A DNA stretch of 49,455 nt, taken from positions 1 to 49,455 of the forward strand of contig WFTQ01000081.1 in NCBI GenBank assembly GCA_015485355.1, given 5' to 3'. Shown here one piece after another: positions 1 through 49,455 of this stretch. Numbering within the stretch: the stretch's first letter is position 1; each line of letters starts with the position of its first letter. Position numbers and translations under genes: made by a program. The notes under the pieces were generated by a model, which saw only the letters and a program-made list of their open reading frames with translations, was not told where the DNA came from and did no database searches. Source of the DNA: a bacterium. Lineage in GTDB: Bacteria; Calditrichota; Calditrichia; RBG-13-44-9; J042.

Positions 1-165
1 CTTAGCGGTTAACCGTTTGTAAACCGCCATGTTCGCAAAGGAGGCGCGAAGTTCGCCAAGGAGAAGCGAAACAACAAACTCTCTGTCTGGAAAAAGGTTG
101 TTTGTATTTCTTTAGCACCTTTGCGTCCTCTGCGTCCCCATGGCGTCCTTTGCGGTTAATTTTCT
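1..165. repeat. non-coding imperfect inverted repeat (intergenic repeat family)
   Basis: The left arm (about 8-60) contains AACCG followed by CGCAAAGGAGGCG and CGCCAAGGA. The right arm (about 116-161), read on the other strand, contains AACCGCAAAGGACGCCATGG and further CGCAGAGGACGCAAAGG units. A central 7-base stem, AAACAAC (69-75) with GTTGTTT (97-103), joins them. Units of the type CTTTGCGTCCTCTGCG recur between genes in many bacterial genomes, so this is probably one copy of a dispersed non-coding repeat. No convincing reading frame crosses 1-440. The rest of that stretch shows nothing I can name apart from the ribosome binding site of the next gene. Confidence 0.5.
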
Positions 166-442
166 AACCGCGTGGAATGTATCAAAAGCTTGGGGTCTTG
201 GCCATGGGGAGATTTGTTGTCTGTATTTCGAATTTTGTGTGTGGAAATTTCCCCCTGGTTGCACAATAATCTACAAAATGTGAACGCTCACGGAAGCCTC
301 TCTCGGGGTGAAATTTTTTGAGTTCCCTGGAAATAGTCATGGAATTTTTTCCTCCCGCGTCTGTATATTTCGATGCGGAATCAATTGGCATTGCATTTGT
401 TTCCTATTCGCCTCGGTTTTGAATAAACGAAAGGAGTACGAT

Positions 443-655
443 ATGGCACGAGATTTAGTATGTCACATGGATGTGGACGAAAACCATCCGGATACGCCTC
501 GGTATCGCTATCAGGGGTTAACGTATTATTTCTGTACCCCGTTGTGCATGACCCAGTTTCAGGCGGATCCGGATCGATATATTCGTAATCAGCACACGGC
601 CGAGCCCCGCATTCATAAGGGCAAAGGCAATCCCACCAGTTTACCGGATGAATAG
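443..655 (+). CDS. YHS-domain metal-binding protein
   Basis: A 70-residue protein that is almost entirely one YHS domain. Residues 6-12 read VCHMDVD, a variant of the usual CGMxV opening. Residues 31-35 read FCTPLC-like (Tyr-Phe-Cys, then Cys four residues on), the second half of the presumed metal site. YHS domains occur in heavy-metal ATPases and stand-alone metal-handling proteins; the exact metal cannot be read from sequence. The ATG at 443 is chosen because AAGGAG lies at 431-436. The frame is open upstream to 308 but that part has no domain character. A Met-rich Spy-like protein lies 2 kb downstream, which is consistent with a metal-related neighbourhood. Confidence 0.85.
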   Translation: MARDLVCHMDVDENHPDTPRYRYQGLTYYFCTPLCMTQFQADPDRYIRNQHTAEPRIHKGKGNPTSLPDE

Positions 656-745
656 GGCCGTTAGGGTTGGGGGTATGAGAAAAGCATCTGGCGCCCTGAT
701 TCATTTGTGTTGCCCTGTTGTGGAAACCGGTGGGGGGGAGCGAAT

Positions 746-2416
746 ATGATTCGTCCCCGCAATATGAAGCGGTTTCGGGAAATTGTTTCCATTTTGATCC
801 GCCACGGATTTGGCTGGCTGATTGTTGAAATGGGGTTGGGGAAATTGATCCCGTTTCACTGGGGATTGCTGGGGCATCCCCGACGGAAACAGGTCTATTC
901 CGCGGCGGAGCATTTACGGATGGCCTTCGAGGAGTTGGGTCCGACGTTTATCAAGTTGGCTCAGATTCTCAGTACCCGGCCGGATTTGGTTTCTCCAACC
1001 TATGCCCAGGAATTTGCGCGTCTCCAGGACCGTGTACCTCCTCTGCCGTTTGAACAGATTCAACCCGTTCTGGAAACCGAACTGGGAGAGCCCTACACCC
1101 GGGTATTCTCTGAATTGGAGAAGCAACCATTGGCATCGGCCTCTATTGGTCAGGTGTATCGGGCCAGGCTTCGGGAGGGGCAATCCGTAGTGATCAAGAT
1201 TCAGAAGCCGGGATTGCCGGACATTATTCGCAAGGACATGGAAATTTTAAGGGAAGTCGTGCAATACATGACCCTCCATACCCAATTGGGGCGAAAGTAC
1301 GACCTGGAGGGCCTGCTGGAAGAATTTCGCTTTACCTTGGAGAATGAGCTGGATTACCTGCGGGAAGGCCAGAACGCCGATCGTTTTCGGGCCTTGTTTC
1401 GGAAGGATCGGCGTTTATACATTCCCAAAATATACTGGGAGTGGTGCAGTCCACGGGTACTGGTCATGGAAGAGATCCGCGGGATAAAAGTGAACGAGCT
1501 GGATGGGCATCCCGGGGCCCGGCCCATAGACCGGCAAAAACTGGCCGAGACCGCCGTGTCCCTAACTTTCAAAGAAATCTTTGAATTTGGTTTCTTCCAT
1601 GCCGACCCGCACCCGGGAAATTTTGTGGTAATGGATGACCAGCGCCTGGGATTGATGGATTTCGGCCTGGTCGGATACCTGGAGGAGCACACCAGAGAGC
1701 ATTTCCTGCGTTTCGCGTATGCCATGACCACCGGCGATGTGGAAGGGATGATCGATGCCATGGGATCCATGGGAATTACCGGTCCGTTTGCCACGCGTCC
1801 GGCTTTAAAGCGGGATCTACACCGGTTGCTCTTTCGGGTGAAAGACGGCTCCATGCAGGAACTGGCGGCTTCCGACCTGATCCATGAATTGATGGGAATC
1901 GCCTATCGGCATCAATTGCATTTTCCACCCGATCTGGCCCTGTTGTTTAAAGTGCTGGCCATGAGCGAAGGTCTGGGGGCGATGATCGATCCACAATTTA
2001 AATTGTTCGATTTCGCCCGACCCTACCTCCGGCGCCTGATCCGCAAAATGGTAGCCCCCGAACGGCTTGCGCGGAAAGCCGTGGGGGATATGATCGATTG
2101 GTTTACCCTCTCCCACGGCCTGCCTCGACGAATCGCCTATATGCTGCAGCGTCTGGAAAATGGCGATGTTCAGGTGCATACCATCCAACCGGAAATGGAG
2201 CGCATGGCCGAACGAATGATCCGGGCGATCAATCGATTGACCCTGAGTGTTCTGGTAACCTTGATTGTTGTCGCCCTGGGGATTTACATTCTGGCAGGCC
2301 ACTTTATGGGGTTCGACTATTATCTGGTAAACATCTTGTTCGGCCTGTTTGTTTTCGGCGCTTTGGTGGCATTGCGGATTGCCTGGACGATCTGGCGCCG
2401 GCGGCGATTCCGCTAA
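746..2416 (+). CDS. ABC1/AarF/UbiB-family atypical kinase-like membrane protein
   Basis: A 556-residue member of the ABC1/ADCK/UbiB family, membrane-bound kinase-like proteins tied to isoprenoid-quinone synthesis or lipid handling. Visible family landmarks are: KLAQ at 70-73 (the KxGQ motif, with Ala in place of Gly), the Ala-rich nucleotide loop ASASIGQV at 130-137, Lys151 in VVIKIQKPG, the ELDY segment near 201, the catalytic loop HADPHPGN at 285-292, and DFG at 305-307. Two hydrophobic helices near the C terminus (about 491-512 and 520-545) match the family's membrane anchor. The start at 746 follows a GGGGGAG run; an in-frame ATG at 707 would add 13 unconserved residues. No ubiquinone or menaquinone gene is adjacent, so the substrate pathway is not shown. 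Confidence 0.9.
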   Translation: MIRPRNMKRFREIVSILIRHGFGWLIVEMGLGKLIPFHWGLLGHPRRKQVYSAAEHLRMAFEELGPTFIKLAQILSTRPDLVSPTYAQEFARLQDRVPPLPFEQIQPVLETELGEPYTRVFSELEKQPLASASIGQVYRARLREGQSVVIKIQKPGLPDIIRKDMEILREVVQYMTLHTQLGRKYDLEGLLEEFRFTLENELDYLREGQNADRFRALFRKDRRLYIPKIYWEWCSPRVLVMEEIRGIKVNELDGHPGARPIDRQKLAETAVSLTFKEIFEFGFFHADPHPGNFVVMDDQRLGLMDFGLVGYLEEHTREHFLRFAYAMTTGDVEGMIDAMGSMGITGPFATRPALKRDLHRLLFRVKDGSMQELAASDLIHELMGIAYRHQLHFPPDLALLFKVLAMSEGLGAMIDPQFKLFDFARPYLRRLIRKMVAPERLARKAVGDMIDWFTLSHGLPRRIAYMLQRLENGDVQVHTIQPEMERMAERMIRAINRLTLSVLVTLIVVALGIYILAGHFMGFDYYLVNILFGLFVFGALVALRIAWTIWRRRRFR

Positions 2417-2759
2417 CCCTGGAGCCATGAATTTTCGCCCGGTCACCGGTTGGCAGGGCGTCTTGTGGGAAACCGAATTCGAAAGGGATCGTTGCCTCGG
2501 GATGTGCTCCCCATTCGCCATCGAGATTTTGACCGCCGTCGGAATCCATGGATAGCCCGGGAGCACTACGGTGTAGAATATTCAACAGGCAGGTGGAGAC
2601 ATTTAATCAATTTCGAATGCAAAGCAGTGTGCGGGCCCCCATGAAAAATCGCCAACTCACTATGTTTCTGAAGGTTACAACAATGTGCTGTTTGGTGGCA
2701 CGAACCTTGATACAATTACCAGACAAACGTATGTAAACCAACATTAGGAGGAGTGACTC
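2417..2759 (+). other. intergenic stretch, no gene seen
   Basis: This stretch is 343 bases between the UbiB-like gene and the Spy-like gene. Short open frames exist but none has a ribosome binding site with recognisable protein character. The last 60 bases hold the promoter candidate listed separately and an AGGAGGAG ribosome binding site (about 2746-2753). Confidence 0.5.
2707..2735 (+). promoter_or_regulatory. sigma-70-like promoter candidate for the Spy-like gene
   Basis: TTGATA at 2707-2712 and TATGTA at 2730-2735 are separated by 17 bases. The start codon at 2760 would give a leader of about 18 bases holding a strong AGGAGGAG. This is pattern matching only. Confidence 0.4.
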
Positions 2760-3407
2760 ATGAAGCAGGTAATTTCCATACTCAGTATTTTGATTCTGGC
2801 GGTCTTTGTGGTCCCGGTGTGGTCTCAAGGAGATGCTGAGCATCATCCGGCTCAGCAAGCGATTCGTCCCGATACAACGACCGGGATGAGCATGATGAAA
2901 TCCGCTATGATGCAGGGAAAAATGATGGGCGGTAAGGGTCAGATGCAGGGCCATATGAAGGGCGGTCATGGCATGATGGGAAAGATGGACTGCGGCCATA
3001 AGATGGCCATGCATGGCCCTTTGATGGGCGCCTTTCACACCATTCACCATCTACCCGATCTTCAGAAACAGTTAACCCTCAACGACGATCAGGTTCAGAA
3101 ATTAAAAAATATCCAGGCCGATTTCCTTAAACGAAAGATCGATCTGAAAGCGGTCATCCAGAAGGAAAAAGTGGATCTGAAGATGTTGGTGGACAAGAAC
3201 GCTTCGCCGGCTCAGGTTCGCAAGGTTCTAAAAGGGATTTTGGACACCAAACTCGAGCTTCAGATAAACGCTTACGAAACTTCTCAGAAAATGCTGTCGG
3301 TATTGACTCTGGAGCAACGAGAACAATTCAAAAGCAAGAAGAAAAAATGCAAGATGGGCATGATGGGGGGGATGTCGTCCGGTAAAATGATGGGTTGCGG
3401 TAACTGA
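2760..3407 (+). CDS. Met-rich Spy/CpxP/ZraP-like periplasmic protein
   Basis: A 215-residue exported protein. Residues 1-22 form a signal peptide ending near VWSQ. A Met/His/Gly-rich segment (about 42-90) has many MM and MxGKMMGG patterns plus a Cys-Gly-His, and a second Met-rich tail (about 197-215) ends with two cysteines. Between them is a helical Spy/CpxP core with the paired LTxxQ-type motifs: LTLNDDQ near 104 and LTLEQ near 182. Proteins of this family are periplasmic chaperones or metal-stress sensors; the Met-rich ends suggest copper or another soft metal (inference). The start follows AGGAGGAG. The gene is followed by a strong terminator and appears monocistronic. Confidence 0.75.
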   Translation: MKQVISILSILILAVFVVPVWSQGDAEHHPAQQAIRPDTTTGMSMMKSAMMQGKMMGGKGQMQGHMKGGHGMMGKMDCGHKMAMHGPLMGAFHTIHHLPDLQKQLTLNDDQVQKLKNIQADFLKRKIDLKAVIQKEKVDLKMLVDKNASPAQVRKVLKGILDTKLELQINAYETSQKMLSVLTLEQREQFKSKKKKCKMGMMGGMSSGKMMGCGN

Positions 3408-3435
3408 TACCGTCGCCAGCCATCGGGTTGAGGAG

Positions 3436-3477
3436 AACGAGGTCGGAGAGCGTTTAAACCGACCTCGTTTTTATTTT
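3436..3477 (+). terminator. strong intrinsic terminator after the Spy-like gene
   Basis: A perfect 11-base-pair stem, AACGAGGTCGG (3436-3446) with CCGACCTCGTT (3459-3469), has a 12-base loop and is followed directly by a T-rich tract to 3477. Confidence 0.9.
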
Positions 3478-3558
3478 AAGCCGCCGGGGTGAAAAAATTT
3501 CCCTTGTTTGATCCGGGGTAAGTATTAAATTACCGTAATCGATTTTTGAGGTGGTTCC

Positions 3559-5022
3559 ATGGCAGACAAAATCCTCTACGAAGGGATAACTTTTGAAGAC
3601 GTGTTGCTTTTACCCGCAAAGTCCAGCGTGCTTCCCAAGGAAGTCGACTTGCGGACCCGCTTAACCCGGCAGATAACCCTCAATATTCCTATTGTTTCCG
3701 CAGCGATGGATACCGTTACCGAAGCACACATGGCGATTGCCGTGGCCCGTGAAGGCGGCATTGGTATTATTCACAAGAATTTCACCATTGAAGAGCAGGC
3801 CGCCGAAATCGACCGGGTGAAACGGTCCGAAAGCGGGATGATTGTCGATCCCATTACCCTTACCCCGGATCGGCCCATTCGAGAGGCGCTGGAGCTTATG
3901 CGGCGGTATCGCATATCGGGCATTCCCATCGTTAAGGGGAAGAAACTGGTTGGGATTATTACCAATCGGGATTTGCGTTTTGAAACTGATCTGAATCAGC
4001 CCGTTGCAAGTTTAATGACGGCTTCTAACCTGATCACCACCCGGGTGGGAACCGGTCTGGACGAGGCCAAAAAAATATTGCAGAAGCATAAGATCGAAAA
4101 ATTGCCAGTGGTGGATGAAGAGGGCAATTTGCAGGGATTGATTACGGTAAAAGATATCCAGAAAAAGCAGAAATATCCCAATGCCTGCAAGGACGCCCTG
4201 GGGCGGTTGCGTGTGGGTGCGGCTGTTGGGGTGGGGCCCGAGGGTCTGGAACGCGCAGCGGCTTTGATTGAACGGGGTGCGGATGTGATTGTTATTGATA
4301 CCGCCCATGGACATTCCCGAAAGGTGCTGGAAACAGTGAGGAGTTTTAAAAAACAGTTTCCCGACGTTGCTTTGATTGCGGGCAATATTGCAACCTACGA
4401 AGCGGCCGAAGACCTGGCCAGGGCCGGGGTGGATGCGGTAAAAGTGGGCATTGGTCCGGGCTCCATCTGCACCACCCGCATTGTTACCGGTGTAGGCGTA
4501 CCCCAAATCTCGGCGATCATGGAAGTATACCGGGCCCTGAAGGACAGCGATATCCCGATCGTTGCGGATGGAGGCATCAAACATACCGGCGATATCGCCA
4601 AGGCCATTGTCGCGGGTGCCGATGCAGTGATGATCGGAGGACTGTTTGCCGGCGCCGAAGAGAGTCCGGGAGAAACAATCTTACTGGACGGGCGGCGCTA
4701 CAAACAGGTGAGGGGAATGGGCTCTCTGGGAGCCATGACCCGCGGAAGTAAAGACCGCTATTTTCAGGCGGACGTCCGCGAAACGGATAAACTGGTTCCC
4801 GAAGGTATTGAAGGGCGGGTACCCTACAGCGGTCCGGTGAGCGATACCATTTTTCAAATGACCGGTGGATTACGCTCCGCCATGGGGTATACCGGCTGCC
4901 GTACCATTGCCGAATTGAAATCCAAAGCTCGGTTGATTAAAGTCACCTCCGCAGGAATCAAAGAAAGTCATCCCCACGATGTTATCATCACCAAAGAATC
5001 CCCAAATTACCGACTGGGTTAG
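3559..5022 (+). CDS. guaB: IMP dehydrogenase
   Basis: A 487-residue inosine 5'-monophosphate dehydrogenase. It oxidises IMP to XMP with NAD+, the first committed step to GMP, in the cytoplasm. The catalytic barrel is interrupted by two CBS domains (about 95-148 and 152-205), the usual layout for the full-length enzyme. The active-site loop GSICTTR holds the catalytic Cys304. The phosphate-binding region around [11 protein letters not shown] is present. Length and the opening [13 protein letters not shown] are standard. A GAGG ribosome binding site precedes the ATG. The next gene (methylmalonyl-CoA epimerase) starts 10 bases after the stop, so the two are probably co-transcribed, though their pathways are unrelated. 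Confidence 0.97.
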
Positions 5023-5032
5023 TGAGGAAGCC

Positions 5033-5431
5033 ATGTTGAAAAAGGTGGATCATATCGGTATTGCGGTGCATTCCATTGATTCCGTTAAACAATTTTACAG
5101 CCGGACCTTTCGGATGAAACCCGTATTCGAGGAAGAAGTGGCAGAGCAGAAGGTGCGTGTGGTGGGGTTTCAGATCGGAGAAACCCGCTTGGAATATCTG
5201 GAACCTACGGCAAAGGATTCCCCCATTGCCAAATTTTTAAGTAAAAAAGGGGAGGGGATTCACCACATCGCGGTACAGGTGGACGATATCGCCCATGCCC
5301 TGCAAACTTTAAAAAACAATGGCGTTCAGTTGATTGATGAACACCCTCGAGTAGGGGCCGAGGGGAAAAAAATTGCTTTTGTGCATCCCAAGAGCGTGAA
5401 CGGAGTTTTGCTGGAGTTGTCTCAGGAATGA
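5033..5431 (+). CDS. mce: methylmalonyl-CoA epimerase
   Basis: A 132-residue single-unit vicinal-oxygen-chelate (VOC) protein. It interconverts the (R) and (S) forms of methylmalonyl-CoA between propionyl-CoA and succinyl-CoA metabolism. VOC metal ligands are visible: His in VDHIGIAV (residue 6), His in IHHIAVQVDD, and Glu in the terminal VLLELSQE. LEYLEPT is typical of this subgroup. The ATG at 5033 follows GAGGAAG just after the guaB stop; a longer frame from 4979 would overlap guaB and adds no homologous sequence. No mutase gene is in the window, so the call rests on family resemblance. Confidence 0.9.
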   Translation: MLKKVDHIGIAVHSIDSVKQFYSRTFRMKPVFEEEVAEQKVRVVGFQIGETRLEYLEPTAKDSPIAKFLSKKGEGIHHIAVQVDDIAHALQTLKNNGVQLIDEHPRVGAEGKKIAFVHPKSVNGVLLELSQE

Positions 5432-5433
5432 CG

Positions 5434-5453
5434 GCCAATCGCCGGCGATTGGC
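5434..5453. repeat. perfect 20-base palindrome
   Basis: GCCAATCGCC is followed immediately by its exact reverse complement, two bases after the mce stop codon. No T-run follows on either strand, so it is not a typical intrinsic terminator. It could be a hairpin that protects the mRNA 3' end, a protein-binding site, or chance. Confidence 0.6.
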
Positions 5454-5502
5454 GTCGGTTGGGTCTCCTCCCTGGATGATCCTCCCCGGATGATGAGGCG
5501 CT

Positions 5503-6309
5503 TTGCTCATCCGGATTGCCTATGACAACAAACCAAAACCTGGTGGTATCGGTGTGAACTCCTTTTTCCGCAGTCTGATATTGTTTCTGTTCAGTTTGGT
5601 GTGTTTGGGGTTGGGTATGGGGATGCATCTCTGGTTCACTTTGCCGGAAGTGGAAGTCTGGCAAAAGCGGAACCCGCAGCAAACCGCGTTCATGCGTTAT
5701 CGCTTGATCCAGTCGCAGATGCGAGGTCACCGGCTGCGCCTCCGTTTCCGTTGGGTATCCTTGAAATACATTCCCGGGCATTTTCAACGGGCGGTTATTT
5801 TAGCAGAGGATGCTTCGTTCTGGGTGCATCGGGGATTCGACTGGCATGAGGTTAAGGCGGCGATGCGGGAAAATTGGAAAAGGGGACGGGTGGTGCGTGG
5901 GGGCAGTACCATCACCCAACAGTTGGCGAAAAACCTGTACTTATCCCCGGAACGAAGCATCTATCGCAAGATCAAGGAAATGGTGATCACCTATCGTTTG
6001 GAAAGGTCTCTATCCAAGGGCCGCATCCTGGAGCTCTACCTGAACATCATCGAATTGGGTCCCGGAATTTTTGGCGTAGGCGCCGCCTCGCAATATTACT
6101 TTGGAATCCCCCCTTCCCGGATGTCCTTCACTCAGGCCGTTTTGTTGGCGGCGACGATTCCCGCGCCTCTGCGGAACAATCCCCGCCGGCCCACCCGTAC
6201 CCTCTACTGGCGGGCTAACCTTATTCTGAACCGTTTGCGATTCTATGGGGACATTACGGACAGCACTTACCTATTCATCCAAAATAATTTGAGAAACTAT
6301 TTTCGCTGA
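5503..6309 (+). CDS. mtgA: monofunctional biosynthetic peptidoglycan glycosyltransferase (GT51)
   Basis: A 268-residue GT51 transglycosylase that polymerises lipid II into glycan strands at the inner membrane. One N-terminal membrane helix (about 21-45) is followed by the GT51 motifs in order: AEDASFWVHRGF (catalytic Glu102), GGSTITQQLAKNL (133-145), RKIKEM (155-160) and GRILELYLN (173-181). There is no transpeptidase domain, hence monofunctional. The start shown is TTG with GATGAGG upstream. A GTG at 5554, just before the membrane helix, is a real alternative and would give 251 residues. The gene stands alone, convergent with the next minus-strand gene. Confidence 0.9.
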   Translation: MLIRIAYDNKPKPGGIGVNSFFRSLILFLFSLVCLGLGMGMHLWFTLPEVEVWQKRNPQQTAFMRYRLIQSQMRGHRLRLRFRWVSLKYIPGHFQRAVILAEDASFWVHRGFDWHEVKAAMRENWKRGRVVRGGSTITQQLAKNLYLSPERSIYRKIKEMVITYRLERSLSKGRILELYLNIIELGPGIFGVGAASQYYFGIPPSRMSFTQAVLLAATIPAPLRNNPRRPTRTLYWRANLILNRLRFYGDITDSTYLFIQNNLRNYFR

Positions 6310-6473
6310 TCCTGGAAGCGCTCAACGGAGTTCATCGCCGGGAGTTGGTGCAGGGAAAATCCGCTTGCCGTTCCGCCAACAGAATACCATGGGTACCGGC
6401 CGTTTAGCGACCGGGAACGGTGGTTCATTCCGGGGACGAGGTGCTCACAGAGTCAATGACCGTTGGAGCATGG

Positions 6474-6518
6474 AAAAAAGCGAGATCCGCCGTTGGATTT
6501 ATGCCGATCGGCGGATCT
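6474..6518 (-). terminator. intrinsic terminator for the minus-strand gene at 6578-7663
   Basis: A perfect 10-base-pair stem, AGATCCGCCG (6483-6492) with CGGCGGATCT (6509-6518). Read on the minus strand it is followed after three bases by six T residues (6479 down to 6474). It lies 60 bases past the stop of the gene it would serve. Confidence 0.65.
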
Positions 6519-6577
6519 GTAGAATGTATACGAATTTTTATCCCTTGCCCGGATGGTCGGTTCATCCGCCTTTCGGA

Positions 6578-7663
6578 TCATTCGACGGATCGGTACCCCG
6601 CGGGAACAGTAAACGTTTCCGGAGCCAGCGGTTGGATTGTTACCTGTTGAATCTCCGTCCGATAGCGGAATGCGGGACGCGGGCCGGAGGACCTCTCCGA
6701 AGACGCCTTCTTCTTCATCCAGCGGCCTTTTAAGGCCTTTTTCGTCAGCCCGCCGAAAAGGCTTTTGGGTTGGCTTAGATCAATCGCTTCGCTGGGCTCC
6801 TCCGAAGCCGATCCCGACTGCTTTTCTTTTGTGGTCGTAACATAAAAGGCTCCCTGAATGCGCACCGGATAGCCCTTGATTTTTTTAAATTCCTGAAACA
6901 TACCGTTCTCGGGGGTGTGTATTTCCCTTTCCTGACTTTTCAGCTGTTGAAAAATCCTTAACCAGTTAAGACCCAATACTTCTTCCTGAAATCGGCTCAT
7001 TTCTATGCCCAGGGCCTTCAGGTAAGCGGCTTGAAACTCCTGCTCCATTTGGTCTGCCTGTTCGAAGTCGGAACGGTTTTCAGTGGCCCAGATTTCGGTG
7101 CGCAAACTGTCCTTTCCCGTTTCCTCGGTCCGGGTGTTTTTCCACTCCAGTACCCAGAAGGCCAGATACTTTTCGCAGGGATATCCCCGGATGGACTCCC
7201 TTTGGTTGGTATGCTCTATCCAGAAGTCATTGCGGATGATCTGGACGTCCGAGGATTGGGATGATGGCTCGGACGACCATTCATCATCGCCGGTAGGGGC
7301 CGCACCGCTTTCCTCGGCCGAAACACGCGTATCGGTGGTTAGGGGCTGTATGGGACGTATCCGGTAAGTTTTATCGGTATGATTGATCTCGGTGATCGTC
7401 ATTTCGTCTAAATCGATGATTTCGGAGAAATGCCCACTTTTCAAGAATAGTTTGGCTGCCATCCCCAGCAGCCCCTGACCCTCGAATTGTTGGCGCTTGA
7501 TCTCCAACCGCTTTTCGGGGGTGATTTTTTGTACGCGTTCCACAATAAATTTTCCAGTGCCGGGAAATTCGACCTCATTGCTTACCGATTTTGTAACGTC
7601 GGCCAAGGCGCCCGGTAAGCCGGCTATAACCCCCATTATCATAAAACATAATGTCGTTTTCAT
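6578..7663 (-). CDS. exported protein, DUF4412-like, function unknown
   Basis: A 361-residue protein with a signal peptide (residues 1-22, ending GALAD). The body resembles DUF4412-type proteins in style: an early strand-rich region about how a gel or ion is handled is not evident, but segments such as IIDLDEMTITEINHTDKTY and EFKKIKGYPVRIQGAFYV follow the family's pattern of alternating strands. Two low-complexity Ser/Glu-rich linkers (about 114-138 and 285-330) break the fold. There are no catalytic motifs I recognise. The start is firm: AAAGGAGG sits just before the ATG. A terminator follows the stop. A 12-base palindrome, TGGGTCGACCCA (7702-7713), lies 38 bases upstream and might be an operator. 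Confidence 0.6.
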   Translation of the reverse strand: MKTTLCFMIMGVIAGLPGALADVTKSVSNEVEFPGTGKFIVERVQKITPEKRLEIKRQQFEGQGLLGMAAKLFLKSGHFSEIIDLDEMTITEINHTDKTYRIRPIQPLTTDTRVSAEESGAAPTGDDEWSSEPSSQSSDVQIIRNDFWIEHTNQRESIRGYPCEKYLAFWVLEWKNTRTEETGKDSLRTEIWATENRSDFEQADQMEQEFQAAYLKALGIEMSRFQEEVLGLNWLRIFQQLKSQEREIHTPENGMFQEFKKIKGYPVRIQGAFYVTTTKEKQSGSASEEPSEAIDLSQPKSLFGGLTKKALKGRWMKKKASSERSSGPRPAFRYRTEIQQVTIQPLAPETFTVPAGYRSVE

Positions 7664-8233
7664 GATGGCCTCCTTTGTTAGGTGGATCTACTTGCGTGTC
7701 TTGGGTCGACCCATCGGTTCCTGAAACAAGGGAATTCCAATCGAAATGATGTCCTTTTTCCGGGTAATCCCCATAAAAAACCGCTCTATCCAGAGGCTCG
7801 ATGAAGCAGCAACCGGGAAAGCCTTCTGCTGACTCCCGCGATTCCATCCCCCGAAGCTACGGATTCTCTTCGCCTTTCCGGAAACCGGTTGCTTCTCGAA
7901 CCGGAATTCCCAAACTCTTTTCGGTTAACAAACCAGTTTCATTTTGCTGAACCATATAAAAAATGACGTCAATCACATTAACCCGGTGAAGAGTGGATTT
8001 TGGGGCCGGGAAGTTGTTTCCTCGGATCGATGGAGAACGGTATGTCCCGCGAAAAGGTTTCCCGGAAGGGAAACGTTCCTGGTGGATTTCTTCCGGACGT
8101 TTGGGGATTTGACGGCGGACGGCGGCATTGATCCGAGCCCGTGACACCAGGGTCCCTGCGGATTGTGGACGCTGCCGGCATGCCCTTTCCCCCCGGGCGG
8201 TGGATGGCGGCAAGCCCTCCTGAAGAAATGGGA
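7664..8233. other. intergenic stretch of 570 bases, no convincing gene
   Basis: Open frames here (for example about 7857-8237 on the minus strand) are rich in Arg and Pro, lack ribosome binding sites and look like non-coding translation. The stretch holds the 12-base palindrome at 7702-7713 and the hairpin at 8052-8074. An AT-rich patch around 7930-7980 could carry a promoter, but I cannot assign one. Confidence 0.5.
8052..8074 (-). terminator. possible terminator downstream of glgP
   Basis: GTTTCCC (8057-8063) pairs with GGGAAAC (8068-8074) around a four-base loop. On the minus strand it is followed by CCTTTT. It lies about 160 bases past the glgP stop, and the T tract is short. Confidence 0.4.
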
Positions 8234-10831
8234 TCAATGTTCCCGGCTCAGGGTGCTATGGGCCCAGCAGGCCAGGCCCAGTTCGGCCACATGGGCCTGA
8301 CGGGGATGGTAGGGCAGTACCCGTAAGGTATAGTTGAAATTGCCGCTGTTTTTGGGGATAATGGTGGCTTCGTATAAATACGTGTGGGGTTCTATTGTTT
8401 TTTTCCGGGTCATTTCGATTAACTCGAAGGTGCGCTGCGGAGGAGAAAGGATGGTCCCGGCCGGTTCCAGATAAACCTGAACTTTCACGTCCCGCGGCTG
8501 AATGGCCGCCCCCAATTGCACTTTTGCCTGAACCGTAAGGGGCTCCTGATATTTCAGGACCATCGGTTTGTCCCGATCGACGTTCAGCGGTTCTATGGAT
8601 ACCTGAGCCCAGTGGTTCTCGATGCGTTCTCTCCAGGCAGCAAACTCGCGGGCCAGTCGATAATTCCGTTCTCGAAACTGTTGTCCCAATTTTAGGGCCG
8701 GTAGGTACAATCGGTGTACGTATTCTTTTACCATGCGATGGGTGTTAAACACCGGCAGGATGGAGAGGATGGACTGCTTCATTATTTGGATCCATTCGCG
8801 TGGAAGGCCGTCCTGGGTTCGGTGGTAGTAGGTTGGAATGATGTCGTTCTCCAGAATGTCATAAATGGCGGCGGCATCGAGGTCATCCAGTTCCTCCAGG
8901 TTCTGAAAATCTTCCTGGTCGCCGAAAGCCCAGCCGTTTTTTCCATTATAGCCTTCCACCCACCAACCGTCCAGAACCGAAAAATTGATCCCTGCATTCA
9001 GACCGACTTTTTGTCCGCTGGTACCCGAGGCTTCTTGAGGCCGGCGGGGATTGTTCAACCAGACATCCGCTCCGGAAACCAGGTCCCGAGCCAAGCTCAT
9101 ATCGTAGCCTTCCACAAAAAAGATTTTACCCTGGAAACCGTCTTGCATGGAATACTCGTAAATGGTGCGGATCAACGCCTTTCCGCCTTCATCCCTGGGA
9201 TGCGCCTTTCCGGCAAAGATTATCTGGACCGGTCTGTCCGGATCATTCAGAATGCGTTTCAGTCGTTCGGGATCACGAAAGATCAGGGTACCGCGTTTGT
9301 AGGTGGCAAAACGGCGGGCAAATCCGATGGTCAACACTTCCGGTTTCAACATGTCTTCCAGCCGACGAATGAGGAGGGTGCCGATGCGGTTGCGCTGAAA
9401 TTGCGCTTTGAGCCGTTCTCGAACGTGATCGAGCATTTTTTCTTTTAATTCCATCTTGGTTTTCCATAGGGCTTCGTCGGGGATGTTTTGGACAGCCTGC
9501 CAGAAGTCCGGGTCGTCCAGGCGCCGGCGCCACTCCGAACCCAGATATTCATCGAATAATTCCCGGATTTTCCCCACCGTCCAGGTCATATTGTGAACCC
9601 CATTGGTAATATGGGTGATGGGGACTTCCTTTTCGGGCAGGTCTTTCCAGACGTCGCGCCACAGCCGGCGGGAAACCCGGCCGTGCAGTTCGCTGACGCC
9701 GTTTCGAAAACGGGACAATTTCAAGGACAGAATGGTCAGATTAAAAATTTCGTATCCTTCGGGTTGGGCCTGAGAACCCAATTCCATAAATTCGGAGCGC
9801 TTAATACCCACCGATTGCCAGTATTTTTGAAAATATTTCTCTTTAATCGGGGCGGGAAAGGCGTCGTTGCCTGCAGGTACGGGCGTGTGGGTGGTAAAGA
9901 TGGTGTTGGCCGCCACGGCTTCCAGCGCCTGGTGAAAGGTTAACCCTTCGGCTTTCACCAGCTCCCGAATGCGTTCCAGGGATAGGAATACCGAATGGCC
10001 TTCGTTCATATGCCAAACGTCGGGTTGGATGTTCAATCGTTTTAAGGCTTTTACGCCGCCCATGCCCAGCACGATTTCCTGCGAAATGCGCATCTCCTGA
10101 TCCCCACCGTATAGGCGGGCGGTGATCATCCGGTCCTCCGGGGTATTTTCCGGAATGTTGGTATCCAGTAAATAGGCACAAACTCGTCCCACCTGAACTT
10201 TCCAGAGGCGGATCTTTACAAGGCGGGGCCCCACTTCCACGGATATGAGCACCGGTTTGCCTTTGGCATCCCGGACCGGGCGCAGGGGTAATTCTTCGGG
10301 CTGAAAAGGAATGTAAAGGGAAATCTGATTCCCGTGGGCGTCGATCTGCTGAGTAAAGTACGTCTGGTAATAAAACAGGCTGACACCCACCAGGGGAACG
10401 CCCAGATCGGAAGCCGATTTTAAATGATCCCCTGCCAGCACCCCCAGGCCGCCGGCATAAATGGGCAAGGATTCGTGAAACCCAAATTCCGCGGAAAAAT
10501 AGGCGATCACCTTATCCTTATCCTCGGGGTGGGTGTGGGCAAACCAGGTATCCTCATTTTTCATGTATTGATCGTACTCGACCATTACTTTTTTAAACAG
10601 GGCCAGGTATTGGGGATCGCGGGATTTTTCTTCCAGTCGATGTTGCTGAACTTCCTGAAGAAACTTCACCGGGTTATGGTTGACCCGCTTCCACAGTTCC
10701 GGATCGATCCGGCGGTACAGCTGGCGTGCTTCCGGATTCCAGGAAAAGTACAGATTATACGCCAATTCCTCCAGCCGCTGAATTTCTTCGGGAAGTCGGG
10801 GAATAACCTTAATACTGCCCACATAATCCAT
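8234..10831 (-). CDS. glgP: alpha-glucan (maltodextrin/glycogen) phosphorylase
   Basis: An 865-residue GT35 phosphorylase that releases glucose 1-phosphate from the non-reducing ends of alpha-1,4-glucans in the cytoplasm. It belongs to the branch with an N-terminal DUF3417-type helical region (about 10-90, with LAYNLYFSWNPEARQLY). Core motifs are AEFGFHESLPIYAGGLG (114-130), HMNEGHS (274-280), RFATYKRGTL (507-516) and GTSGQKVGLNAG (603-614); Lys608 is the expected pyridoxal phosphate lysine. The start at 10831 follows AAAGGAG; the frame continues 25 codons upstream without family sequence. A good promoter lies upstream. Its product pathway fits the maltodextrin importer and amylases later in the window. 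Confidence 0.95.
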   Translation of the reverse strand: MDYVGSIKVIPRLPEEIQRLEELAYNLYFSWNPEARQLYRRIDPELWKRVNHNPVKFLQEVQQHRLEEKSRDPQYLALFKKVMVEYDQYMKNEDTWFAHTHPEDKDKVIAYFSAEFGFHESLPIYAGGLGVLAGDHLKSASDLGVPLVGVSLFYYQTYFTQQIDAHGNQISLYIPFQPEELPLRPVRDAKGKPVLISVEVGPRLVKIRLWKVQVGRVCAYLLDTNIPENTPEDRMITARLYGGDQEMRISQEIVLGMGGVKALKRLNIQPDVWHMNEGHSVFLSLERIRELVKAEGLTFHQALEAVAANTIFTTHTPVPAGNDAFPAPIKEKYFQKYWQSVGIKRSEFMELGSQAQPEGYEIFNLTILSLKLSRFRNGVSELHGRVSRRLWRDVWKDLPEKEVPITHITNGVHNMTWTVGKIRELFDEYLGSEWRRRLDDPDFWQAVQNIPDEALWKTKMELKEKMLDHVRERLKAQFQRNRIGTLLIRRLEDMLKPEVLTIGFARRFATYKRGTLIFRDPERLKRILNDPDRPVQIIFAGKAHPRDEGGKALIRTIYEYSMQDGFQGKIFFVEGYDMSLARDLVSGADVWLNNPRRPQEASGTSGQKVGLNAGINFSVLDGWWVEGYNGKNGWAFGDQEDFQNLEELDDLDAAAIYDILENDIIPTYYHRTQDGLPREWIQIMKQSILSILPVFNTHRMVKEYVHRLYLPALKLGQQFRERNYRLAREFAAWRERIENHWAQVSIEPLNVDRDKPMVLKYQEPLTVQAKVQLGAAIQPRDVKVQVYLEPAGTILSPPQRTFELIEMTRKKTIEPHTYLYEATIIPKNSGNFNYTLRVLPYHPRQAHVAELGLACWAHSTLSREH

Positions 10832-10883
10832 GAAACGACTCCTTTCTTTCTGATTTCGCCCTTGTACAATCTCCGGAGCGACA

Positions 10884-10912
10884 ATAATACAAAAACATCG
10901 TCCCATTTACAA
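10884..10912 (-). promoter_or_regulatory. sigma-70-like promoter for glgP
   Basis: On the minus strand, TTGTAA (10907-10912) and TATTAT (10884-10889) are separated by 17 bases. Transcription would start near 10877, leaving a leader of about 46 bases with the AAAGGAG site before the ATG at 10831. Confidence 0.6.
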
Positions 10913-10963
10913 GCTTAAGCTTTAACAATCGCCCATCCGTAATAAACTCTTGAGTGAATTATG

Positions 10964-10994
10964 CGCCGTCCCGCCCAATTCTGTGAGGACGGCG
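10964..10994. promoter_or_regulatory. inverted repeat in the divergent glgP/DUF4178 spacer
   Basis: CGCCGTCC (10964-10971) and GGACGGCG (10987-10994) form a perfect 8-base inverted repeat with a 15-base gap, upstream of the glgP promoter. It could be an operator. The same spacer also has a 12-base palindrome, AAGCTTAAGCTT, at about 10911-10922. Confidence 0.3.
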
Positions 10995-11069
10995 ATATTC
11001 CGCCCCAACGACTGAATGCCTTGCGCCGAAATCCCCCAATGGGGCATGCCCAAATATTTTCCGCCTATC

Positions 11070-11098
11070 TTGCTTATCCTCTGCAGATGTTTTAATTT
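11070..11098 (+). promoter_or_regulatory. weak promoter candidate for the DUF4178 cassette
   Basis: TTGCTT (11070-11075) and TAATTT (11093-11098) have a 17-base spacer and lie 27 bases before the ATG at 11125. The -10 match is poor. Confidence 0.3.
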
Positions 11099-11124
11099 GA
11101 AATATGCGATATGAGGGATGAGCG

Positions 11125-11673
11125 ATGGCAATCTTCGACTTCTTTAAGAAAAAAGACAAAGAAGAATTGGATCCCCTGAAAGACTTGACCCTGGAAAAAC
11201 TGCGAATCGGCTATCTGGTGGATTATGATATGAAGACCTGGGAGGTCACCGCCCATCATCGTTACGGCTTTGGGGGAGGGGATACCGTAGAAGAGTGGGA
11301 ATTGAGCGCGGGCCGCGAAACAGTCTATCTGGAAAAATCTCAGGATGACCAGGTGGAATGGACCATTTCTCGGAAAATCCCCTTGGGGGCTATTCAGGAA
11401 GATGTGCGGAATTACATCCTGGAGCACGATGATCCGCCTCATCAAATTACGTACAAAGGGAAGACGTACTATCTGGATGAATCCGGGGCGGGTTATTTTT
11501 ACGAGAATGGTCAGGAACCGGCTGTGGGATTCGTGTATTGGGATTTCATCGATGAAAACGACGAATACTTTGTTACCATCGAACAGTGGGGCGAGACGGA
11601 GTTCGAGGCCGTGTTTGGTCACTCGGTGGAACCGTATCAATTCAGCAACATTTTGCCCCGGGTCACACCTTGA
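11125..11673 (+). CDS. DUF4178 domain protein
   Basis: A 182-residue soluble protein, strand-rich and acidic, with no signal peptide. The N terminus is charged (FFKKKDKEELDPL), followed by a DUF4178-type region: LEKLRIGYLVDYDMKTWEV near 25-43, DTVEEWEL, ITYKGKTYYLDESGAGYF and YWDFIDENDEYFVTIEQWG. The biochemical function of DUF4178 is unknown. The family is repeatedly encoded beside DUF350 membrane proteins and spermidine synthase homologues, as here. It is the first gene of a same-strand run to 14964; the next start is 20 bases after its stop. A GAGGGATGAG sequence serves as ribosome binding site. Confidence 0.8.
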   Translation: MAIFDFFKKKDKEELDPLKDLTLEKLRIGYLVDYDMKTWEVTAHHRYGFGGGDTVEEWELSAGRETVYLEKSQDDQVEWTISRKIPLGAIQEDVRNYILEHDDPPHQITYKGKTYYLDESGAGYFYENGQEPAVGFVYWDFIDENDEYFVTIEQWGETEFEAVFGHSVEPYQFSNILPRVTP

Positions 11674-11693
11674 ATCAAAAGAGGATGATGTCC

Positions 11694-12416
11694 ATGAATG
11701 CACGCTGGGGATGGGTCTTGCTGTTCGCGGGTCTGCTGCTGGCCTGTGCCGCCCGATTGTCTCCCCTGGAACGGTTGACACAGCAATATCAGCGCTATCC
11801 GCAGTATTCCATCATTCTGAATGACATGAAAGAAGAAGGCAATTTTTTCAAGAGCTACTACCATCAGTACAAAATCGTTTATGGAGCGCCTTTCCCGGAA
11901 AAACCGGACAGTTTGGCCTATTTTACCGAAATCACCGACTGGTTTCGAGTGGACCGGAAGACGTACGAGAAGTATTTCAACTTTTTGGGAATGGCTTTGA
12001 TCACCAAAACCCCCGATGGGCGGGTTATCGACGTCCAATTTCCCCCGGGGTATCAATATGTCGGTGATCCCCGTTACGGAACCTGGCGTACCGATGCCCA
12101 CGGCAACACGTTTTGGGAATTTTATGGCAAGTATATGTTCCTCAGTCAGATGTTTGGGATGTTTACGCGTCCCATTTACCGTTCCGAATGGGAGGATTAT
12201 CGCCGGTATACCCGCCGGGGACGGCCGTTTTTTGGGCGGGGGAATGAATACGGTACTTTCGGGAAAGTCACCCAAAAGACCTATCGTTCATTTTTCGAAC
12301 GGCAGCAGCTCAAACAGCAGCTGAAAAGGCAGCGCTTTGCGGAAAAGGTCAAGCAACGCATCCGCCGAAGTCGGATGAGCGGGTGGCGGAGTCGCAGTGG
12401 GGGATTCGGTAAATAA
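11694..12416 (+). CDS. lipoprotein of unknown function in the DUF350/aminopropyltransferase cassette
   Basis: A 240-residue protein. Residues 1-17 form a lipoprotein signal with the lipobox LLLACAAR. The middle is rich in Tyr, Phe and Trp (KSYYHQYKIVYG, YGTWRTDAHGNTFWEFYGKYMFL). The C-terminal third (about 165-240) is very basic and rich in Arg, Gln and Gly, ending in an SGWRSRSGGFGK-like tail. I do not recognise the family. Three nearby ATG codons exist (11685, 11688, 11694); 11694 sits best relative to AAAGAGG. Its place between DUF4178 and DUF350 genes suggests it is the extracytoplasmic member of the cassette. Confidence 0.7.
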   Translation: MNARWGWVLLFAGLLLACAARLSPLERLTQQYQRYPQYSIILNDMKEEGNFFKSYYHQYKIVYGAPFPEKPDSLAYFTEITDWFRVDRKTYEKYFNFLGMALITKTPDGRVIDVQFPPGYQYVGDPRYGTWRTDAHGNTFWEFYGKYMFLSQMFGMFTRPIYRSEWEDYRRYTRRGRPFFGRGNEYGTFGKVTQKTYRSFFERQQLKQQLKRQRFAEKVKQRIRRSRMSGWRSRSGGFGK

Positions 12417-12515
12417 TGCCCTCTGGTGCGGCTCGGGGCAACACCCACGGAGGAAGATGCCTCAATCCCGTTGAAAACCATTTGACTAAGCATTCATGAT
12501 TGTCGGGAGGATGGA

Positions 12516-13361
12516 ATGACTCTGGATCAAGTGGTGAGCGGTATCCTATATTTAATAGCGGTGTTTATTCTGTTTGTTATGGGAAAGTGGGTTTACGACA
12601 AAACCCATCCGGCTTTCCGAATCAAAGAAGAACTGGTCGAAAAAGACAACATGGCGCTGGCGGTGGACTTGATGGGGTATTACCTGGGCCTGGTTTTCGC
12701 CCTGGGCGGGATTCTGGAGGGCCCCTCCGTCGGCATCGTGGATGATCTATTGGACATTTTCTTCTTTGGCGCCGTTTCCATTCTTTTGTTGAACCTATCC
12801 ATGTTTATCAATAACAGGATGATTTTGCCGCGGTTCGATAATTACAAGGAGATGATTCAGGATCAGAATGTGGGTACCGGTGTGGTGCAGGCCGGAAATC
12901 ATATCGCTATCGGTTTGATCATATATGGGGCCGTATCGGGCCAGGGAGGGGATTTGATCACTGCGGCCGTGTTCTGGATATTGGGACAACTGGGGCTGAT
13001 TCTTGCGGCGAAGGTATATAATACGATCACCCCTTTCGATATCCACGATGCGATAGAAAAGGACAATGTGGCCGTGGGAGTGGCCTTTGCCGGGGTTCTG
13101 GTGGCGCTGGGCAACATCATCCGCTTGGGCACCATGGGCGACTTCTACTCCTGGCGGGTGAATTTAACCGGATACGGACAATATTACCTTTTTGGAATTG
13201 TCATGTTGCCGGTGGTGCGAATGGCCACAGACAAACTATTACTGCCCGGTGCCCGTTTAACCGATGAGGTTGTCCATCAACAGCACCCCAACGTTGGAGC
13301 AGGCATTCTGGAAGCGTTTTCTTATATCGCCGCGTCATGGCTGCTCGGGTGGATCGTTTAA
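12516..13361 (+). CDS. duplicated DUF350 integral membrane protein
   Basis: A 281-residue polytopic membrane protein with about eight hydrophobic segments. It contains two DUF350 units in tandem, and each unit is itself two-fold: related motifs occur four times, VEKDNMALAVDLMGY (41-55), IQDQNVGTGVVQAGNH (114-129), IEKDNVAVGVAFAG (180-193) and HPNVGAGILEAFSY (257-270). Each is a charged or polar turn followed by a small-residue helix. The family's function is unknown; the repeated architecture suggests a channel or a membrane-stress component. GGGAGG precedes the ATG. The aminopropyltransferase gene begins 13 bases after the stop, so coupling is likely. Confidence 0.85.
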   Translation: MTLDQVVSGILYLIAVFILFVMGKWVYDKTHPAFRIKEELVEKDNMALAVDLMGYYLGLVFALGGILEGPSVGIVDDLLDIFFFGAVSILLLNLSMFINNRMILPRFDNYKEMIQDQNVGTGVVQAGNHIAIGLIIYGAVSGQGGDLITAAVFWILGQLGLILAAKVYNTITPFDIHDAIEKDNVAVGVAFAGVLVALGNIIRLGTMGDFYSWRVNLTGYGQYYLFGIVMLPVVRMATDKLLLPGARLTDEVVHQQHPNVGAGILEAFSYIAASWLLGWIV

Positions 13362-13374
13362 ACGTCGGGTGCCA

Positions 13375-14964
13375 ATGGAGAGCAAATTGTCCATCCAGGT
13401 GAAAAAACCGTCCCCCACATGGAAAACCCGAAAGAATTTCCTTTTAAAGGCCTGTATTTTCGCCACGGGCCTTTCCGGTATTGTGGCCGAATATATCATG
13501 TCCACCCTGGCCAGCTATTTACTGGGTAACACCGTGTTGCAATGGACGTTGACCGTTTCTTTTATGTTATTTGCCATGGGGCTGGGCAGTCGATTGAGTC
13601 GCTTTATCCCCGATCCCTATTTGCTGGATGCCTTCGTCATCACAGAATTTATGCTTTCCATCCTCACCGCTTCCAGCGCAACCCTGACTTATCTGCTGTC
13701 CGCCTACGTCCAGGATATCTGGTTGTTCATCTATGCCATTGCCGTCACTATCGGTATTCTCATCGGGTTCGAAATTCCCCTGGCCACCCGACTGAACGAT
13801 TTTTTCGAGGAACTTCGGATCAATATCAGCACGGTGATGGAAAAGGATTACTACGGCGCCTTGCTGGGAGGATTGTTGTTCGCTTTTGTGGCCCTGCCTC
13901 ATCTCGGGTTGTCGTATACCCCCATCATTCTGGGAAGTGTGAACTTTTTAGTGGCCACGGCATTGTTCGTTCAATTCCGGCAACACCTGGTGCGTCGGAA
14001 AAGCCTTACGGCCGGGTTGGTGCTGGTGCCGGTTTTCATCGCACTGACAGCCGTTCTCGCCCAGCCCATCGTATTGTACGGAGAACAGCGCAAATATATG
14101 GATAAAATTATCTACAGCGAACAAACGCCTTACCAGCGGATTGTGATGACCCAGTGGAAAGCGTATTTCTGGCTGTATCTGGATGGAAACGAGCAATTCA
14201 GCACTTATGATGAAGAACGTTATCACGAACCCCTGGTGCACCCTGCTATGCAGACCACCGTATCGCACCGTCGGGTACTCATACTGGGAGGGGGAGATGG
14301 TCTGGCCCTTCGGGAAGTGTTGAAATATCCAGATGTGGAAAGCGTTACGTTGGTGGACATAGATCCGGCCGTGACCCGCCTGGCGGCTACCCATCCCATC
14401 CTGGTATCGATCAACCAGAATGCCCTGAATCATCCCAAAGTCCGGGTGATCAATCGTGATGCCTATGCGTACCTCCGGGACAGTAACCGATTGTACGATG
14501 TCATCATCATCGATTTACCCGATCCCAAGACGGTTCAGCTGGCGCGTTTGTATTCGGTGGAATTTTACCGCCTGTGCCGCCGTCAACTGGCCCGTGGGGG
14601 AACACTGGTTACCCAGGCCACCAGTCCTTTCTTTGCCCAAAAGGCCTTTTTGTCCATTTTGAAAACCGTCCGGGCCGCCGGGTTTACGGCCGTACCCTAT
14701 CGGAATCACATCCCTACTCTGGGGGAGTGGGGATGGGTGTTGGGGATCAATCGCACCGATCTTCCGGAAGAGGCGTTTCGGAAGCAACTTCAGCGGCTGG
14801 ACTTCTCCAACGTCCCCACCCGGTTTCTCAATCGCGAGGCGATGACGCGCATGTTATTGTTCGGAAAGAATGAACTTCAGGGACTGGATACCGTGGAAGT
14901 CACCAACCAGGTGGGATTAAAAGTATATCAATATTACCTGAAAGGAGACTGGGATTTATATTAG
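13375..14964 (+). CDS. membrane-anchored polyamine aminopropyltransferase (spermidine synthase-like)
   Basis: A 529-residue protein in two parts. Residues about 22-235 carry seven or so membrane helices. Residues about 240-529 form a spermidine synthase-type methyltransferase fold: YSEQTPYQRI (247-256), LDGNEQFSTYDEERYHEPL (269-287), GGGDG (305-309), VDIDP (327-331), and DLPDP (380-384) with the usual Asp. The soluble family transfers aminopropyl from decarboxylated S-adenosylmethionine to a diamine. No S-adenosylmethionine decarboxylase is encoded nearby, so the true donor and acceptor are open. ATG 13375 is chosen; a GTG at 13369 is possible. Neighbours are DUF350 and DUF4178, a recurrent association. 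Confidence 0.88.
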   Translation: MESKLSIQVKKPSPTWKTRKNFLLKACIFATGLSGIVAEYIMSTLASYLLGNTVLQWTLTVSFMLFAMGLGSRLSRFIPDPYLLDAFVITEFMLSILTASSATLTYLLSAYVQDIWLFIYAIAVTIGILIGFEIPLATRLNDFFEELRINISTVMEKDYYGALLGGLLFAFVALPHLGLSYTPIILGSVNFLVATALFVQFRQHLVRRKSLTAGLVLVPVFIALTAVLAQPIVLYGEQRKYMDKIIYSEQTPYQRIVMTQWKAYFWLYLDGNEQFSTYDEERYHEPLVHPAMQTTVSHRRVLILGGGDGLALREVLKYPDVESVTLVDIDPAVTRLAATHPILVSINQNALNHPKVRVINRDAYAYLRDSNRLYDVIIIDLPDPKTVQLARLYSVEFYRLCRRQLARGGTLVTQATSPFFAQKAFLSILKTVRAAGFTAVPYRNHIPTLGEWGWVLGINRTDLPEEAFRKQLQRLDFSNVPTRFLNREAMTRMLLFGKNELQGLDTVEVTNQVGLKVYQYYLKGDWDLY

Positions 14965-15276
14965 CGGTTCCATCGTTCCGCGGTGTTGGGAGATCCAACA
15001 CGATTCATTTAAAAGCCACCCGTATAATCCGCACCGTTCGGCCATGGTGATATCGGACGTTGAGGATGTCCGTGCCTTTATGGCCCGGCGTCTTCGATGA
15101 AGCGGGAGGGTGGTGCGAATGCATTCACAAATACGTGGAACGCTATAGTCGGGTGATCAATCGCCCTGGTGTACAGGGCCTCTGTCCGGAAGGCGGCTTT
15201 CCGCAGGGGAAAGGTACCGGAGGATCGGCGTCAGGGTGGTCGCAAAGATCAATTTTTTCGATAAGGAACGGCGTCA
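14965..15276 (+). other. intergenic stretch, only a small hairpin seen
   Basis: These 312 bases lie before lpxB. A hairpin, GTGTTGG (14983-14989) with CCAACAC (14995-15001) and a five-base loop, lies 19 bases after the aminopropyltransferase stop. It may aid termination, but no good T tract follows. I see no gene; an open frame at 15060-15284 has no coding character. Confidence 0.45.
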
Positions 15277-16395
15277 ATGGGTAAGACTTTTTTCATAATT
15301 GCCGGAGAGGCTTCCGGGGACCGACATGCGGCCGATCTGGTGCGGGCGATACAAGAGTTGCGGCCCGACTGCCGCTTTATCGGTATTGGGGGGGACTGCA
15401 TGCGCCAGGAGGGAGTGGAGTTGATCTACCCTATGTCCGATCTGGCCGTTCTGGGGATTGTGGAAATTTTTCGGCACCTGCCCACCCTCTATCGCATTCA
15501 AAACGATATTAAAAGGCGGCTTCAGAAGGCGATAGACGCGGTCATCCTGGTGGATTATCCGGGTTTCAATCTGCGAATTGCGCGAATGGCCGGCCGTATG
15601 GGCATACCGGTCATTTATTACATTTGTCCTCAGCTCTGGGCGTGGGGCCAAAAGCGGGTGGAAAAGATTCGCAAGTATGTCGATTTACCGCTGGTGATTT
15701 TTCAATTCGAGCAGGAATTTTTTGCGCGTTTTGGAATCCGGGCCCACTGGGTGGGACATCCTTTGGTGGATCAGCTCCGCCGTCTGCCTTCCGAGGCGGA
15801 GTTCCGTAAAAACTATGGGTTACCGACGGATAAGCCGCTGGTGGCCCTGTTGCCCGGTTCACGCCGTATGGAGGTAGAACGCCTATTGCCGGTGATGTGC
15901 GCCGCCATGCAGGATTTAACCCGCCCGTATGGTTTGCTCCCCGTCATCGGTAAGCCGGTCCACCTGGAAAATGAGTTATATCATCGTATCGTTGGGCGGC
16001 GGTACCCGATCCTTGAACGGGACATTGGTGCCTTAATGAAGTATGCGCATTTCGCCCTGGTAGCCAGTGGCACGGCGACGCTGGAGTTGGCATTTTTGCA
16101 AACGCCCATGGTGGTGCTCTATCGGGTGTCTCCGGTAACCTACTATATGGGACGATTGTTGATTAAGTTGAACACCATCGCCTTGGCCAATATTGTGGCC
16201 GGTCGACCCGTGGTGCCGGAACTGATTCAACATCGTTTGACCCCCGAGCGGGTCCGGCGGTATGCTCAACAATATCTGGATGATTCGGCCTATTATAACC
16301 GGGTGAAGGCGGGATTGGCACAAATTCCCGAGATTTTGGGTCCCCCGGGGGCGAGTCGCCGGGCGGCCCGACACATCGTCGAATTTTTACCGTGA
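15277..16395 (+). CDS. lpxB: lipid A disaccharide synthase
   Basis: A 372-residue GT19 enzyme that joins UDP-2,3-diacylglucosamine and lipid X to form the lipid A disaccharide on the inner face of the cytoplasmic membrane. The N-terminal signature GEASGDRHAADL (8-19) is present. Further family motifs are GIGGDCMRQEGVELIYPMSDLAV split around residues 37-60, YYICPQLWAWGQ (109-120), VGHPLVD, LLPGSRRMEVERLLP, and SGTATLELA (about 262-270). Length is normal. The AAGGAA site precedes the ATG. It is strong evidence for a lipopolysaccharide-bearing outer membrane. ccmA follows after about 100 bases of T-rich sequence. Confidence 0.96.
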   Translation: MGKTFFIIAGEASGDRHAADLVRAIQELRPDCRFIGIGGDCMRQEGVELIYPMSDLAVLGIVEIFRHLPTLYRIQNDIKRRLQKAIDAVILVDYPGFNLRIARMAGRMGIPVIYYICPQLWAWGQKRVEKIRKYVDLPLVIFQFEQEFFARFGIRAHWVGHPLVDQLRRLPSEAEFRKNYGLPTDKPLVALLPGSRRMEVERLLPVMCAAMQDLTRPYGLLPVIGKPVHLENELYHRIVGRRYPILERDIGALMKYAHFALVASGTATLELAFLQTPMVVLYRVSPVTYYMGRLLIKLNTIALANIVAGRPVVPELIQHRLTPERVRRYAQQYLDDSAYYNRVKAGLAQIPEILGPPGASRRAARHIVEFLP

Positions 16396-16496
16396 ACCCC
16401 TCCTCCGTTTCCACCGGCAGGCAAAATTTTTTTATGTTTTTTTTATTTTCCGATTTATTCCGTAATTTTCAACCTGAGACAAAGAAAGCCTGTTCA

Positions 16497-17120
16497 ATGA
16501 TACGGATCGAAGCCCGGGACCTGCAGAAGCAGTTTAATGACCGCCTGATTTTTTCCCACATCAACTTTACATTGCAATCGGGTGAATCGCTGGCCATTAC
16601 CGGTCCCAACGGTTCGGGAAAAACAACGCTGGTGCGGATCGTTTCGGGCTTACTTTCCCCCTCCGGAGGAGCAATTGTTTATCATATCGACGGCCGAACC
16701 TACCGCCCGGTGGAAGTGTACCCCTTGATCGGATTGGTGGGCCCCTATCTTCAATTGTATTTAAATCTGACCGCCTGGGAGAATCTGGTGTTCTTCAGTA
16801 AAATTCGTGGTCTAACCGTGGACAAATCGCGGCTCCGGCGGTTGATGGCCCATTTCGGACTGGCCGGTCGGGAACTGGACTTGCTCAAAACGTTTTCCTC
16901 CGGCATGCTGCAGCGGATGAAATATGTGGTAGCGTTGATTCACCAACCAGAGGTGTTACTGGTGGACGAACCCACCTCCAATCTGGACGAAGAAGGCAGT
17001 GAAACCGTCTATCAATTATTGGACGAACAACAGCAGAATAAAATCTTAATTGTGGCGACCAATGAACCCGAGGAAATACGGTTTGGAAGAAAGCGTGTGG
17101 ACGTTGCTGGTCAAGAGTAA
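16497..17120 (+). CDS. ccmA: haem exporter ATPase CcmA
   Basis: A 207-residue ABC ATPase, first gene of a cytochrome c maturation operon. With CcmB and CcmC it drives release of haem-loaded CcmE. Walker A is GPNGSGKT (36-43). The signature is the CcmA-style FSSGMLQR (133-140), and Walker B is VLLVDEP (153-159). The position usually held by the H-loop His reads ATNEPEE with Asn189, which may weaken or alter hydrolysis. The ATG at 16497 matches the start of homology; its ribosome binding site is poor (AAAGAAAG). The 3' end overlaps the start of ccmB. Confidence 0.9.
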   Translation: MIRIEARDLQKQFNDRLIFSHINFTLQSGESLAITGPNGSGKTTLVRIVSGLLSPSGGAIVYHIDGRTYRPVEVYPLIGLVGPYLQLYLNLTAWENLVFFSKIRGLTVDKSRLRRLMAHFGLAGRELDLLKTFSSGMLQRMKYVVALIHQPEVLLVDEPTSNLDEEGSETVYQLLDEQQQNKILIVATNEPEEIRFGRKRVDVAGQE

Positions 17121-17766
17121 CATCATTTTTCAGAAAGATTTTCATCTGGAGTTTCGCACCCGATATGCGATCAACGCCATCATTCTCTTTGCGGTGATCA
17201 GTTTAACCGCGGTGAGTTTTTCCGTGGGTCCTATTCAGCTGGAGCCCCCTATTCAATCCGCCATGCTGTGGGTAATTATCTTCTTTTCGGCCATGTCGGG
17301 ATTATCGCATATTTTTGTCCGGGAAGAGGAACAGCAGACCTCCGACACCTTACGTCTGGTCGCCCCCCCGACGGCAATTTTTCTGGGGAAATGGGGCTTC
17401 AATGTGGTTCTTCTTTTTTCGCTGGAAATCATTATCATTCCCTTATACATTGCCCTTTTGAACGTTGAGGTGCAGGGAATGAGCGCGTTTCTCTTGATCA
17501 TTGTTCTGGGTAGTGTGGGATTAGCCTCTATCGGTACCATCATGGCTGCCATTGTGGCACAGGCCAGCACCCGCGGGGCATTGTTTGCGGTGTTGAGTTT
17601 TCCTTTATCCATCCCGGTGCTGCGGTCGGCCATTCAGGGAACCTGGACGGCCATTCAGGGTGGGGGAGTGGCGCAGTGCCTGGCGGATATCCAGTTGTTA
17701 TTTTCGTTTACGGTGGTCATCTTAACCAGCTCGATTTTGCTGTTTGAATTTATCTGGAGGAAATAG
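17062..17766 (+). CDS. ccmB: haem exporter membrane subunit CcmB
   Basis: A polytopic membrane protein of 234 residues with about six helices and the CcmB-type opening KDFHLEFRTRYA. The stretch LSHIFVREEEQQTSDTLRL, with conserved acidic residues before the second helix region, is typical of CcmB. It is the membrane partner of CcmA. The start is uncertain: ATG 17062 overlaps ccmA by 59 bases and lacks a clear ribosome binding site. TTG 17083 or GTG 17095 (after GGAAGA) would give a length closer to the family's usual 220 or so. ccmC starts 2 bases after the stop. Confidence 0.88.
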   Translation: MNPRKYGLEESVWTLLVKSNIIFQKDFHLEFRTRYAINAIILFAVISLTAVSFSVGPIQLEPPIQSAMLWVIIFFSAMSGLSHIFVREEEQQTSDTLRLVAPPTAIFLGKWGFNVVLLFSLEIIIIPLYIALLNVEVQGMSAFLLIIVLGSVGLASIGTIMAAIVAQASTRGALFAVLSFPLSIPVLRSAIQGTWTAIQGGGVAQCLADIQLLFSFTVVILTSSILLFEFIWRK

Positions 17767-17768
17767 TC

Positions 17769-18428
17769 ATGAGACGCGATTGGTGGAAATGGTTTCTGGG
17801 CATCTGGATGACGCTGATGATTCTGGGTGCCTTTTTATATACGCCGGTGGCCAAAGGATTGGGCGAAACCACACGGGTACTCTATTTCCATGTACCCGCG
17901 GCCTGGGTAGCGACCCTTTCGTTTTTGATTTCGGCCGTCTACAGCATCCGCTATCTGCAAAAACAACAGATCCAATATGATGTCTGGGCGGCTTCCTCGG
18001 CGCAGATCGGTTTTATTTTTACCATCCTGGCCACTGTGACGGGATCGATCTGGGCGAAGGAAATCTGGCATTCGTACTGGAATTGGGATCCCCGGGAGAC
18101 GTCCATTTTTGTGCTGTTGCTGATCTACGCAGCCTATTTCGCCCTGCGTTCCGCCATCGAAGACACGAATCAGAAAGCGCGTCTGGCGGCGGTCTATTCG
18201 ATTCTGGCATTTGTTACGGTGCCCTTTCTGGTGTTTGTTATTCCCAGAATCTATGATTCCCTCCATCCGGATCCTCTGATTAATCCCGAAGTGAAGATTA
18301 AAATGGATCCCCGCATGTTGCGGGTGTTCCTGGGCTCGCTGTTCGGGTTTACCCTGCTGTTTTACTGGATGTTGCGCATCAAGACCGACATTGAATTCCT
18401 TAAGTTGAAGTTAACCAAACGGATGTAA
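17769..18428 (+). CDS. ccmC: haem-handling protein CcmC
   Basis: A 219-residue six-helix inner-membrane protein that presents haem to CcmE. The first haem-ligand His is in YFHVPAAW (His41), the Trp-rich WWD motif is IWAKEIWHSYWNWDPRET (94-111), and the second ligand His is in DSLHPDP (His166). Length and order match CcmC. A strong CTGGAGG site lies at the end of ccmB. The ccmD-like gene follows after 11 bases. Confidence 0.93.
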   Translation: MRRDWWKWFLGIWMTLMILGAFLYTPVAKGLGETTRVLYFHVPAAWVATLSFLISAVYSIRYLQKQQIQYDVWAASSAQIGFIFTILATVTGSIWAKEIWHSYWNWDPRETSIFVLLLIYAAYFALRSAIEDTNQKARLAAVYSILAFVTVPFLVFVIPRIYDSLHPDPLINPEVKIKMDPRMLRVFLGSLFGFTLLFYWMLRIKTDIEFLKLKLTKRM

Positions 18429-18439
18429 AGGAGAATGTT

Positions 18440-18637
18440 ATGGGGAACAGTGTAAGTCTGTACCTTCTCAGCGTTCTGGGCCTGCTCTTTCAGCCCGAAA
18501 CCAAAGAAGTGGGACAAAATATATACGTTGTTTTGGCGGTCACCCTGATTGTGTGGCTGGGAGTATTTTTTTTTCTGCTGTATCTGGACCGACAATTAAA
18601 GCAGGTAAAGGACAAAATCGACTGGGAGAATGAGTAA
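18440..18637 (+). CDS. CcmD-like small membrane protein
   Basis: A 65-residue protein with a single strong membrane helix (about 28-48), followed by a charged tail (LDRQLKQVKDKIDWENE). This is the form and position of CcmD, which stabilises the CcmABC-CcmE complex. An unusual extra is the first 24 residues, which are also hydrophobic. AAAGGAG precedes the ATG. The identity rests mainly on size and place between ccmC and ccmE. Confidence 0.7.
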   Translation: MGNSVSLYLLSVLGLLFQPETKEVGQNIYVVLAVTLIVWLGVFFFLLYLDRQLKQVKDKIDWENE

Positions 18638-18715
18638 GAAAAAAATTGCCTTTGGAAATCTCCCCGACGAGCGGCGTAAATATGTAAAAGGAAAAAAATG
18701 TAGGAGAGGTGGATC

Positions 18716-19099
18716 ATGCGTCCTAAATATATCATCGGTGTGGGAATCATTCTGGTATTCATCGCCTTCGCCGGTTTGAAATTAAAACAGTCGTTTACCC
18801 CTTACGTTTCCCTGCAGGAAGCCAAGCGGACCGGGGGCGTGGTGCAAGTTAAAGGTACCCGAATACCCGGTTCGGAAAAGTATGACTACCAGAAAAAAGT
18901 ATTCATTTTTGAGATGCAAGACACCAGCGGTGAAGTGTTCAAAGTCGTTTACCACGGCGTTAAGCCTTCCAACTTTGAACAGGCCATGGAGGTCGTTGCC
19001 ATCGGCGCCTATAAAAACGGCGTTTTCGAGGCCAATCAATTGTTAATCAAGTGCCCGTCCAAATATCAAGCGGAAGAATCGAAAGGGGTACAATCATGA
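18716..19099 (+). CDS. ccmE: haem chaperone CcmE, Cys-type
   Basis: A 127-residue periplasmic haem chaperone with an N-terminal anchor (about 5-22) and an OB-fold domain. In most bacteria haem is bound by His in an HxxxY motif. Here the site reads LIKCPSKYQ, so Cys113 and Tyr117 form CxxxY. This Cys-type CcmE is known from Desulfovibrio and archaea, where it accompanies Ccm systems without CcmH. An AGGAG site precedes the ATG. The stop overlaps the ccmF start by four bases (ATGA). Confidence 0.92.
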   Translation: MRPKYIIGVGIILVFIAFAGLKLKQSFTPYVSLQEAKRTGGVVQVKGTRIPGSEKYDYQKKVFIFEMQDTSGEVFKVVYHGVKPSNFEQAMEVVAIGAYKNGVFEANQLLIKCPSKYQAEESKGVQS

Positions 19100-21318
19100 T
19101 CATTGGATTCATGAGCATCACCGTCGGTTTTGTGGCCTCCGTTGTGGCTATTCTGGCGTATTTTTTTTATTACCGCGATCGAACCCCGGAGATGTTACAG
19201 CTGGCCAACCGAAGCTTTTACCTGATGAGTGCGGGCATACTGCTCGCATCCGGCATGCTGCTTTATTTCATCATGACCCATCGTTTTGAGGTGAATTATG
19301 TTTACAGTTATTCATCCCGGAGCCTGTCCTGGGATTATTTGCTTTCCACATTTTGGGCCGGCCAGGAGGGGACCTTTTTGCTCTGGCTGTTGTACGGGGT
19401 GATCTATGGGGTGATCCTGATCCGCAGGGTCGGCAAGGATCAGCCCCTGGTCCTGGCGTTTTTCACCCTGGTTCAGGCGTATATTCTGCTCATATTACTG
19501 AAAAAGAATCCCTTTGCCATGGTCTGGCATGTGCACGAGGAAGCCCCGGTGGGGTTTGTTCCCCAGGATGGGGCCGGATTAAACCCTCTTCTTATAAATC
19601 CCTGGATGCGGGTGCATCCTCCTACCCTTTTTCTGGGGTATAGTTCCTCCATGGTGCTGTTTGCCTTTGCCATGTCCGCTCTAATCACCAAAGATTTTCA
19701 CGGATGGATCAAACATGTGCGGCCGTGGGCGGCGTTTGTGGCCATGTCCCTCGGTACCGGCATTATTCTGGGCGGTTATTGGGCTTACGTGACGTTGGGC
19801 TGGGGCGGCTACTGGGCCTGGGATCCCGTTGAAAATGCTTCCCTGGTTCCCTGGCTTCTGAGCGCGGTTCTGGTGCATGGGATCATTATCCAAAACCGCA
19901 TCCAGGGACTGGTGAAGACCAATCTGTTTATGGCCGGATTGACCTTCATTACGGTGTTGTGGGGATCATTCCTGACGCGCTCCGGCATATTAACGGATTT
20001 CTCGGTGCATTCTTTTGCGGAATCTGGTTTGAACATCTATCTGATCACCATGGTGCTCTCCTTTACGGCCTTGTTTTTATTCGTCTTCCTACGGGAAACC
20101 CGGGGCGTGGAAGGCGCCCGTTTTACCGATGCCTTCTTTACGCGGGAAACCTTTATTTTTGTGGGCATGATGACGCTGTTTGTCACCAGCATCCTGGTGC
20201 TTATTGCCACCTCTTCCCCAATTTACACGGGGTTTTTCGGCAATCCCGCCAGTGTAGCCGCCGATTATTATAATCAGGTCATCATTCCCATTGCTCTATT
20301 TATGATGGTGGCCATCGCTCTGGCCCCCATGTTGAGCTGGAAGACGGCCAAGGTTCACGACTGGAAAACCATCATGATCGCCGGCATGATCGCGGTATTC
20401 ACGACTCTCATCGGGATTGTGCTGGGATTACGGGATTGGATTTCCATTTCCCTTTTGCTTCTTTCGATGTTCGCTTTTGTGACCAATGGAGTGTTCATTT
20501 ATCGTTTTATGAGGAAAAACTTCATTAAATCCGGGGCTTACCTGGCCCATGTGGGGCTGGCGCTAATGGTCATCGGGATCGTGATCTCTTCCATATACGA
20601 TCGTAGCGAACGGGTGAGCCTGCCCATGGGGGAATTTCAGAAAACCAGCCTGGGCATTGAGCTGCGCTTCGAAGGCTTCCTTCCCCAACCCGACGGCAGG
20701 GACAAGGTGAAGCTTACCGTGCGTACCCCCGAAGGCGAGGAATACGAAGCATTTCCGCTGTTTTACTATAGCGACTACAACAACAGTTACATGGCCTCTC
20801 CGGATGTGAAAAGCGGTTTGACCCAAGACATTTACATCGAACCCTTTTCCTTTACCCCGGGCGAACTGCTCAGCGAAAGGGAAATCACTTTAAAACAGAA
20901 CCAGATGGAGGAAATTGGAGACCTCCGGGTGGAGTTTACCCGATTCGATGTGACCATGGGGGCCGATAAACAAGTGGTTAAGGCGAAATTGAAAATTGCA
21001 CGTATGGAAAACAATGACTGGAAGGAGTACGAAATTGCTCCTGCCATTTACATGGCCCAGGGCGGTGATAGGCAACATGAAGAAGTGACCCTTCCGGGAA
21101 CCGATTATAAGTTTTATTTAAAATCCGTAGACGCCACAACCAAGCGCATCAATCTGGGCATCAAAATGGGGGATGAGGGGGAGCAGAAAGATATCATGGC
21201 GGTCGAAGTGAGGGAAAAGCCCATGATGGCGGTATTGTGGTTAGGCACGTTATTGCTGATCGGCGGTATCTTGATGGTGGTGATCGATCAATCCCGGAAG
21301 CGCCGCCGCACGGCCTGA
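19096..21318 (+). CDS. ccmF: cytochrome c haem lyase subunit CcmF
   Basis: A 740-residue polytopic protein of the CcmF/NrfE family, the component that attaches haem to apocytochromes. It has many helices. RVHPPTLFLGY (172-182) carries a conserved His, the WWD haem motif is GWGGYWAWDPVENASLVPW (235-253), and VHGIIIQNR follows. A soluble strand-rich periplasmic domain (about 515-715) lies before the last helix. The start overlaps ccmE (ATGA) with AAAGGGG upstream. It is the last gene of the operon; neither ccmG nor ccmH follows before the convergent amylase gene. Confidence 0.94.
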   Translation: MIIGFMSITVGFVASVVAILAYFFYYRDRTPEMLQLANRSFYLMSAGILLASGMLLYFIMTHRFEVNYVYSYSSRSLSWDYLLSTFWAGQEGTFLLWLLYGVIYGVILIRRVGKDQPLVLAFFTLVQAYILLILLKKNPFAMVWHVHEEAPVGFVPQDGAGLNPLLINPWMRVHPPTLFLGYSSSMVLFAFAMSALITKDFHGWIKHVRPWAAFVAMSLGTGIILGGYWAYVTLGWGGYWAWDPVENASLVPWLLSAVLVHGIIIQNRIQGLVKTNLFMAGLTFITVLWGSFLTRSGILTDFSVHSFAESGLNIYLITMVLSFTALFLFVFLRETRGVEGARFTDAFFTRETFIFVGMMTLFVTSILVLIATSSPIYTGFFGNPASVAADYYNQVIIPIALFMMVAIALAPMLSWKTAKVHDWKTIMIAGMIAVFTTLIGIVLGLRDWISISLLLLSMFAFVTNGVFIYRFMRKNFIKSGAYLAHVGLALMVIGIVISSIYDRSERVSLPMGEFQKTSLGIELRFEGFLPQPDGRDKVKLTVRTPEGEEYEAFPLFYYSDYNNSYMASPDVKSGLTQDIYIEPFSFTPGELLSEREITLKQNQMEEIGDLRVEFTRFDVTMGADKQVVKAKLKIARMENNDWKEYEIAPAIYMAQGGDRQHEEVTLPGTDYKFYLKSVDATTKRINLGIKMGDEGEQKDIMAVEVREKPMMAVLWLGTLLLIGGILMVVIDQSRKRRRTA

Positions 21319-21348
21319 AAAATTTACTTGCTTGATAAAGCCGATGGG

Positions 21349-21386
21349 GCGAAACCCGGTCAATGCACACGGTGACCGGGTTTCGC
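21349..21386 (+). terminator. hairpin terminating the ccm operon
   Basis: A perfect 14-base-pair stem, GCGAAACCCGGTCA (21349-21362) with TGACCGGGTTTCGC (21373-21386), has a 10-base loop. It lies between convergent genes. The trailing T tract (TTAAG) is weak, so it may act by stem strength or from both sides. Confidence 0.7.
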
Positions 21387-21507
21387 TTAAGATGAGGGGC
21401 GGCATGAAACCCGGGGGGTGTGAGGGAGAAAACTCTGCCGGTCGGCGGCATTATCCCTCGCCTTTTTGGACAACCCTATCCCGGTAGTCCCGTAACCGGC
21501 TGGGTCG

Positions 21508-23901
21508 TCACCGCATCAACACCATTTTCCCCACGCGGGTGCTATGGTTCCAACGAATACGGTAAAAATACATCCCCGAGGGTTGTTCCGAGGCATTCCA
21601 GCGCACCCGATGAACCCCTGCCCTTAAGGAAGCGTTCCATACGGTCTCCACCTCTTGACCTTGTGCATTAAAGATCGTGACTTCCACCCGACCCTCGCCG
21701 GGAATGTGAAATTCAATGATGGTTTCGGGATTGAAGGGATTGGGATAATTCCGTAGAACCTGAAACCGGGTGGTCAGCGTCTGCAGGGGTTGGGTATCCT
21801 CGGGGAAGGCGAGATCGCCGCCGGGCGTGTAGGGCACGTATTCGCTTTTTTCGACCCAGATGGCGTATCCCCGGGGAGGGGCCCAGACGTAGACCCGGCC
21901 ATCGCTGTAAACCTGGGTTTCCTCCTGGGCGTTCCGGGTTGCATTCACCAGAACTTTGCCCGCCCAGTTGACATAACCCGTGCTCGGAGCGTTATCGACC
22001 CAGAGGCCTTTTACATCCGTCTCGTGATCGTTGATAACCAGAATGGCACCGGATTTGTTGCCGTTGCCTTGACGACGGGCCACGTACACATCGCTGGTAT
22101 TTCCGGAAGGCCAGGGATTGCCGATTTCGCTTAGAACGATCATCCCGCCGTTCAGGTAAGTTTTGCGGATAAAAATCAACCGGTTAATCTCTTCTCTCAA
22201 GCCGGCCGGGGCCGTCACTCGATCTTCGGAACAGGCATGTTTCGATACCTGGGTCACGCCGAAATAGTGGGGATAAAAGATGCAGGGTCGGCCTTCGGCA
22301 AAAAGGATGTAAGCATAAGCCATATCCCAGTCCCGCCATAACCATTTGTCGGATTCTTTGCCGGTATCGTGATTTTCCACAAAGGTCACCACCTGGAGTC
22401 CGGAAAGATTATTCCCGGCGTTATCACGCACCAGCCCGGCATGATTCAGCCAGCTCATGTCAAAATCGGCACCATTCCAATTGGCCATATCGGTAAGGGT
22501 GAATTTCAGGGGAAAATCGAAAGCGTCCGCATCGGCACCGTAGCTTTCCACCGTGGTCACCCAATATTTTATCGCGGGTTTGTCTCCCCAGTATTCCCCC
22601 ACGGCAAACCGTTGTGTCCCATCGGCGCGTTTGGGCATGCGATTCAACCACTGGGCAATGAATTCCGGCTGCACTCCCCGCACAAAATCCAGGCGGTAGC
22701 CGTCGTAGCCCACCGTATTGGTCAGCCACTGGCCCCATTCGATCAAGCGATTCTGAACCACCGGATCGTAGGTGTTCAGATCGTTTCCAAAAAATTTGGT
22801 GTTGGGAATGATTTCGTCGTTTCCCGGATATCCCAGATAATCCCGGTCGTCCACCGGATGGAAATGGGTGTAATTCCAGGTCCACTGAGGTTCACCGGTT
22901 CCCGTATGGGTCACGTAGGTGATGCCGGTGTTGGTATGGGCTTCCAGTGTGGCAGCGGCCAGATTCTGCCCGTTGTGCCAGATTTCGAAGGGATAGTAAC
23001 CGTTGGTTTGGTCGGCGTATCCGAAGGTCCAGTCCCCATTGCAATCGGTTGTTTCGCGCCGGGCTTCCAGGCGAATGAGGATGTCGTGGGATGCGGATAA
23101 GGTTATTTTGTACTCATCAATGTCGCCGTATTGGTTGATGTGCGCCCATATGTGTTTTCCGGAACCTGGAAACACATTGAATTGCCCGTTGCCGTCATTG
23201 GGCTCGTATTCCCAGTGGGCCGAAGAGGGCGTATTGGGTTGATCCGGCGACCCATCCCAGTTGATATACAGGTCATACCCACGTTCGGTGGAATTGGCAT
23301 TCCAATCCAGATGATATCCTTTGATTTTGATGTAATAGTCTCCGGGTGCGGCGTTGGGGATGATCCAGAGGATTTCGTTAGTGGGATAAGGGCTGTATTG
23401 ATTGTACACCCCGTCGCCGTCGGGGTCCCGAATGGCCTCATCAAAGACGTACTGCTTGACCGCGGGATTGTTTTCCCGCTCGGTACTCCCGGTATAGATA
23501 TGGTTCAGAATAATGTCCGCATATACTTCTATCCCGTAGCTGTGCATGGCATTCACCATGGCGAACAATTCGGAGCGACTGCCGAATCGGGTTTCGATCG
23601 TGCCCTTCTGCAGATAGTTTCCCAAATCGAAATGGTCGAAAATTCCATAACCCATGTCGTAAATACCAAAGTTTCCCTTGGAGGGGGAAGGGGTCCAGAT
23701 CCCGGTGATGCCGGCGGCGGCCAGTTCCGGTGCTTTGACCCGCAGGGTGTCCCACCAGGAACCGTTTTGGTTCACCGCATCGACCGGAACATCCCAGTAA
23801 AATGCTTGCATCATAACGTCGTTTTGGGCGGGAATGTTCAGTACCCATCCCATCCACAATCCCAAAGCAATGAGGAGCCGTCGGCGTAAGGCATGCATCA
23901 T
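21508..23901 (-). CDS. secreted GH13 alpha-amylase with inserted domain and T9SS sorting tail
   Basis: A 797-residue exported alpha-amylase. The signal peptide (1-25) ends NIPAQ. The GH13 barrel begins at DVMMQAFYWDVP. Catalytic residues are Asp405 in GYRLDFVRG (nucleophile), Glu436 in FAVGEYWG (acid/base) and Asp512 in FVENHDTG. After ADIILNH (128-134) the usual domain B region is expanded by roughly 180 residues (about 160-345) that look like a separate strand-rich domain. A C-terminal sheet is followed by a type IX sorting domain (last 85 or so residues), starting NYPNPFNPE and ending GKMVLMR. AGGAGG precedes the ATG. Divergent from the sugar importer; predicted to be surface-bound and to cut starch- or glycogen-type polymer. 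Confidence 0.93.
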   Translation of the reverse strand: MMHALRRRLLIALGLWMGWVLNIPAQNDVMMQAFYWDVPVDAVNQNGSWWDTLRVKAPELAAAGITGIWTPSPSKGNFGIYDMGYGIFDHFDLGNYLQKGTIETRFGSRSELFAMVNAMHSYGIEVYADIILNHIYTGSTERENNPAVKQYVFDEAIRDPDGDGVYNQYSPYPTNEILWIIPNAAPGDYYIKIKGYHLDWNANSTERGYDLYINWDGSPDQPNTPSSAHWEYEPNDGNGQFNVFPGSGKHIWAHINQYGDIDEYKITLSASHDILIRLEARRETTDCNGDWTFGYADQTNGYYPFEIWHNGQNLAAATLEAHTNTGITYVTHTGTGEPQWTWNYTHFHPVDDRDYLGYPGNDEIIPNTKFFGNDLNTYDPVVQNRLIEWGQWLTNTVGYDGYRLDFVRGVQPEFIAQWLNRMPKRADGTQRFAVGEYWGDKPAIKYWVTTVESYGADADAFDFPLKFTLTDMANWNGADFDMSWLNHAGLVRDNAGNNLSGLQVVTFVENHDTGKESDKWLWRDWDMAYAYILFAEGRPCIFYPHYFGVTQVSKHACSEDRVTAPAGLREEINRLIFIRKTYLNGGMIVLSEIGNPWPSGNTSDVYVARRQGNGNKSGAILVINDHETDVKGLWVDNAPSTGYVNWAGKVLVNATRNAQEETQVYSDGRVYVWAPPRGYAIWVEKSEYVPYTPGGDLAFPEDTQPLQTLTTRFQVLRNYPNPFNPETIIEFHIPGEGRVEVTIFNAQGQEVETVWNASLRAGVHRVRWNASEQPSGMYFYRIRWNHSTRVGKMVLMR

Positions 23902-24008
23902 AAAGCCTCCTGAGTTTTTTGAACTTGACTTGACGAATCCCTTACGTATTTAACTTCCCTTGGACACTCAAAGAGGGAGATGAATGACAGAGAACGAGAT
24001 TGGATTCG

Positions 24009-24050
24009 GCTTTATCAGGTTAAAAGGAATGCCATACGACCTGACAAAGC
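24009..24050. promoter_or_regulatory. 12-base inverted repeat between amylase and importer genes
   Basis: GCTTTATCAGGT (24009-24020) and ACCTGACAAAGC (24039-24050) are reverse complements except at one position, with an 18-base gap. It sits in the 255-base spacer between divergent transcription units and has no T tract on either side, so an operator is the simplest reading. Confidence 0.45.
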
Positions 24051-24084
24051 GGGAATGAAGCCGGATTTTCTCTACCTTTTTTAC

Positions 24085-24114
24085 TTGATAATGCGCCGTC
24101 CTCACCCGTATATT
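24085..24114 (+). promoter_or_regulatory. promoter candidate for the sugar importer operon
   Basis: TTGATA (24085-24090) and TATATT (24109-24114) have an 18-base spacer. Transcription would start near 24121. Confidence 0.4.
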
Positions 24115-24141
24115 AGTCACTCAAAAACTCATTACGAATGG

Positions 24142-24150
24142 TGCTATAAT
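24142..24150 (+). promoter_or_regulatory. extended -10 element directly before the importer start codon
   Basis: TGCTATAAT (24142-24150) matches a perfect extended -10 box without a good -35. Initiation about seven bases on would coincide with the GTG at 24157, giving a leaderless mRNA. Confidence 0.4.
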
Positions 24151-24156
24151 ATAATC

Positions 24157-25407
24157 GTGCCAGGGAGATTTTGTCAAATAATTTTTGCCCTCATTTGGGT
24201 GGGCCTCGCCTGCGGGCCTTTTCGTTCTTCCTCTCCACAAATCATCGTCTGGACCACCCTGAGGCCGGTGGAAAGAGAATTGTTACAAAAGCAACTGGAT
24301 CAATTTGCCCGTCGCTATCCGCAATACCAATTCCGGCAACTGTATTATCAACCCGAGGAGTTGCGTCCCAATTTTATTATTGCTGCTCTGGCCGGTAAAG
24401 GACCGGACCTGGTACACGTCCCCGGCGATTTTATCGGACCCTTCGTGGAACTGGAAGTGGTTCAACCCCTGGATCCTTTCTTCGGCCCGGCCTTTCTCGA
24501 CAGTTTTATCACCCAGCCCTTCCCGGCCAACACCTGGTTTAAGGGGCGTCTGTACCAGATCGCCGATCGGGTGGGAAATCACCTCTGTCTGGTTTACAAT
24601 AAAGATTTGGTGGCCGAACCGCCCCAAACCATCTCCGAACTCATCGAAATGGGAAAGCAAATTGCCCGGGATTGGGATGGGGACGGAATACCGGATCGCT
24701 ACGCCCTTGCCTGGAATTACATTGAGCCGTATTTTGTTGTGCCTTTCATCGGCGGTTACGGGGGCTGGATTCTGGACGAGCACAACAACCCGACCCTGAA
24801 TACCCCGGCCGTCATCAAGGCGGCGAAGCTTATCCAGGATTTGCGGAACAAATACCAAATCATTCCCAAAGAAGCCGATTACGAAACCGCCAATGCGTTG
24901 TTTCGGGACGGCCGCACCGCCATGATTATTAACGGGCCCTGGTCCTGGGGAACCTATTTGCGGGATGGTATTCGGTTGGGAATCGCCCGCATTCCCAAAA
25001 TCGATGAAACCGGATTGTGGCCCACCCCGCTGGTTTCGCCCATGGGATACATGATGAACGTGAATGTCGAGGGCCAAAAGCGGCAAATCGTCATTGAATT
25101 GATTCGTTTTCTAACCTCTACCGAAGTTGAACTGGAGTTTGCCCGGCAATTTTTGATCGTTCCCTCCCGAAAAGAGGCCCTGCAGCGGGCCCTCAACGAT
25201 CCCGAACTGGGACGAAATGAATTGTATCGGGCCTCCATTGATCAGATGAAAGTCGGACGCCTGATGCCCGTCATCACCGAAATGCGCTGGATATGGGATG
25301 CCATGCGGCCGGCCTATCAGGGCATTTTTACCGGAAAGTATACCCCGGAAGAAGCGGCCCGGGAAATGCAACGTCTGGCGGAAAAGCTCATCCAGGAAAG
25401 TCGATAG
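24157..25407 (+). CDS. sugar ABC importer substrate-binding lipoprotein
   Basis: A 416-residue extracellular solute-binding protein of the MalE/carbohydrate family. From GTG 24157 the protein opens with a lipoprotein signal whose lipobox is VGLAC (Cys19). The mature part starts with PQIIVWTTLRPVERELL, then LAGKGPDLVHVPGDFIGPFVELEVVQPL and the typical RDGRTAMIINGPWSWG segment. The frame is open upstream (ATG at 23980, 24055 and 24091), but those starts would put 20-60 non-signal residues before the lipobox; no ribosome binding site is seen before GTG. Two permease genes follow at once. Neighbouring amylases suggest maltodextrin as ligand (inference). Confidence 0.88.
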   Translation: MPGRFCQIIFALIWVGLACGPFRSSSPQIIVWTTLRPVERELLQKQLDQFARRYPQYQFRQLYYQPEELRPNFIIAALAGKGPDLVHVPGDFIGPFVELEVVQPLDPFFGPAFLDSFITQPFPANTWFKGRLYQIADRVGNHLCLVYNKDLVAEPPQTISELIEMGKQIARDWDGDGIPDRYALAWNYIEPYFVVPFIGGYGGWILDEHNNPTLNTPAVIKAAKLIQDLRNKYQIIPKEADYETANALFRDGRTAMIINGPWSWGTYLRDGIRLGIARIPKIDETGLWPTPLVSPMGYMMNVNVEGQKRQIVIELIRFLTSTEVELEFARQFLIVPSRKEALQRALNDPELGRNELYRASIDQMKVGRLMPVITEMRWIWDAMRPAYQGIFTGKYTPEEAAREMQRLAEKLIQESR

Positions 25408-25418
25408 TGGGGGGAAGA

Positions 25419-26318
25419 ATGGCTGGAACCGTGGCAAAAGTCGGCTCCCCAAATCGCCTGGCCTATCTCTATGTACTGCCCGCTTTGTTGGTCATGGGCT
25501 TCGTGGTGGTATATCCCTTTCTGTACAATGTTGTGATCGCCTTTTCCAACATGAATTTAACGCATTTTCGGGACTGGCGGATCATCGGGTTTCGCCATTT
25601 TGGGGAAGTGCTTGGCGATCGAACGTTCTGGTACTTCTTGTTCAAAACGGTGCTCTGGACGGGGTTGAATCTGATTTTCCATGTCGGCATCGGCGTGTTT
25701 CTGGCATTGATCCTCAATAAGGACCTTCAAGGGAAGTCGATATTTCGCACCTTGTTGATTTTACCCTGGGCCGTGCCCCAATACATCACGGCTTTGACCT
25801 GGCGGGGCATGTTCAACTCGGAGTACGGGGCGGTCAATCTGTTGCTTCAACAGTTGGCGGGCATGCAAATTCCCTGGCTTTCCAGCGAATGGGGGGCCTT
25901 CACCGCCTGTCTGATCACCAATATCTGGTTGGGATTTCCATTCATGATGGTGGTGGCGTTGGGGGGCTTGCAAAGCATTCCGGATGAATTTTACGAAGCG
26001 GCGGAAATAGACGGGGCGACACCCTGGCAAAAGTTCTGGAACATTACTGTTCCCCTGTTGCGTCCGGTGATGATCCCGGCGATTATCCTGGGAGTGATCT
26101 GGACGTTCAACAATTTTAATGTTGTCTGGCTGGTCAGTAACGGGGGCGAACCTTCGGATACCACCCACATTCTGGTCAGCTGGGTGTATAAAGCCGCGTT
26201 TACCTATTTTCGGATGGGGTACGCGGCGGCATTCTCGTTGATCATTTTTGCCATTTTGTTTGTCTTCAGCTGGCGTTTTATCCAACGAACGCGTGTGCTG
26301 GAAAAGGTATACCCATAA
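25419..26318 (+). CDS. sugar ABC importer permease (MalF-type)
   Basis: A 299-residue permease with six membrane helices. The EAA loop that docks the ATPase reads EAAEIDGATPWQKFWNITVP (193-212). It lacks the large periplasmic loop of enterobacterial MalF and looks like the short form common in other phyla. GGGGGGAAGA precedes the ATG, 11 bases after the binding-protein stop. The next permease gene follows after 14 bases. Confidence 0.92.
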   Translation: MAGTVAKVGSPNRLAYLYVLPALLVMGFVVVYPFLYNVVIAFSNMNLTHFRDWRIIGFRHFGEVLGDRTFWYFLFKTVLWTGLNLIFHVGIGVFLALILNKDLQGKSIFRTLLILPWAVPQYITALTWRGMFNSEYGAVNLLLQQLAGMQIPWLSSEWGAFTACLITNIWLGFPFMMVVALGGLQSIPDEFYEAAEIDGATPWQKFWNITVPLLRPVMIPAIILGVIWTFNNFNVVWLVSNGGEPSDTTHILVSWVYKAAFTYFRMGYAAAFSLIIFAILFVFSWRFIQRTRVLEKVYP

Positions 26319-26332
26319 GGGAAAGTAGAGCC

Positions 26333-27175
26333 ATGGCCAATCCCCGGGCGTTGACCGTCAAAGGCAAATTGGGGGCCTATGCCGTTTTAACGGTGTTTAC
26401 CCTGTTTGCGATTTATCCGGTTATTCGAGTGGTTTCCATCTCAGTGCGTCCGGGTAACCGGCTGTTAACCAAGTCTCTGGCCGTTATCCCGGAAGGAGCC
26501 ACCTTGGAGGCCTACCGGCGGCTGTTTACAGAGGAGCCGTTCCTGAGGTGGATGTTGAACTCCATATGGGTGGCTGCGTTCGTCACCGTCGTGGGGGTGG
26601 CTCTGGCGGCCACGGCCGGGTATGCGTTCTCCCGGTATCGATTCCGGGGACGCAATGCGGCCATGCTGGGCATTATCATGACCCAAATGTTTCCGGTGAC
26701 CATGTTGTTGCTTCCCCTTTTCATCATGCTCATCAAACTGCGGTTATACGACTCCTATCTGGGTTTAATCATCGCCTATTCAGCAACGGCTTTACCCTTC
26801 ACCATCTGGCAAATGAAGGGCTATTACGATACCATTCCTTATAGTCTGGAAGAGGCGGCCATGATTGACGGCGCTTCGCCGGGTTACACGTTTTACCGGA
26901 TCGTATTGCCCCTGGCCCTTCCGGCGCTGGCCATTTCGGCTTTGTTTTCGTTCATGACCGCCTGGTCGGAATATCTGGTGGCTGCGGTTTTGATCCAGAA
27001 CCCGGATTTATTCACCCTGCCGCTGGGTTTGAAATCCTTTCAATCCAATATGGAAGTCGCATGGGGATTGTATTCCGCCGGTGCCGTGGTGGTCAGTCTC
27101 CCGGTGGTCCTGTTATTTATGTTTCTGAGTCGCTGGCTCATTTCGGGGTTGACCCTGGGCAGTGTAAAGGGGTGA
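26333..27175 (+). CDS. sugar ABC importer permease (MalG-type)
   Basis: A 280-residue six-helix permease, second half of the importer channel. The EAA loop reads EEAAMIDGASPGYTFYRIVL (173-192). The start follows GGGAAAG. It closes the importer operon; no ATPase gene follows, so a shared MsmK/MalK-type ATPase encoded elsewhere is likely. A weak imperfect hairpin (27214-27240) ending in TTTTC lies shortly after the stop. Confidence 0.92.
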   Translation: MANPRALTVKGKLGAYAVLTVFTLFAIYPVIRVVSISVRPGNRLLTKSLAVIPEGATLEAYRRLFTEEPFLRWMLNSIWVAAFVTVVGVALAATAGYAFSRYRFRGRNAAMLGIIMTQMFPVTMLLLPLFIMLIKLRLYDSYLGLIIAYSATALPFTIWQMKGYYDTIPYSLEEAAMIDGASPGYTFYRIVLPLALPALAISALFSFMTAWSEYLVAAVLIQNPDLFTLPLGLKSFQSNMEVAWGLYSAGAVVVSLPVVLLFMFLSRWLISGLTLGSVKG

Positions 27176-27240
27176 CCATGAGGGGGAAAACGTTTTGGGT
27201 GCCGGGTGGATCAGAAAATGCCGTCTGCGGTAAAATTTTC

Positions 27241-27339
27241 TTGACTATTTGGAATTTCTTTTTAATTTATCGTTAGTAACTATGATATGAGTTGCGCATG
27301 GATTCAACCGCGAAGGGATTGGGATGCAGAGCGGTTCAA
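27241..27339 (+). promoter_or_regulatory. possible promoter and inverted repeat before the outer-membrane gene block
   Basis: TTGACT (27241-27246) is followed after 16 bases by TAATTT (27263-27268), a weak promoter candidate. Further on, TTCAACCGC (27303-27311) and GCGGTTCAA (27331-27339) form a 9-base inverted repeat with one mismatch and a 19-base gap, downstream of the putative start point, where a repressor could act. Confidence 0.3.
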
Positions 27340-27366
27340 ATTGTCGATTTAGTTAAGTGAGCGCCT

Positions 27367-29055
27367 ATGAAGACCCCGGGCGGCCTGAAAATCTTTCTGT
27401 TCCTTTGCTGGGTGAGCCTGTTCTGGTTTGCCTGTCACAATCAGCAGCCGGCCGAGGAAAACGTTCTGGCACGGATCGACCGGGAATGGATCACTACGAA
27501 GGATTTTCAACAGCGCTTTTCGGAATTGCGCACCCGCATGGGGCTTCCCGACAACGGTCAGACCCGCCGGGAACTCCTGAAAAATATGGTGAATGAAAAA
27601 TTACTGATTCTTGAGGCTAAAAACCGGGGTTACGATCGGGATGCCCGGGGCCGGCATGAATGGCAGAGGATTCATATTCAGGGTTTGCTGAACCTCTTTT
27701 ATCAAAAAGAAATTGCCGCCCGGATCACCGTCAGCGAAAAGGAGCTGCGGGAACTGTTTCGACGTTTCAATACCCGCATCAAGGCCCGACATTTGTATGC
27801 CCCTACAAAGCGGAAGGCCGATTCCCTGTATCGGGCTCTGCAGAACGGGGCCACTTTTGAGCAGCTGGCCCGAAAAGTCTTCAAAGATCCCCGGCTGCGC
27901 GATACGGGGGGACTGCTGGGATATGTTACGGTCGATGAAGTGCATCCCAATGTGGAGGATGCCGCCTTTTCCCTGAAAGTGGGGGAGATTTCCCGTCCGG
28001 TCAAAATCAGCAGCGGTTATAGCATTGTTAAGGTGGAAGACCGCATTCAGAATCCCCTGATCACCGAATTGCAGTATGCCCAGAAAAAGGCCCAAATGGA
28101 ACGGTTCCTGCGGTATCGAAAATCCCTTCAAATGGCGGCCGCTTTTGTGGACTCCATGCGTCGGGAATTAGAGGTGACTTTCAATCCCGACGTCGTTCGC
28201 GCCGTTTTTCAGTTGATAAAAAATAAGCCCGAGGGATTGTGGCGCCCGGAAGAGCATCCCCTGCCCGGGGTACCGGATCTGGAAGATCGGGTGATTGTGC
28301 GGTCTCGATTGGGCGCGTGGAGCGTTCGCCGGTTCCGGGAGAAGGCCCGCTTTACCTCGGAGCGGGAGAGGCGCTGGATTCGTCATCCCGAAAGCCTGGA
28401 AGAGTTTATTGCGGGTCTGGTGGTACGGGAGTATATGTTGGCCCACGCCCGACGGAAGCAATACGACCGCACCCCGGAATTTCAGGAATTTGTGCGGCGG
28501 CAATGGGAAAGCTATCTGCTGCAACGCCTGGAAGAGGCGTTATGGGCGGAAATGGAAGTCCCCGAGGACAGCTTGCGGCACTACTATCGGCAAAACTTGG
28601 ACAAGTTCACCCGGCCGCCACAGATTGGTTTAAGGAAAATTGCGGTGGCGGATCCGGCTGTCGCCCGGCTCATCGAAGGGCATTTGCGTCGGGGGGCCTC
28701 TTTCGAAGAACTGGCGCAACAATATTCGGTGCGAAGTGGCGGAGCGGGAAACCCCCGCGGGGTGGAATATTTTACCCGCCGTCAATTGGGGCAATGGGCG
28801 GATGAGATTTTTTCGCTGAATCCGGGTGAATGGAAAGGCCCCTTCCCGTCCGCTGATTCCCTCTACCTGTTTGTCCAGTGTGTGGATCAACTGCCCCAAC
28901 GGGTGATTCCCTTCGAGGAAGCCCGGGAAGAAATTGTGAACGCTTTGAAATACATGGGGTTGAATAAAAAACGGGACGAGATCATTCGTCAGGTGGCGCG
29001 TTCGGTGCCCGTTGCCCAATTCCCGGAAAGGTTAACAACTATGCGACTCAATTAA
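27367..29055 (+). CDS. peptidyl-prolyl isomerase lipoprotein with two parvulin domains (SurA/PrsA-like)
   Basis: A 562-residue protein. The lipoprotein signal ends at FWFAC (Cys23). A SurA-type N-terminal helical region (about 33-125) is followed by a first parvulin domain (about 135-240, with KARHLYAPTKRKAD, ATFEQLARKV, RDTGGLLGYV and ISRPVKISSGYSIVKVED). After a second helical region comes a second, more diverged parvulin domain (about 420-520, with ASFEELAQQYSVRSGGAGNPRG). Such proteins help outer-membrane barrels or secreted proteins fold in the periplasm. It ends 18 bases before the TonB receptor gene, suggesting it serves the barrels and large secreted proteins that follow (inference). 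The ribosome binding site (AAGTGAG) is weak. Confidence 0.88.
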   Translation: MKTPGGLKIFLFLCWVSLFWFACHNQQPAEENVLARIDREWITTKDFQQRFSELRTRMGLPDNGQTRRELLKNMVNEKLLILEAKNRGYDRDARGRHEWQRIHIQGLLNLFYQKEIAARITVSEKELRELFRRFNTRIKARHLYAPTKRKADSLYRALQNGATFEQLARKVFKDPRLRDTGGLLGYVTVDEVHPNVEDAAFSLKVGEISRPVKISSGYSIVKVEDRIQNPLITELQYAQKKAQMERFLRYRKSLQMAAAFVDSMRRELEVTFNPDVVRAVFQLIKNKPEGLWRPEEHPLPGVPDLEDRVIVRSRLGAWSVRRFREKARFTSERERRWIRHPESLEEFIAGLVVREYMLAHARRKQYDRTPEFQEFVRRQWESYLLQRLEEALWAEMEVPEDSLRHYYRQNLDKFTRPPQIGLRKIAVADPAVARLIEGHLRRGASFEELAQQYSVRSGGAGNPRGVEYFTRRQLGQWADEIFSLNPGEWKGPFPSADSLYLFVQCVDQLPQRVIPFEEAREEIVNALKYMGLNKKRDEIIRQVARSVPVAQFPERLTTMRLN

Positions 29056-29073
29056 AAGAGGCCTTTGTTTACA

Positions 29074-31839
29074 ATGAGACGATCGATTCCTTTTACGCTG
29101 GGTGTGCTTTTACTCATAGCTTTCACTCCCTCGCTCAGTTGGGCCCAATCCTATGGCAAAATCACCGGCATTGTAGTGGACGCGGAAACGGGCGAGCCCC
29201 TCCCCGGTGCCAATGTGCTCGTCGAGGGAACCAACCTGGGTGCATCCACCGATCTGGACGGTACCTACATCATCCTGCGAGTTCCGCCCGGAACGTATAC
29301 CCTGAGTGTGGAATACATCGGTTATCAAAAGATGTCCGTCACCAACGTCCAGGTCATGACGGATCTCACCAGCCGGGTCAATTTTCGGTTGAAACCGGAA
29401 GCCATCGCCGGGGAAGAGGTGGTGGTCGTGGCGGAGACCCCCATCATTCGCAAAGACCTGACTTCGGTGGAAGCGCGGATACAGGCGGAAACGATTGAAC
29501 GCATGCCGGTACAGGATGTGGGAGATATTTTAAACCTTCAGGCCGGGGTAACCCGGGACGCCGCGGGAGGCATTCACATTCGGGGGGGACGATCCACCGA
29601 AATCTCTTACATGATTAACGGAATCAGCATCACAGACGACTTTACGCGATCCCAGTCCCTGCAAATCGAGAACGAATCGGTGCAAGAACTGCAGGTCATC
29701 AGTGGTACGTTTAATGCCGAATACGGCAACGCCATGAGCGGGGTGATCAATATTGTTACCAAAACCGGTTCCAATGTGTTTAAAGGCAATCTGACCGCCT
29801 GGTCCGGGGATTATTACAGTCGGGATACGGAGGTCTTCTGGAATCTGGATCAGCTTAACCCCACATCCATCTACAATCTTCAGGGGTATCTAAGTGGTCC
29901 CATCATCAAAAACAAGGTTACTTTTTTTGCCACGGCCAGACGCTGGTATGATGACGGCTGGCTGTATGGTCCTTATGTGTACAGTCCCCAGGGACGCACA
30001 CAGATCGTCAATGGGGACACCGTCGAACTGCGGGGGGATAGCAGCGCGGTATCCATGAATTTTCGTTCCCGATTCAGCGGGCAGTTTTCTTTGGAATGGC
30101 AAATTGCCATGCCGTTAAAATACCGCATTGATATTCTGGGTAGCTGGGAAAAACGGCGGAACTACGACCACTTCTTCCGGCTGAATCCTCTCGGCGACCG
30201 GGGGGATCTGGAGAAAGGCATTACCCTCATCAACAAGTTGGTGCATCAGATCAGTCCAAAAATGTTTTATGAGGCCACCCTGGCCTATAAATTTAACACC
30301 ATCCTATCCCGGCTTTACGAAAGCCCGTTTGATCCTCGATATGTCCATCCGGATTCCCTCAACGTGGGCGCTTTTCAATTTTCCCGGGCGGGAACGGATC
30401 TGACCCGTTTTGAACGGTATACGCGCTCCTGGATCGGCAAGTTTGATGTCACCGCTCAGGTCACCCGGCGCCATCAGGTGAAGTTCGGGGTGGAGTATCA
30501 GCAGGATGAGCTGTTTTACGAGAATCTGACGCTGGTACCCGCAGAGAATGAGCGGGGGGAGCAAATCCAACCCTTCAGACCGGCCATTCGCCCCCCCTCC
30601 TCGCCGGTGCATGATCGCTTCATCCGCAAACCGGTCAAATTTTCCGCCTATATTCAGGACAAGATCGAGTACGAGGAAATGATCATCAACGTGGGGGTGC
30701 GTTTCGATCTGTTTGATGCCAATGGTAAGATCCCCCGGGATATGTCTGACCCCAATATCTACAACCCCTTTAAGTTGATCTATATTTATAAAGACGTGAA
30801 CGGCGATGGGGTCATCGATTTGTCCGAACAACGGGAGGACAATAAGTATAGCCTGGAAGAACGTCAGCAATTCTGGTGGCGGGAAACCAGCATCAAAACG
30901 CAGGTCAGTCCTCGTCTGGGGGTCGCCTACCCGATATCCGAGGGAGGTGTCATTCACTTCTCTTACGGCATCTTTCAGCAAATTCCCGATTACAGTCAGC
31001 TTTATGTGGGGGATGAATTGAAAGTCACGACGGCCACGGGCACCCAGGGACCGTTTGGTAATCCAGACCTCAATCCCCAACGCACCACCATGTACGAAAT
31101 TGGTTTGAAACAGAAGCTGGGAGATGTGCTGGCCGTTGATGTGACGGGGTTCTACCGGGATATCCGGGATTGGGTGTCCACCAGCCAGCCCATCCCCACG
31201 GTGTTGGGGGGTGTTTCCTATGTTCGCAAGATCAATCGGGATTTTGCCAACGTGCGGGGCATTACCCTTACCCTGCGGCGGCAATTTCGGGATGGATATG
31301 CGTTTTCGGTCGACTACACCTTCCAGATTGCCGAGGGGACCAATTCGTATCCCGAACAGGAGTTCTTTTCCCAATTGGGTGGAGCGGAGCCCACCAAGGT
31401 GCTGACTCCGCTGGATTGGGATCAGCGGCACACGTTTAACAGCTATATTTTTTACGGTGGCGACGACTGGGGTGTCAGTGTCATCTCCCGTTTCGAATCG
31501 GGGCAGCCGTATACGCCGGAAATCGTTACCGGCGTTCGAGTGGGGCGGAACATTGTTTCCGGCTTGCAGCGGAACAGCCGCACTAAACCGAACAAATTTA
31601 CCGTCGATCTAAACGCCTTTAAACGCATTCAGGTGTTGGGCCAGGAGGTGGAATTTTTCCTCCAGGTGTACAACTTGCTCGATGCCCGCAATCCGATCAA
31701 CGTATACGGTGATACCGGTCAACCCGATTTGACCCTCTTCCAGATGCAGGCGGTTCAGGCGGATAAGAGTTGGTTTGTACGGCCGGATTTTTATGCCCCG
31801 CCGCGACGCGTCCAGGTGGGTATGAAGTTGAAACTATAA
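29074..31839 (+). CDS. TonB-dependent receptor with N-terminal carboxypeptidase-regulatory-like domain
   Basis: A 921-residue outer-membrane receptor. The signal peptide (1-24) ends SLSWAQ. A carboxypeptidase D regulatory-like sandwich spans about 27-107 (GIVVDAETGEPLPGANVLV). The plug spans about 118-232 (IHIRGGRSTEISYMINGI, NAEYGNAMSGVINIVTKTG). A 22-strand-type barrel follows, ending VQVGMKLKL with the C-terminal aromatic/hydrophobic strand. The domain order is that of SusC-like and related receptors, but no SusD gene follows. ATG 29074 is preferred (AAAAGAGG 12 bases before); a TTG at 29065 would add three residues. Ligand is unknown; the locus suggests oligosaccharides. Confidence 0.9.
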   Translation: MRRSIPFTLGVLLLIAFTPSLSWAQSYGKITGIVVDAETGEPLPGANVLVEGTNLGASTDLDGTYIILRVPPGTYTLSVEYIGYQKMSVTNVQVMTDLTSRVNFRLKPEAIAGEEVVVVAETPIIRKDLTSVEARIQAETIERMPVQDVGDILNLQAGVTRDAAGGIHIRGGRSTEISYMINGISITDDFTRSQSLQIENESVQELQVISGTFNAEYGNAMSGVINIVTKTGSNVFKGNLTAWSGDYYSRDTEVFWNLDQLNPTSIYNLQGYLSGPIIKNKVTFFATARRWYDDGWLYGPYVYSPQGRTQIVNGDTVELRGDSSAVSMNFRSRFSGQFSLEWQIAMPLKYRIDILGSWEKRRNYDHFFRLNPLGDRGDLEKGITLINKLVHQISPKMFYEATLAYKFNTILSRLYESPFDPRYVHPDSLNVGAFQFSRAGTDLTRFERYTRSWIGKFDVTAQVTRRHQVKFGVEYQQDELFYENLTLVPAENERGEQIQPFRPAIRPPSSPVHDRFIRKPVKFSAYIQDKIEYEEMIINVGVRFDLFDANGKIPRDMSDPNIYNPFKLIYIYKDVNGDGVIDLSEQREDNKYSLEERQQFWWRETSIKTQVSPRLGVAYPISEGGVIHFSYGIFQQIPDYSQLYVGDELKVTTATGTQGPFGNPDLNPQRTTMYEIGLKQKLGDVLAVDVTGFYRDIRDWVSTSQPIPTVLGGVSYVRKINRDFANVRGITLTLRRQFRDGYAFSVDYTFQIAEGTNSYPEQEFFSQLGGAEPTKVLTPLDWDQRHTFNSYIFYGGDDWGVSVISRFESGQPYTPEIVTGVRVGRNIVSGLQRNSRTKPNKFTVDLNAFKRIQVLGQEVEFFLQVYNLLDARNPINVYGDTGQPDLTLFQMQAVQADKSWFVRPDFYAPPRRVQVGMKLKL

Positions 31840-31867
31840 ATTCTGGATAACGGAAGGTAGAACGCCA

Positions 31868-34800
31868 ATGTGTAGAACAAAAACCAATGGTTGGTCGAAC
31901 ATGAGGGTGGGAAAATGCCTTTTCAGTGCCCTGCTGGCCGTCGTCATCGGCCTCCAGTCGCTTACCGCGCAGGTCAACGAACATATTCCTTCGGATCAAC
32001 GGGGTGACCCGAAACTGCGAAGGAAGTCCCATATCGACGGCAACAACATTCGGGCCACCATATTTAATTTTGGAATGAGTGGTCGCACATCGGCCCGGCC
32101 GGATGAGATCCCCTATGAATGGCCGAAAAACACGCAACGGGTTTATATTGCGCTGGTGGGCATTTGGCTGGCGGGTGAGGTAAAGGATGAATCCGGTCAG
32201 ACGATTCACATAGTCGATTTCCCCGCCTATCGACAGAGTCCCGACGGCGGTTCCTGGAATCTGGAGCCCGTGCCGGGCTTTCTGAATCCCGAATCGGGGG
32301 AAATCGCGCGCAGCGATCGTCCGGAAACCTGGCCCACGGCCGCCCAGGGCGGATGGCGGGATAAACGCGACGATCCCGTCGACCCCGGATGGATTGGCTC
32401 CTGGAATGGGTTCTTCGGTAAAAATGTATTCAATGCCGATCAGGAAATGTACTACCGCGCTTCCGACGATCTGTATAGTCGCTACAACTATATCCCCGAT
32501 GAAACCGACCCCACCCGACGGGGCATGGGGTTGCTGGTGGATGTGCGGGCCTTTGCCTGGTCCCAGATCCTGATCAATGATGTGCTGTTCTTTATTCACG
32601 ATATCTTAAATGACGGCACCAAGCGGGTTCCCAAAACGGCTTTCCTGATCTGGTTGGCCGATATCGTGGGCGGTGACCCCGCGGACGATGAACCGTTTGT
32701 GGACCTGCAAACCAGTATCGCATTTTTGACCGACGCCGATCGTGTGGGCGATAGCGCCTTCGGCACCGACAAGGTGGGGGTGGCTTCGGTTAAATACATC
32801 GAAACGCCCGGCAATGCCGTTGATGGCATCGACAACGATGGGGATGCCGATTTTTATCCCGAGCTTTTAAGCCGAATTGATGGCGATCCGAATGAATTGG
32901 TCCCCCATTTTACCGATGCTGATTTCGAAAAGAGGACCCTGAAGCCCGGCGATAAAATTGTGCTGATCGATTCCCTCACCTTTGCCCGCATCATCACCAC
33001 CTATCCGGATACCGGAGGAACGGTGGTGACGTTGGGCAGAGTAGTTTATCTGCCTCCGGATGGGCTTACCGTGGAAGAGGATACCGTGGCCAATTCCTTC
33101 GATGAAGATTTCGACGGCCTGATAGACGAGCGCCTGACGTTGCACCTGGAGCGGTTCGACGAAATCACCGGTACCATCCGGCCGGTGCGCTACATCAATT
33201 ACCTGGCGTTTGAACCCGGAGACACCGTTAAACGGGGCTTTGTGGTTCCCGGGTGGGATGTCCAGCCGTCCTACGCCACGGTGGCTCCCATGATTGATGA
33301 ATCCCGGGATGATAAATTTGACAATGACAACGATTGGGACCCCATGCAAGACGATACCGGCCTGGATGGCGTGGAGGAGACCGGAGACCCGGGGGAAGGG
33401 GACGGCCTGCCTTCCAGCGGTTCGGGAACCGATTTCCCCGGAGAACCCAATATCGATAAAACCGACGTTTCGGAGGCCGATTTAATCGGGTTGACCTCGG
33501 CCATTCAGGATCCGGCCTTTGGCATCAATTTCAATACCGTTTCCGACGATTTCATCTGGCGCAAGTTTATGATTCCGGGACAATTTTATCTGCCGCGTAA
33601 AACCGGGGACTATGACCTTTTTGTTTCCTCGGGATTTTTCCCGCTGGACCCCGGGGAACGGCAGCGCATGGCCATCTCCGTGGCCTTGGCGGGCGGCGGT
33701 ACCACCAAACAGGCGGATATCGAAAGCGCCATTCAAAAGCAGAAACAGGCCCGGGTGGCGTTTGAGGCCGATTACCAATTTGCTCAGGCCCCTTTGCAGG
33801 TAACCCTGAAAGCCGTTCCCGGAGATGGCAAAGTGACCCTCTACTGGGATGATGTGGCCGAATCCTCGGTGGATCGGTTTATCAAACGCATGGGGGGACC
33901 CGCCGAAGATTTTGAAGGCTATCGCATTTATCGGGCGACCGATGCGGCCTTTCTGGATGCCAAGGTGATTACCGATGCCCAGGGAGTTCCCACTTTCTTA
34001 AGACCCATCGCCCAATTCGACAAGGTCGACGGGATTACCGGATATCATCCAATAGACATCAACGGAGTCAAGTTTTATCTGGGAAACGACAATGGCATCG
34101 TCCATTCCTATGTGGATTCCAATGTGGTCAATGGTCAGCGCTACTTTTACGCGGTGACGGCCTACGATTTCGGTTATGCAGAAGGGGGGATTCCACCGAC
34201 GGAAACCAACATTAAAGTGGTGGTGGATCCCGAAGGCAATATCATTACCGGACCCAACGTGGTGGTGGTCCGGCCCAGGGCGCCCGTAGCCGGATATCTG
34301 CCTGCGGATGTGGAAAAGCTCGAACACGTGAGCGGCAGCGCCACCGGGGAAATCGGATTTAAGATTATCGATCCCCGACTGGTAAAAGATGGCCATGTGT
34401 ACGAAATCACCTTTGAAGATACCTTGATCAAGGGTAAAAAACCGGGAGCGGATACCCTGACGACCAAAAATTTCACCGTGACCGATGTGACGGATGGTGT
34501 GGTTAAACTGGAAAAAAGTACTCTGTTCAACGAGGGCGACGAGGTACCCTTGATTGATGGCATTCAACTCTTCTTTGTGAACGAAAGACAGGTGGAATTG
34601 AACACCGTGTTGTCGGGGTGGAACGATCCCGAGGTATTCATTTTCGAATTCAAACCGGTGTTTCTAATCTCCACCATTGGAGAACAGCGCCCCAACGATT
34701 ACCGAATCGTTATCGGCGATGTGGGTTACGGTACCTCGAAAGATACCACCATCAGCGAGGGGGGCATTAGCGTTCCTTTACCCTCCAAGGCCGTGAATTT

Positions 34801-35425
34801 CAGGGTGTTTAATCTTTCCCGGGATAAAGAGATCGCCTTTGCCTTTGCCGAACTGGATGGGGATGATGGCCGCTTCAGCATCGATACCACCAATGCCAAC
34901 AACACAGACATCATCTTCTTTCTGGAAGAGAATGATGAGGGGAAACTGGTATATACCTGGCAGGTTACGCTCAATTTAAAAGAAGAGGGGCGTAATCCCG
35001 AACAGGGCGACACATTAAACATCTTTTTGCGCAAACCGTTTTTATCCAGCGATGTGTATCGTTTCACCGCACTGGGGGAACGTATGGATCCCGAGCTGGC
35101 CAGGAAGCAGTTGGACCGCATTCGGGTGGTACCCAATCCCTACATCGCCGCCGAACGGTGGGAACCCAGGAATCCCTATACGACCGGACGTGGCCCCCGC
35201 GAGCTTCATTTCATCAATCTCCCCAAAAAATGTACCATTCGTATTTACGATGTGAATGGTGTTTTAGTCGATAAGATTGAGCACAATTCGACACTGGACA
35301 ACGGCACCGCCATTTGGGACATGCTCAGCCTGGATAATCTGGAAATCTCTTACGGAGTGTATATTTATCACATCGAGGCCCCGGGAATCGGTCAGAAAAC
35401 CGGGACCTTTGCGGTGATCAAATAA
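31868..35425 (+). CDS. large secreted protein of unknown family, partner of the TonB receptor
   Basis: A 1185-residue exported protein (signal peptide within the first 35 residues, ending LTAQ). Three Asp-rich, calcium-site-like segments occur: DGIDNDGDADF near 319, DEDFDGLIDERL near 411, and a long DDKFDNDNDWD region near 480-500. A fibronectin-III-like domain lies at about 640-760 (GKVTLYWDDVAESSVDRF, FEGYRIYRATD). The last 105 residues resemble a surface-sorting or FlgD-like domain of a second type: RVVPNPYIAAERW, then CTIRIYDVNGVLVDKIEH and a terminal GTFAVIK. There are no enzyme motifs. It lies between the TonB receptor and the PorV-like gene, all closely spaced. It could be a substrate-binding or scaffold protein; this is inference. 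Confidence 0.8.
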   Translation: MCRTKTNGWSNMRVGKCLFSALLAVVIGLQSLTAQVNEHIPSDQRGDPKLRRKSHIDGNNIRATIFNFGMSGRTSARPDEIPYEWPKNTQRVYIALVGIWLAGEVKDESGQTIHIVDFPAYRQSPDGGSWNLEPVPGFLNPESGEIARSDRPETWPTAAQGGWRDKRDDPVDPGWIGSWNGFFGKNVFNADQEMYYRASDDLYSRYNYIPDETDPTRRGMGLLVDVRAFAWSQILINDVLFFIHDILNDGTKRVPKTAFLIWLADIVGGDPADDEPFVDLQTSIAFLTDADRVGDSAFGTDKVGVASVKYIETPGNAVDGIDNDGDADFYPELLSRIDGDPNELVPHFTDADFEKRTLKPGDKIVLIDSLTFARIITTYPDTGGTVVTLGRVVYLPPDGLTVEEDTVANSFDEDFDGLIDERLTLHLERFDEITGTIRPVRYINYLAFEPGDTVKRGFVVPGWDVQPSYATVAPMIDESRDDKFDNDNDWDPMQDDTGLDGVEETGDPGEGDGLPSSGSGTDFPGEPNIDKTDVSEADLIGLTSAIQDPAFGINFNTVSDDFIWRKFMIPGQFYLPRKTGDYDLFVSSGFFPLDPGERQRMAISVALAGGGTTKQADIESAIQKQKQARVAFEADYQFAQAPLQVTLKAVPGDGKVTLYWDDVAESSVDRFIKRMGGPAEDFEGYRIYRATDAAFLDAKVITDAQGVPTFLRPIAQFDKVDGITGYHPIDINGVKFYLGNDNGIVHSYVDSNVVNGQRYFYAVTAYDFGYAEGGIPPTETNIKVVVDPEGNIITGPNVVVVRPRAPVAGYLPADVEKLEHVSGSATGEIGFKIIDPRLVKDGHVYEITFEDTLIKGKKPGADTLTTKNFTVTDVTDGVVKLEKSTLFNEGDEVPLIDGIQLFFVNERQVELNTVLSGWNDPEVFIFEFKPVFLISTIGEQRPNDYRIVIGDVGYGTSKDTTISEGGISVPLPSKAVNFRVFNLSRDKEIAFAFAELDGDDGRFSIDTTNANNTDIIFFLEENDEGKLVYTWQVTLNLKEEGRNPEQGDTLNIFLRKPFLSSDVYRFTALGERMDPELARKQLDRIRVVPNPYIAAERWEPRNPYTTGRGPRELHFINLPKKCTIRIYDVNGVLVDKIEHNSTLDNGTAIWDMLSLDNLEISYGVYIYHIEAPGIGQKTGTFAVIK

Positions 35426-35452
35426 TCATAAAAACAGGGCACAGGGTATAGA

Positions 35453-36502
35453 ATGGATCGAAAGATGAAATGGATGAAAGGCGTTGGTATCGGCATCCTT
35501 GTATTGATGCACTTCTGGATAAGTATTCAGCCGTTGCAGGCGCAGCGGGTACGTAAGGTGGGCACCTCGGCGGCGACATTCTTGCGGATTTTTGTGGGAT
35601 CCCGCGGCAGCGCCATGGGGGGTGCTTTTGTGTCCGTCGCCAACGATCCCTCGGCCATGTACTGGAATCCCGGTGGACTGGCCCAATTAAAACAATCGGC
35701 GGTGTATGTCGATCATTCTCCCTATCTTCCCGGATTGGATTTCAATTTTTTGGGATTGGTACTGACCTCGCGAAATCTGGGCAGTGTGGGCGTCAGCGTA
35801 ACGGCGCTGACAACCGAAAAGATGCTGGTGACCACGCCGGATCAGCCGATGGGTACGGGCGAAACTTTTACCGCCGCCAGCATTGCCGTGGGAATCACCT
35901 ATTCGCGCTTCCTAACCCAGCAATTCTCCATTGGAGGCACGTTTAAATATGTGAATGAACGAATTTATAATTCCAGTGCGGCTGGAATCGCCTTCGACAT
36001 TGGAACCATTTTTATTACCCCTTTTTACGGAATCCGCCTGGGAGTCAGCATTTCCAATTTCGGCAACAAAATGCAGATGTTGGGAGAGGACCTGAATGTG
36101 CGGGTCGACATTGCACCGGATATTCAGGGAAACAATCAGAGCGTAGTGGGGCAGTTGAAAACCGATCGCTTCGAAATGCCCCTGATCATGCGGGTGGGAT
36201 TGTCCTGGGATGTGATTCAAACCCATTCCAGCCGGCTTACCGTGGCCATGGATGGAGTCAATCCCAACGACAATGCTCAAAGCATCAACGTCGGGCTGGA
36301 ATACGCCTTGTTTAACGAGACGTTGCAACTTCGGGCCGGATATAATGATATGTTCCTTCCCGATCGGGAAAAGGGCTTGACCCTGGGTCTGGGGCTTAAC
36401 GTGCGACAATTACAACGCCTGAATATCCATGTGGGTTATGCCTACCAGGAATTTCGATATCTGGGAGGGGTCAATCGATTTTCTTTTGCCATCAGCTTTT
36501 AG
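35453..36502 (+). CDS. PorV/PorQ-family outer-membrane beta-barrel protein
   Basis: A 349-residue outer-membrane barrel. The signal peptide (1-30) ends PLQAQ. The family's opening is clear: ATFLRIFVGSRGSAMGGAFV and NDPSAMYWNPGGLA (about 41-80). Repeated amphipathic strands end in RFSFAISF. In T9SS bacteria PorV carries proteins with C-terminal sorting domains from the translocon to the surface attachment complex; PorQ and UPF0164 relatives share the fold. Which role this copy has cannot be decided from sequence. It directly precedes a gene whose product has a T9SS sorting tail. ATG 35453 or 35465 could be the start. Confidence 0.88.
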   Translation: MDRKMKWMKGVGIGILVLMHFWISIQPLQAQRVRKVGTSAATFLRIFVGSRGSAMGGAFVSVANDPSAMYWNPGGLAQLKQSAVYVDHSPYLPGLDFNFLGLVLTSRNLGSVGVSVTALTTEKMLVTTPDQPMGTGETFTAASIAVGITYSRFLTQQFSIGGTFKYVNERIYNSSAAGIAFDIGTIFITPFYGIRLGVSISNFGNKMQMLGEDLNVRVDIAPDIQGNNQSVVGQLKTDRFEMPLIMRVGLSWDVIQTHSSRLTVAMDGVNPNDNAQSINVGLEYALFNETLQLRAGYNDMFLPDREKGLTLGLGLNVRQLQRLNIHVGYAYQEFRYLGGVNRFSFAISF

Positions 36503-36591
36503 TTGAAAGCCGAAAGGGGGTGATTCACCAAATCGGTACCCGATGCAGCATTGGTTGTGAATCCTTAATTTAAACAAATGGAGGAGTATCT

Positions 36592-38679
36592 ATGAGAAAG
36601 GTGAGCAGGGTTTTCTTAATCACCACGCTGGTGGCGGCCCTTGTGGGAGCGTTCGGAGTTTCGGCCTGGGCTCAAATCAACGTGACGTTTCGGGTCAATA
36701 CGGCCACCGTTCCCGATACGTTGAAGGAGAACCATGTGGTTCAAATTCGTGGGGCCGTCAACGGTCAAACGGGCGCCATCCTGCCGGATGGCAAAACCAT
36801 TGACTGGGGTTCTTCTTCGGAACTGATTTTGCAAAATGTGGGTGGCGATTACTGGGAAATCACGTTTCAAATGTATCCCGAAGACACACTGCGGTATAAA
36901 TTCTGGGCCGGATTTACCACTACCGAGGGCGTGAATTACAATACCGGCTGGGAAGCCAACATCGTGGATGCCGATGGTCTGGGCGGACAGGACCGTTCGT
37001 TTATTTCCGGACAGAGCGATACCGTCGTGGCCCTTCAGTTCTACAACGGCACCGGGCAGACCCAGGACCAATTCTGGCGCCCCTATGCCTTGAAGCCGGA
37101 CAGCGTGGCCGTTTTCTTCCGGGTAAACGTCGCCGGAGTGATTGAAAGCGGACGCTTTAATCCCGATACCGAGGGACCCCTGGGTGTGCGGGGGAATCCG
37201 GGAACATCCGGTGGGGCTCTGGATTGGGGTGCCACCCGACTCATCACCAACGAATCCCAGAACACCGATTTCTGGTCCGGGGTCATCTATTTCCCCAAGG
37301 ACAGCCTGACGCTTGGAGAGCAACAAAAATACAAATTCTTCATCGAAAACGATGATCAGGGTGGATGGGAAGACAATATCGGCGATCGCATTTTTGTCTA
37401 TTCCAACAACCTGGTCAACGTGACCATGGATACCACCTTGCACTGGGTGTATTTCAACGATCAGAAGCCCACGGGTAAGACCCCGGTTACCAGCGATCTG
37501 GTGTTTCGGGTGAATGTTCAAGCGCTGGAGGGCATTGGTGTCTTTGATCGAGGTGTGGGAGACGCCGTGGGTGTTATCGGGGTGAATGGTTGGTCGGTAC
37601 CTGATAATCTGATCAACCTGAATTTCAATGCTCTCCTGAGCGAATGGAGCGCTACTGAACCGGTCACTCGAATTCCCGGCGAAACCATTTATTACAAATA
37701 TTTTCTGGTCTGGGATTCTTCGCGGGTCAATCCCCAAAGCCCCAATTTCATTCCCGGCCTGGACAATTTAAGCAATGGCTGGGAGGAACCCGGTCTCTTT
37801 GGTGGTTCCAACCGAACCCTGGTCTTTGAAGGAACGGCACAACAGTCCCCCGAAGGCGACTATGGGCAGGATATCCAGTTCTTCAACGGGGTACCGCCTC
37901 AAGGCGTGATTACCGATCCCATCGAAGTGACCTGGAATGTGGATATGCGTCCGGCCACCAATGCGGCCATCAATTTCGATCCTCTCTTCGATCCGGCTCA
38001 GGATAGTGTCTTTATTGAGTTCGACGGCTCTCTGTTTGCTCTGACGCAGGGATTGGAATATAGTGGCCCTGGAGCCCGAATAAAACTGGAAGATGCTGAT
38101 GGGGATACCATCTATTCGGTGACCCTGACGTTGCAAACCCCGACCTGGTATATGAATGGCTTCCGGATCACGTATTTTCATCAAGGCGTGGCCTATACCA
38201 ATGGTGGAGGCGTCGATCCGGGACGTCGTTACTATCGTTATGTTTATCCGTTGTCTGTGGACGATCAGGGCAATGTGACCTGGCCCGGCCAGTTTACCTT
38301 TGCGCTGGTGGAGTGGAAACCCGGGGCCACTCTGGATTATGAGGATCCGCCGAACCTGTTCCAACCGGTCAGTATCGGGGATGAACCGGACGTGGCGGTG
38401 AGGAAGTTCGATCTGTTTCAGAATTATCCTAATCCCTTCAACCCGTCGACCACGATTCGATATCAGGTCGCTCGGGCCGCGAAAGTGGAACTGCAAATCT
38501 ACAACGTCCGTGGACAGCTGGTCAAGACCCTGGTGAATGCGAAACAGAATGCCGGCCGTTATACTCTCGTCTGGAACGGTACCAATGACGCCGGGGTGCC
38601 GGTTTCTTCGGGGATTTATTTCCTGACGATGAAAGCCGGTGACTTCCGTAAGGTGCAAAAGATGACCCTACTGAAGTAG
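36592..38679 (+). CDS. secreted four-repeat putative glucan-binding protein with T9SS sorting tail
   Basis: A 695-residue exported protein (signal peptide 1-27, ending AWAQ). It holds four related strand-rich domains of about 125-140 residues starting near 29, 171, 301 and 444. Shared marks are FRVN or WNVD at the start, YKFW/YKFF/YKYF in the middle (102, 247, 368) and GWEANI/GWEDNI/GWEEPG (119, 258, 397). The pattern resembles starch-binding beta-sandwiches of the CBM20/SusE type (inference). The final 90 residues are a type IX sorting domain starting FQNYPNPFNPST and ending VQKMTLLK. GGAGG precedes the ATG. There is no catalytic motif, so a polymer-holding role is likely. A terminator follows. 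Confidence 0.82.
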   Translation: MRKVSRVFLITTLVAALVGAFGVSAWAQINVTFRVNTATVPDTLKENHVVQIRGAVNGQTGAILPDGKTIDWGSSSELILQNVGGDYWEITFQMYPEDTLRYKFWAGFTTTEGVNYNTGWEANIVDADGLGGQDRSFISGQSDTVVALQFYNGTGQTQDQFWRPYALKPDSVAVFFRVNVAGVIESGRFNPDTEGPLGVRGNPGTSGGALDWGATRLITNESQNTDFWSGVIYFPKDSLTLGEQQKYKFFIENDDQGGWEDNIGDRIFVYSNNLVNVTMDTTLHWVYFNDQKPTGKTPVTSDLVFRVNVQALEGIGVFDRGVGDAVGVIGVNGWSVPDNLINLNFNALLSEWSATEPVTRIPGETIYYKYFLVWDSSRVNPQSPNFIPGLDNLSNGWEEPGLFGGSNRTLVFEGTAQQSPEGDYGQDIQFFNGVPPQGVITDPIEVTWNVDMRPATNAAINFDPLFDPAQDSVFIEFDGSLFALTQGLEYSGPGARIKLEDADGDTIYSVTLTLQTPTWYMNGFRITYFHQGVAYTNGGGVDPGRRYYRYVYPLSVDDQGNVTWPGQFTFALVEWKPGATLDYEDPPNLFQPVSIGDEPDVAVRKFDLFQNYPNPFNPSTTIRYQVARAAKVELQIYNVRGQLVKTLVNAKQNAGRYTLVWNGTNDAGVPVSSGIYFLTMKAGDFRKVQKMTLLK

Positions 38680-38729
38680 GAAGAGGAGATCGGGAATTGA
38701 CGGCCGTTTACGGTGGTGCAGAAACCCCT

Positions 38730-38766
38730 AAAGGGCATGGGCCTTCCGGCTCGTGCCCTTTTGTTT
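38730..38766 (+). terminator. intrinsic terminator of the outer-membrane gene block
   Basis: AAAGGGCA (38730-38737) pairs with TGCCCTTT (38754-38761), extended inward by GGGCC/GGCTC with one wobble. It is followed by TTTTGTTT. Confidence 0.8.
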
Positions 38767-38973
38767 CATACCCTCCTGAAGCAATCGGTTTGCGGGACCG
38801 CAGTGGCACCGGGCCGAGAGACCCCGGGACGGCGCTGATGGAACAGCGCGGCAAGAGAACCTCGAGTCCCGGCAGTATCCCATACTCCTCAGAATCGTGG
38901 AAGGCCGACAAGACTCCGAGGGCATTTTTCCGGTTTTAAATCCGCTGAATGAAAGGAACAGGCGATTCCCGGC

Positions 38974-40917
38974 ATGAAGAGACAAGAGCGAAAAAAGACA
39001 ATTGCCGAAAAATCGAAAGCATCCCCCGAAACGGCGATTCCCAGGCGTTTTTTCGCCGCCGGGGTGGCCTTGATCCCGATCCTTTTTTTTGTTTTGCTGG
39101 AAATCGGGCTGAGAATCATTGGATATGGGGGAAATTTGCAGTTGTTCCTGCCTCTGGAAGGTGCCTATTCCCAATACCTGGCCATCAATCCTTCGGTGGG
39201 CAAACGGTTCTTTTTTACTCAGGAGACCATCCCGACGCCCTCAAATGACATCTTTTTAAAGCAGAAACCCGACAATGGGTATCGCATTTTTGTGCTCGGG
39301 GGATCCACCACCATCGGTTATCCCTACGGGCCGAATTTGATGTTTTCCCGATTGTTGCATTTGATGTTAAACGATATTTTCCCCGAGCGCCGAATCGAAG
39401 TGGTTAACGTCGCCATGACGGCGGTGAATTCGTACACGTATCTCGACTATCTGGACGAAATATTGGCCCGGGAACCGGATGCCATTCTCATTTACGGGGG
39501 CCACAACGAATTTTATGGAGCGCTCGGTGTCGCTTCCGCCGAATCCCTGGGGAAATTCCGCTGGGTGGTCAAGGCCTATTTAAAATTGAAAAAATTCCGC
39601 ACCTTTCTGTTATTAAGGGATGCGATCGGGACGTTGCGGGTGGCCCTGCAACGATGGTTGCGGGGGGAATCGGTGGAAGACCCTTCGGCAACCTTAATGG
39701 AGCGCATGGTAGCCGAAAAACGCATTCCGTATGGCGATCCCATATACCGGATGGGTTTGGAGCAATTGGAGTTCAATTTAAGGGAGTTACTGCAGCGCTG
39801 CCGGAGAGCCGGAGTAAAAGTCGTATTGAGCGAACTGGTCAGCAATATCCGGGATTTACCCCCGTTTGAATCGGTCGCTGCAGACCCATTCCCACCCGCC
39901 GATCAGGTCTATCGGCAAGCCCGACAGCTGGATCGACAGGGTCGTTTTAGGGAGGCGAAAGCGAAATATTACCTGGCCAAGGATCTGGATGCCCTTCGTT
40001 TCCGGGCCAGCGAGGATGTCAATCAATTGCTTCGCCGGCTGGCCGGAGAGTATCGGGTGCCCCTCGTACCCATGAAGGCCTTCTTCGAATCCAAGGCCCG
40101 GGATGGCTTGATCGGCAACGATTTGATGACCGATCATTTGCATCCCAATATTCAGGGTTATTTTATTATGGCCACCGCTTTTTTACGCACCCTCCGGCAA
40201 CATGGATTTATTGAACCGATTTGGCGGCAGATTCCCATCCCCCGGATCGTGCAGCGCCTACGCTCCCGCTGCTATACGGCCCTGGATAGTGTTTACGGAG
40301 AGGTGCGCATCCGCATACTGAAAGGCGGGTGGCCCTTCAAAAAAGAGCAAGGCCCCAATCTGGAATTGCTCAATTTCAAACCCCGGAATTTGCTGGAACA
40401 GTTAGCCTTTCGGGCATGGGTGGGGAAAAACTACTCCCTGGAAAAGGCCCACGTGGACCTGGCTGCTATGGCCGAACAAAATAAGGAGTTCGAAAAAGCG
40501 GCCGGAGAATACCAGGCGCTCATCTGTTTAACACCTTACAATGCCTCCCCATATTTAAAGTTGGCCAATGTCTACATCGTTCAGGGGGATTTAAACCGGG
40601 CCCTTCCCTATCTCTATCAGTCGCTTCGGCTGGAATCCACCGCCTTTGCCAACAAATGGATCGGCCAAATCCTGTTGGACAAGGGTAAGGCCAGGGAAGC
40701 ATTGCCTTATCTGGAAAAGGCCCGCCGACAGGCTCCCCGGGATCCCCAGTTGCTGTACAATCTGAGTGGAGCCTACGCATTGAATCAACGCTTTGACGAA
40801 GCCATGAAGACCATTGTAGAAGCCGAGGAAATTGATCCCGATTTCCCGGACCTGCAAGCCTTCAAGAGGCAATTGCAGGAGATTTTAGAAAAAAATCGTG
40901 CCAGGAAAAATGAATGA
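38974..40917 (+). CDS. membrane-anchored SGNH hydrolase fused to TPR repeats
   Basis: A 647-residue protein. A charged N terminus is followed by one membrane helix (about 28-50). The SGNH/GDSL hydrolase domain follows: FVLGGSTTIGYPYG (nucleophile Ser111), GGHNEFYG (Asn178) and TDHLHPNIQGY (Asp387, His390). The C-terminal part (about 485-635) is a run of helical TPR-like repeats (ALPYLYQSLRLESTAFANKW, ALPYLEKARRQAPRDPQLLY). Such enzymes add or remove acyl groups on sugars, or act as esterases; the TPR part suggests a protein partner. It lies between the outer-membrane block and the trmB gene. The ribosome binding site is weak and the true start could be a nearby codon. Confidence 0.82.
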   Translation: MKRQERKKTIAEKSKASPETAIPRRFFAAGVALIPILFFVLLEIGLRIIGYGGNLQLFLPLEGAYSQYLAINPSVGKRFFFTQETIPTPSNDIFLKQKPDNGYRIFVLGGSTTIGYPYGPNLMFSRLLHLMLNDIFPERRIEVVNVAMTAVNSYTYLDYLDEILAREPDAILIYGGHNEFYGALGVASAESLGKFRWVVKAYLKLKKFRTFLLLRDAIGTLRVALQRWLRGESVEDPSATLMERMVAEKRIPYGDPIYRMGLEQLEFNLRELLQRCRRAGVKVVLSELVSNIRDLPPFESVAADPFPPADQVYRQARQLDRQGRFREAKAKYYLAKDLDALRFRASEDVNQLLRRLAGEYRVPLVPMKAFFESKARDGLIGNDLMTDHLHPNIQGYFIMATAFLRTLRQHGFIEPIWRQIPIPRIVQRLRSRCYTALDSVYGEVRIRILKGGWPFKKEQGPNLELLNFKPRNLLEQLAFRAWVGKNYSLEKAHVDLAAMAEQNKEFEKAAGEYQALICLTPYNASPYLKLANVYIVQGDLNRALPYLYQSLRLESTAFANKWIGQILLDKGKAREALPYLEKARRQAPRDPQLLYNLSGAYALNQRFDEAMKTIVEAEEIDPDFPDLQAFKRQLQEILEKNRARKNE

Positions 40918-40926
40918 GGGGGAACA

Positions 40927-40980
40927 GCCTGCATTCCCTGTTGACCGATCAACGGGGGAGGGAAACATGGCAATGCAGGC
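40927..40980. promoter_or_regulatory. nested inverted repeat upstream of the TrmB-type regulator
   Basis: Outer arms GCCTGCATT (40927-40935) and AATGCAGGC (40972-40980) are perfect complements. Inside, CCCTGTTGA (40936-40944) pairs with TCAACGGGG (40949-40957) around CCGA, with one wobble. No T tract follows. It lies 41 bases before the regulator's start codon, which suggests an autoregulatory operator or an mRNA leader structure. Confidence 0.45.
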
Positions 40981-41020
40981 CGATTGAGAAAATGGGTATT
41001 ATAGTCAGTGGGGTAGGGAA

Positions 41021-41890
41021 ATGAATTTAGAAAAGATATCCCGTAAGATGATGGAACTGGGGTTTACCAGTTACGAGGCCCGGGCCTATGTGGCCCTGCT
41101 GCAACAGAATCCAGCCACCCGATATGAATTGAGCAAACGCAGTGGGGTGCCGCGTTCGGCCATTTACGATATTATCCAACGGTTGGAACGCCAGGGCTTG
41201 GTCAATGCGCTGGCCACCAAACCCGAAAAGTACGTACCGCTGCCACCCGATCGTATGCTGGACCTCCTGGAACGGCGGTATAAAGAGCGGATCGAGGAGT
41301 TAAAAAAGTCGCTGACCGAATTGCATAGCGAATTTGAGCTGGAACAGTTGTGGAACATCACCGGCTATCAGAACCTGCTCATCAAAGCCAAAGAAATGAT
41401 CAACAAAGCACAGAACTCCATTTATCTGTCGGCATGGAAGCGCGAAATTCACAAGCTGCAGGCCGAATTGGAAGATGCCGTGCATCGAGGGGTAAAGGTG
41501 GTCATCTTTTCCTTCACCCAAGTGCCTGAGATCGGGAGGGTCTTCAGTTACGAGCTGAATGAAAAAGAACTGGAAAAAGTGTGGGATCATAAAATCATTT
41601 TAGTGCGGGACATGGAGGAGTTGTTGATGGGGGAGGCCAATCAAAGTTATCCCCGTAAAGTTGCCTGGACGCATAACAAGGCCATTGTGGGCATTGCCGC
41701 CAACCATATTGTTTTGGATATCACCCTTTACGGGTTGCGCGCGGGGGTGGATGTCAGCGACGCGGTCATCGAAGCTCATCCCGGGGAATTGGAATTGTTG
41801 GGCCGGCTCCTGCGAGAAAAATTTCCCGATAACCCCTGGTTGAGCCTGGATTTCTCGAAGAACAACAATGCGGGTGCGGCCCGACGATAA
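41021..41890 (+). CDS. TrmB-family transcriptional regulator (sugar-responsive)
   Basis: A 289-residue regulator. The N-terminal winged helix-turn-helix spans about 1-75 (GFTSYEARAYVALLQQNPATRYEL split here, SGVPRSAIYDIIQRLERQGLV). A coiled segment (about 82-105) is followed by the TrmB effector-binding domain with a phospholipase-D-like core (WKREIHKLQAELEDAVHRGV, then WTHNKAIVGIAANHIV). TrmB proteins, best known from archaea, control maltose/maltodextrin uptake and glycolysis. The adjacent amylase genes and the importer make alpha-glucan sensing the natural guess. The ATG follows GTAGGGA. The amylase gene begins about 95 bases after the stop. Confidence 0.9.
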   Translation: MNLEKISRKMMELGFTSYEARAYVALLQQNPATRYELSKRSGVPRSAIYDIIQRLERQGLVNALATKPEKYVPLPPDRMLDLLERRYKERIEELKKSLTELHSEFELEQLWNITGYQNLLIKAKEMINKAQNSIYLSAWKREIHKLQAELEDAVHRGVKVVIFSFTQVPEIGRVFSYELNEKELEKVWDHKIILVRDMEELLMGEANQSYPRKVAWTHNKAIVGIAANHIVLDITLYGLRAGVDVSDAVIEAHPGELELLGRLLREKFPDNPWLSLDFSKNNNAGAARR

Positions 41891-41984
41891 GACCGAAAGC
41901 AACGGCCGGAGGGGCATCCATCGGAACTGTTCCTTCGGTTCCCATAGAAAAGCAAAATTGCACTTGGAAAAACGGGGGTCTCAT

Positions 41985-43397
41985 ATGAAGTTATCGCCAA
42001 TGAAGACACTGGCTTGGGTGGTCGGGATGATGATTTTTCTGGTGTTGTATTGCGAGAGGAAGCATGGAGAGGGTGAACCGTTAGCCGATTATTCCAGCTA
42101 TTCCGCCCCGGTGGCTCCCGAGTGGGCCCGCAATGGTGTGATTTACGAGATCTACCTGCGCGCTTTTACTCCGGAAGGGACCTTTCGTGCGGCGATCGAG
42201 CGGCTGGACACCCTCCAGCAACTGGGGGTCAATATCCTCTGGCTGATGCCCATTTATCCCATCGGCGAAAAAGGCCGCAAAGGCACGCTGGGTTCGCCTT
42301 ATTCGGTAAAAGACTTCCGCCGGGTGAATCCGGAATTCGGCACCGAAGCGGACTTCCGCGCCTTTGTCCGCGCCGCCCATCAAAGGGGCATGAAGGTCAT
42401 TCTGGATATGGTCCCCAATCACGGGGCCAACGATAATAATCTGATGAGTGACCATCCCGACTGGTTTATGCGCGACGAACAGGGCAACTTTACCCGGGAA
42501 GTGGCCGATTGGAGCGATATTACCGATTTCAATTACGATCATCCGGCAATGCGCCGCTATATGAAAGAAACCATGCGGTATTGGATCGAAGCGTTCGATA
42601 TCGATGGATACCGCTGCGACGTGGCGGGAATGGTACCCCTGGACTTCTGGGAGGAAACCCTGCCCGTCCTGCGGCAGGCCAAACCGGATATCTATTTGCT
42701 GGCCGAATGGGAAGACCCCCGCTTGTTGATCGCGGGATTCCATTCCGATTACGACTGGACGTTGTACCATCTGCTCAAAGAGGTGCGGAAAAAGAAAAAA
42801 CGCACCGCCGAAGCCATTCAGCTGGTCCAGCAAAAAGACTCCCTGTATCCCCGGAAGGCACTCCCCATGCGATTTCTGGAAAACCATGACGAACCCCGAA
42901 GTTTTCAGGTGTTTGGTGCTGCCGCTATTCAGGCTTATGCCACCTTTATCTTCACGCTCCCGGGAATTCCCCTCATCTATGCGGGCCAGGAAATTGGAGA
43001 AACCGTCCGCCCCTCTTTGTTCGAAAAGTTCACCATCAACTGGGCCGCCGGAGATACCGCCCTGTTCCGCATGTACCAGCAATTGATTCGGATGCGCAAA
43101 CAGCATCCCGTTTTCCAAACGGGAAAGTTTATCCCCCTGGGAGTGGCCGCGATGAAAGGTGCTGTGGGCGCTTTTCTGCGCATTTCCGATAACCAGCTCG
43201 CCCTGGTAATGACCAACCTGTGGCCCGATTTTGCCGAAAAGGTATCCGTCAGCATACCCGGGGAGCTCCAGGCCCGCTATAAAAATGTACCCCTGGTGAA
43301 TTCCAACGATGCCAAGGATCGCATTGTCCTTGACACCATCTACTTTGATGAGTTTCCCCCATTTACCACCCGGGTGTATTTTCAGACCAATCCATAA
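41985..43397 (+). CDS. GH13 alpha-amylase-type lipoprotein
   Basis: A 470-residue GH13 enzyme with a lipoprotein signal (lipobox LVLYC, Cys23). The barrel begins WARNGVIYEIYLRAFTPEG. Catalytic residues are Asp212 in GYRCDVAGM, Glu241 in LLAEWEDP and Asp302 in FLENHDEPR. DMVPNH (141-146) is the usual first conserved region. A short C-terminal sheet ends the protein; there is no sorting domain and no carbohydrate-binding module. Specificity (endo-acting, maltogenic or other) cannot be fixed. The start at 41985 follows GGGGG; the frame is open upstream to 41868 but overlaps trmB. It is predicted to sit in a membrane facing the periplasm or the surface. Confidence 0.92.
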   Translation: MKLSPMKTLAWVVGMMIFLVLYCERKHGEGEPLADYSSYSAPVAPEWARNGVIYEIYLRAFTPEGTFRAAIERLDTLQQLGVNILWLMPIYPIGEKGRKGTLGSPYSVKDFRRVNPEFGTEADFRAFVRAAHQRGMKVILDMVPNHGANDNNLMSDHPDWFMRDEQGNFTREVADWSDITDFNYDHPAMRRYMKETMRYWIEAFDIDGYRCDVAGMVPLDFWEETLPVLRQAKPDIYLLAEWEDPRLLIAGFHSDYDWTLYHLLKEVRKKKKRTAEAIQLVQQKDSLYPRKALPMRFLENHDEPRSFQVFGAAAIQAYATFIFTLPGIPLIYAGQEIGETVRPSLFEKFTINWAAGDTALFRMYQQLIRMRKQHPVFQTGKFIPLGVAAMKGAVGAFLRISDNQLALVMTNLWPDFAEKVSVSIPGELQARYKNVPLVNSNDAKDRIVLDTIYFDEFPPFTTRVYFQTNP

Positions 43398-43415
43398 CGA
43401 TAAAGGAAACGGCTT

Positions 43416-46400
43416 ATGAGATTATCCAGGCTTATTGTGATCTGTTTCGGACTGAGCATGTTGTGGCATCCCATTTATTCCGCGGACAGTGTGGACGTGA
43501 CGTTTTATTACCGACCTTCCGCTACACCTGCTGTCGTATATCTGGCCGGTGAATTCAACAACTGGGCCGACAATTCCAACGGCTACATCAGCGATCCCCG
43601 TTTTGCCATGACCTGGGACCCCGAAGCCGGCGTCTGGTATAAAACGGAACGCTTACGCATTGGCGGCCCGGCAACCCAGCCCCTGAAACCCGGGGCCTAT
43701 GAATACAAGTTTAACGAAAACGGTTCCCCCAATGGCTGGCTTTCCGACCCTCGCAATCCCAGGCAAGATGCCTTGAATTATTACAACTCCATCCTCTATG
43801 TCAAAGACCCTACCATCCATTATTTATTACCCAACCAGACCTCGGAGATTTTGCGAACCCGTTTTCCGGAAATCACCGCCTACTTGTTTCCCAAAGTGGG
43901 TGCCACCATCGACACGGGCTCCATTACGGTACAGATCGACACCCGCGTGTATCGGAATCTGGGCAGGTATTTTAATCCTCAAACCAAGCACCTTCGTTTC
44001 CCGTTACCCGATCCTTTGCCTGACGGCGAGCACCGGGTGATTTTATCCGTGATGAGTTCCAGTGGAAGCTGGAATCAGGACTCCGCCCGGTTTACCATTC
44101 GGGCGGACCTGGTGCAGATTTTAACCCGGCCTGCAACGACCTGGAAGGACCGTTGGCGTATTCAGGGGGCCATTTTCCGGACGGATGGCGGTTACGACAG
44201 CAGCATCACCCGGGCGATTTTGCTCCGCGGTAATGACCAATGGAACGTCTCGGTCATCCACGGAAAGGTCGATACCACCATTTCGCTAAAGGAAGGGGAA
44301 AATCGCTTCCGGTTGCAGGCAACCCTTAACCAGAAGCCTGAAGTATCGGAAACGGTGTCCATCGTCCGGAAAGTGGAGCATCGTCCCTATGCCGTGATCA
44401 CGTTTCAGGCGACGGGTTCCAACATCACCCTGATGGCCGGCGAAAGCACGGATCCGGACGGGCAGCCCCTGACATACCGCTGGAAGGAAGCCCCCGACAA
44501 TCCGGTGGCGATCGGAGGAATCACCGGAGCCACCACGGAAATCATCCATTTTGATCTGCCCCAGATGCCCGGTGAATACTATTTTTCTTTGGTTGTAACC
44601 GATCCGGACAGCAATCGGGATTCCACCCGCATCTTTCTTCGGCGCAACCCGGACGGCCGCATTGAATTTTCCGATTATGAGATCAATCCCCGCTGGGTTC
44701 AAACCAGCCGTATTTATTTATTGTTCTTTAAAGCCTTTACGCCGGAAGGCACCATCCGCGCCGCTATTCCCAATTTAGCGTATATTAAATCCCTGGGCTT
44801 CGATGTGATCTGGGTGCTGCCGGTGATGGACACCGAGGGAATCATCGACAATCAAATCAACATCGGGTATAACATTATCGATTTTTACCGGGTAGCGCCG
44901 GAATATGGCACGGCTCAGGATTTCAAAGATTTTGTCGCTCGAGCCCATCAATTGGGCTTAAAGGTCATTCTGGATGTTACCCCCAATCACACCGGACGCC
45001 AGCATCCTTTCGCCCAGGACGTGCGGGAATGGGGGGAATATTCCCCGTACTGGTATTATTACCAAACCGAGTACATTGCCCATAACGATAATGGATTGGG
45101 AATCTGCCGAACCCCGGAGGGGATATATTATTATTGCGCCTTTAGCGATGCCCTGTTGAATTACAATTGGGCGGACCCGGACGCCCGTCGCTACATGATC
45201 GATGTATACACCTACTGGGTTCGGGAATTCGATCTGGACGGATTCCGTTTCGACGTGTACTGGGGGCCCCATCGCCGGTATGGGACGGCCCGATTCGACC
45301 GGCCCTTGCGCGAGGCCTTGAAACATGTAAAACCCGATCTGCTGTTGCTGGCCGAAGACTCCGGTACCGGTGTAGGAACGGAATGGATTTACGCCGATAA
45401 AGGCGGTGGAGCCGATGTGGCCTACGATTTCAAATTGTATCATGGACAGATCAAAAACTTCTCCTTTACCCCTGCCGGAATCAGCGGCCTGCACCAAGAG
45501 CTGGATAACGGGGGATACTTCCCCGGGGAAAATGCCTACTATTTGCGTTTTATGGAAACACAGGACGAAGACCGGATCGCCTATCTGTACAATTCTTTCA
45601 AAAAAACCATGCCCATGGCCAGTGTGATTTTTACCGCACCGGGAATTCCACTGCTCTATAATGGGCAGGAGGTCGGTTTCGGCAAGGGAATGAGTGCCCA
45701 GGGGTTGGATTACCGTCGCCGAGCCGTGATCGATTGGGAATACGCCGGAAAAGAATGGCTTACCCCGCACTACCAGAGACTGGCCCATATCCGCGCCCAG
45801 TTTCCCGCATTTACCCAGCACAAGAAAGATACCAACAACGACGGCATCATCGATGCCCAGGATAGCGCCGATTTTGTTCGCGTGAGTAGCAGTAACGGCT
45901 ATGTGTACGCCTTCTTGCGTCCTTTCCCCGATGAAAATGGTTTAACTGTGGTCAATTTCAGTGGCAGTTCCCAAACCAGCACTTTGAACATCAGCGGTGC
46001 CGGGCTCCAATTTACCGAGGGGTTCTCCGCGACGGCCACCTACTGGATGAACGATGTGTATGCCGATACCAGTGTTCAGGTTTCGGGTGCCGCCTTCAGT
46101 AACTACCGGGTAACCCTGCCGGCTTATGGGACGGCCGTGTATATCATCTCCACAGAGGAAAAACAGGTGGAGATTCCTCCGCTTTCGCCCATAGTTCAGA
46201 TCCAGGAAGAGTCCCCGCCCATTCCCGCACGGTTTGCCCTGAAACCAAACTTTCCCAATCCCTTTAATCCCTCCACCACGGTGGTGTTTCAGTTGCCCCG
46301 GGCGGCGCGGGTTACTCTGGCGGTGTTTAACATTTTAGGGCAGCGCATTCGGACGCTCGCCCAGGATGTCTACCCCCCGGGTGAGCATCGCTTGCTGTGG

Positions 46401-46505
46401 GACGGTAAAAACGAGGAGGGACGGCCAATGCCCTCGGGCATTTACATCGTTCAGATGCGTACCGATACCTTTGTTGCCCATCGCCGGGTATTGCTGCTAA
46501 AGTAA
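43416..46505 (+). CDS. multidomain GH13 glycosidase with N-terminal CBM48-like domain and T9SS sorting tail
   Basis: A 1029-residue exported enzyme (signal peptide 1-23). A CBM48/E-set-like domain (about 26-130: VVYLAGEFNNWAD, PGAYEYKFNENGSPNGW) is followed by two strand-rich modules (about 135-320) and a PKD-like module (about 322-410: LMAGESTDPDGQPLTYRW). The GH13 barrel spans about 430-800. Catalytic positions are Asp613 in GFRFDVYW, Glu647 in LLAEDSG and Asp717 in METQDEDR, where the usual Asn-His before the Asp is Thr-Gln. A sheet domain follows, then a type IX sorting domain from about 940 (NFPNPFNPST) ending VLLLK. It starts 19 bases after the previous stop with AAAGGAAA. It probably acts on branched or short alpha-glucans at the cell surface. 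Confidence 0.92.
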   Translation: MRLSRLIVICFGLSMLWHPIYSADSVDVTFYYRPSATPAVVYLAGEFNNWADNSNGYISDPRFAMTWDPEAGVWYKTERLRIGGPATQPLKPGAYEYKFNENGSPNGWLSDPRNPRQDALNYYNSILYVKDPTIHYLLPNQTSEILRTRFPEITAYLFPKVGATIDTGSITVQIDTRVYRNLGRYFNPQTKHLRFPLPDPLPDGEHRVILSVMSSSGSWNQDSARFTIRADLVQILTRPATTWKDRWRIQGAIFRTDGGYDSSITRAILLRGNDQWNVSVIHGKVDTTISLKEGENRFRLQATLNQKPEVSETVSIVRKVEHRPYAVITFQATGSNITLMAGESTDPDGQPLTYRWKEAPDNPVAIGGITGATTEIIHFDLPQMPGEYYFSLVVTDPDSNRDSTRIFLRRNPDGRIEFSDYEINPRWVQTSRIYLLFFKAFTPEGTIRAAIPNLAYIKSLGFDVIWVLPVMDTEGIIDNQINIGYNIIDFYRVAPEYGTAQDFKDFVARAHQLGLKVILDVTPNHTGRQHPFAQDVREWGEYSPYWYYYQTEYIAHNDNGLGICRTPEGIYYYCAFSDALLNYNWADPDARRYMIDVYTYWVREFDLDGFRFDVYWGPHRRYGTARFDRPLREALKHVKPDLLLLAEDSGTGVGTEWIYADKGGGADVAYDFKLYHGQIKNFSFTPAGISGLHQELDNGGYFPGENAYYLRFMETQDEDRIAYLYNSFKKTMPMASVIFTAPGIPLLYNGQEVGFGKGMSAQGLDYRRRAVIDWEYAGKEWLTPHYQRLAHIRAQFPAFTQHKKDTNNDGIIDAQDSADFVRVSSSNGYVYAFLRPFPDENGLTVVNFSGSSQTSTLNISGAGLQFTEGFSATATYWMNDVYADTSVQVSGAAFSNYRVTLPAYGTAVYIISTEEKQVEIPPLSPIVQIQEESPPIPARFALKPNFPNPFNPSTTVVFQLPRAARVTLAVFNILGQRIRTLAQDVYPPGEHRLLWDGKNEEGRPMPSGIYIVQMRTDTFVAHRRVLLLK

Positions 46506-46590
46506 AGCGATTGGGAAGGCAAAGGGCTAAAGTTTTTGAGGAATGAAAAACCGTCCACGTATGACGAAAAGTTGGGAATGAGGGGAGACC

Positions 46591-49455
46591 ATGAAAAGGT
46601 GGCTTCGGCTGTTCTGGGTGATAGGTATAGGTGGGTTGCCGTCTTTTGTTGCGGGTGGCCCCGGGGGAGACCTTTTCGGTTCTTCCCTGGAAGCATTGCG
46701 CCTTTCCGTTTCAACCAATCATCGCTTTGTGTTCAGCAATAAACTGGCCGCTTTCTGGTATGGGGAAACCCACGCGAAAAATCAACGGCCTTTCCAGGGA
46801 TACACCATACTGGAGCAGTTGTATGTAACGGACTATCGGTTATGGATTGATGGAGAACCGCTGTCTCGGTCAACGGCCGGTGAGGTGCACCTGTTTCCCG
46901 ATCGCCTGGTGCGTCGATATCCCTTTATGGAAGAGACATTCTGGTTTTTGGATTCGCTGAATGCGCTGATGGTGGAAGTATCGCTGTTGCGGGAACACAC
47001 CCTTGCTTTTCAACCGCTCTGGCACGCCGCCCTGGGAGGGGTCGACTGGCGGTTGGCGGAATTGCCGGGGACTTTGCTGGGGCAATGGGAGCATCCCTTG
47101 CCGGGCAAACCGGACCGTTTTTTGATTACCGCCTGGGGGGAAAAGGGGGTGAAGGTGCTTGCCCCGGTGGAGGAAGGGCGGCACGCCCGGGTGCAGGTTC
47201 GGGGTCAGGGAACAGGATATTTTCTCCTCCTATTCGACACCTCCGCCGCCCGGCTCGTCCAGACGGCCCTGGAAATCCGCCGGCATCGGCTTTCGGTTGT
47301 CGGGCGCCGGGCGCGTCGCATCACCCGATTGCTGGAAAACAACCGCTTCCTTTCCCCGGACCCGGAAATCAATCGGGCCGTGGCCTGGGCGCAGATTTCT
47401 TTGAACGATTGCATTACCCGGCAAAGGGGTCCGGGTATCTGGGCCGGTTTGCCCTGGTTCAACAACTATTGGGGGCGGGATAGCTTCATTGCCTTTACCG
47501 GGGCCCTGTTGTGCAGCGGCCAATTCTCCCTGGCTCGGGAAGTGCTATTGGCTTTTGCCCGTTTTCAAGAACGCGATCCCGCCTCGCCGTTTTATGGTCG
47601 AATTCCCAATCGGGTGATGTTAAAGGAAGTGATTTATAACAGCGCCGATGGTACCCCCTGGTTTATCTTGGCTGCGGAGAAATATGTCCGCTACAGCGGG
47701 GATACCCTGTTGATCAAGGAAGTCTTTCCGATCATTCAAAGATCGTTGGATGGTGCGCTGTCCCATTCCGTGGATGAATATGGATTTCTGACCCATGGGG
47801 ATGCGGAAACCTGGATGGATGCCGTAGGTCCCCGGGGTCCTTGGAGTCCTCGCGGTAATCGGGCCGTCGAAATTCAAGTGTTATGGATGGAACAACTGCG
47901 CATCGCCTCATCCTGGGCCAGGCGGCTGGGATATACCCGGTGGGCCGAGGAATGGGAGCGATTCGAAACCCGGGTACGCCGGAATTTTAGAGAATTGTTC
48001 TGGGACGATCGGAAACAACGACTGTACGACCATTTAAATCCAGATCACACTCCCGACGAAAAAATCCGTCCCAATGCCGTTTTTGCCTTGGCTCTGCCCG
48101 AAGTTCCGGTGCTGTCCCCGGAACAGCAACGTGCGGTATTGGGCGAAATTGTGCAGGAGTTGACTTATCCCTGGGGAGTGGCCTCACTGTCCCAGAAGGA
48201 TGCCGATTTTCATCCCTTTCACCATTATGCTCCCTACTATGTGCCGGATGCTGCATATCATAATGGTTTGGTATGGACCTGGTTGAGTGGGCCGGTGATT
48301 TCTGTGCTTTTGAGGGAGGGGAGTCCGTTGGGGTTTCGCCTGCTGGAGGATATCACCCGGCAGATCCTGCAACGCGATGGTCTGGGGAGCCAGTCGGAGT
48401 TGTTAGAGGCATGGCCACGACCGGGAGAGGCCTATCCCCGCGTATCGGGAACCGTATCTCAGGCCTGGAATCTGGCGGAGTATTTGCGTAACTGGCGCGA
48501 GGATGTGCTGGGTGTGCATCCACGATTGGACCGTTCGCGCCTGGAATTCTTTCCCAGCCTACCGGCCGAATGGGATTCCGTGCGCTTCCGTTTCCGGGTG
48601 GGGGAAACCCGGATGCAGGCGGTTTACCGGCAAACAAGGGATGCATTCACCGTTGAACTCTGGAAGGACAGACCCGCCGGTTTCAAGACCCTACGGTTCG
48701 CCCTGCCGGTCAAAGGGAAGCGGGTTTATTTCGATCTTCCCTGGGAAGAAGCGTCGCCTCTGCGCATTCTCCTGCGCACTCGGGCGGATTCTTACCTCGT
48801 TACGGTCAACGGGAAAAAAGTGAACGCCGTTGCGGTTCGCTCCCCGCAGCCGCCGCCTTCCCTCGCTTTTTGCCGGCCGGAAACCCGTCTTCAGGTCCCG
48901 GCGCTCCAGGGCCCCGCCTATCCTTTGCTGAAGGGCGAGGAGGTTGCCCGCCGGGCCGGACGCTTTGCCGAGCTTCTGATCGATCGACGGGACGACGCCG
49001 GCGATGATCGGGGACCGAATGGACGGTATCGCTACCCTGAGCATCCCTATTTCCGGCCCGGCATTTTCGATCTGCGACGGGTCACCGTTCATCGCGATAA
49101 CCAATACTATTATTTCAACATTCGTATGGAAAACCTGGTGAATCCCGGCTGGCATCCGGAAAGCGGTTTCCAGTTAACCTTTCTGGCCGTTGCCCTGAAT
49201 TTTGGGGACCGTGCCGGCATACGAACCACCCGGGTCGGCATGAATGCCCGATTTCGTCTACCCGTGGAATATGCCTACAATTTCATCGTATACGTGGGCA
49301 ACGGCATTCAAATTCAAGATGGGCGCGGCAGGGTGGTGGCCGCGTATTATCCCACCAGCACTCAATATCCAATCGGTTTTGTTGAGGAAAAGAGCATTCG
49401 CTTTGCCATACCGATCGATTACCTGAGTTCAGAAGAGCTGCGGACGGTGGTCGTC
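46591..49455 (+). CDS. secreted amylo-alpha-1,6-glucosidase-type debranching enzyme with glucodextranase-like C-terminal domain (runs off the window)
   Basis: An open frame of 955 codons without a stop up to the window edge, so the 3' end is missing. AGGGGAG precedes the ATG. The N terminus is signal-peptide-like (KRWLRLFWVIGIGGLPSFVAG). A strand-rich region (about 25-250) precedes an alpha/alpha-toroid of the glycogen debranching (GDE C-terminal/GH133-like) type: LPWFNNYWGRDSFIAF near 287-302, EVIYNSADGTPWF near 347, GDAETWMDAVG near 405, and AVEIQVLWMEQL near 427. From about 787 the sequence DDAGDDRGPNGRYRYP, PGIFDLRRVTV and ENLVNPGWHPESG matches the glucodextranase C-terminal/DOMON-like domain found in secreted amylopullulanases. 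Last gene of the trmB-led block. Confidence 0.85.
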   Translation, partial: MKRWLRLFWVIGIGGLPSFVAGGPGGDLFGSSLEALRLSVSTNHRFVFSNKLAAFWYGETHAKNQRPFQGYTILEQLYVTDYRLWIDGEPLSRSTAGEVHLFPDRLVRRYPFMEETFWFLDSLNALMVEVSLLREHTLAFQPLWHAALGGVDWRLAELPGTLLGQWEHPLPGKPDRFLITAWGEKGVKVLAPVEEGRHARVQVRGQGTGYFLLLFDTSAARLVQTALEIRRHRLSVVGRRARRITRLLENNRFLSPDPEINRAVAWAQISLNDCITRQRGPGIWAGLPWFNNYWGRDSFIAFTGALLCSGQFSLAREVLLAFARFQERDPASPFYGRIPNRVMLKEVIYNSADGTPWFILAAEKYVRYSGDTLLIKEVFPIIQRSLDGALSHSVDEYGFLTHGDAETWMDAVGPRGPWSPRGNRAVEIQVLWMEQLRIASSWARRLGYTRWAEEWERFETRVRRNFRELFWDDRKQRLYDHLNPDHTPDEKIRPNAVFALALPEVPVLSPEQQRAVLGEIVQELTYPWGVASLSQKDADFHPFHHYAPYYVPDAAYHNGLVWTWLSGPVISVLLREGSPLGFRLLEDITRQILQRDGLGSQSELLEAWPRPGEAYPRVSGTVSQAWNLAEYLRNWREDVLGVHPRLDRSRLEFFPSLPAEWDSVRFRFRVGETRMQAVYRQTRDAFTVELWKDRPAGFKTLRFALPVKGKRVYFDLPWEEASPLRILLRTRADSYLVTVNGKKVNAVAVRSPQPPPSLAFCRPETRLQVPALQGPAYPLLKGEEVARRAGRFAELLIDRRDDAGDDRGPNGRYRYPEHPYFRPGIFDLRRVTVHRDNQYYYFNIRMENLVNPGWHPESGFQLTFLAVALNFGDRAGIRTTRVGMNARFRLPVEYAYNFIVYVGNGIQIQDGRGRVVAAYYPTSTQYPIGFVEEKSIRFAIPIDYLSSEELRTVVV

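Follow-up and report, generated by a model that had tools for sequence, protein, structure and literature searches.

A conserved four-gene cassette with a membrane-fused aminopropyltransferase in a Calditrichota genome, very probably the core of a PspA/CesT-associated operon

Four adjacent genes in a Calditrichota genome very probably constitute the central part of the 'membrane spermidine synthase' operon that is associated with PspA/CesT. They lie in a stretch of 49,455 nucleotides, termed the window here, and encode a DUF4178 protein (11125–11673), a lipoprotein (11688–12416), a tandem DUF350 membrane protein (12516–13361) and a membrane-fused polyamine aminopropyltransferase, termed the synthase (13375–14964). 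All are on the + strand, with gaps of 14, 99 and 13 nt. The original prediction, made from the DNA alone, described four tightly spaced genes, which they are, and implied that the set is new, which it is not: the same four genes were listed by Ravi et al. (2024; PMC11237479), who by comparative genomics described a PspA/CesT-linked membrane spermine-synthase operon as the 'second major group'. That operon class was inferred independently of the present survey (PMC11237479). A literature search found no experiment on any cassette member and no report of a tested function.

The synthase alone was used to retrieve 73 further loci, which represent at least 10 phyla, and the recurrent association of DUF350, DUF4178 and synthase in bacteria, predicted originally, is borne out. 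At each of these loci whose contig covers all three genes the order lipoprotein–DUF350–synthase is kept, the outcome of a gene-order check that had also been proposed. The lipoprotein and DUF350 genes are thus directly upstream wherever the contig covers the region, and the grouping is therefore not due to chance. The DUF4178 gene lies either upstream or, in convergent orientation, immediately downstream. An Rfam scan of the whole window gave no match and thus no evidence of a riboswitch, and counts of promoter and terminator patterns are at chance level.

The DUF4178 protein (182 aa; Pfam PF13785, E 6e-23) is predicted to be cytosolic. Residues E57, W139, Q154, W155 and P178 are invariant in a 42-member alignment, and a PDB sequence search gave no useful solved relative. 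The lipoprotein (242 aa) matched no family in Pfam and NCBIfam. Its lipobox is LLLAC, and the lipobox Cys20 (codon 11745–11747, + strand, Ala at +2) is kept in 48 of 48 relatives, as is the terminal Gly241-Lys242. The basic tail that had been predicted ends in RSRSGGFGK and has 13 K/R and one acidic residue within the final 36 residues. Judging by eye, a link of the protein to DUF1190 may be suspected. The membrane protein (281 aa, YjfL-type; 42-member alignment) as a whole matches two DUF350 domains (Pfam PF03994, E 1e-52), at 12522–12935 and 12951–13352. The four-fold repeated motif noted earlier is E/Q-x-D/Q/H-N-like and lies at residues 42, 114, 181 and 253.

The synthase is 529 aa in length; its open reading frame opens at 13264, and a start near 13375 is favoured by homologues. 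A spermidine synthase domain fused to about seven helices had been proposed, and both parts are recognizable. The protein matches Pfam Spermine_synth (E 3.5e-41), and hydropathy together with conservation over 65 homologues delimits an N-terminal membrane domain of seven hydrophobic segments (13435–14067, + strand), in which Glu39, Glu91 and Glu133 are invariant. The catalytic domain (14098–14961, + strand) carries GGGDG Asp308 (codon 14296–14298), DLPDP Asp380 and Asp383 (codons 14512–14514 and 14521–14523), Tyr283, His284 and Gln414. Pocket residues of this type have donor and acceptor roles in known spermidine synthases. All are invariant over 65 sequences, and as judged by this alignment the catalytic pocket is intact in 65 of 65 full-length relatives. 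The equivalog NF002956 'polyamine aminopropyltransferase' is matched over its full length (residues 13–527) at 589 bits, above the cut-off of 472. This membrane enzyme kind (PRK03612/NF002956), of which M. tuberculosis Rv2601 is presumably a member, has the same fusion, but the lipoprotein partner is not the same; the actinobacterial operon carries DUF4247/DUF2617 (PMC11237479). With the AF2 model of the synthase (pLDDT 88.6), the best Foldseek matches are aminopropyltransferases (1uir, E 3e-17). The Thermus thermophilus triamine/agmatine aminopropyltransferase (1uir, 3anx) shares the catalytic fold, the pocket residues and ∼34% identity, but is soluble, with neither a membrane domain nor PspA linkage.

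A neighbourhood survey of 74 loci shows PspA at 43, a CesT-type gene at 40, a K+ channel at 32 and DnaJ at 17; these genes often come after the cassette. As in the second group of Ravi et al., the genome studied here encodes a 7TM-spermine synthase, an 8TM YjfL/DUF350 protein, a lipoprotein (Ctha_1186) and DUF4178, together with PspA and CesT/Tir; the lipoprotein is placed in the 'Ctha_1186' type by position and kind. Unlike in that group, no RHH factor was identified here, and the CesT/Tir-PspA dyad is not inside the cassette operon but on a separate contig (C44), with operon-type scores of E 4e-64 and 7e-103. In the sister genome G026 the pair is about 52 kb from the cassette. The present cassette is thus a split member of the PspA-CesT operon class rather than a complete operon. 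The survey adds the K+ channel, DnaJ and, in Nitrospinota, DUF2617 to the neighbours of the second group; the K+ channel is named only for the third group in PMC11237479. That group (E. coli yjf type: DUF350, DUF1190 lipoprotein, ATP-grasp ligase, PspA) likewise combines DUF350, a lipoprotein, PspA/CesT and polyamine chemistry, but has the ligase instead of an aminopropyltransferase and a single, 4TM DUF350.

Since PspA and CesT are not beside the cassette, functional linkage in this genus rests on co-occurrence. CesT_Tir_1 (E<1e-47) is present in 6 of 6 Calditrichota genomes with DUF4178, vs 3 of the 34 without strong hits; three Calditrichota genomes have CesT/PspA with no DUF4178 match. The original prediction pointed to a membrane-sited polyamine modification or envelope stress, and with PspA and a CesT/Tir chaperone as operon partners (PMC11237479) this is still the likeliest area.

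The original prediction also held that a decarboxylase supplying the usual donor is absent. This is incorrect: SpeD (AdoMet decarboxylase) is encoded elsewhere in the genome (contig C3, 20259–20579; E 5e-42). A separate soluble SpeE is found on a further contig (C103), adjoining a ureohydrolase-like gene. Thus, of the possibility raised at the outset that the enzyme is an ordinary spermidine synthase with a decarboxylase supplied elsewhere, the second part stands, and the first is unlikely given the soluble SpeE and ureohydrolase-like pair.

We tentatively favour, at somewhat less than an even chance for the mechanism as a whole, a membrane-sited aminopropyltransferase that depends on decarboxylated SAM and serves envelope maintenance. 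The SpeD-type decarboxylase would make decarboxylated SAM, and the membrane-anchored synthase domain would move the aminopropyl group onto an amine at the inner membrane, so that a polyamine or an aminopropylated amine forms on the spot where the membrane requires it. The tandem-DUF350 protein would handle or sense this product, the lipoprotein would act on the opposite face of the inner membrane, DUF4178 would be a partner in the cytosol, and the membrane itself would be the target of PspA together with its CesT-type chaperone. Gene content and order, the intact pocket, SpeD elsewhere in the genome, a separate ordinary SpeE and PspA/CesT co-occurrence are the observations behind this proposal. 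We infer the acceptor and the side of the membrane, and likewise what DUF350, DUF4178 and the lipoprotein do.

Instead of a free polyamine, the enzyme might aminopropylate a target at the membrane, either the head group of a lipid or an amine on a protein. Ordinary spermidine synthesis is already covered by the soluble SpeE and its adjacent ureohydrolase-like gene, the partner lipoprotein carries an Arg-rich tail and, at its C-terminus, an invariant Gly-Lys, and 'aminopropylation of other substrates' is also raised in PMC11237479. However, the residues that position a small amine (Tyr283, Asp380, Asp383 and Gln414) are invariant, the nearest solved relative is the Thermus triamine/agmatine enzyme, and no such product is known; this acceptor is unlikely, if a serious candidate.

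That the synthase is no more than a further spermidine synthase, its membrane fusion and neighbours being incidental, is improbable, as the order is fixed across phyla, PspA/CesT are linked and this genome has its own SpeE. The equivalog-level match to polyamine aminopropyltransferase does agree with such a role. In addition, Binatota and Nitrospinota show no ordinary soluble SpeE with a strong score, and thus the membrane synthase may be the sole such enzyme there.

Membrane topology bears on a synthase-transporter, in which the catalytic domain would be periplasmic and the seven-helix domain would move donor or product across the membrane. Basic loops lie between hydrophobic segments 2–3, 4–5 and 6–7 (residues 73–76, 139–157 and 200–209); by the positive-inside rule the catalytic domain is therefore predicted to be outside the cytoplasm, and the invariant Glu39, Glu91 and Glu133 within the membrane domain would suit transport. 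This location clashes with the favoured mechanism because the donor is cytosolic. But cytosolic donor production also argues against a synthase-transporter, as does the AF2 model, where segments 5 and 6 form a single long helix (147–200), so that the chain would cross the membrane an even number of times and the catalytic domain would lie in the cytosol; we consider this alternative distinctly improbable. Hydropathy by itself is weak topology evidence, and the AF2 model does not decide the side.

A recognised AdoMet decarboxylase is present in 38 of 75 cassette genomes and absent in 37. DUF2617 is found in 25 of these 37 and in none (0/38) of the others. This mutual exclusion suggests that in some lineages DUF2617 probably replaces SpeD, the missing donor-making enzyme. 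The idea that incomplete MAGs alone account for the lack of SpeD was rejected: absence tracks lineage and includes the single-contig Binatota chromosomes G057 and G077. There is perhaps an even chance that DUF2617 is an unrecognised AdoMet decarboxylase, a diverged SpeD relative that supplies the donor to membrane aminopropyltransferases. This would apply to Nitrospinota and most Binatota, to one or more acidobacteria and, judging from control genomes, to Corynebacterium and Haloferax. Ser42 (GxSH), His43 and His155 (HTYP) are invariant in DUF2617. By hhalign, DUF2617 resembles SpeD weakly and in the HTYPE region only (prob 28–44%, P 2e-4 to 6e-4; unrelated controls ≤0.5%). Foldseek, run with a DUF2617 model against 350,542 chains, ranks human AdoMetDC first (E 0.022, weak), and T. 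maritima SpeD gives a prob of 0.95, but the model is nearly all-strand and TM-scores are 0.25–0.36. A PDB sequence search gave nothing useful, and a plasmid search found no further DUF2617. The 37 genomes that lack a recognised decarboxylase might suggest SAM or something else as donor, but this is very improbable and was dropped as the leading idea, since the donor-selecting Asp, which is expected to face the aminopropyl group, is invariant over 65 sequences and DUF2617 fills most SpeD-less genomes.

The cassette is spread over at least 10 phyla with a near-fixed order and an intact enzyme, and knowing its product would tell whether polyamines are made in situ for membrane protection. The exclusion between SpeD and DUF2617 offers a concrete, testable role for an unnamed family. 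If true, it would explain how aminopropyltransferases are fed in lineages without SpeD, possibly including actinobacteria and haloarchaea.

The four genes of the cassette are present as the original prediction had it, all on the + strand: a DUF4178 protein (11125–11673; 182 aa, E = 6e-23), a lipoprotein that matched no family (11688–12416; 242 aa), a protein with two DUF350 domains (12516–13361; 281 aa, E = 1e-52) and a synthase whose N-terminal membrane domain is fused to a spermidine-synthase domain (13375–14964; 529 aa). The intergenic gaps are, in order, 14, 99 and 13 nt. The four-fold motif predicted for the DUF350 protein is directly visible (EKDNMALAV, DQNVGTGV, EKDNVAVGV and QQHPNVGAG), and the basic tail ascribed to the lipoprotein has 13 K/R versus one acidic residue among the final 36. 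The synthase is an equivalog-level member of the NCBIfam polyamine aminopropyltransferases (NF002956; 589 bits versus a cut-off of 472). Genes downstream (15277–19099) resemble lpxB and a cytochrome c maturation set (ccmA, B, C and E-like). A further DUF350-like match, half a domain in length, is found apart from the cassette (contig C69, 15635–15784; E = 1e-8).

Querying 84,980 species genomes once with the synthase gave 73 loci, which by record title belong to Calditrichota, KSB1, Acidobacteriota, Kapaibacteria, Neomarinimicrobiota, Binatota, Nitrospirota, Gemmatimonadota, Latescibacterota, Nitrospinota, Desulfobacterota and Bacteroidota; as similarity to this protein was the basis for retrieval, they describe its own subfamily only. 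With profiles made from the four proteins of the cassette, the order lipoprotein-DUF350-synthase is seen at every locus whose contig spans all three, in agreement with the suggested recurrence across bacteria. DUF4178 is either the first gene of the operon or lies immediately downstream in opposite orientation. Neighbour clustering and Pfam scans of 74 neighbourhoods show PspA in 43, CesT_Tir_1 in 40, an Ion_trans_2/RCK potassium channel in 32 and a DnaJ-domain protein in 17, with DUF2617 at 12 loci, all from Nitrospinota. The channel and the DnaJ-domain protein recur as operon members (loci L024, 11535–13115, L025, L027, L029 and L032); DnaJ is unmentioned in the paper that described the operon (Ravi et al., 2024; PMC11237479).

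In the present Calditrichota genome (3.44 Mb, 98.7% complete), PspA (386–1069) and CesT (1100–1489), both with operon-type scores, are on another contig, C44. In sister genome G026 one contig carries pair and cassette, ∼52 kb apart. An eight-gene run, DUF4178-lipoprotein-DUF350-synthase-channel-DnaJ-CesT-PspA, is present in G028, G031 and G033 of nearby orders, and the same set, interrupted by contig ends, in G032. Among 40 Calditrichota genomes, strong CesT_Tir_1 matches occur in 6/6 with DUF4178 versus 3/34 without. The present locus is thus a split member of the operon. CesT-PspA pairs lacking a DUF4178 match (G029 C400, G030 C93 and G034 C6, two with DnaJ also) are a stand-alone version of its other half.

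The membrane enzyme retains the pocket of known aminopropyltransferases: 65 full-length relatives keep Gln274, Tyr283, His284, Asp308 (GGGDG), Asp362, Asp380 and Asp383 (DLPDP) and Gln414, whose individual roles we take to be those in known spermidine synthases. An AF2 model (pLDDT 88.6) has Thermus SpeE as its top structural match (E = 3e-17). Basic residues in loops 2–3, 4–5 and 6–7 of the seven hydrophobic segments would, by the positive-inside rule, put the C-terminal domain outside, a strange position for an enzyme whose donor is in the cytosol. The model draws segments 5 and 6 as a single helix, which would instead make the crossings even in number and keep the domain in the cytosol.

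The original prediction that there is no decarboxylase is wrong at the genome level, as a class-1 AdoMet decarboxylase (SpeD) is encoded on contig C3 (E = 5e-42). On C103, a soluble SpeE beside a ureohydrolase-like gene (locus L015, 8387–10091) points to spermidine being made in the ordinary way, possibly through aminopropylagmatine. Ordinary synthesis therefore seems covered without the membrane enzyme. The best account is that a membrane-sited, dcSAM-dependent aminopropyltransferase would make a product that works alongside PspA and its chaperone, on or in the envelope; we infer rather than observe which acceptor it uses, on which side of the membrane it works and what DUF350, DUF4178 and the lipoprotein do.

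A recognised AdoMet decarboxylase is found in 38 of 75 cassette genomes (PF02675 in 37, PF01536 in one, the latter profile having been run on only 18 of the SpeD-less genomes). DUF2617 is present in 25 of the other 37 and in no genome together with a recognised decarboxylase (Fisher p = 3.5e-11, ignoring shared ancestry, the 25 being Nitrospinota, Binatota and one acidobacterium); a tuned profile recovered the identical 25. A real exchange is favoured by several observations. G096, alone among the Binatota genomes in having SpeD, has no DUF2617; PF02675 is absent from two single-contig Binatota chromosomes; Corynebacterium glutamicum and Haloferax volcanii, used as controls, have Spermine_synth and DUF2617 and no SpeD; and in G092 the SpeD profile weakly matches the DUF2617 gene itself (E = 2e-4). 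On a single-contig Binatota chromosome, a large protein whose beginning resembles that of Cas9 (LGIDLGTNSLGW; L164, 7219–10488) adjoins DUF2617.

Conserved stretches of DUF2617 (GxSH, E-x-x-T/A-C ∼18 residues on, and H-T/S-Y-P-E/N) recall ESH...D-x-FTC and HTWPE of SpeD. Profile comparison backs the last part only (P = 2e-4 to 6e-4; probability 28–44%, controls ≤0.5%). The AF2 model, nearly all strand (pLDDT 89), has human AdoMet decarboxylase as top match among 350,542 solved chains (E = 0.022), and Thermotoga SpeD matches with a probability of 0.95; the TM-scores, however, are just 0.25–0.36, and no match is significant. Several cassette genomes have a second membrane aminopropyltransferase (L159, 5692–7976; L160, 6363–8173; L161, 6104–8631; L162, 6000–9237), adjoined by SpeD in L160 and L161 and by DUF2617 in L159, and followed by an oxidoreductase-like gene in L159 and L162. 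In an acidobacterial genome DUF2617 is head-to-head with a second membrane synthase, in the place where Bacteroidota relatives have SpeD next to theirs. DUF2617 therefore likely replaces SpeD functionally, and we hypothesize that the two are homologous. In the literature searched, no paper was seen to make this proposal.

In the proposal of Ravi et al. (2024), operons of this kind connect PspA membrane dynamics with polyamine levels or aminopropylation. The present analysis agrees, and adds the intact pocket, the split arrangement, a wider distribution and the donor survey. The cassette is real and conserved, and its operon type has already been described; the new lead is the exclusion between SpeD and DUF2617.
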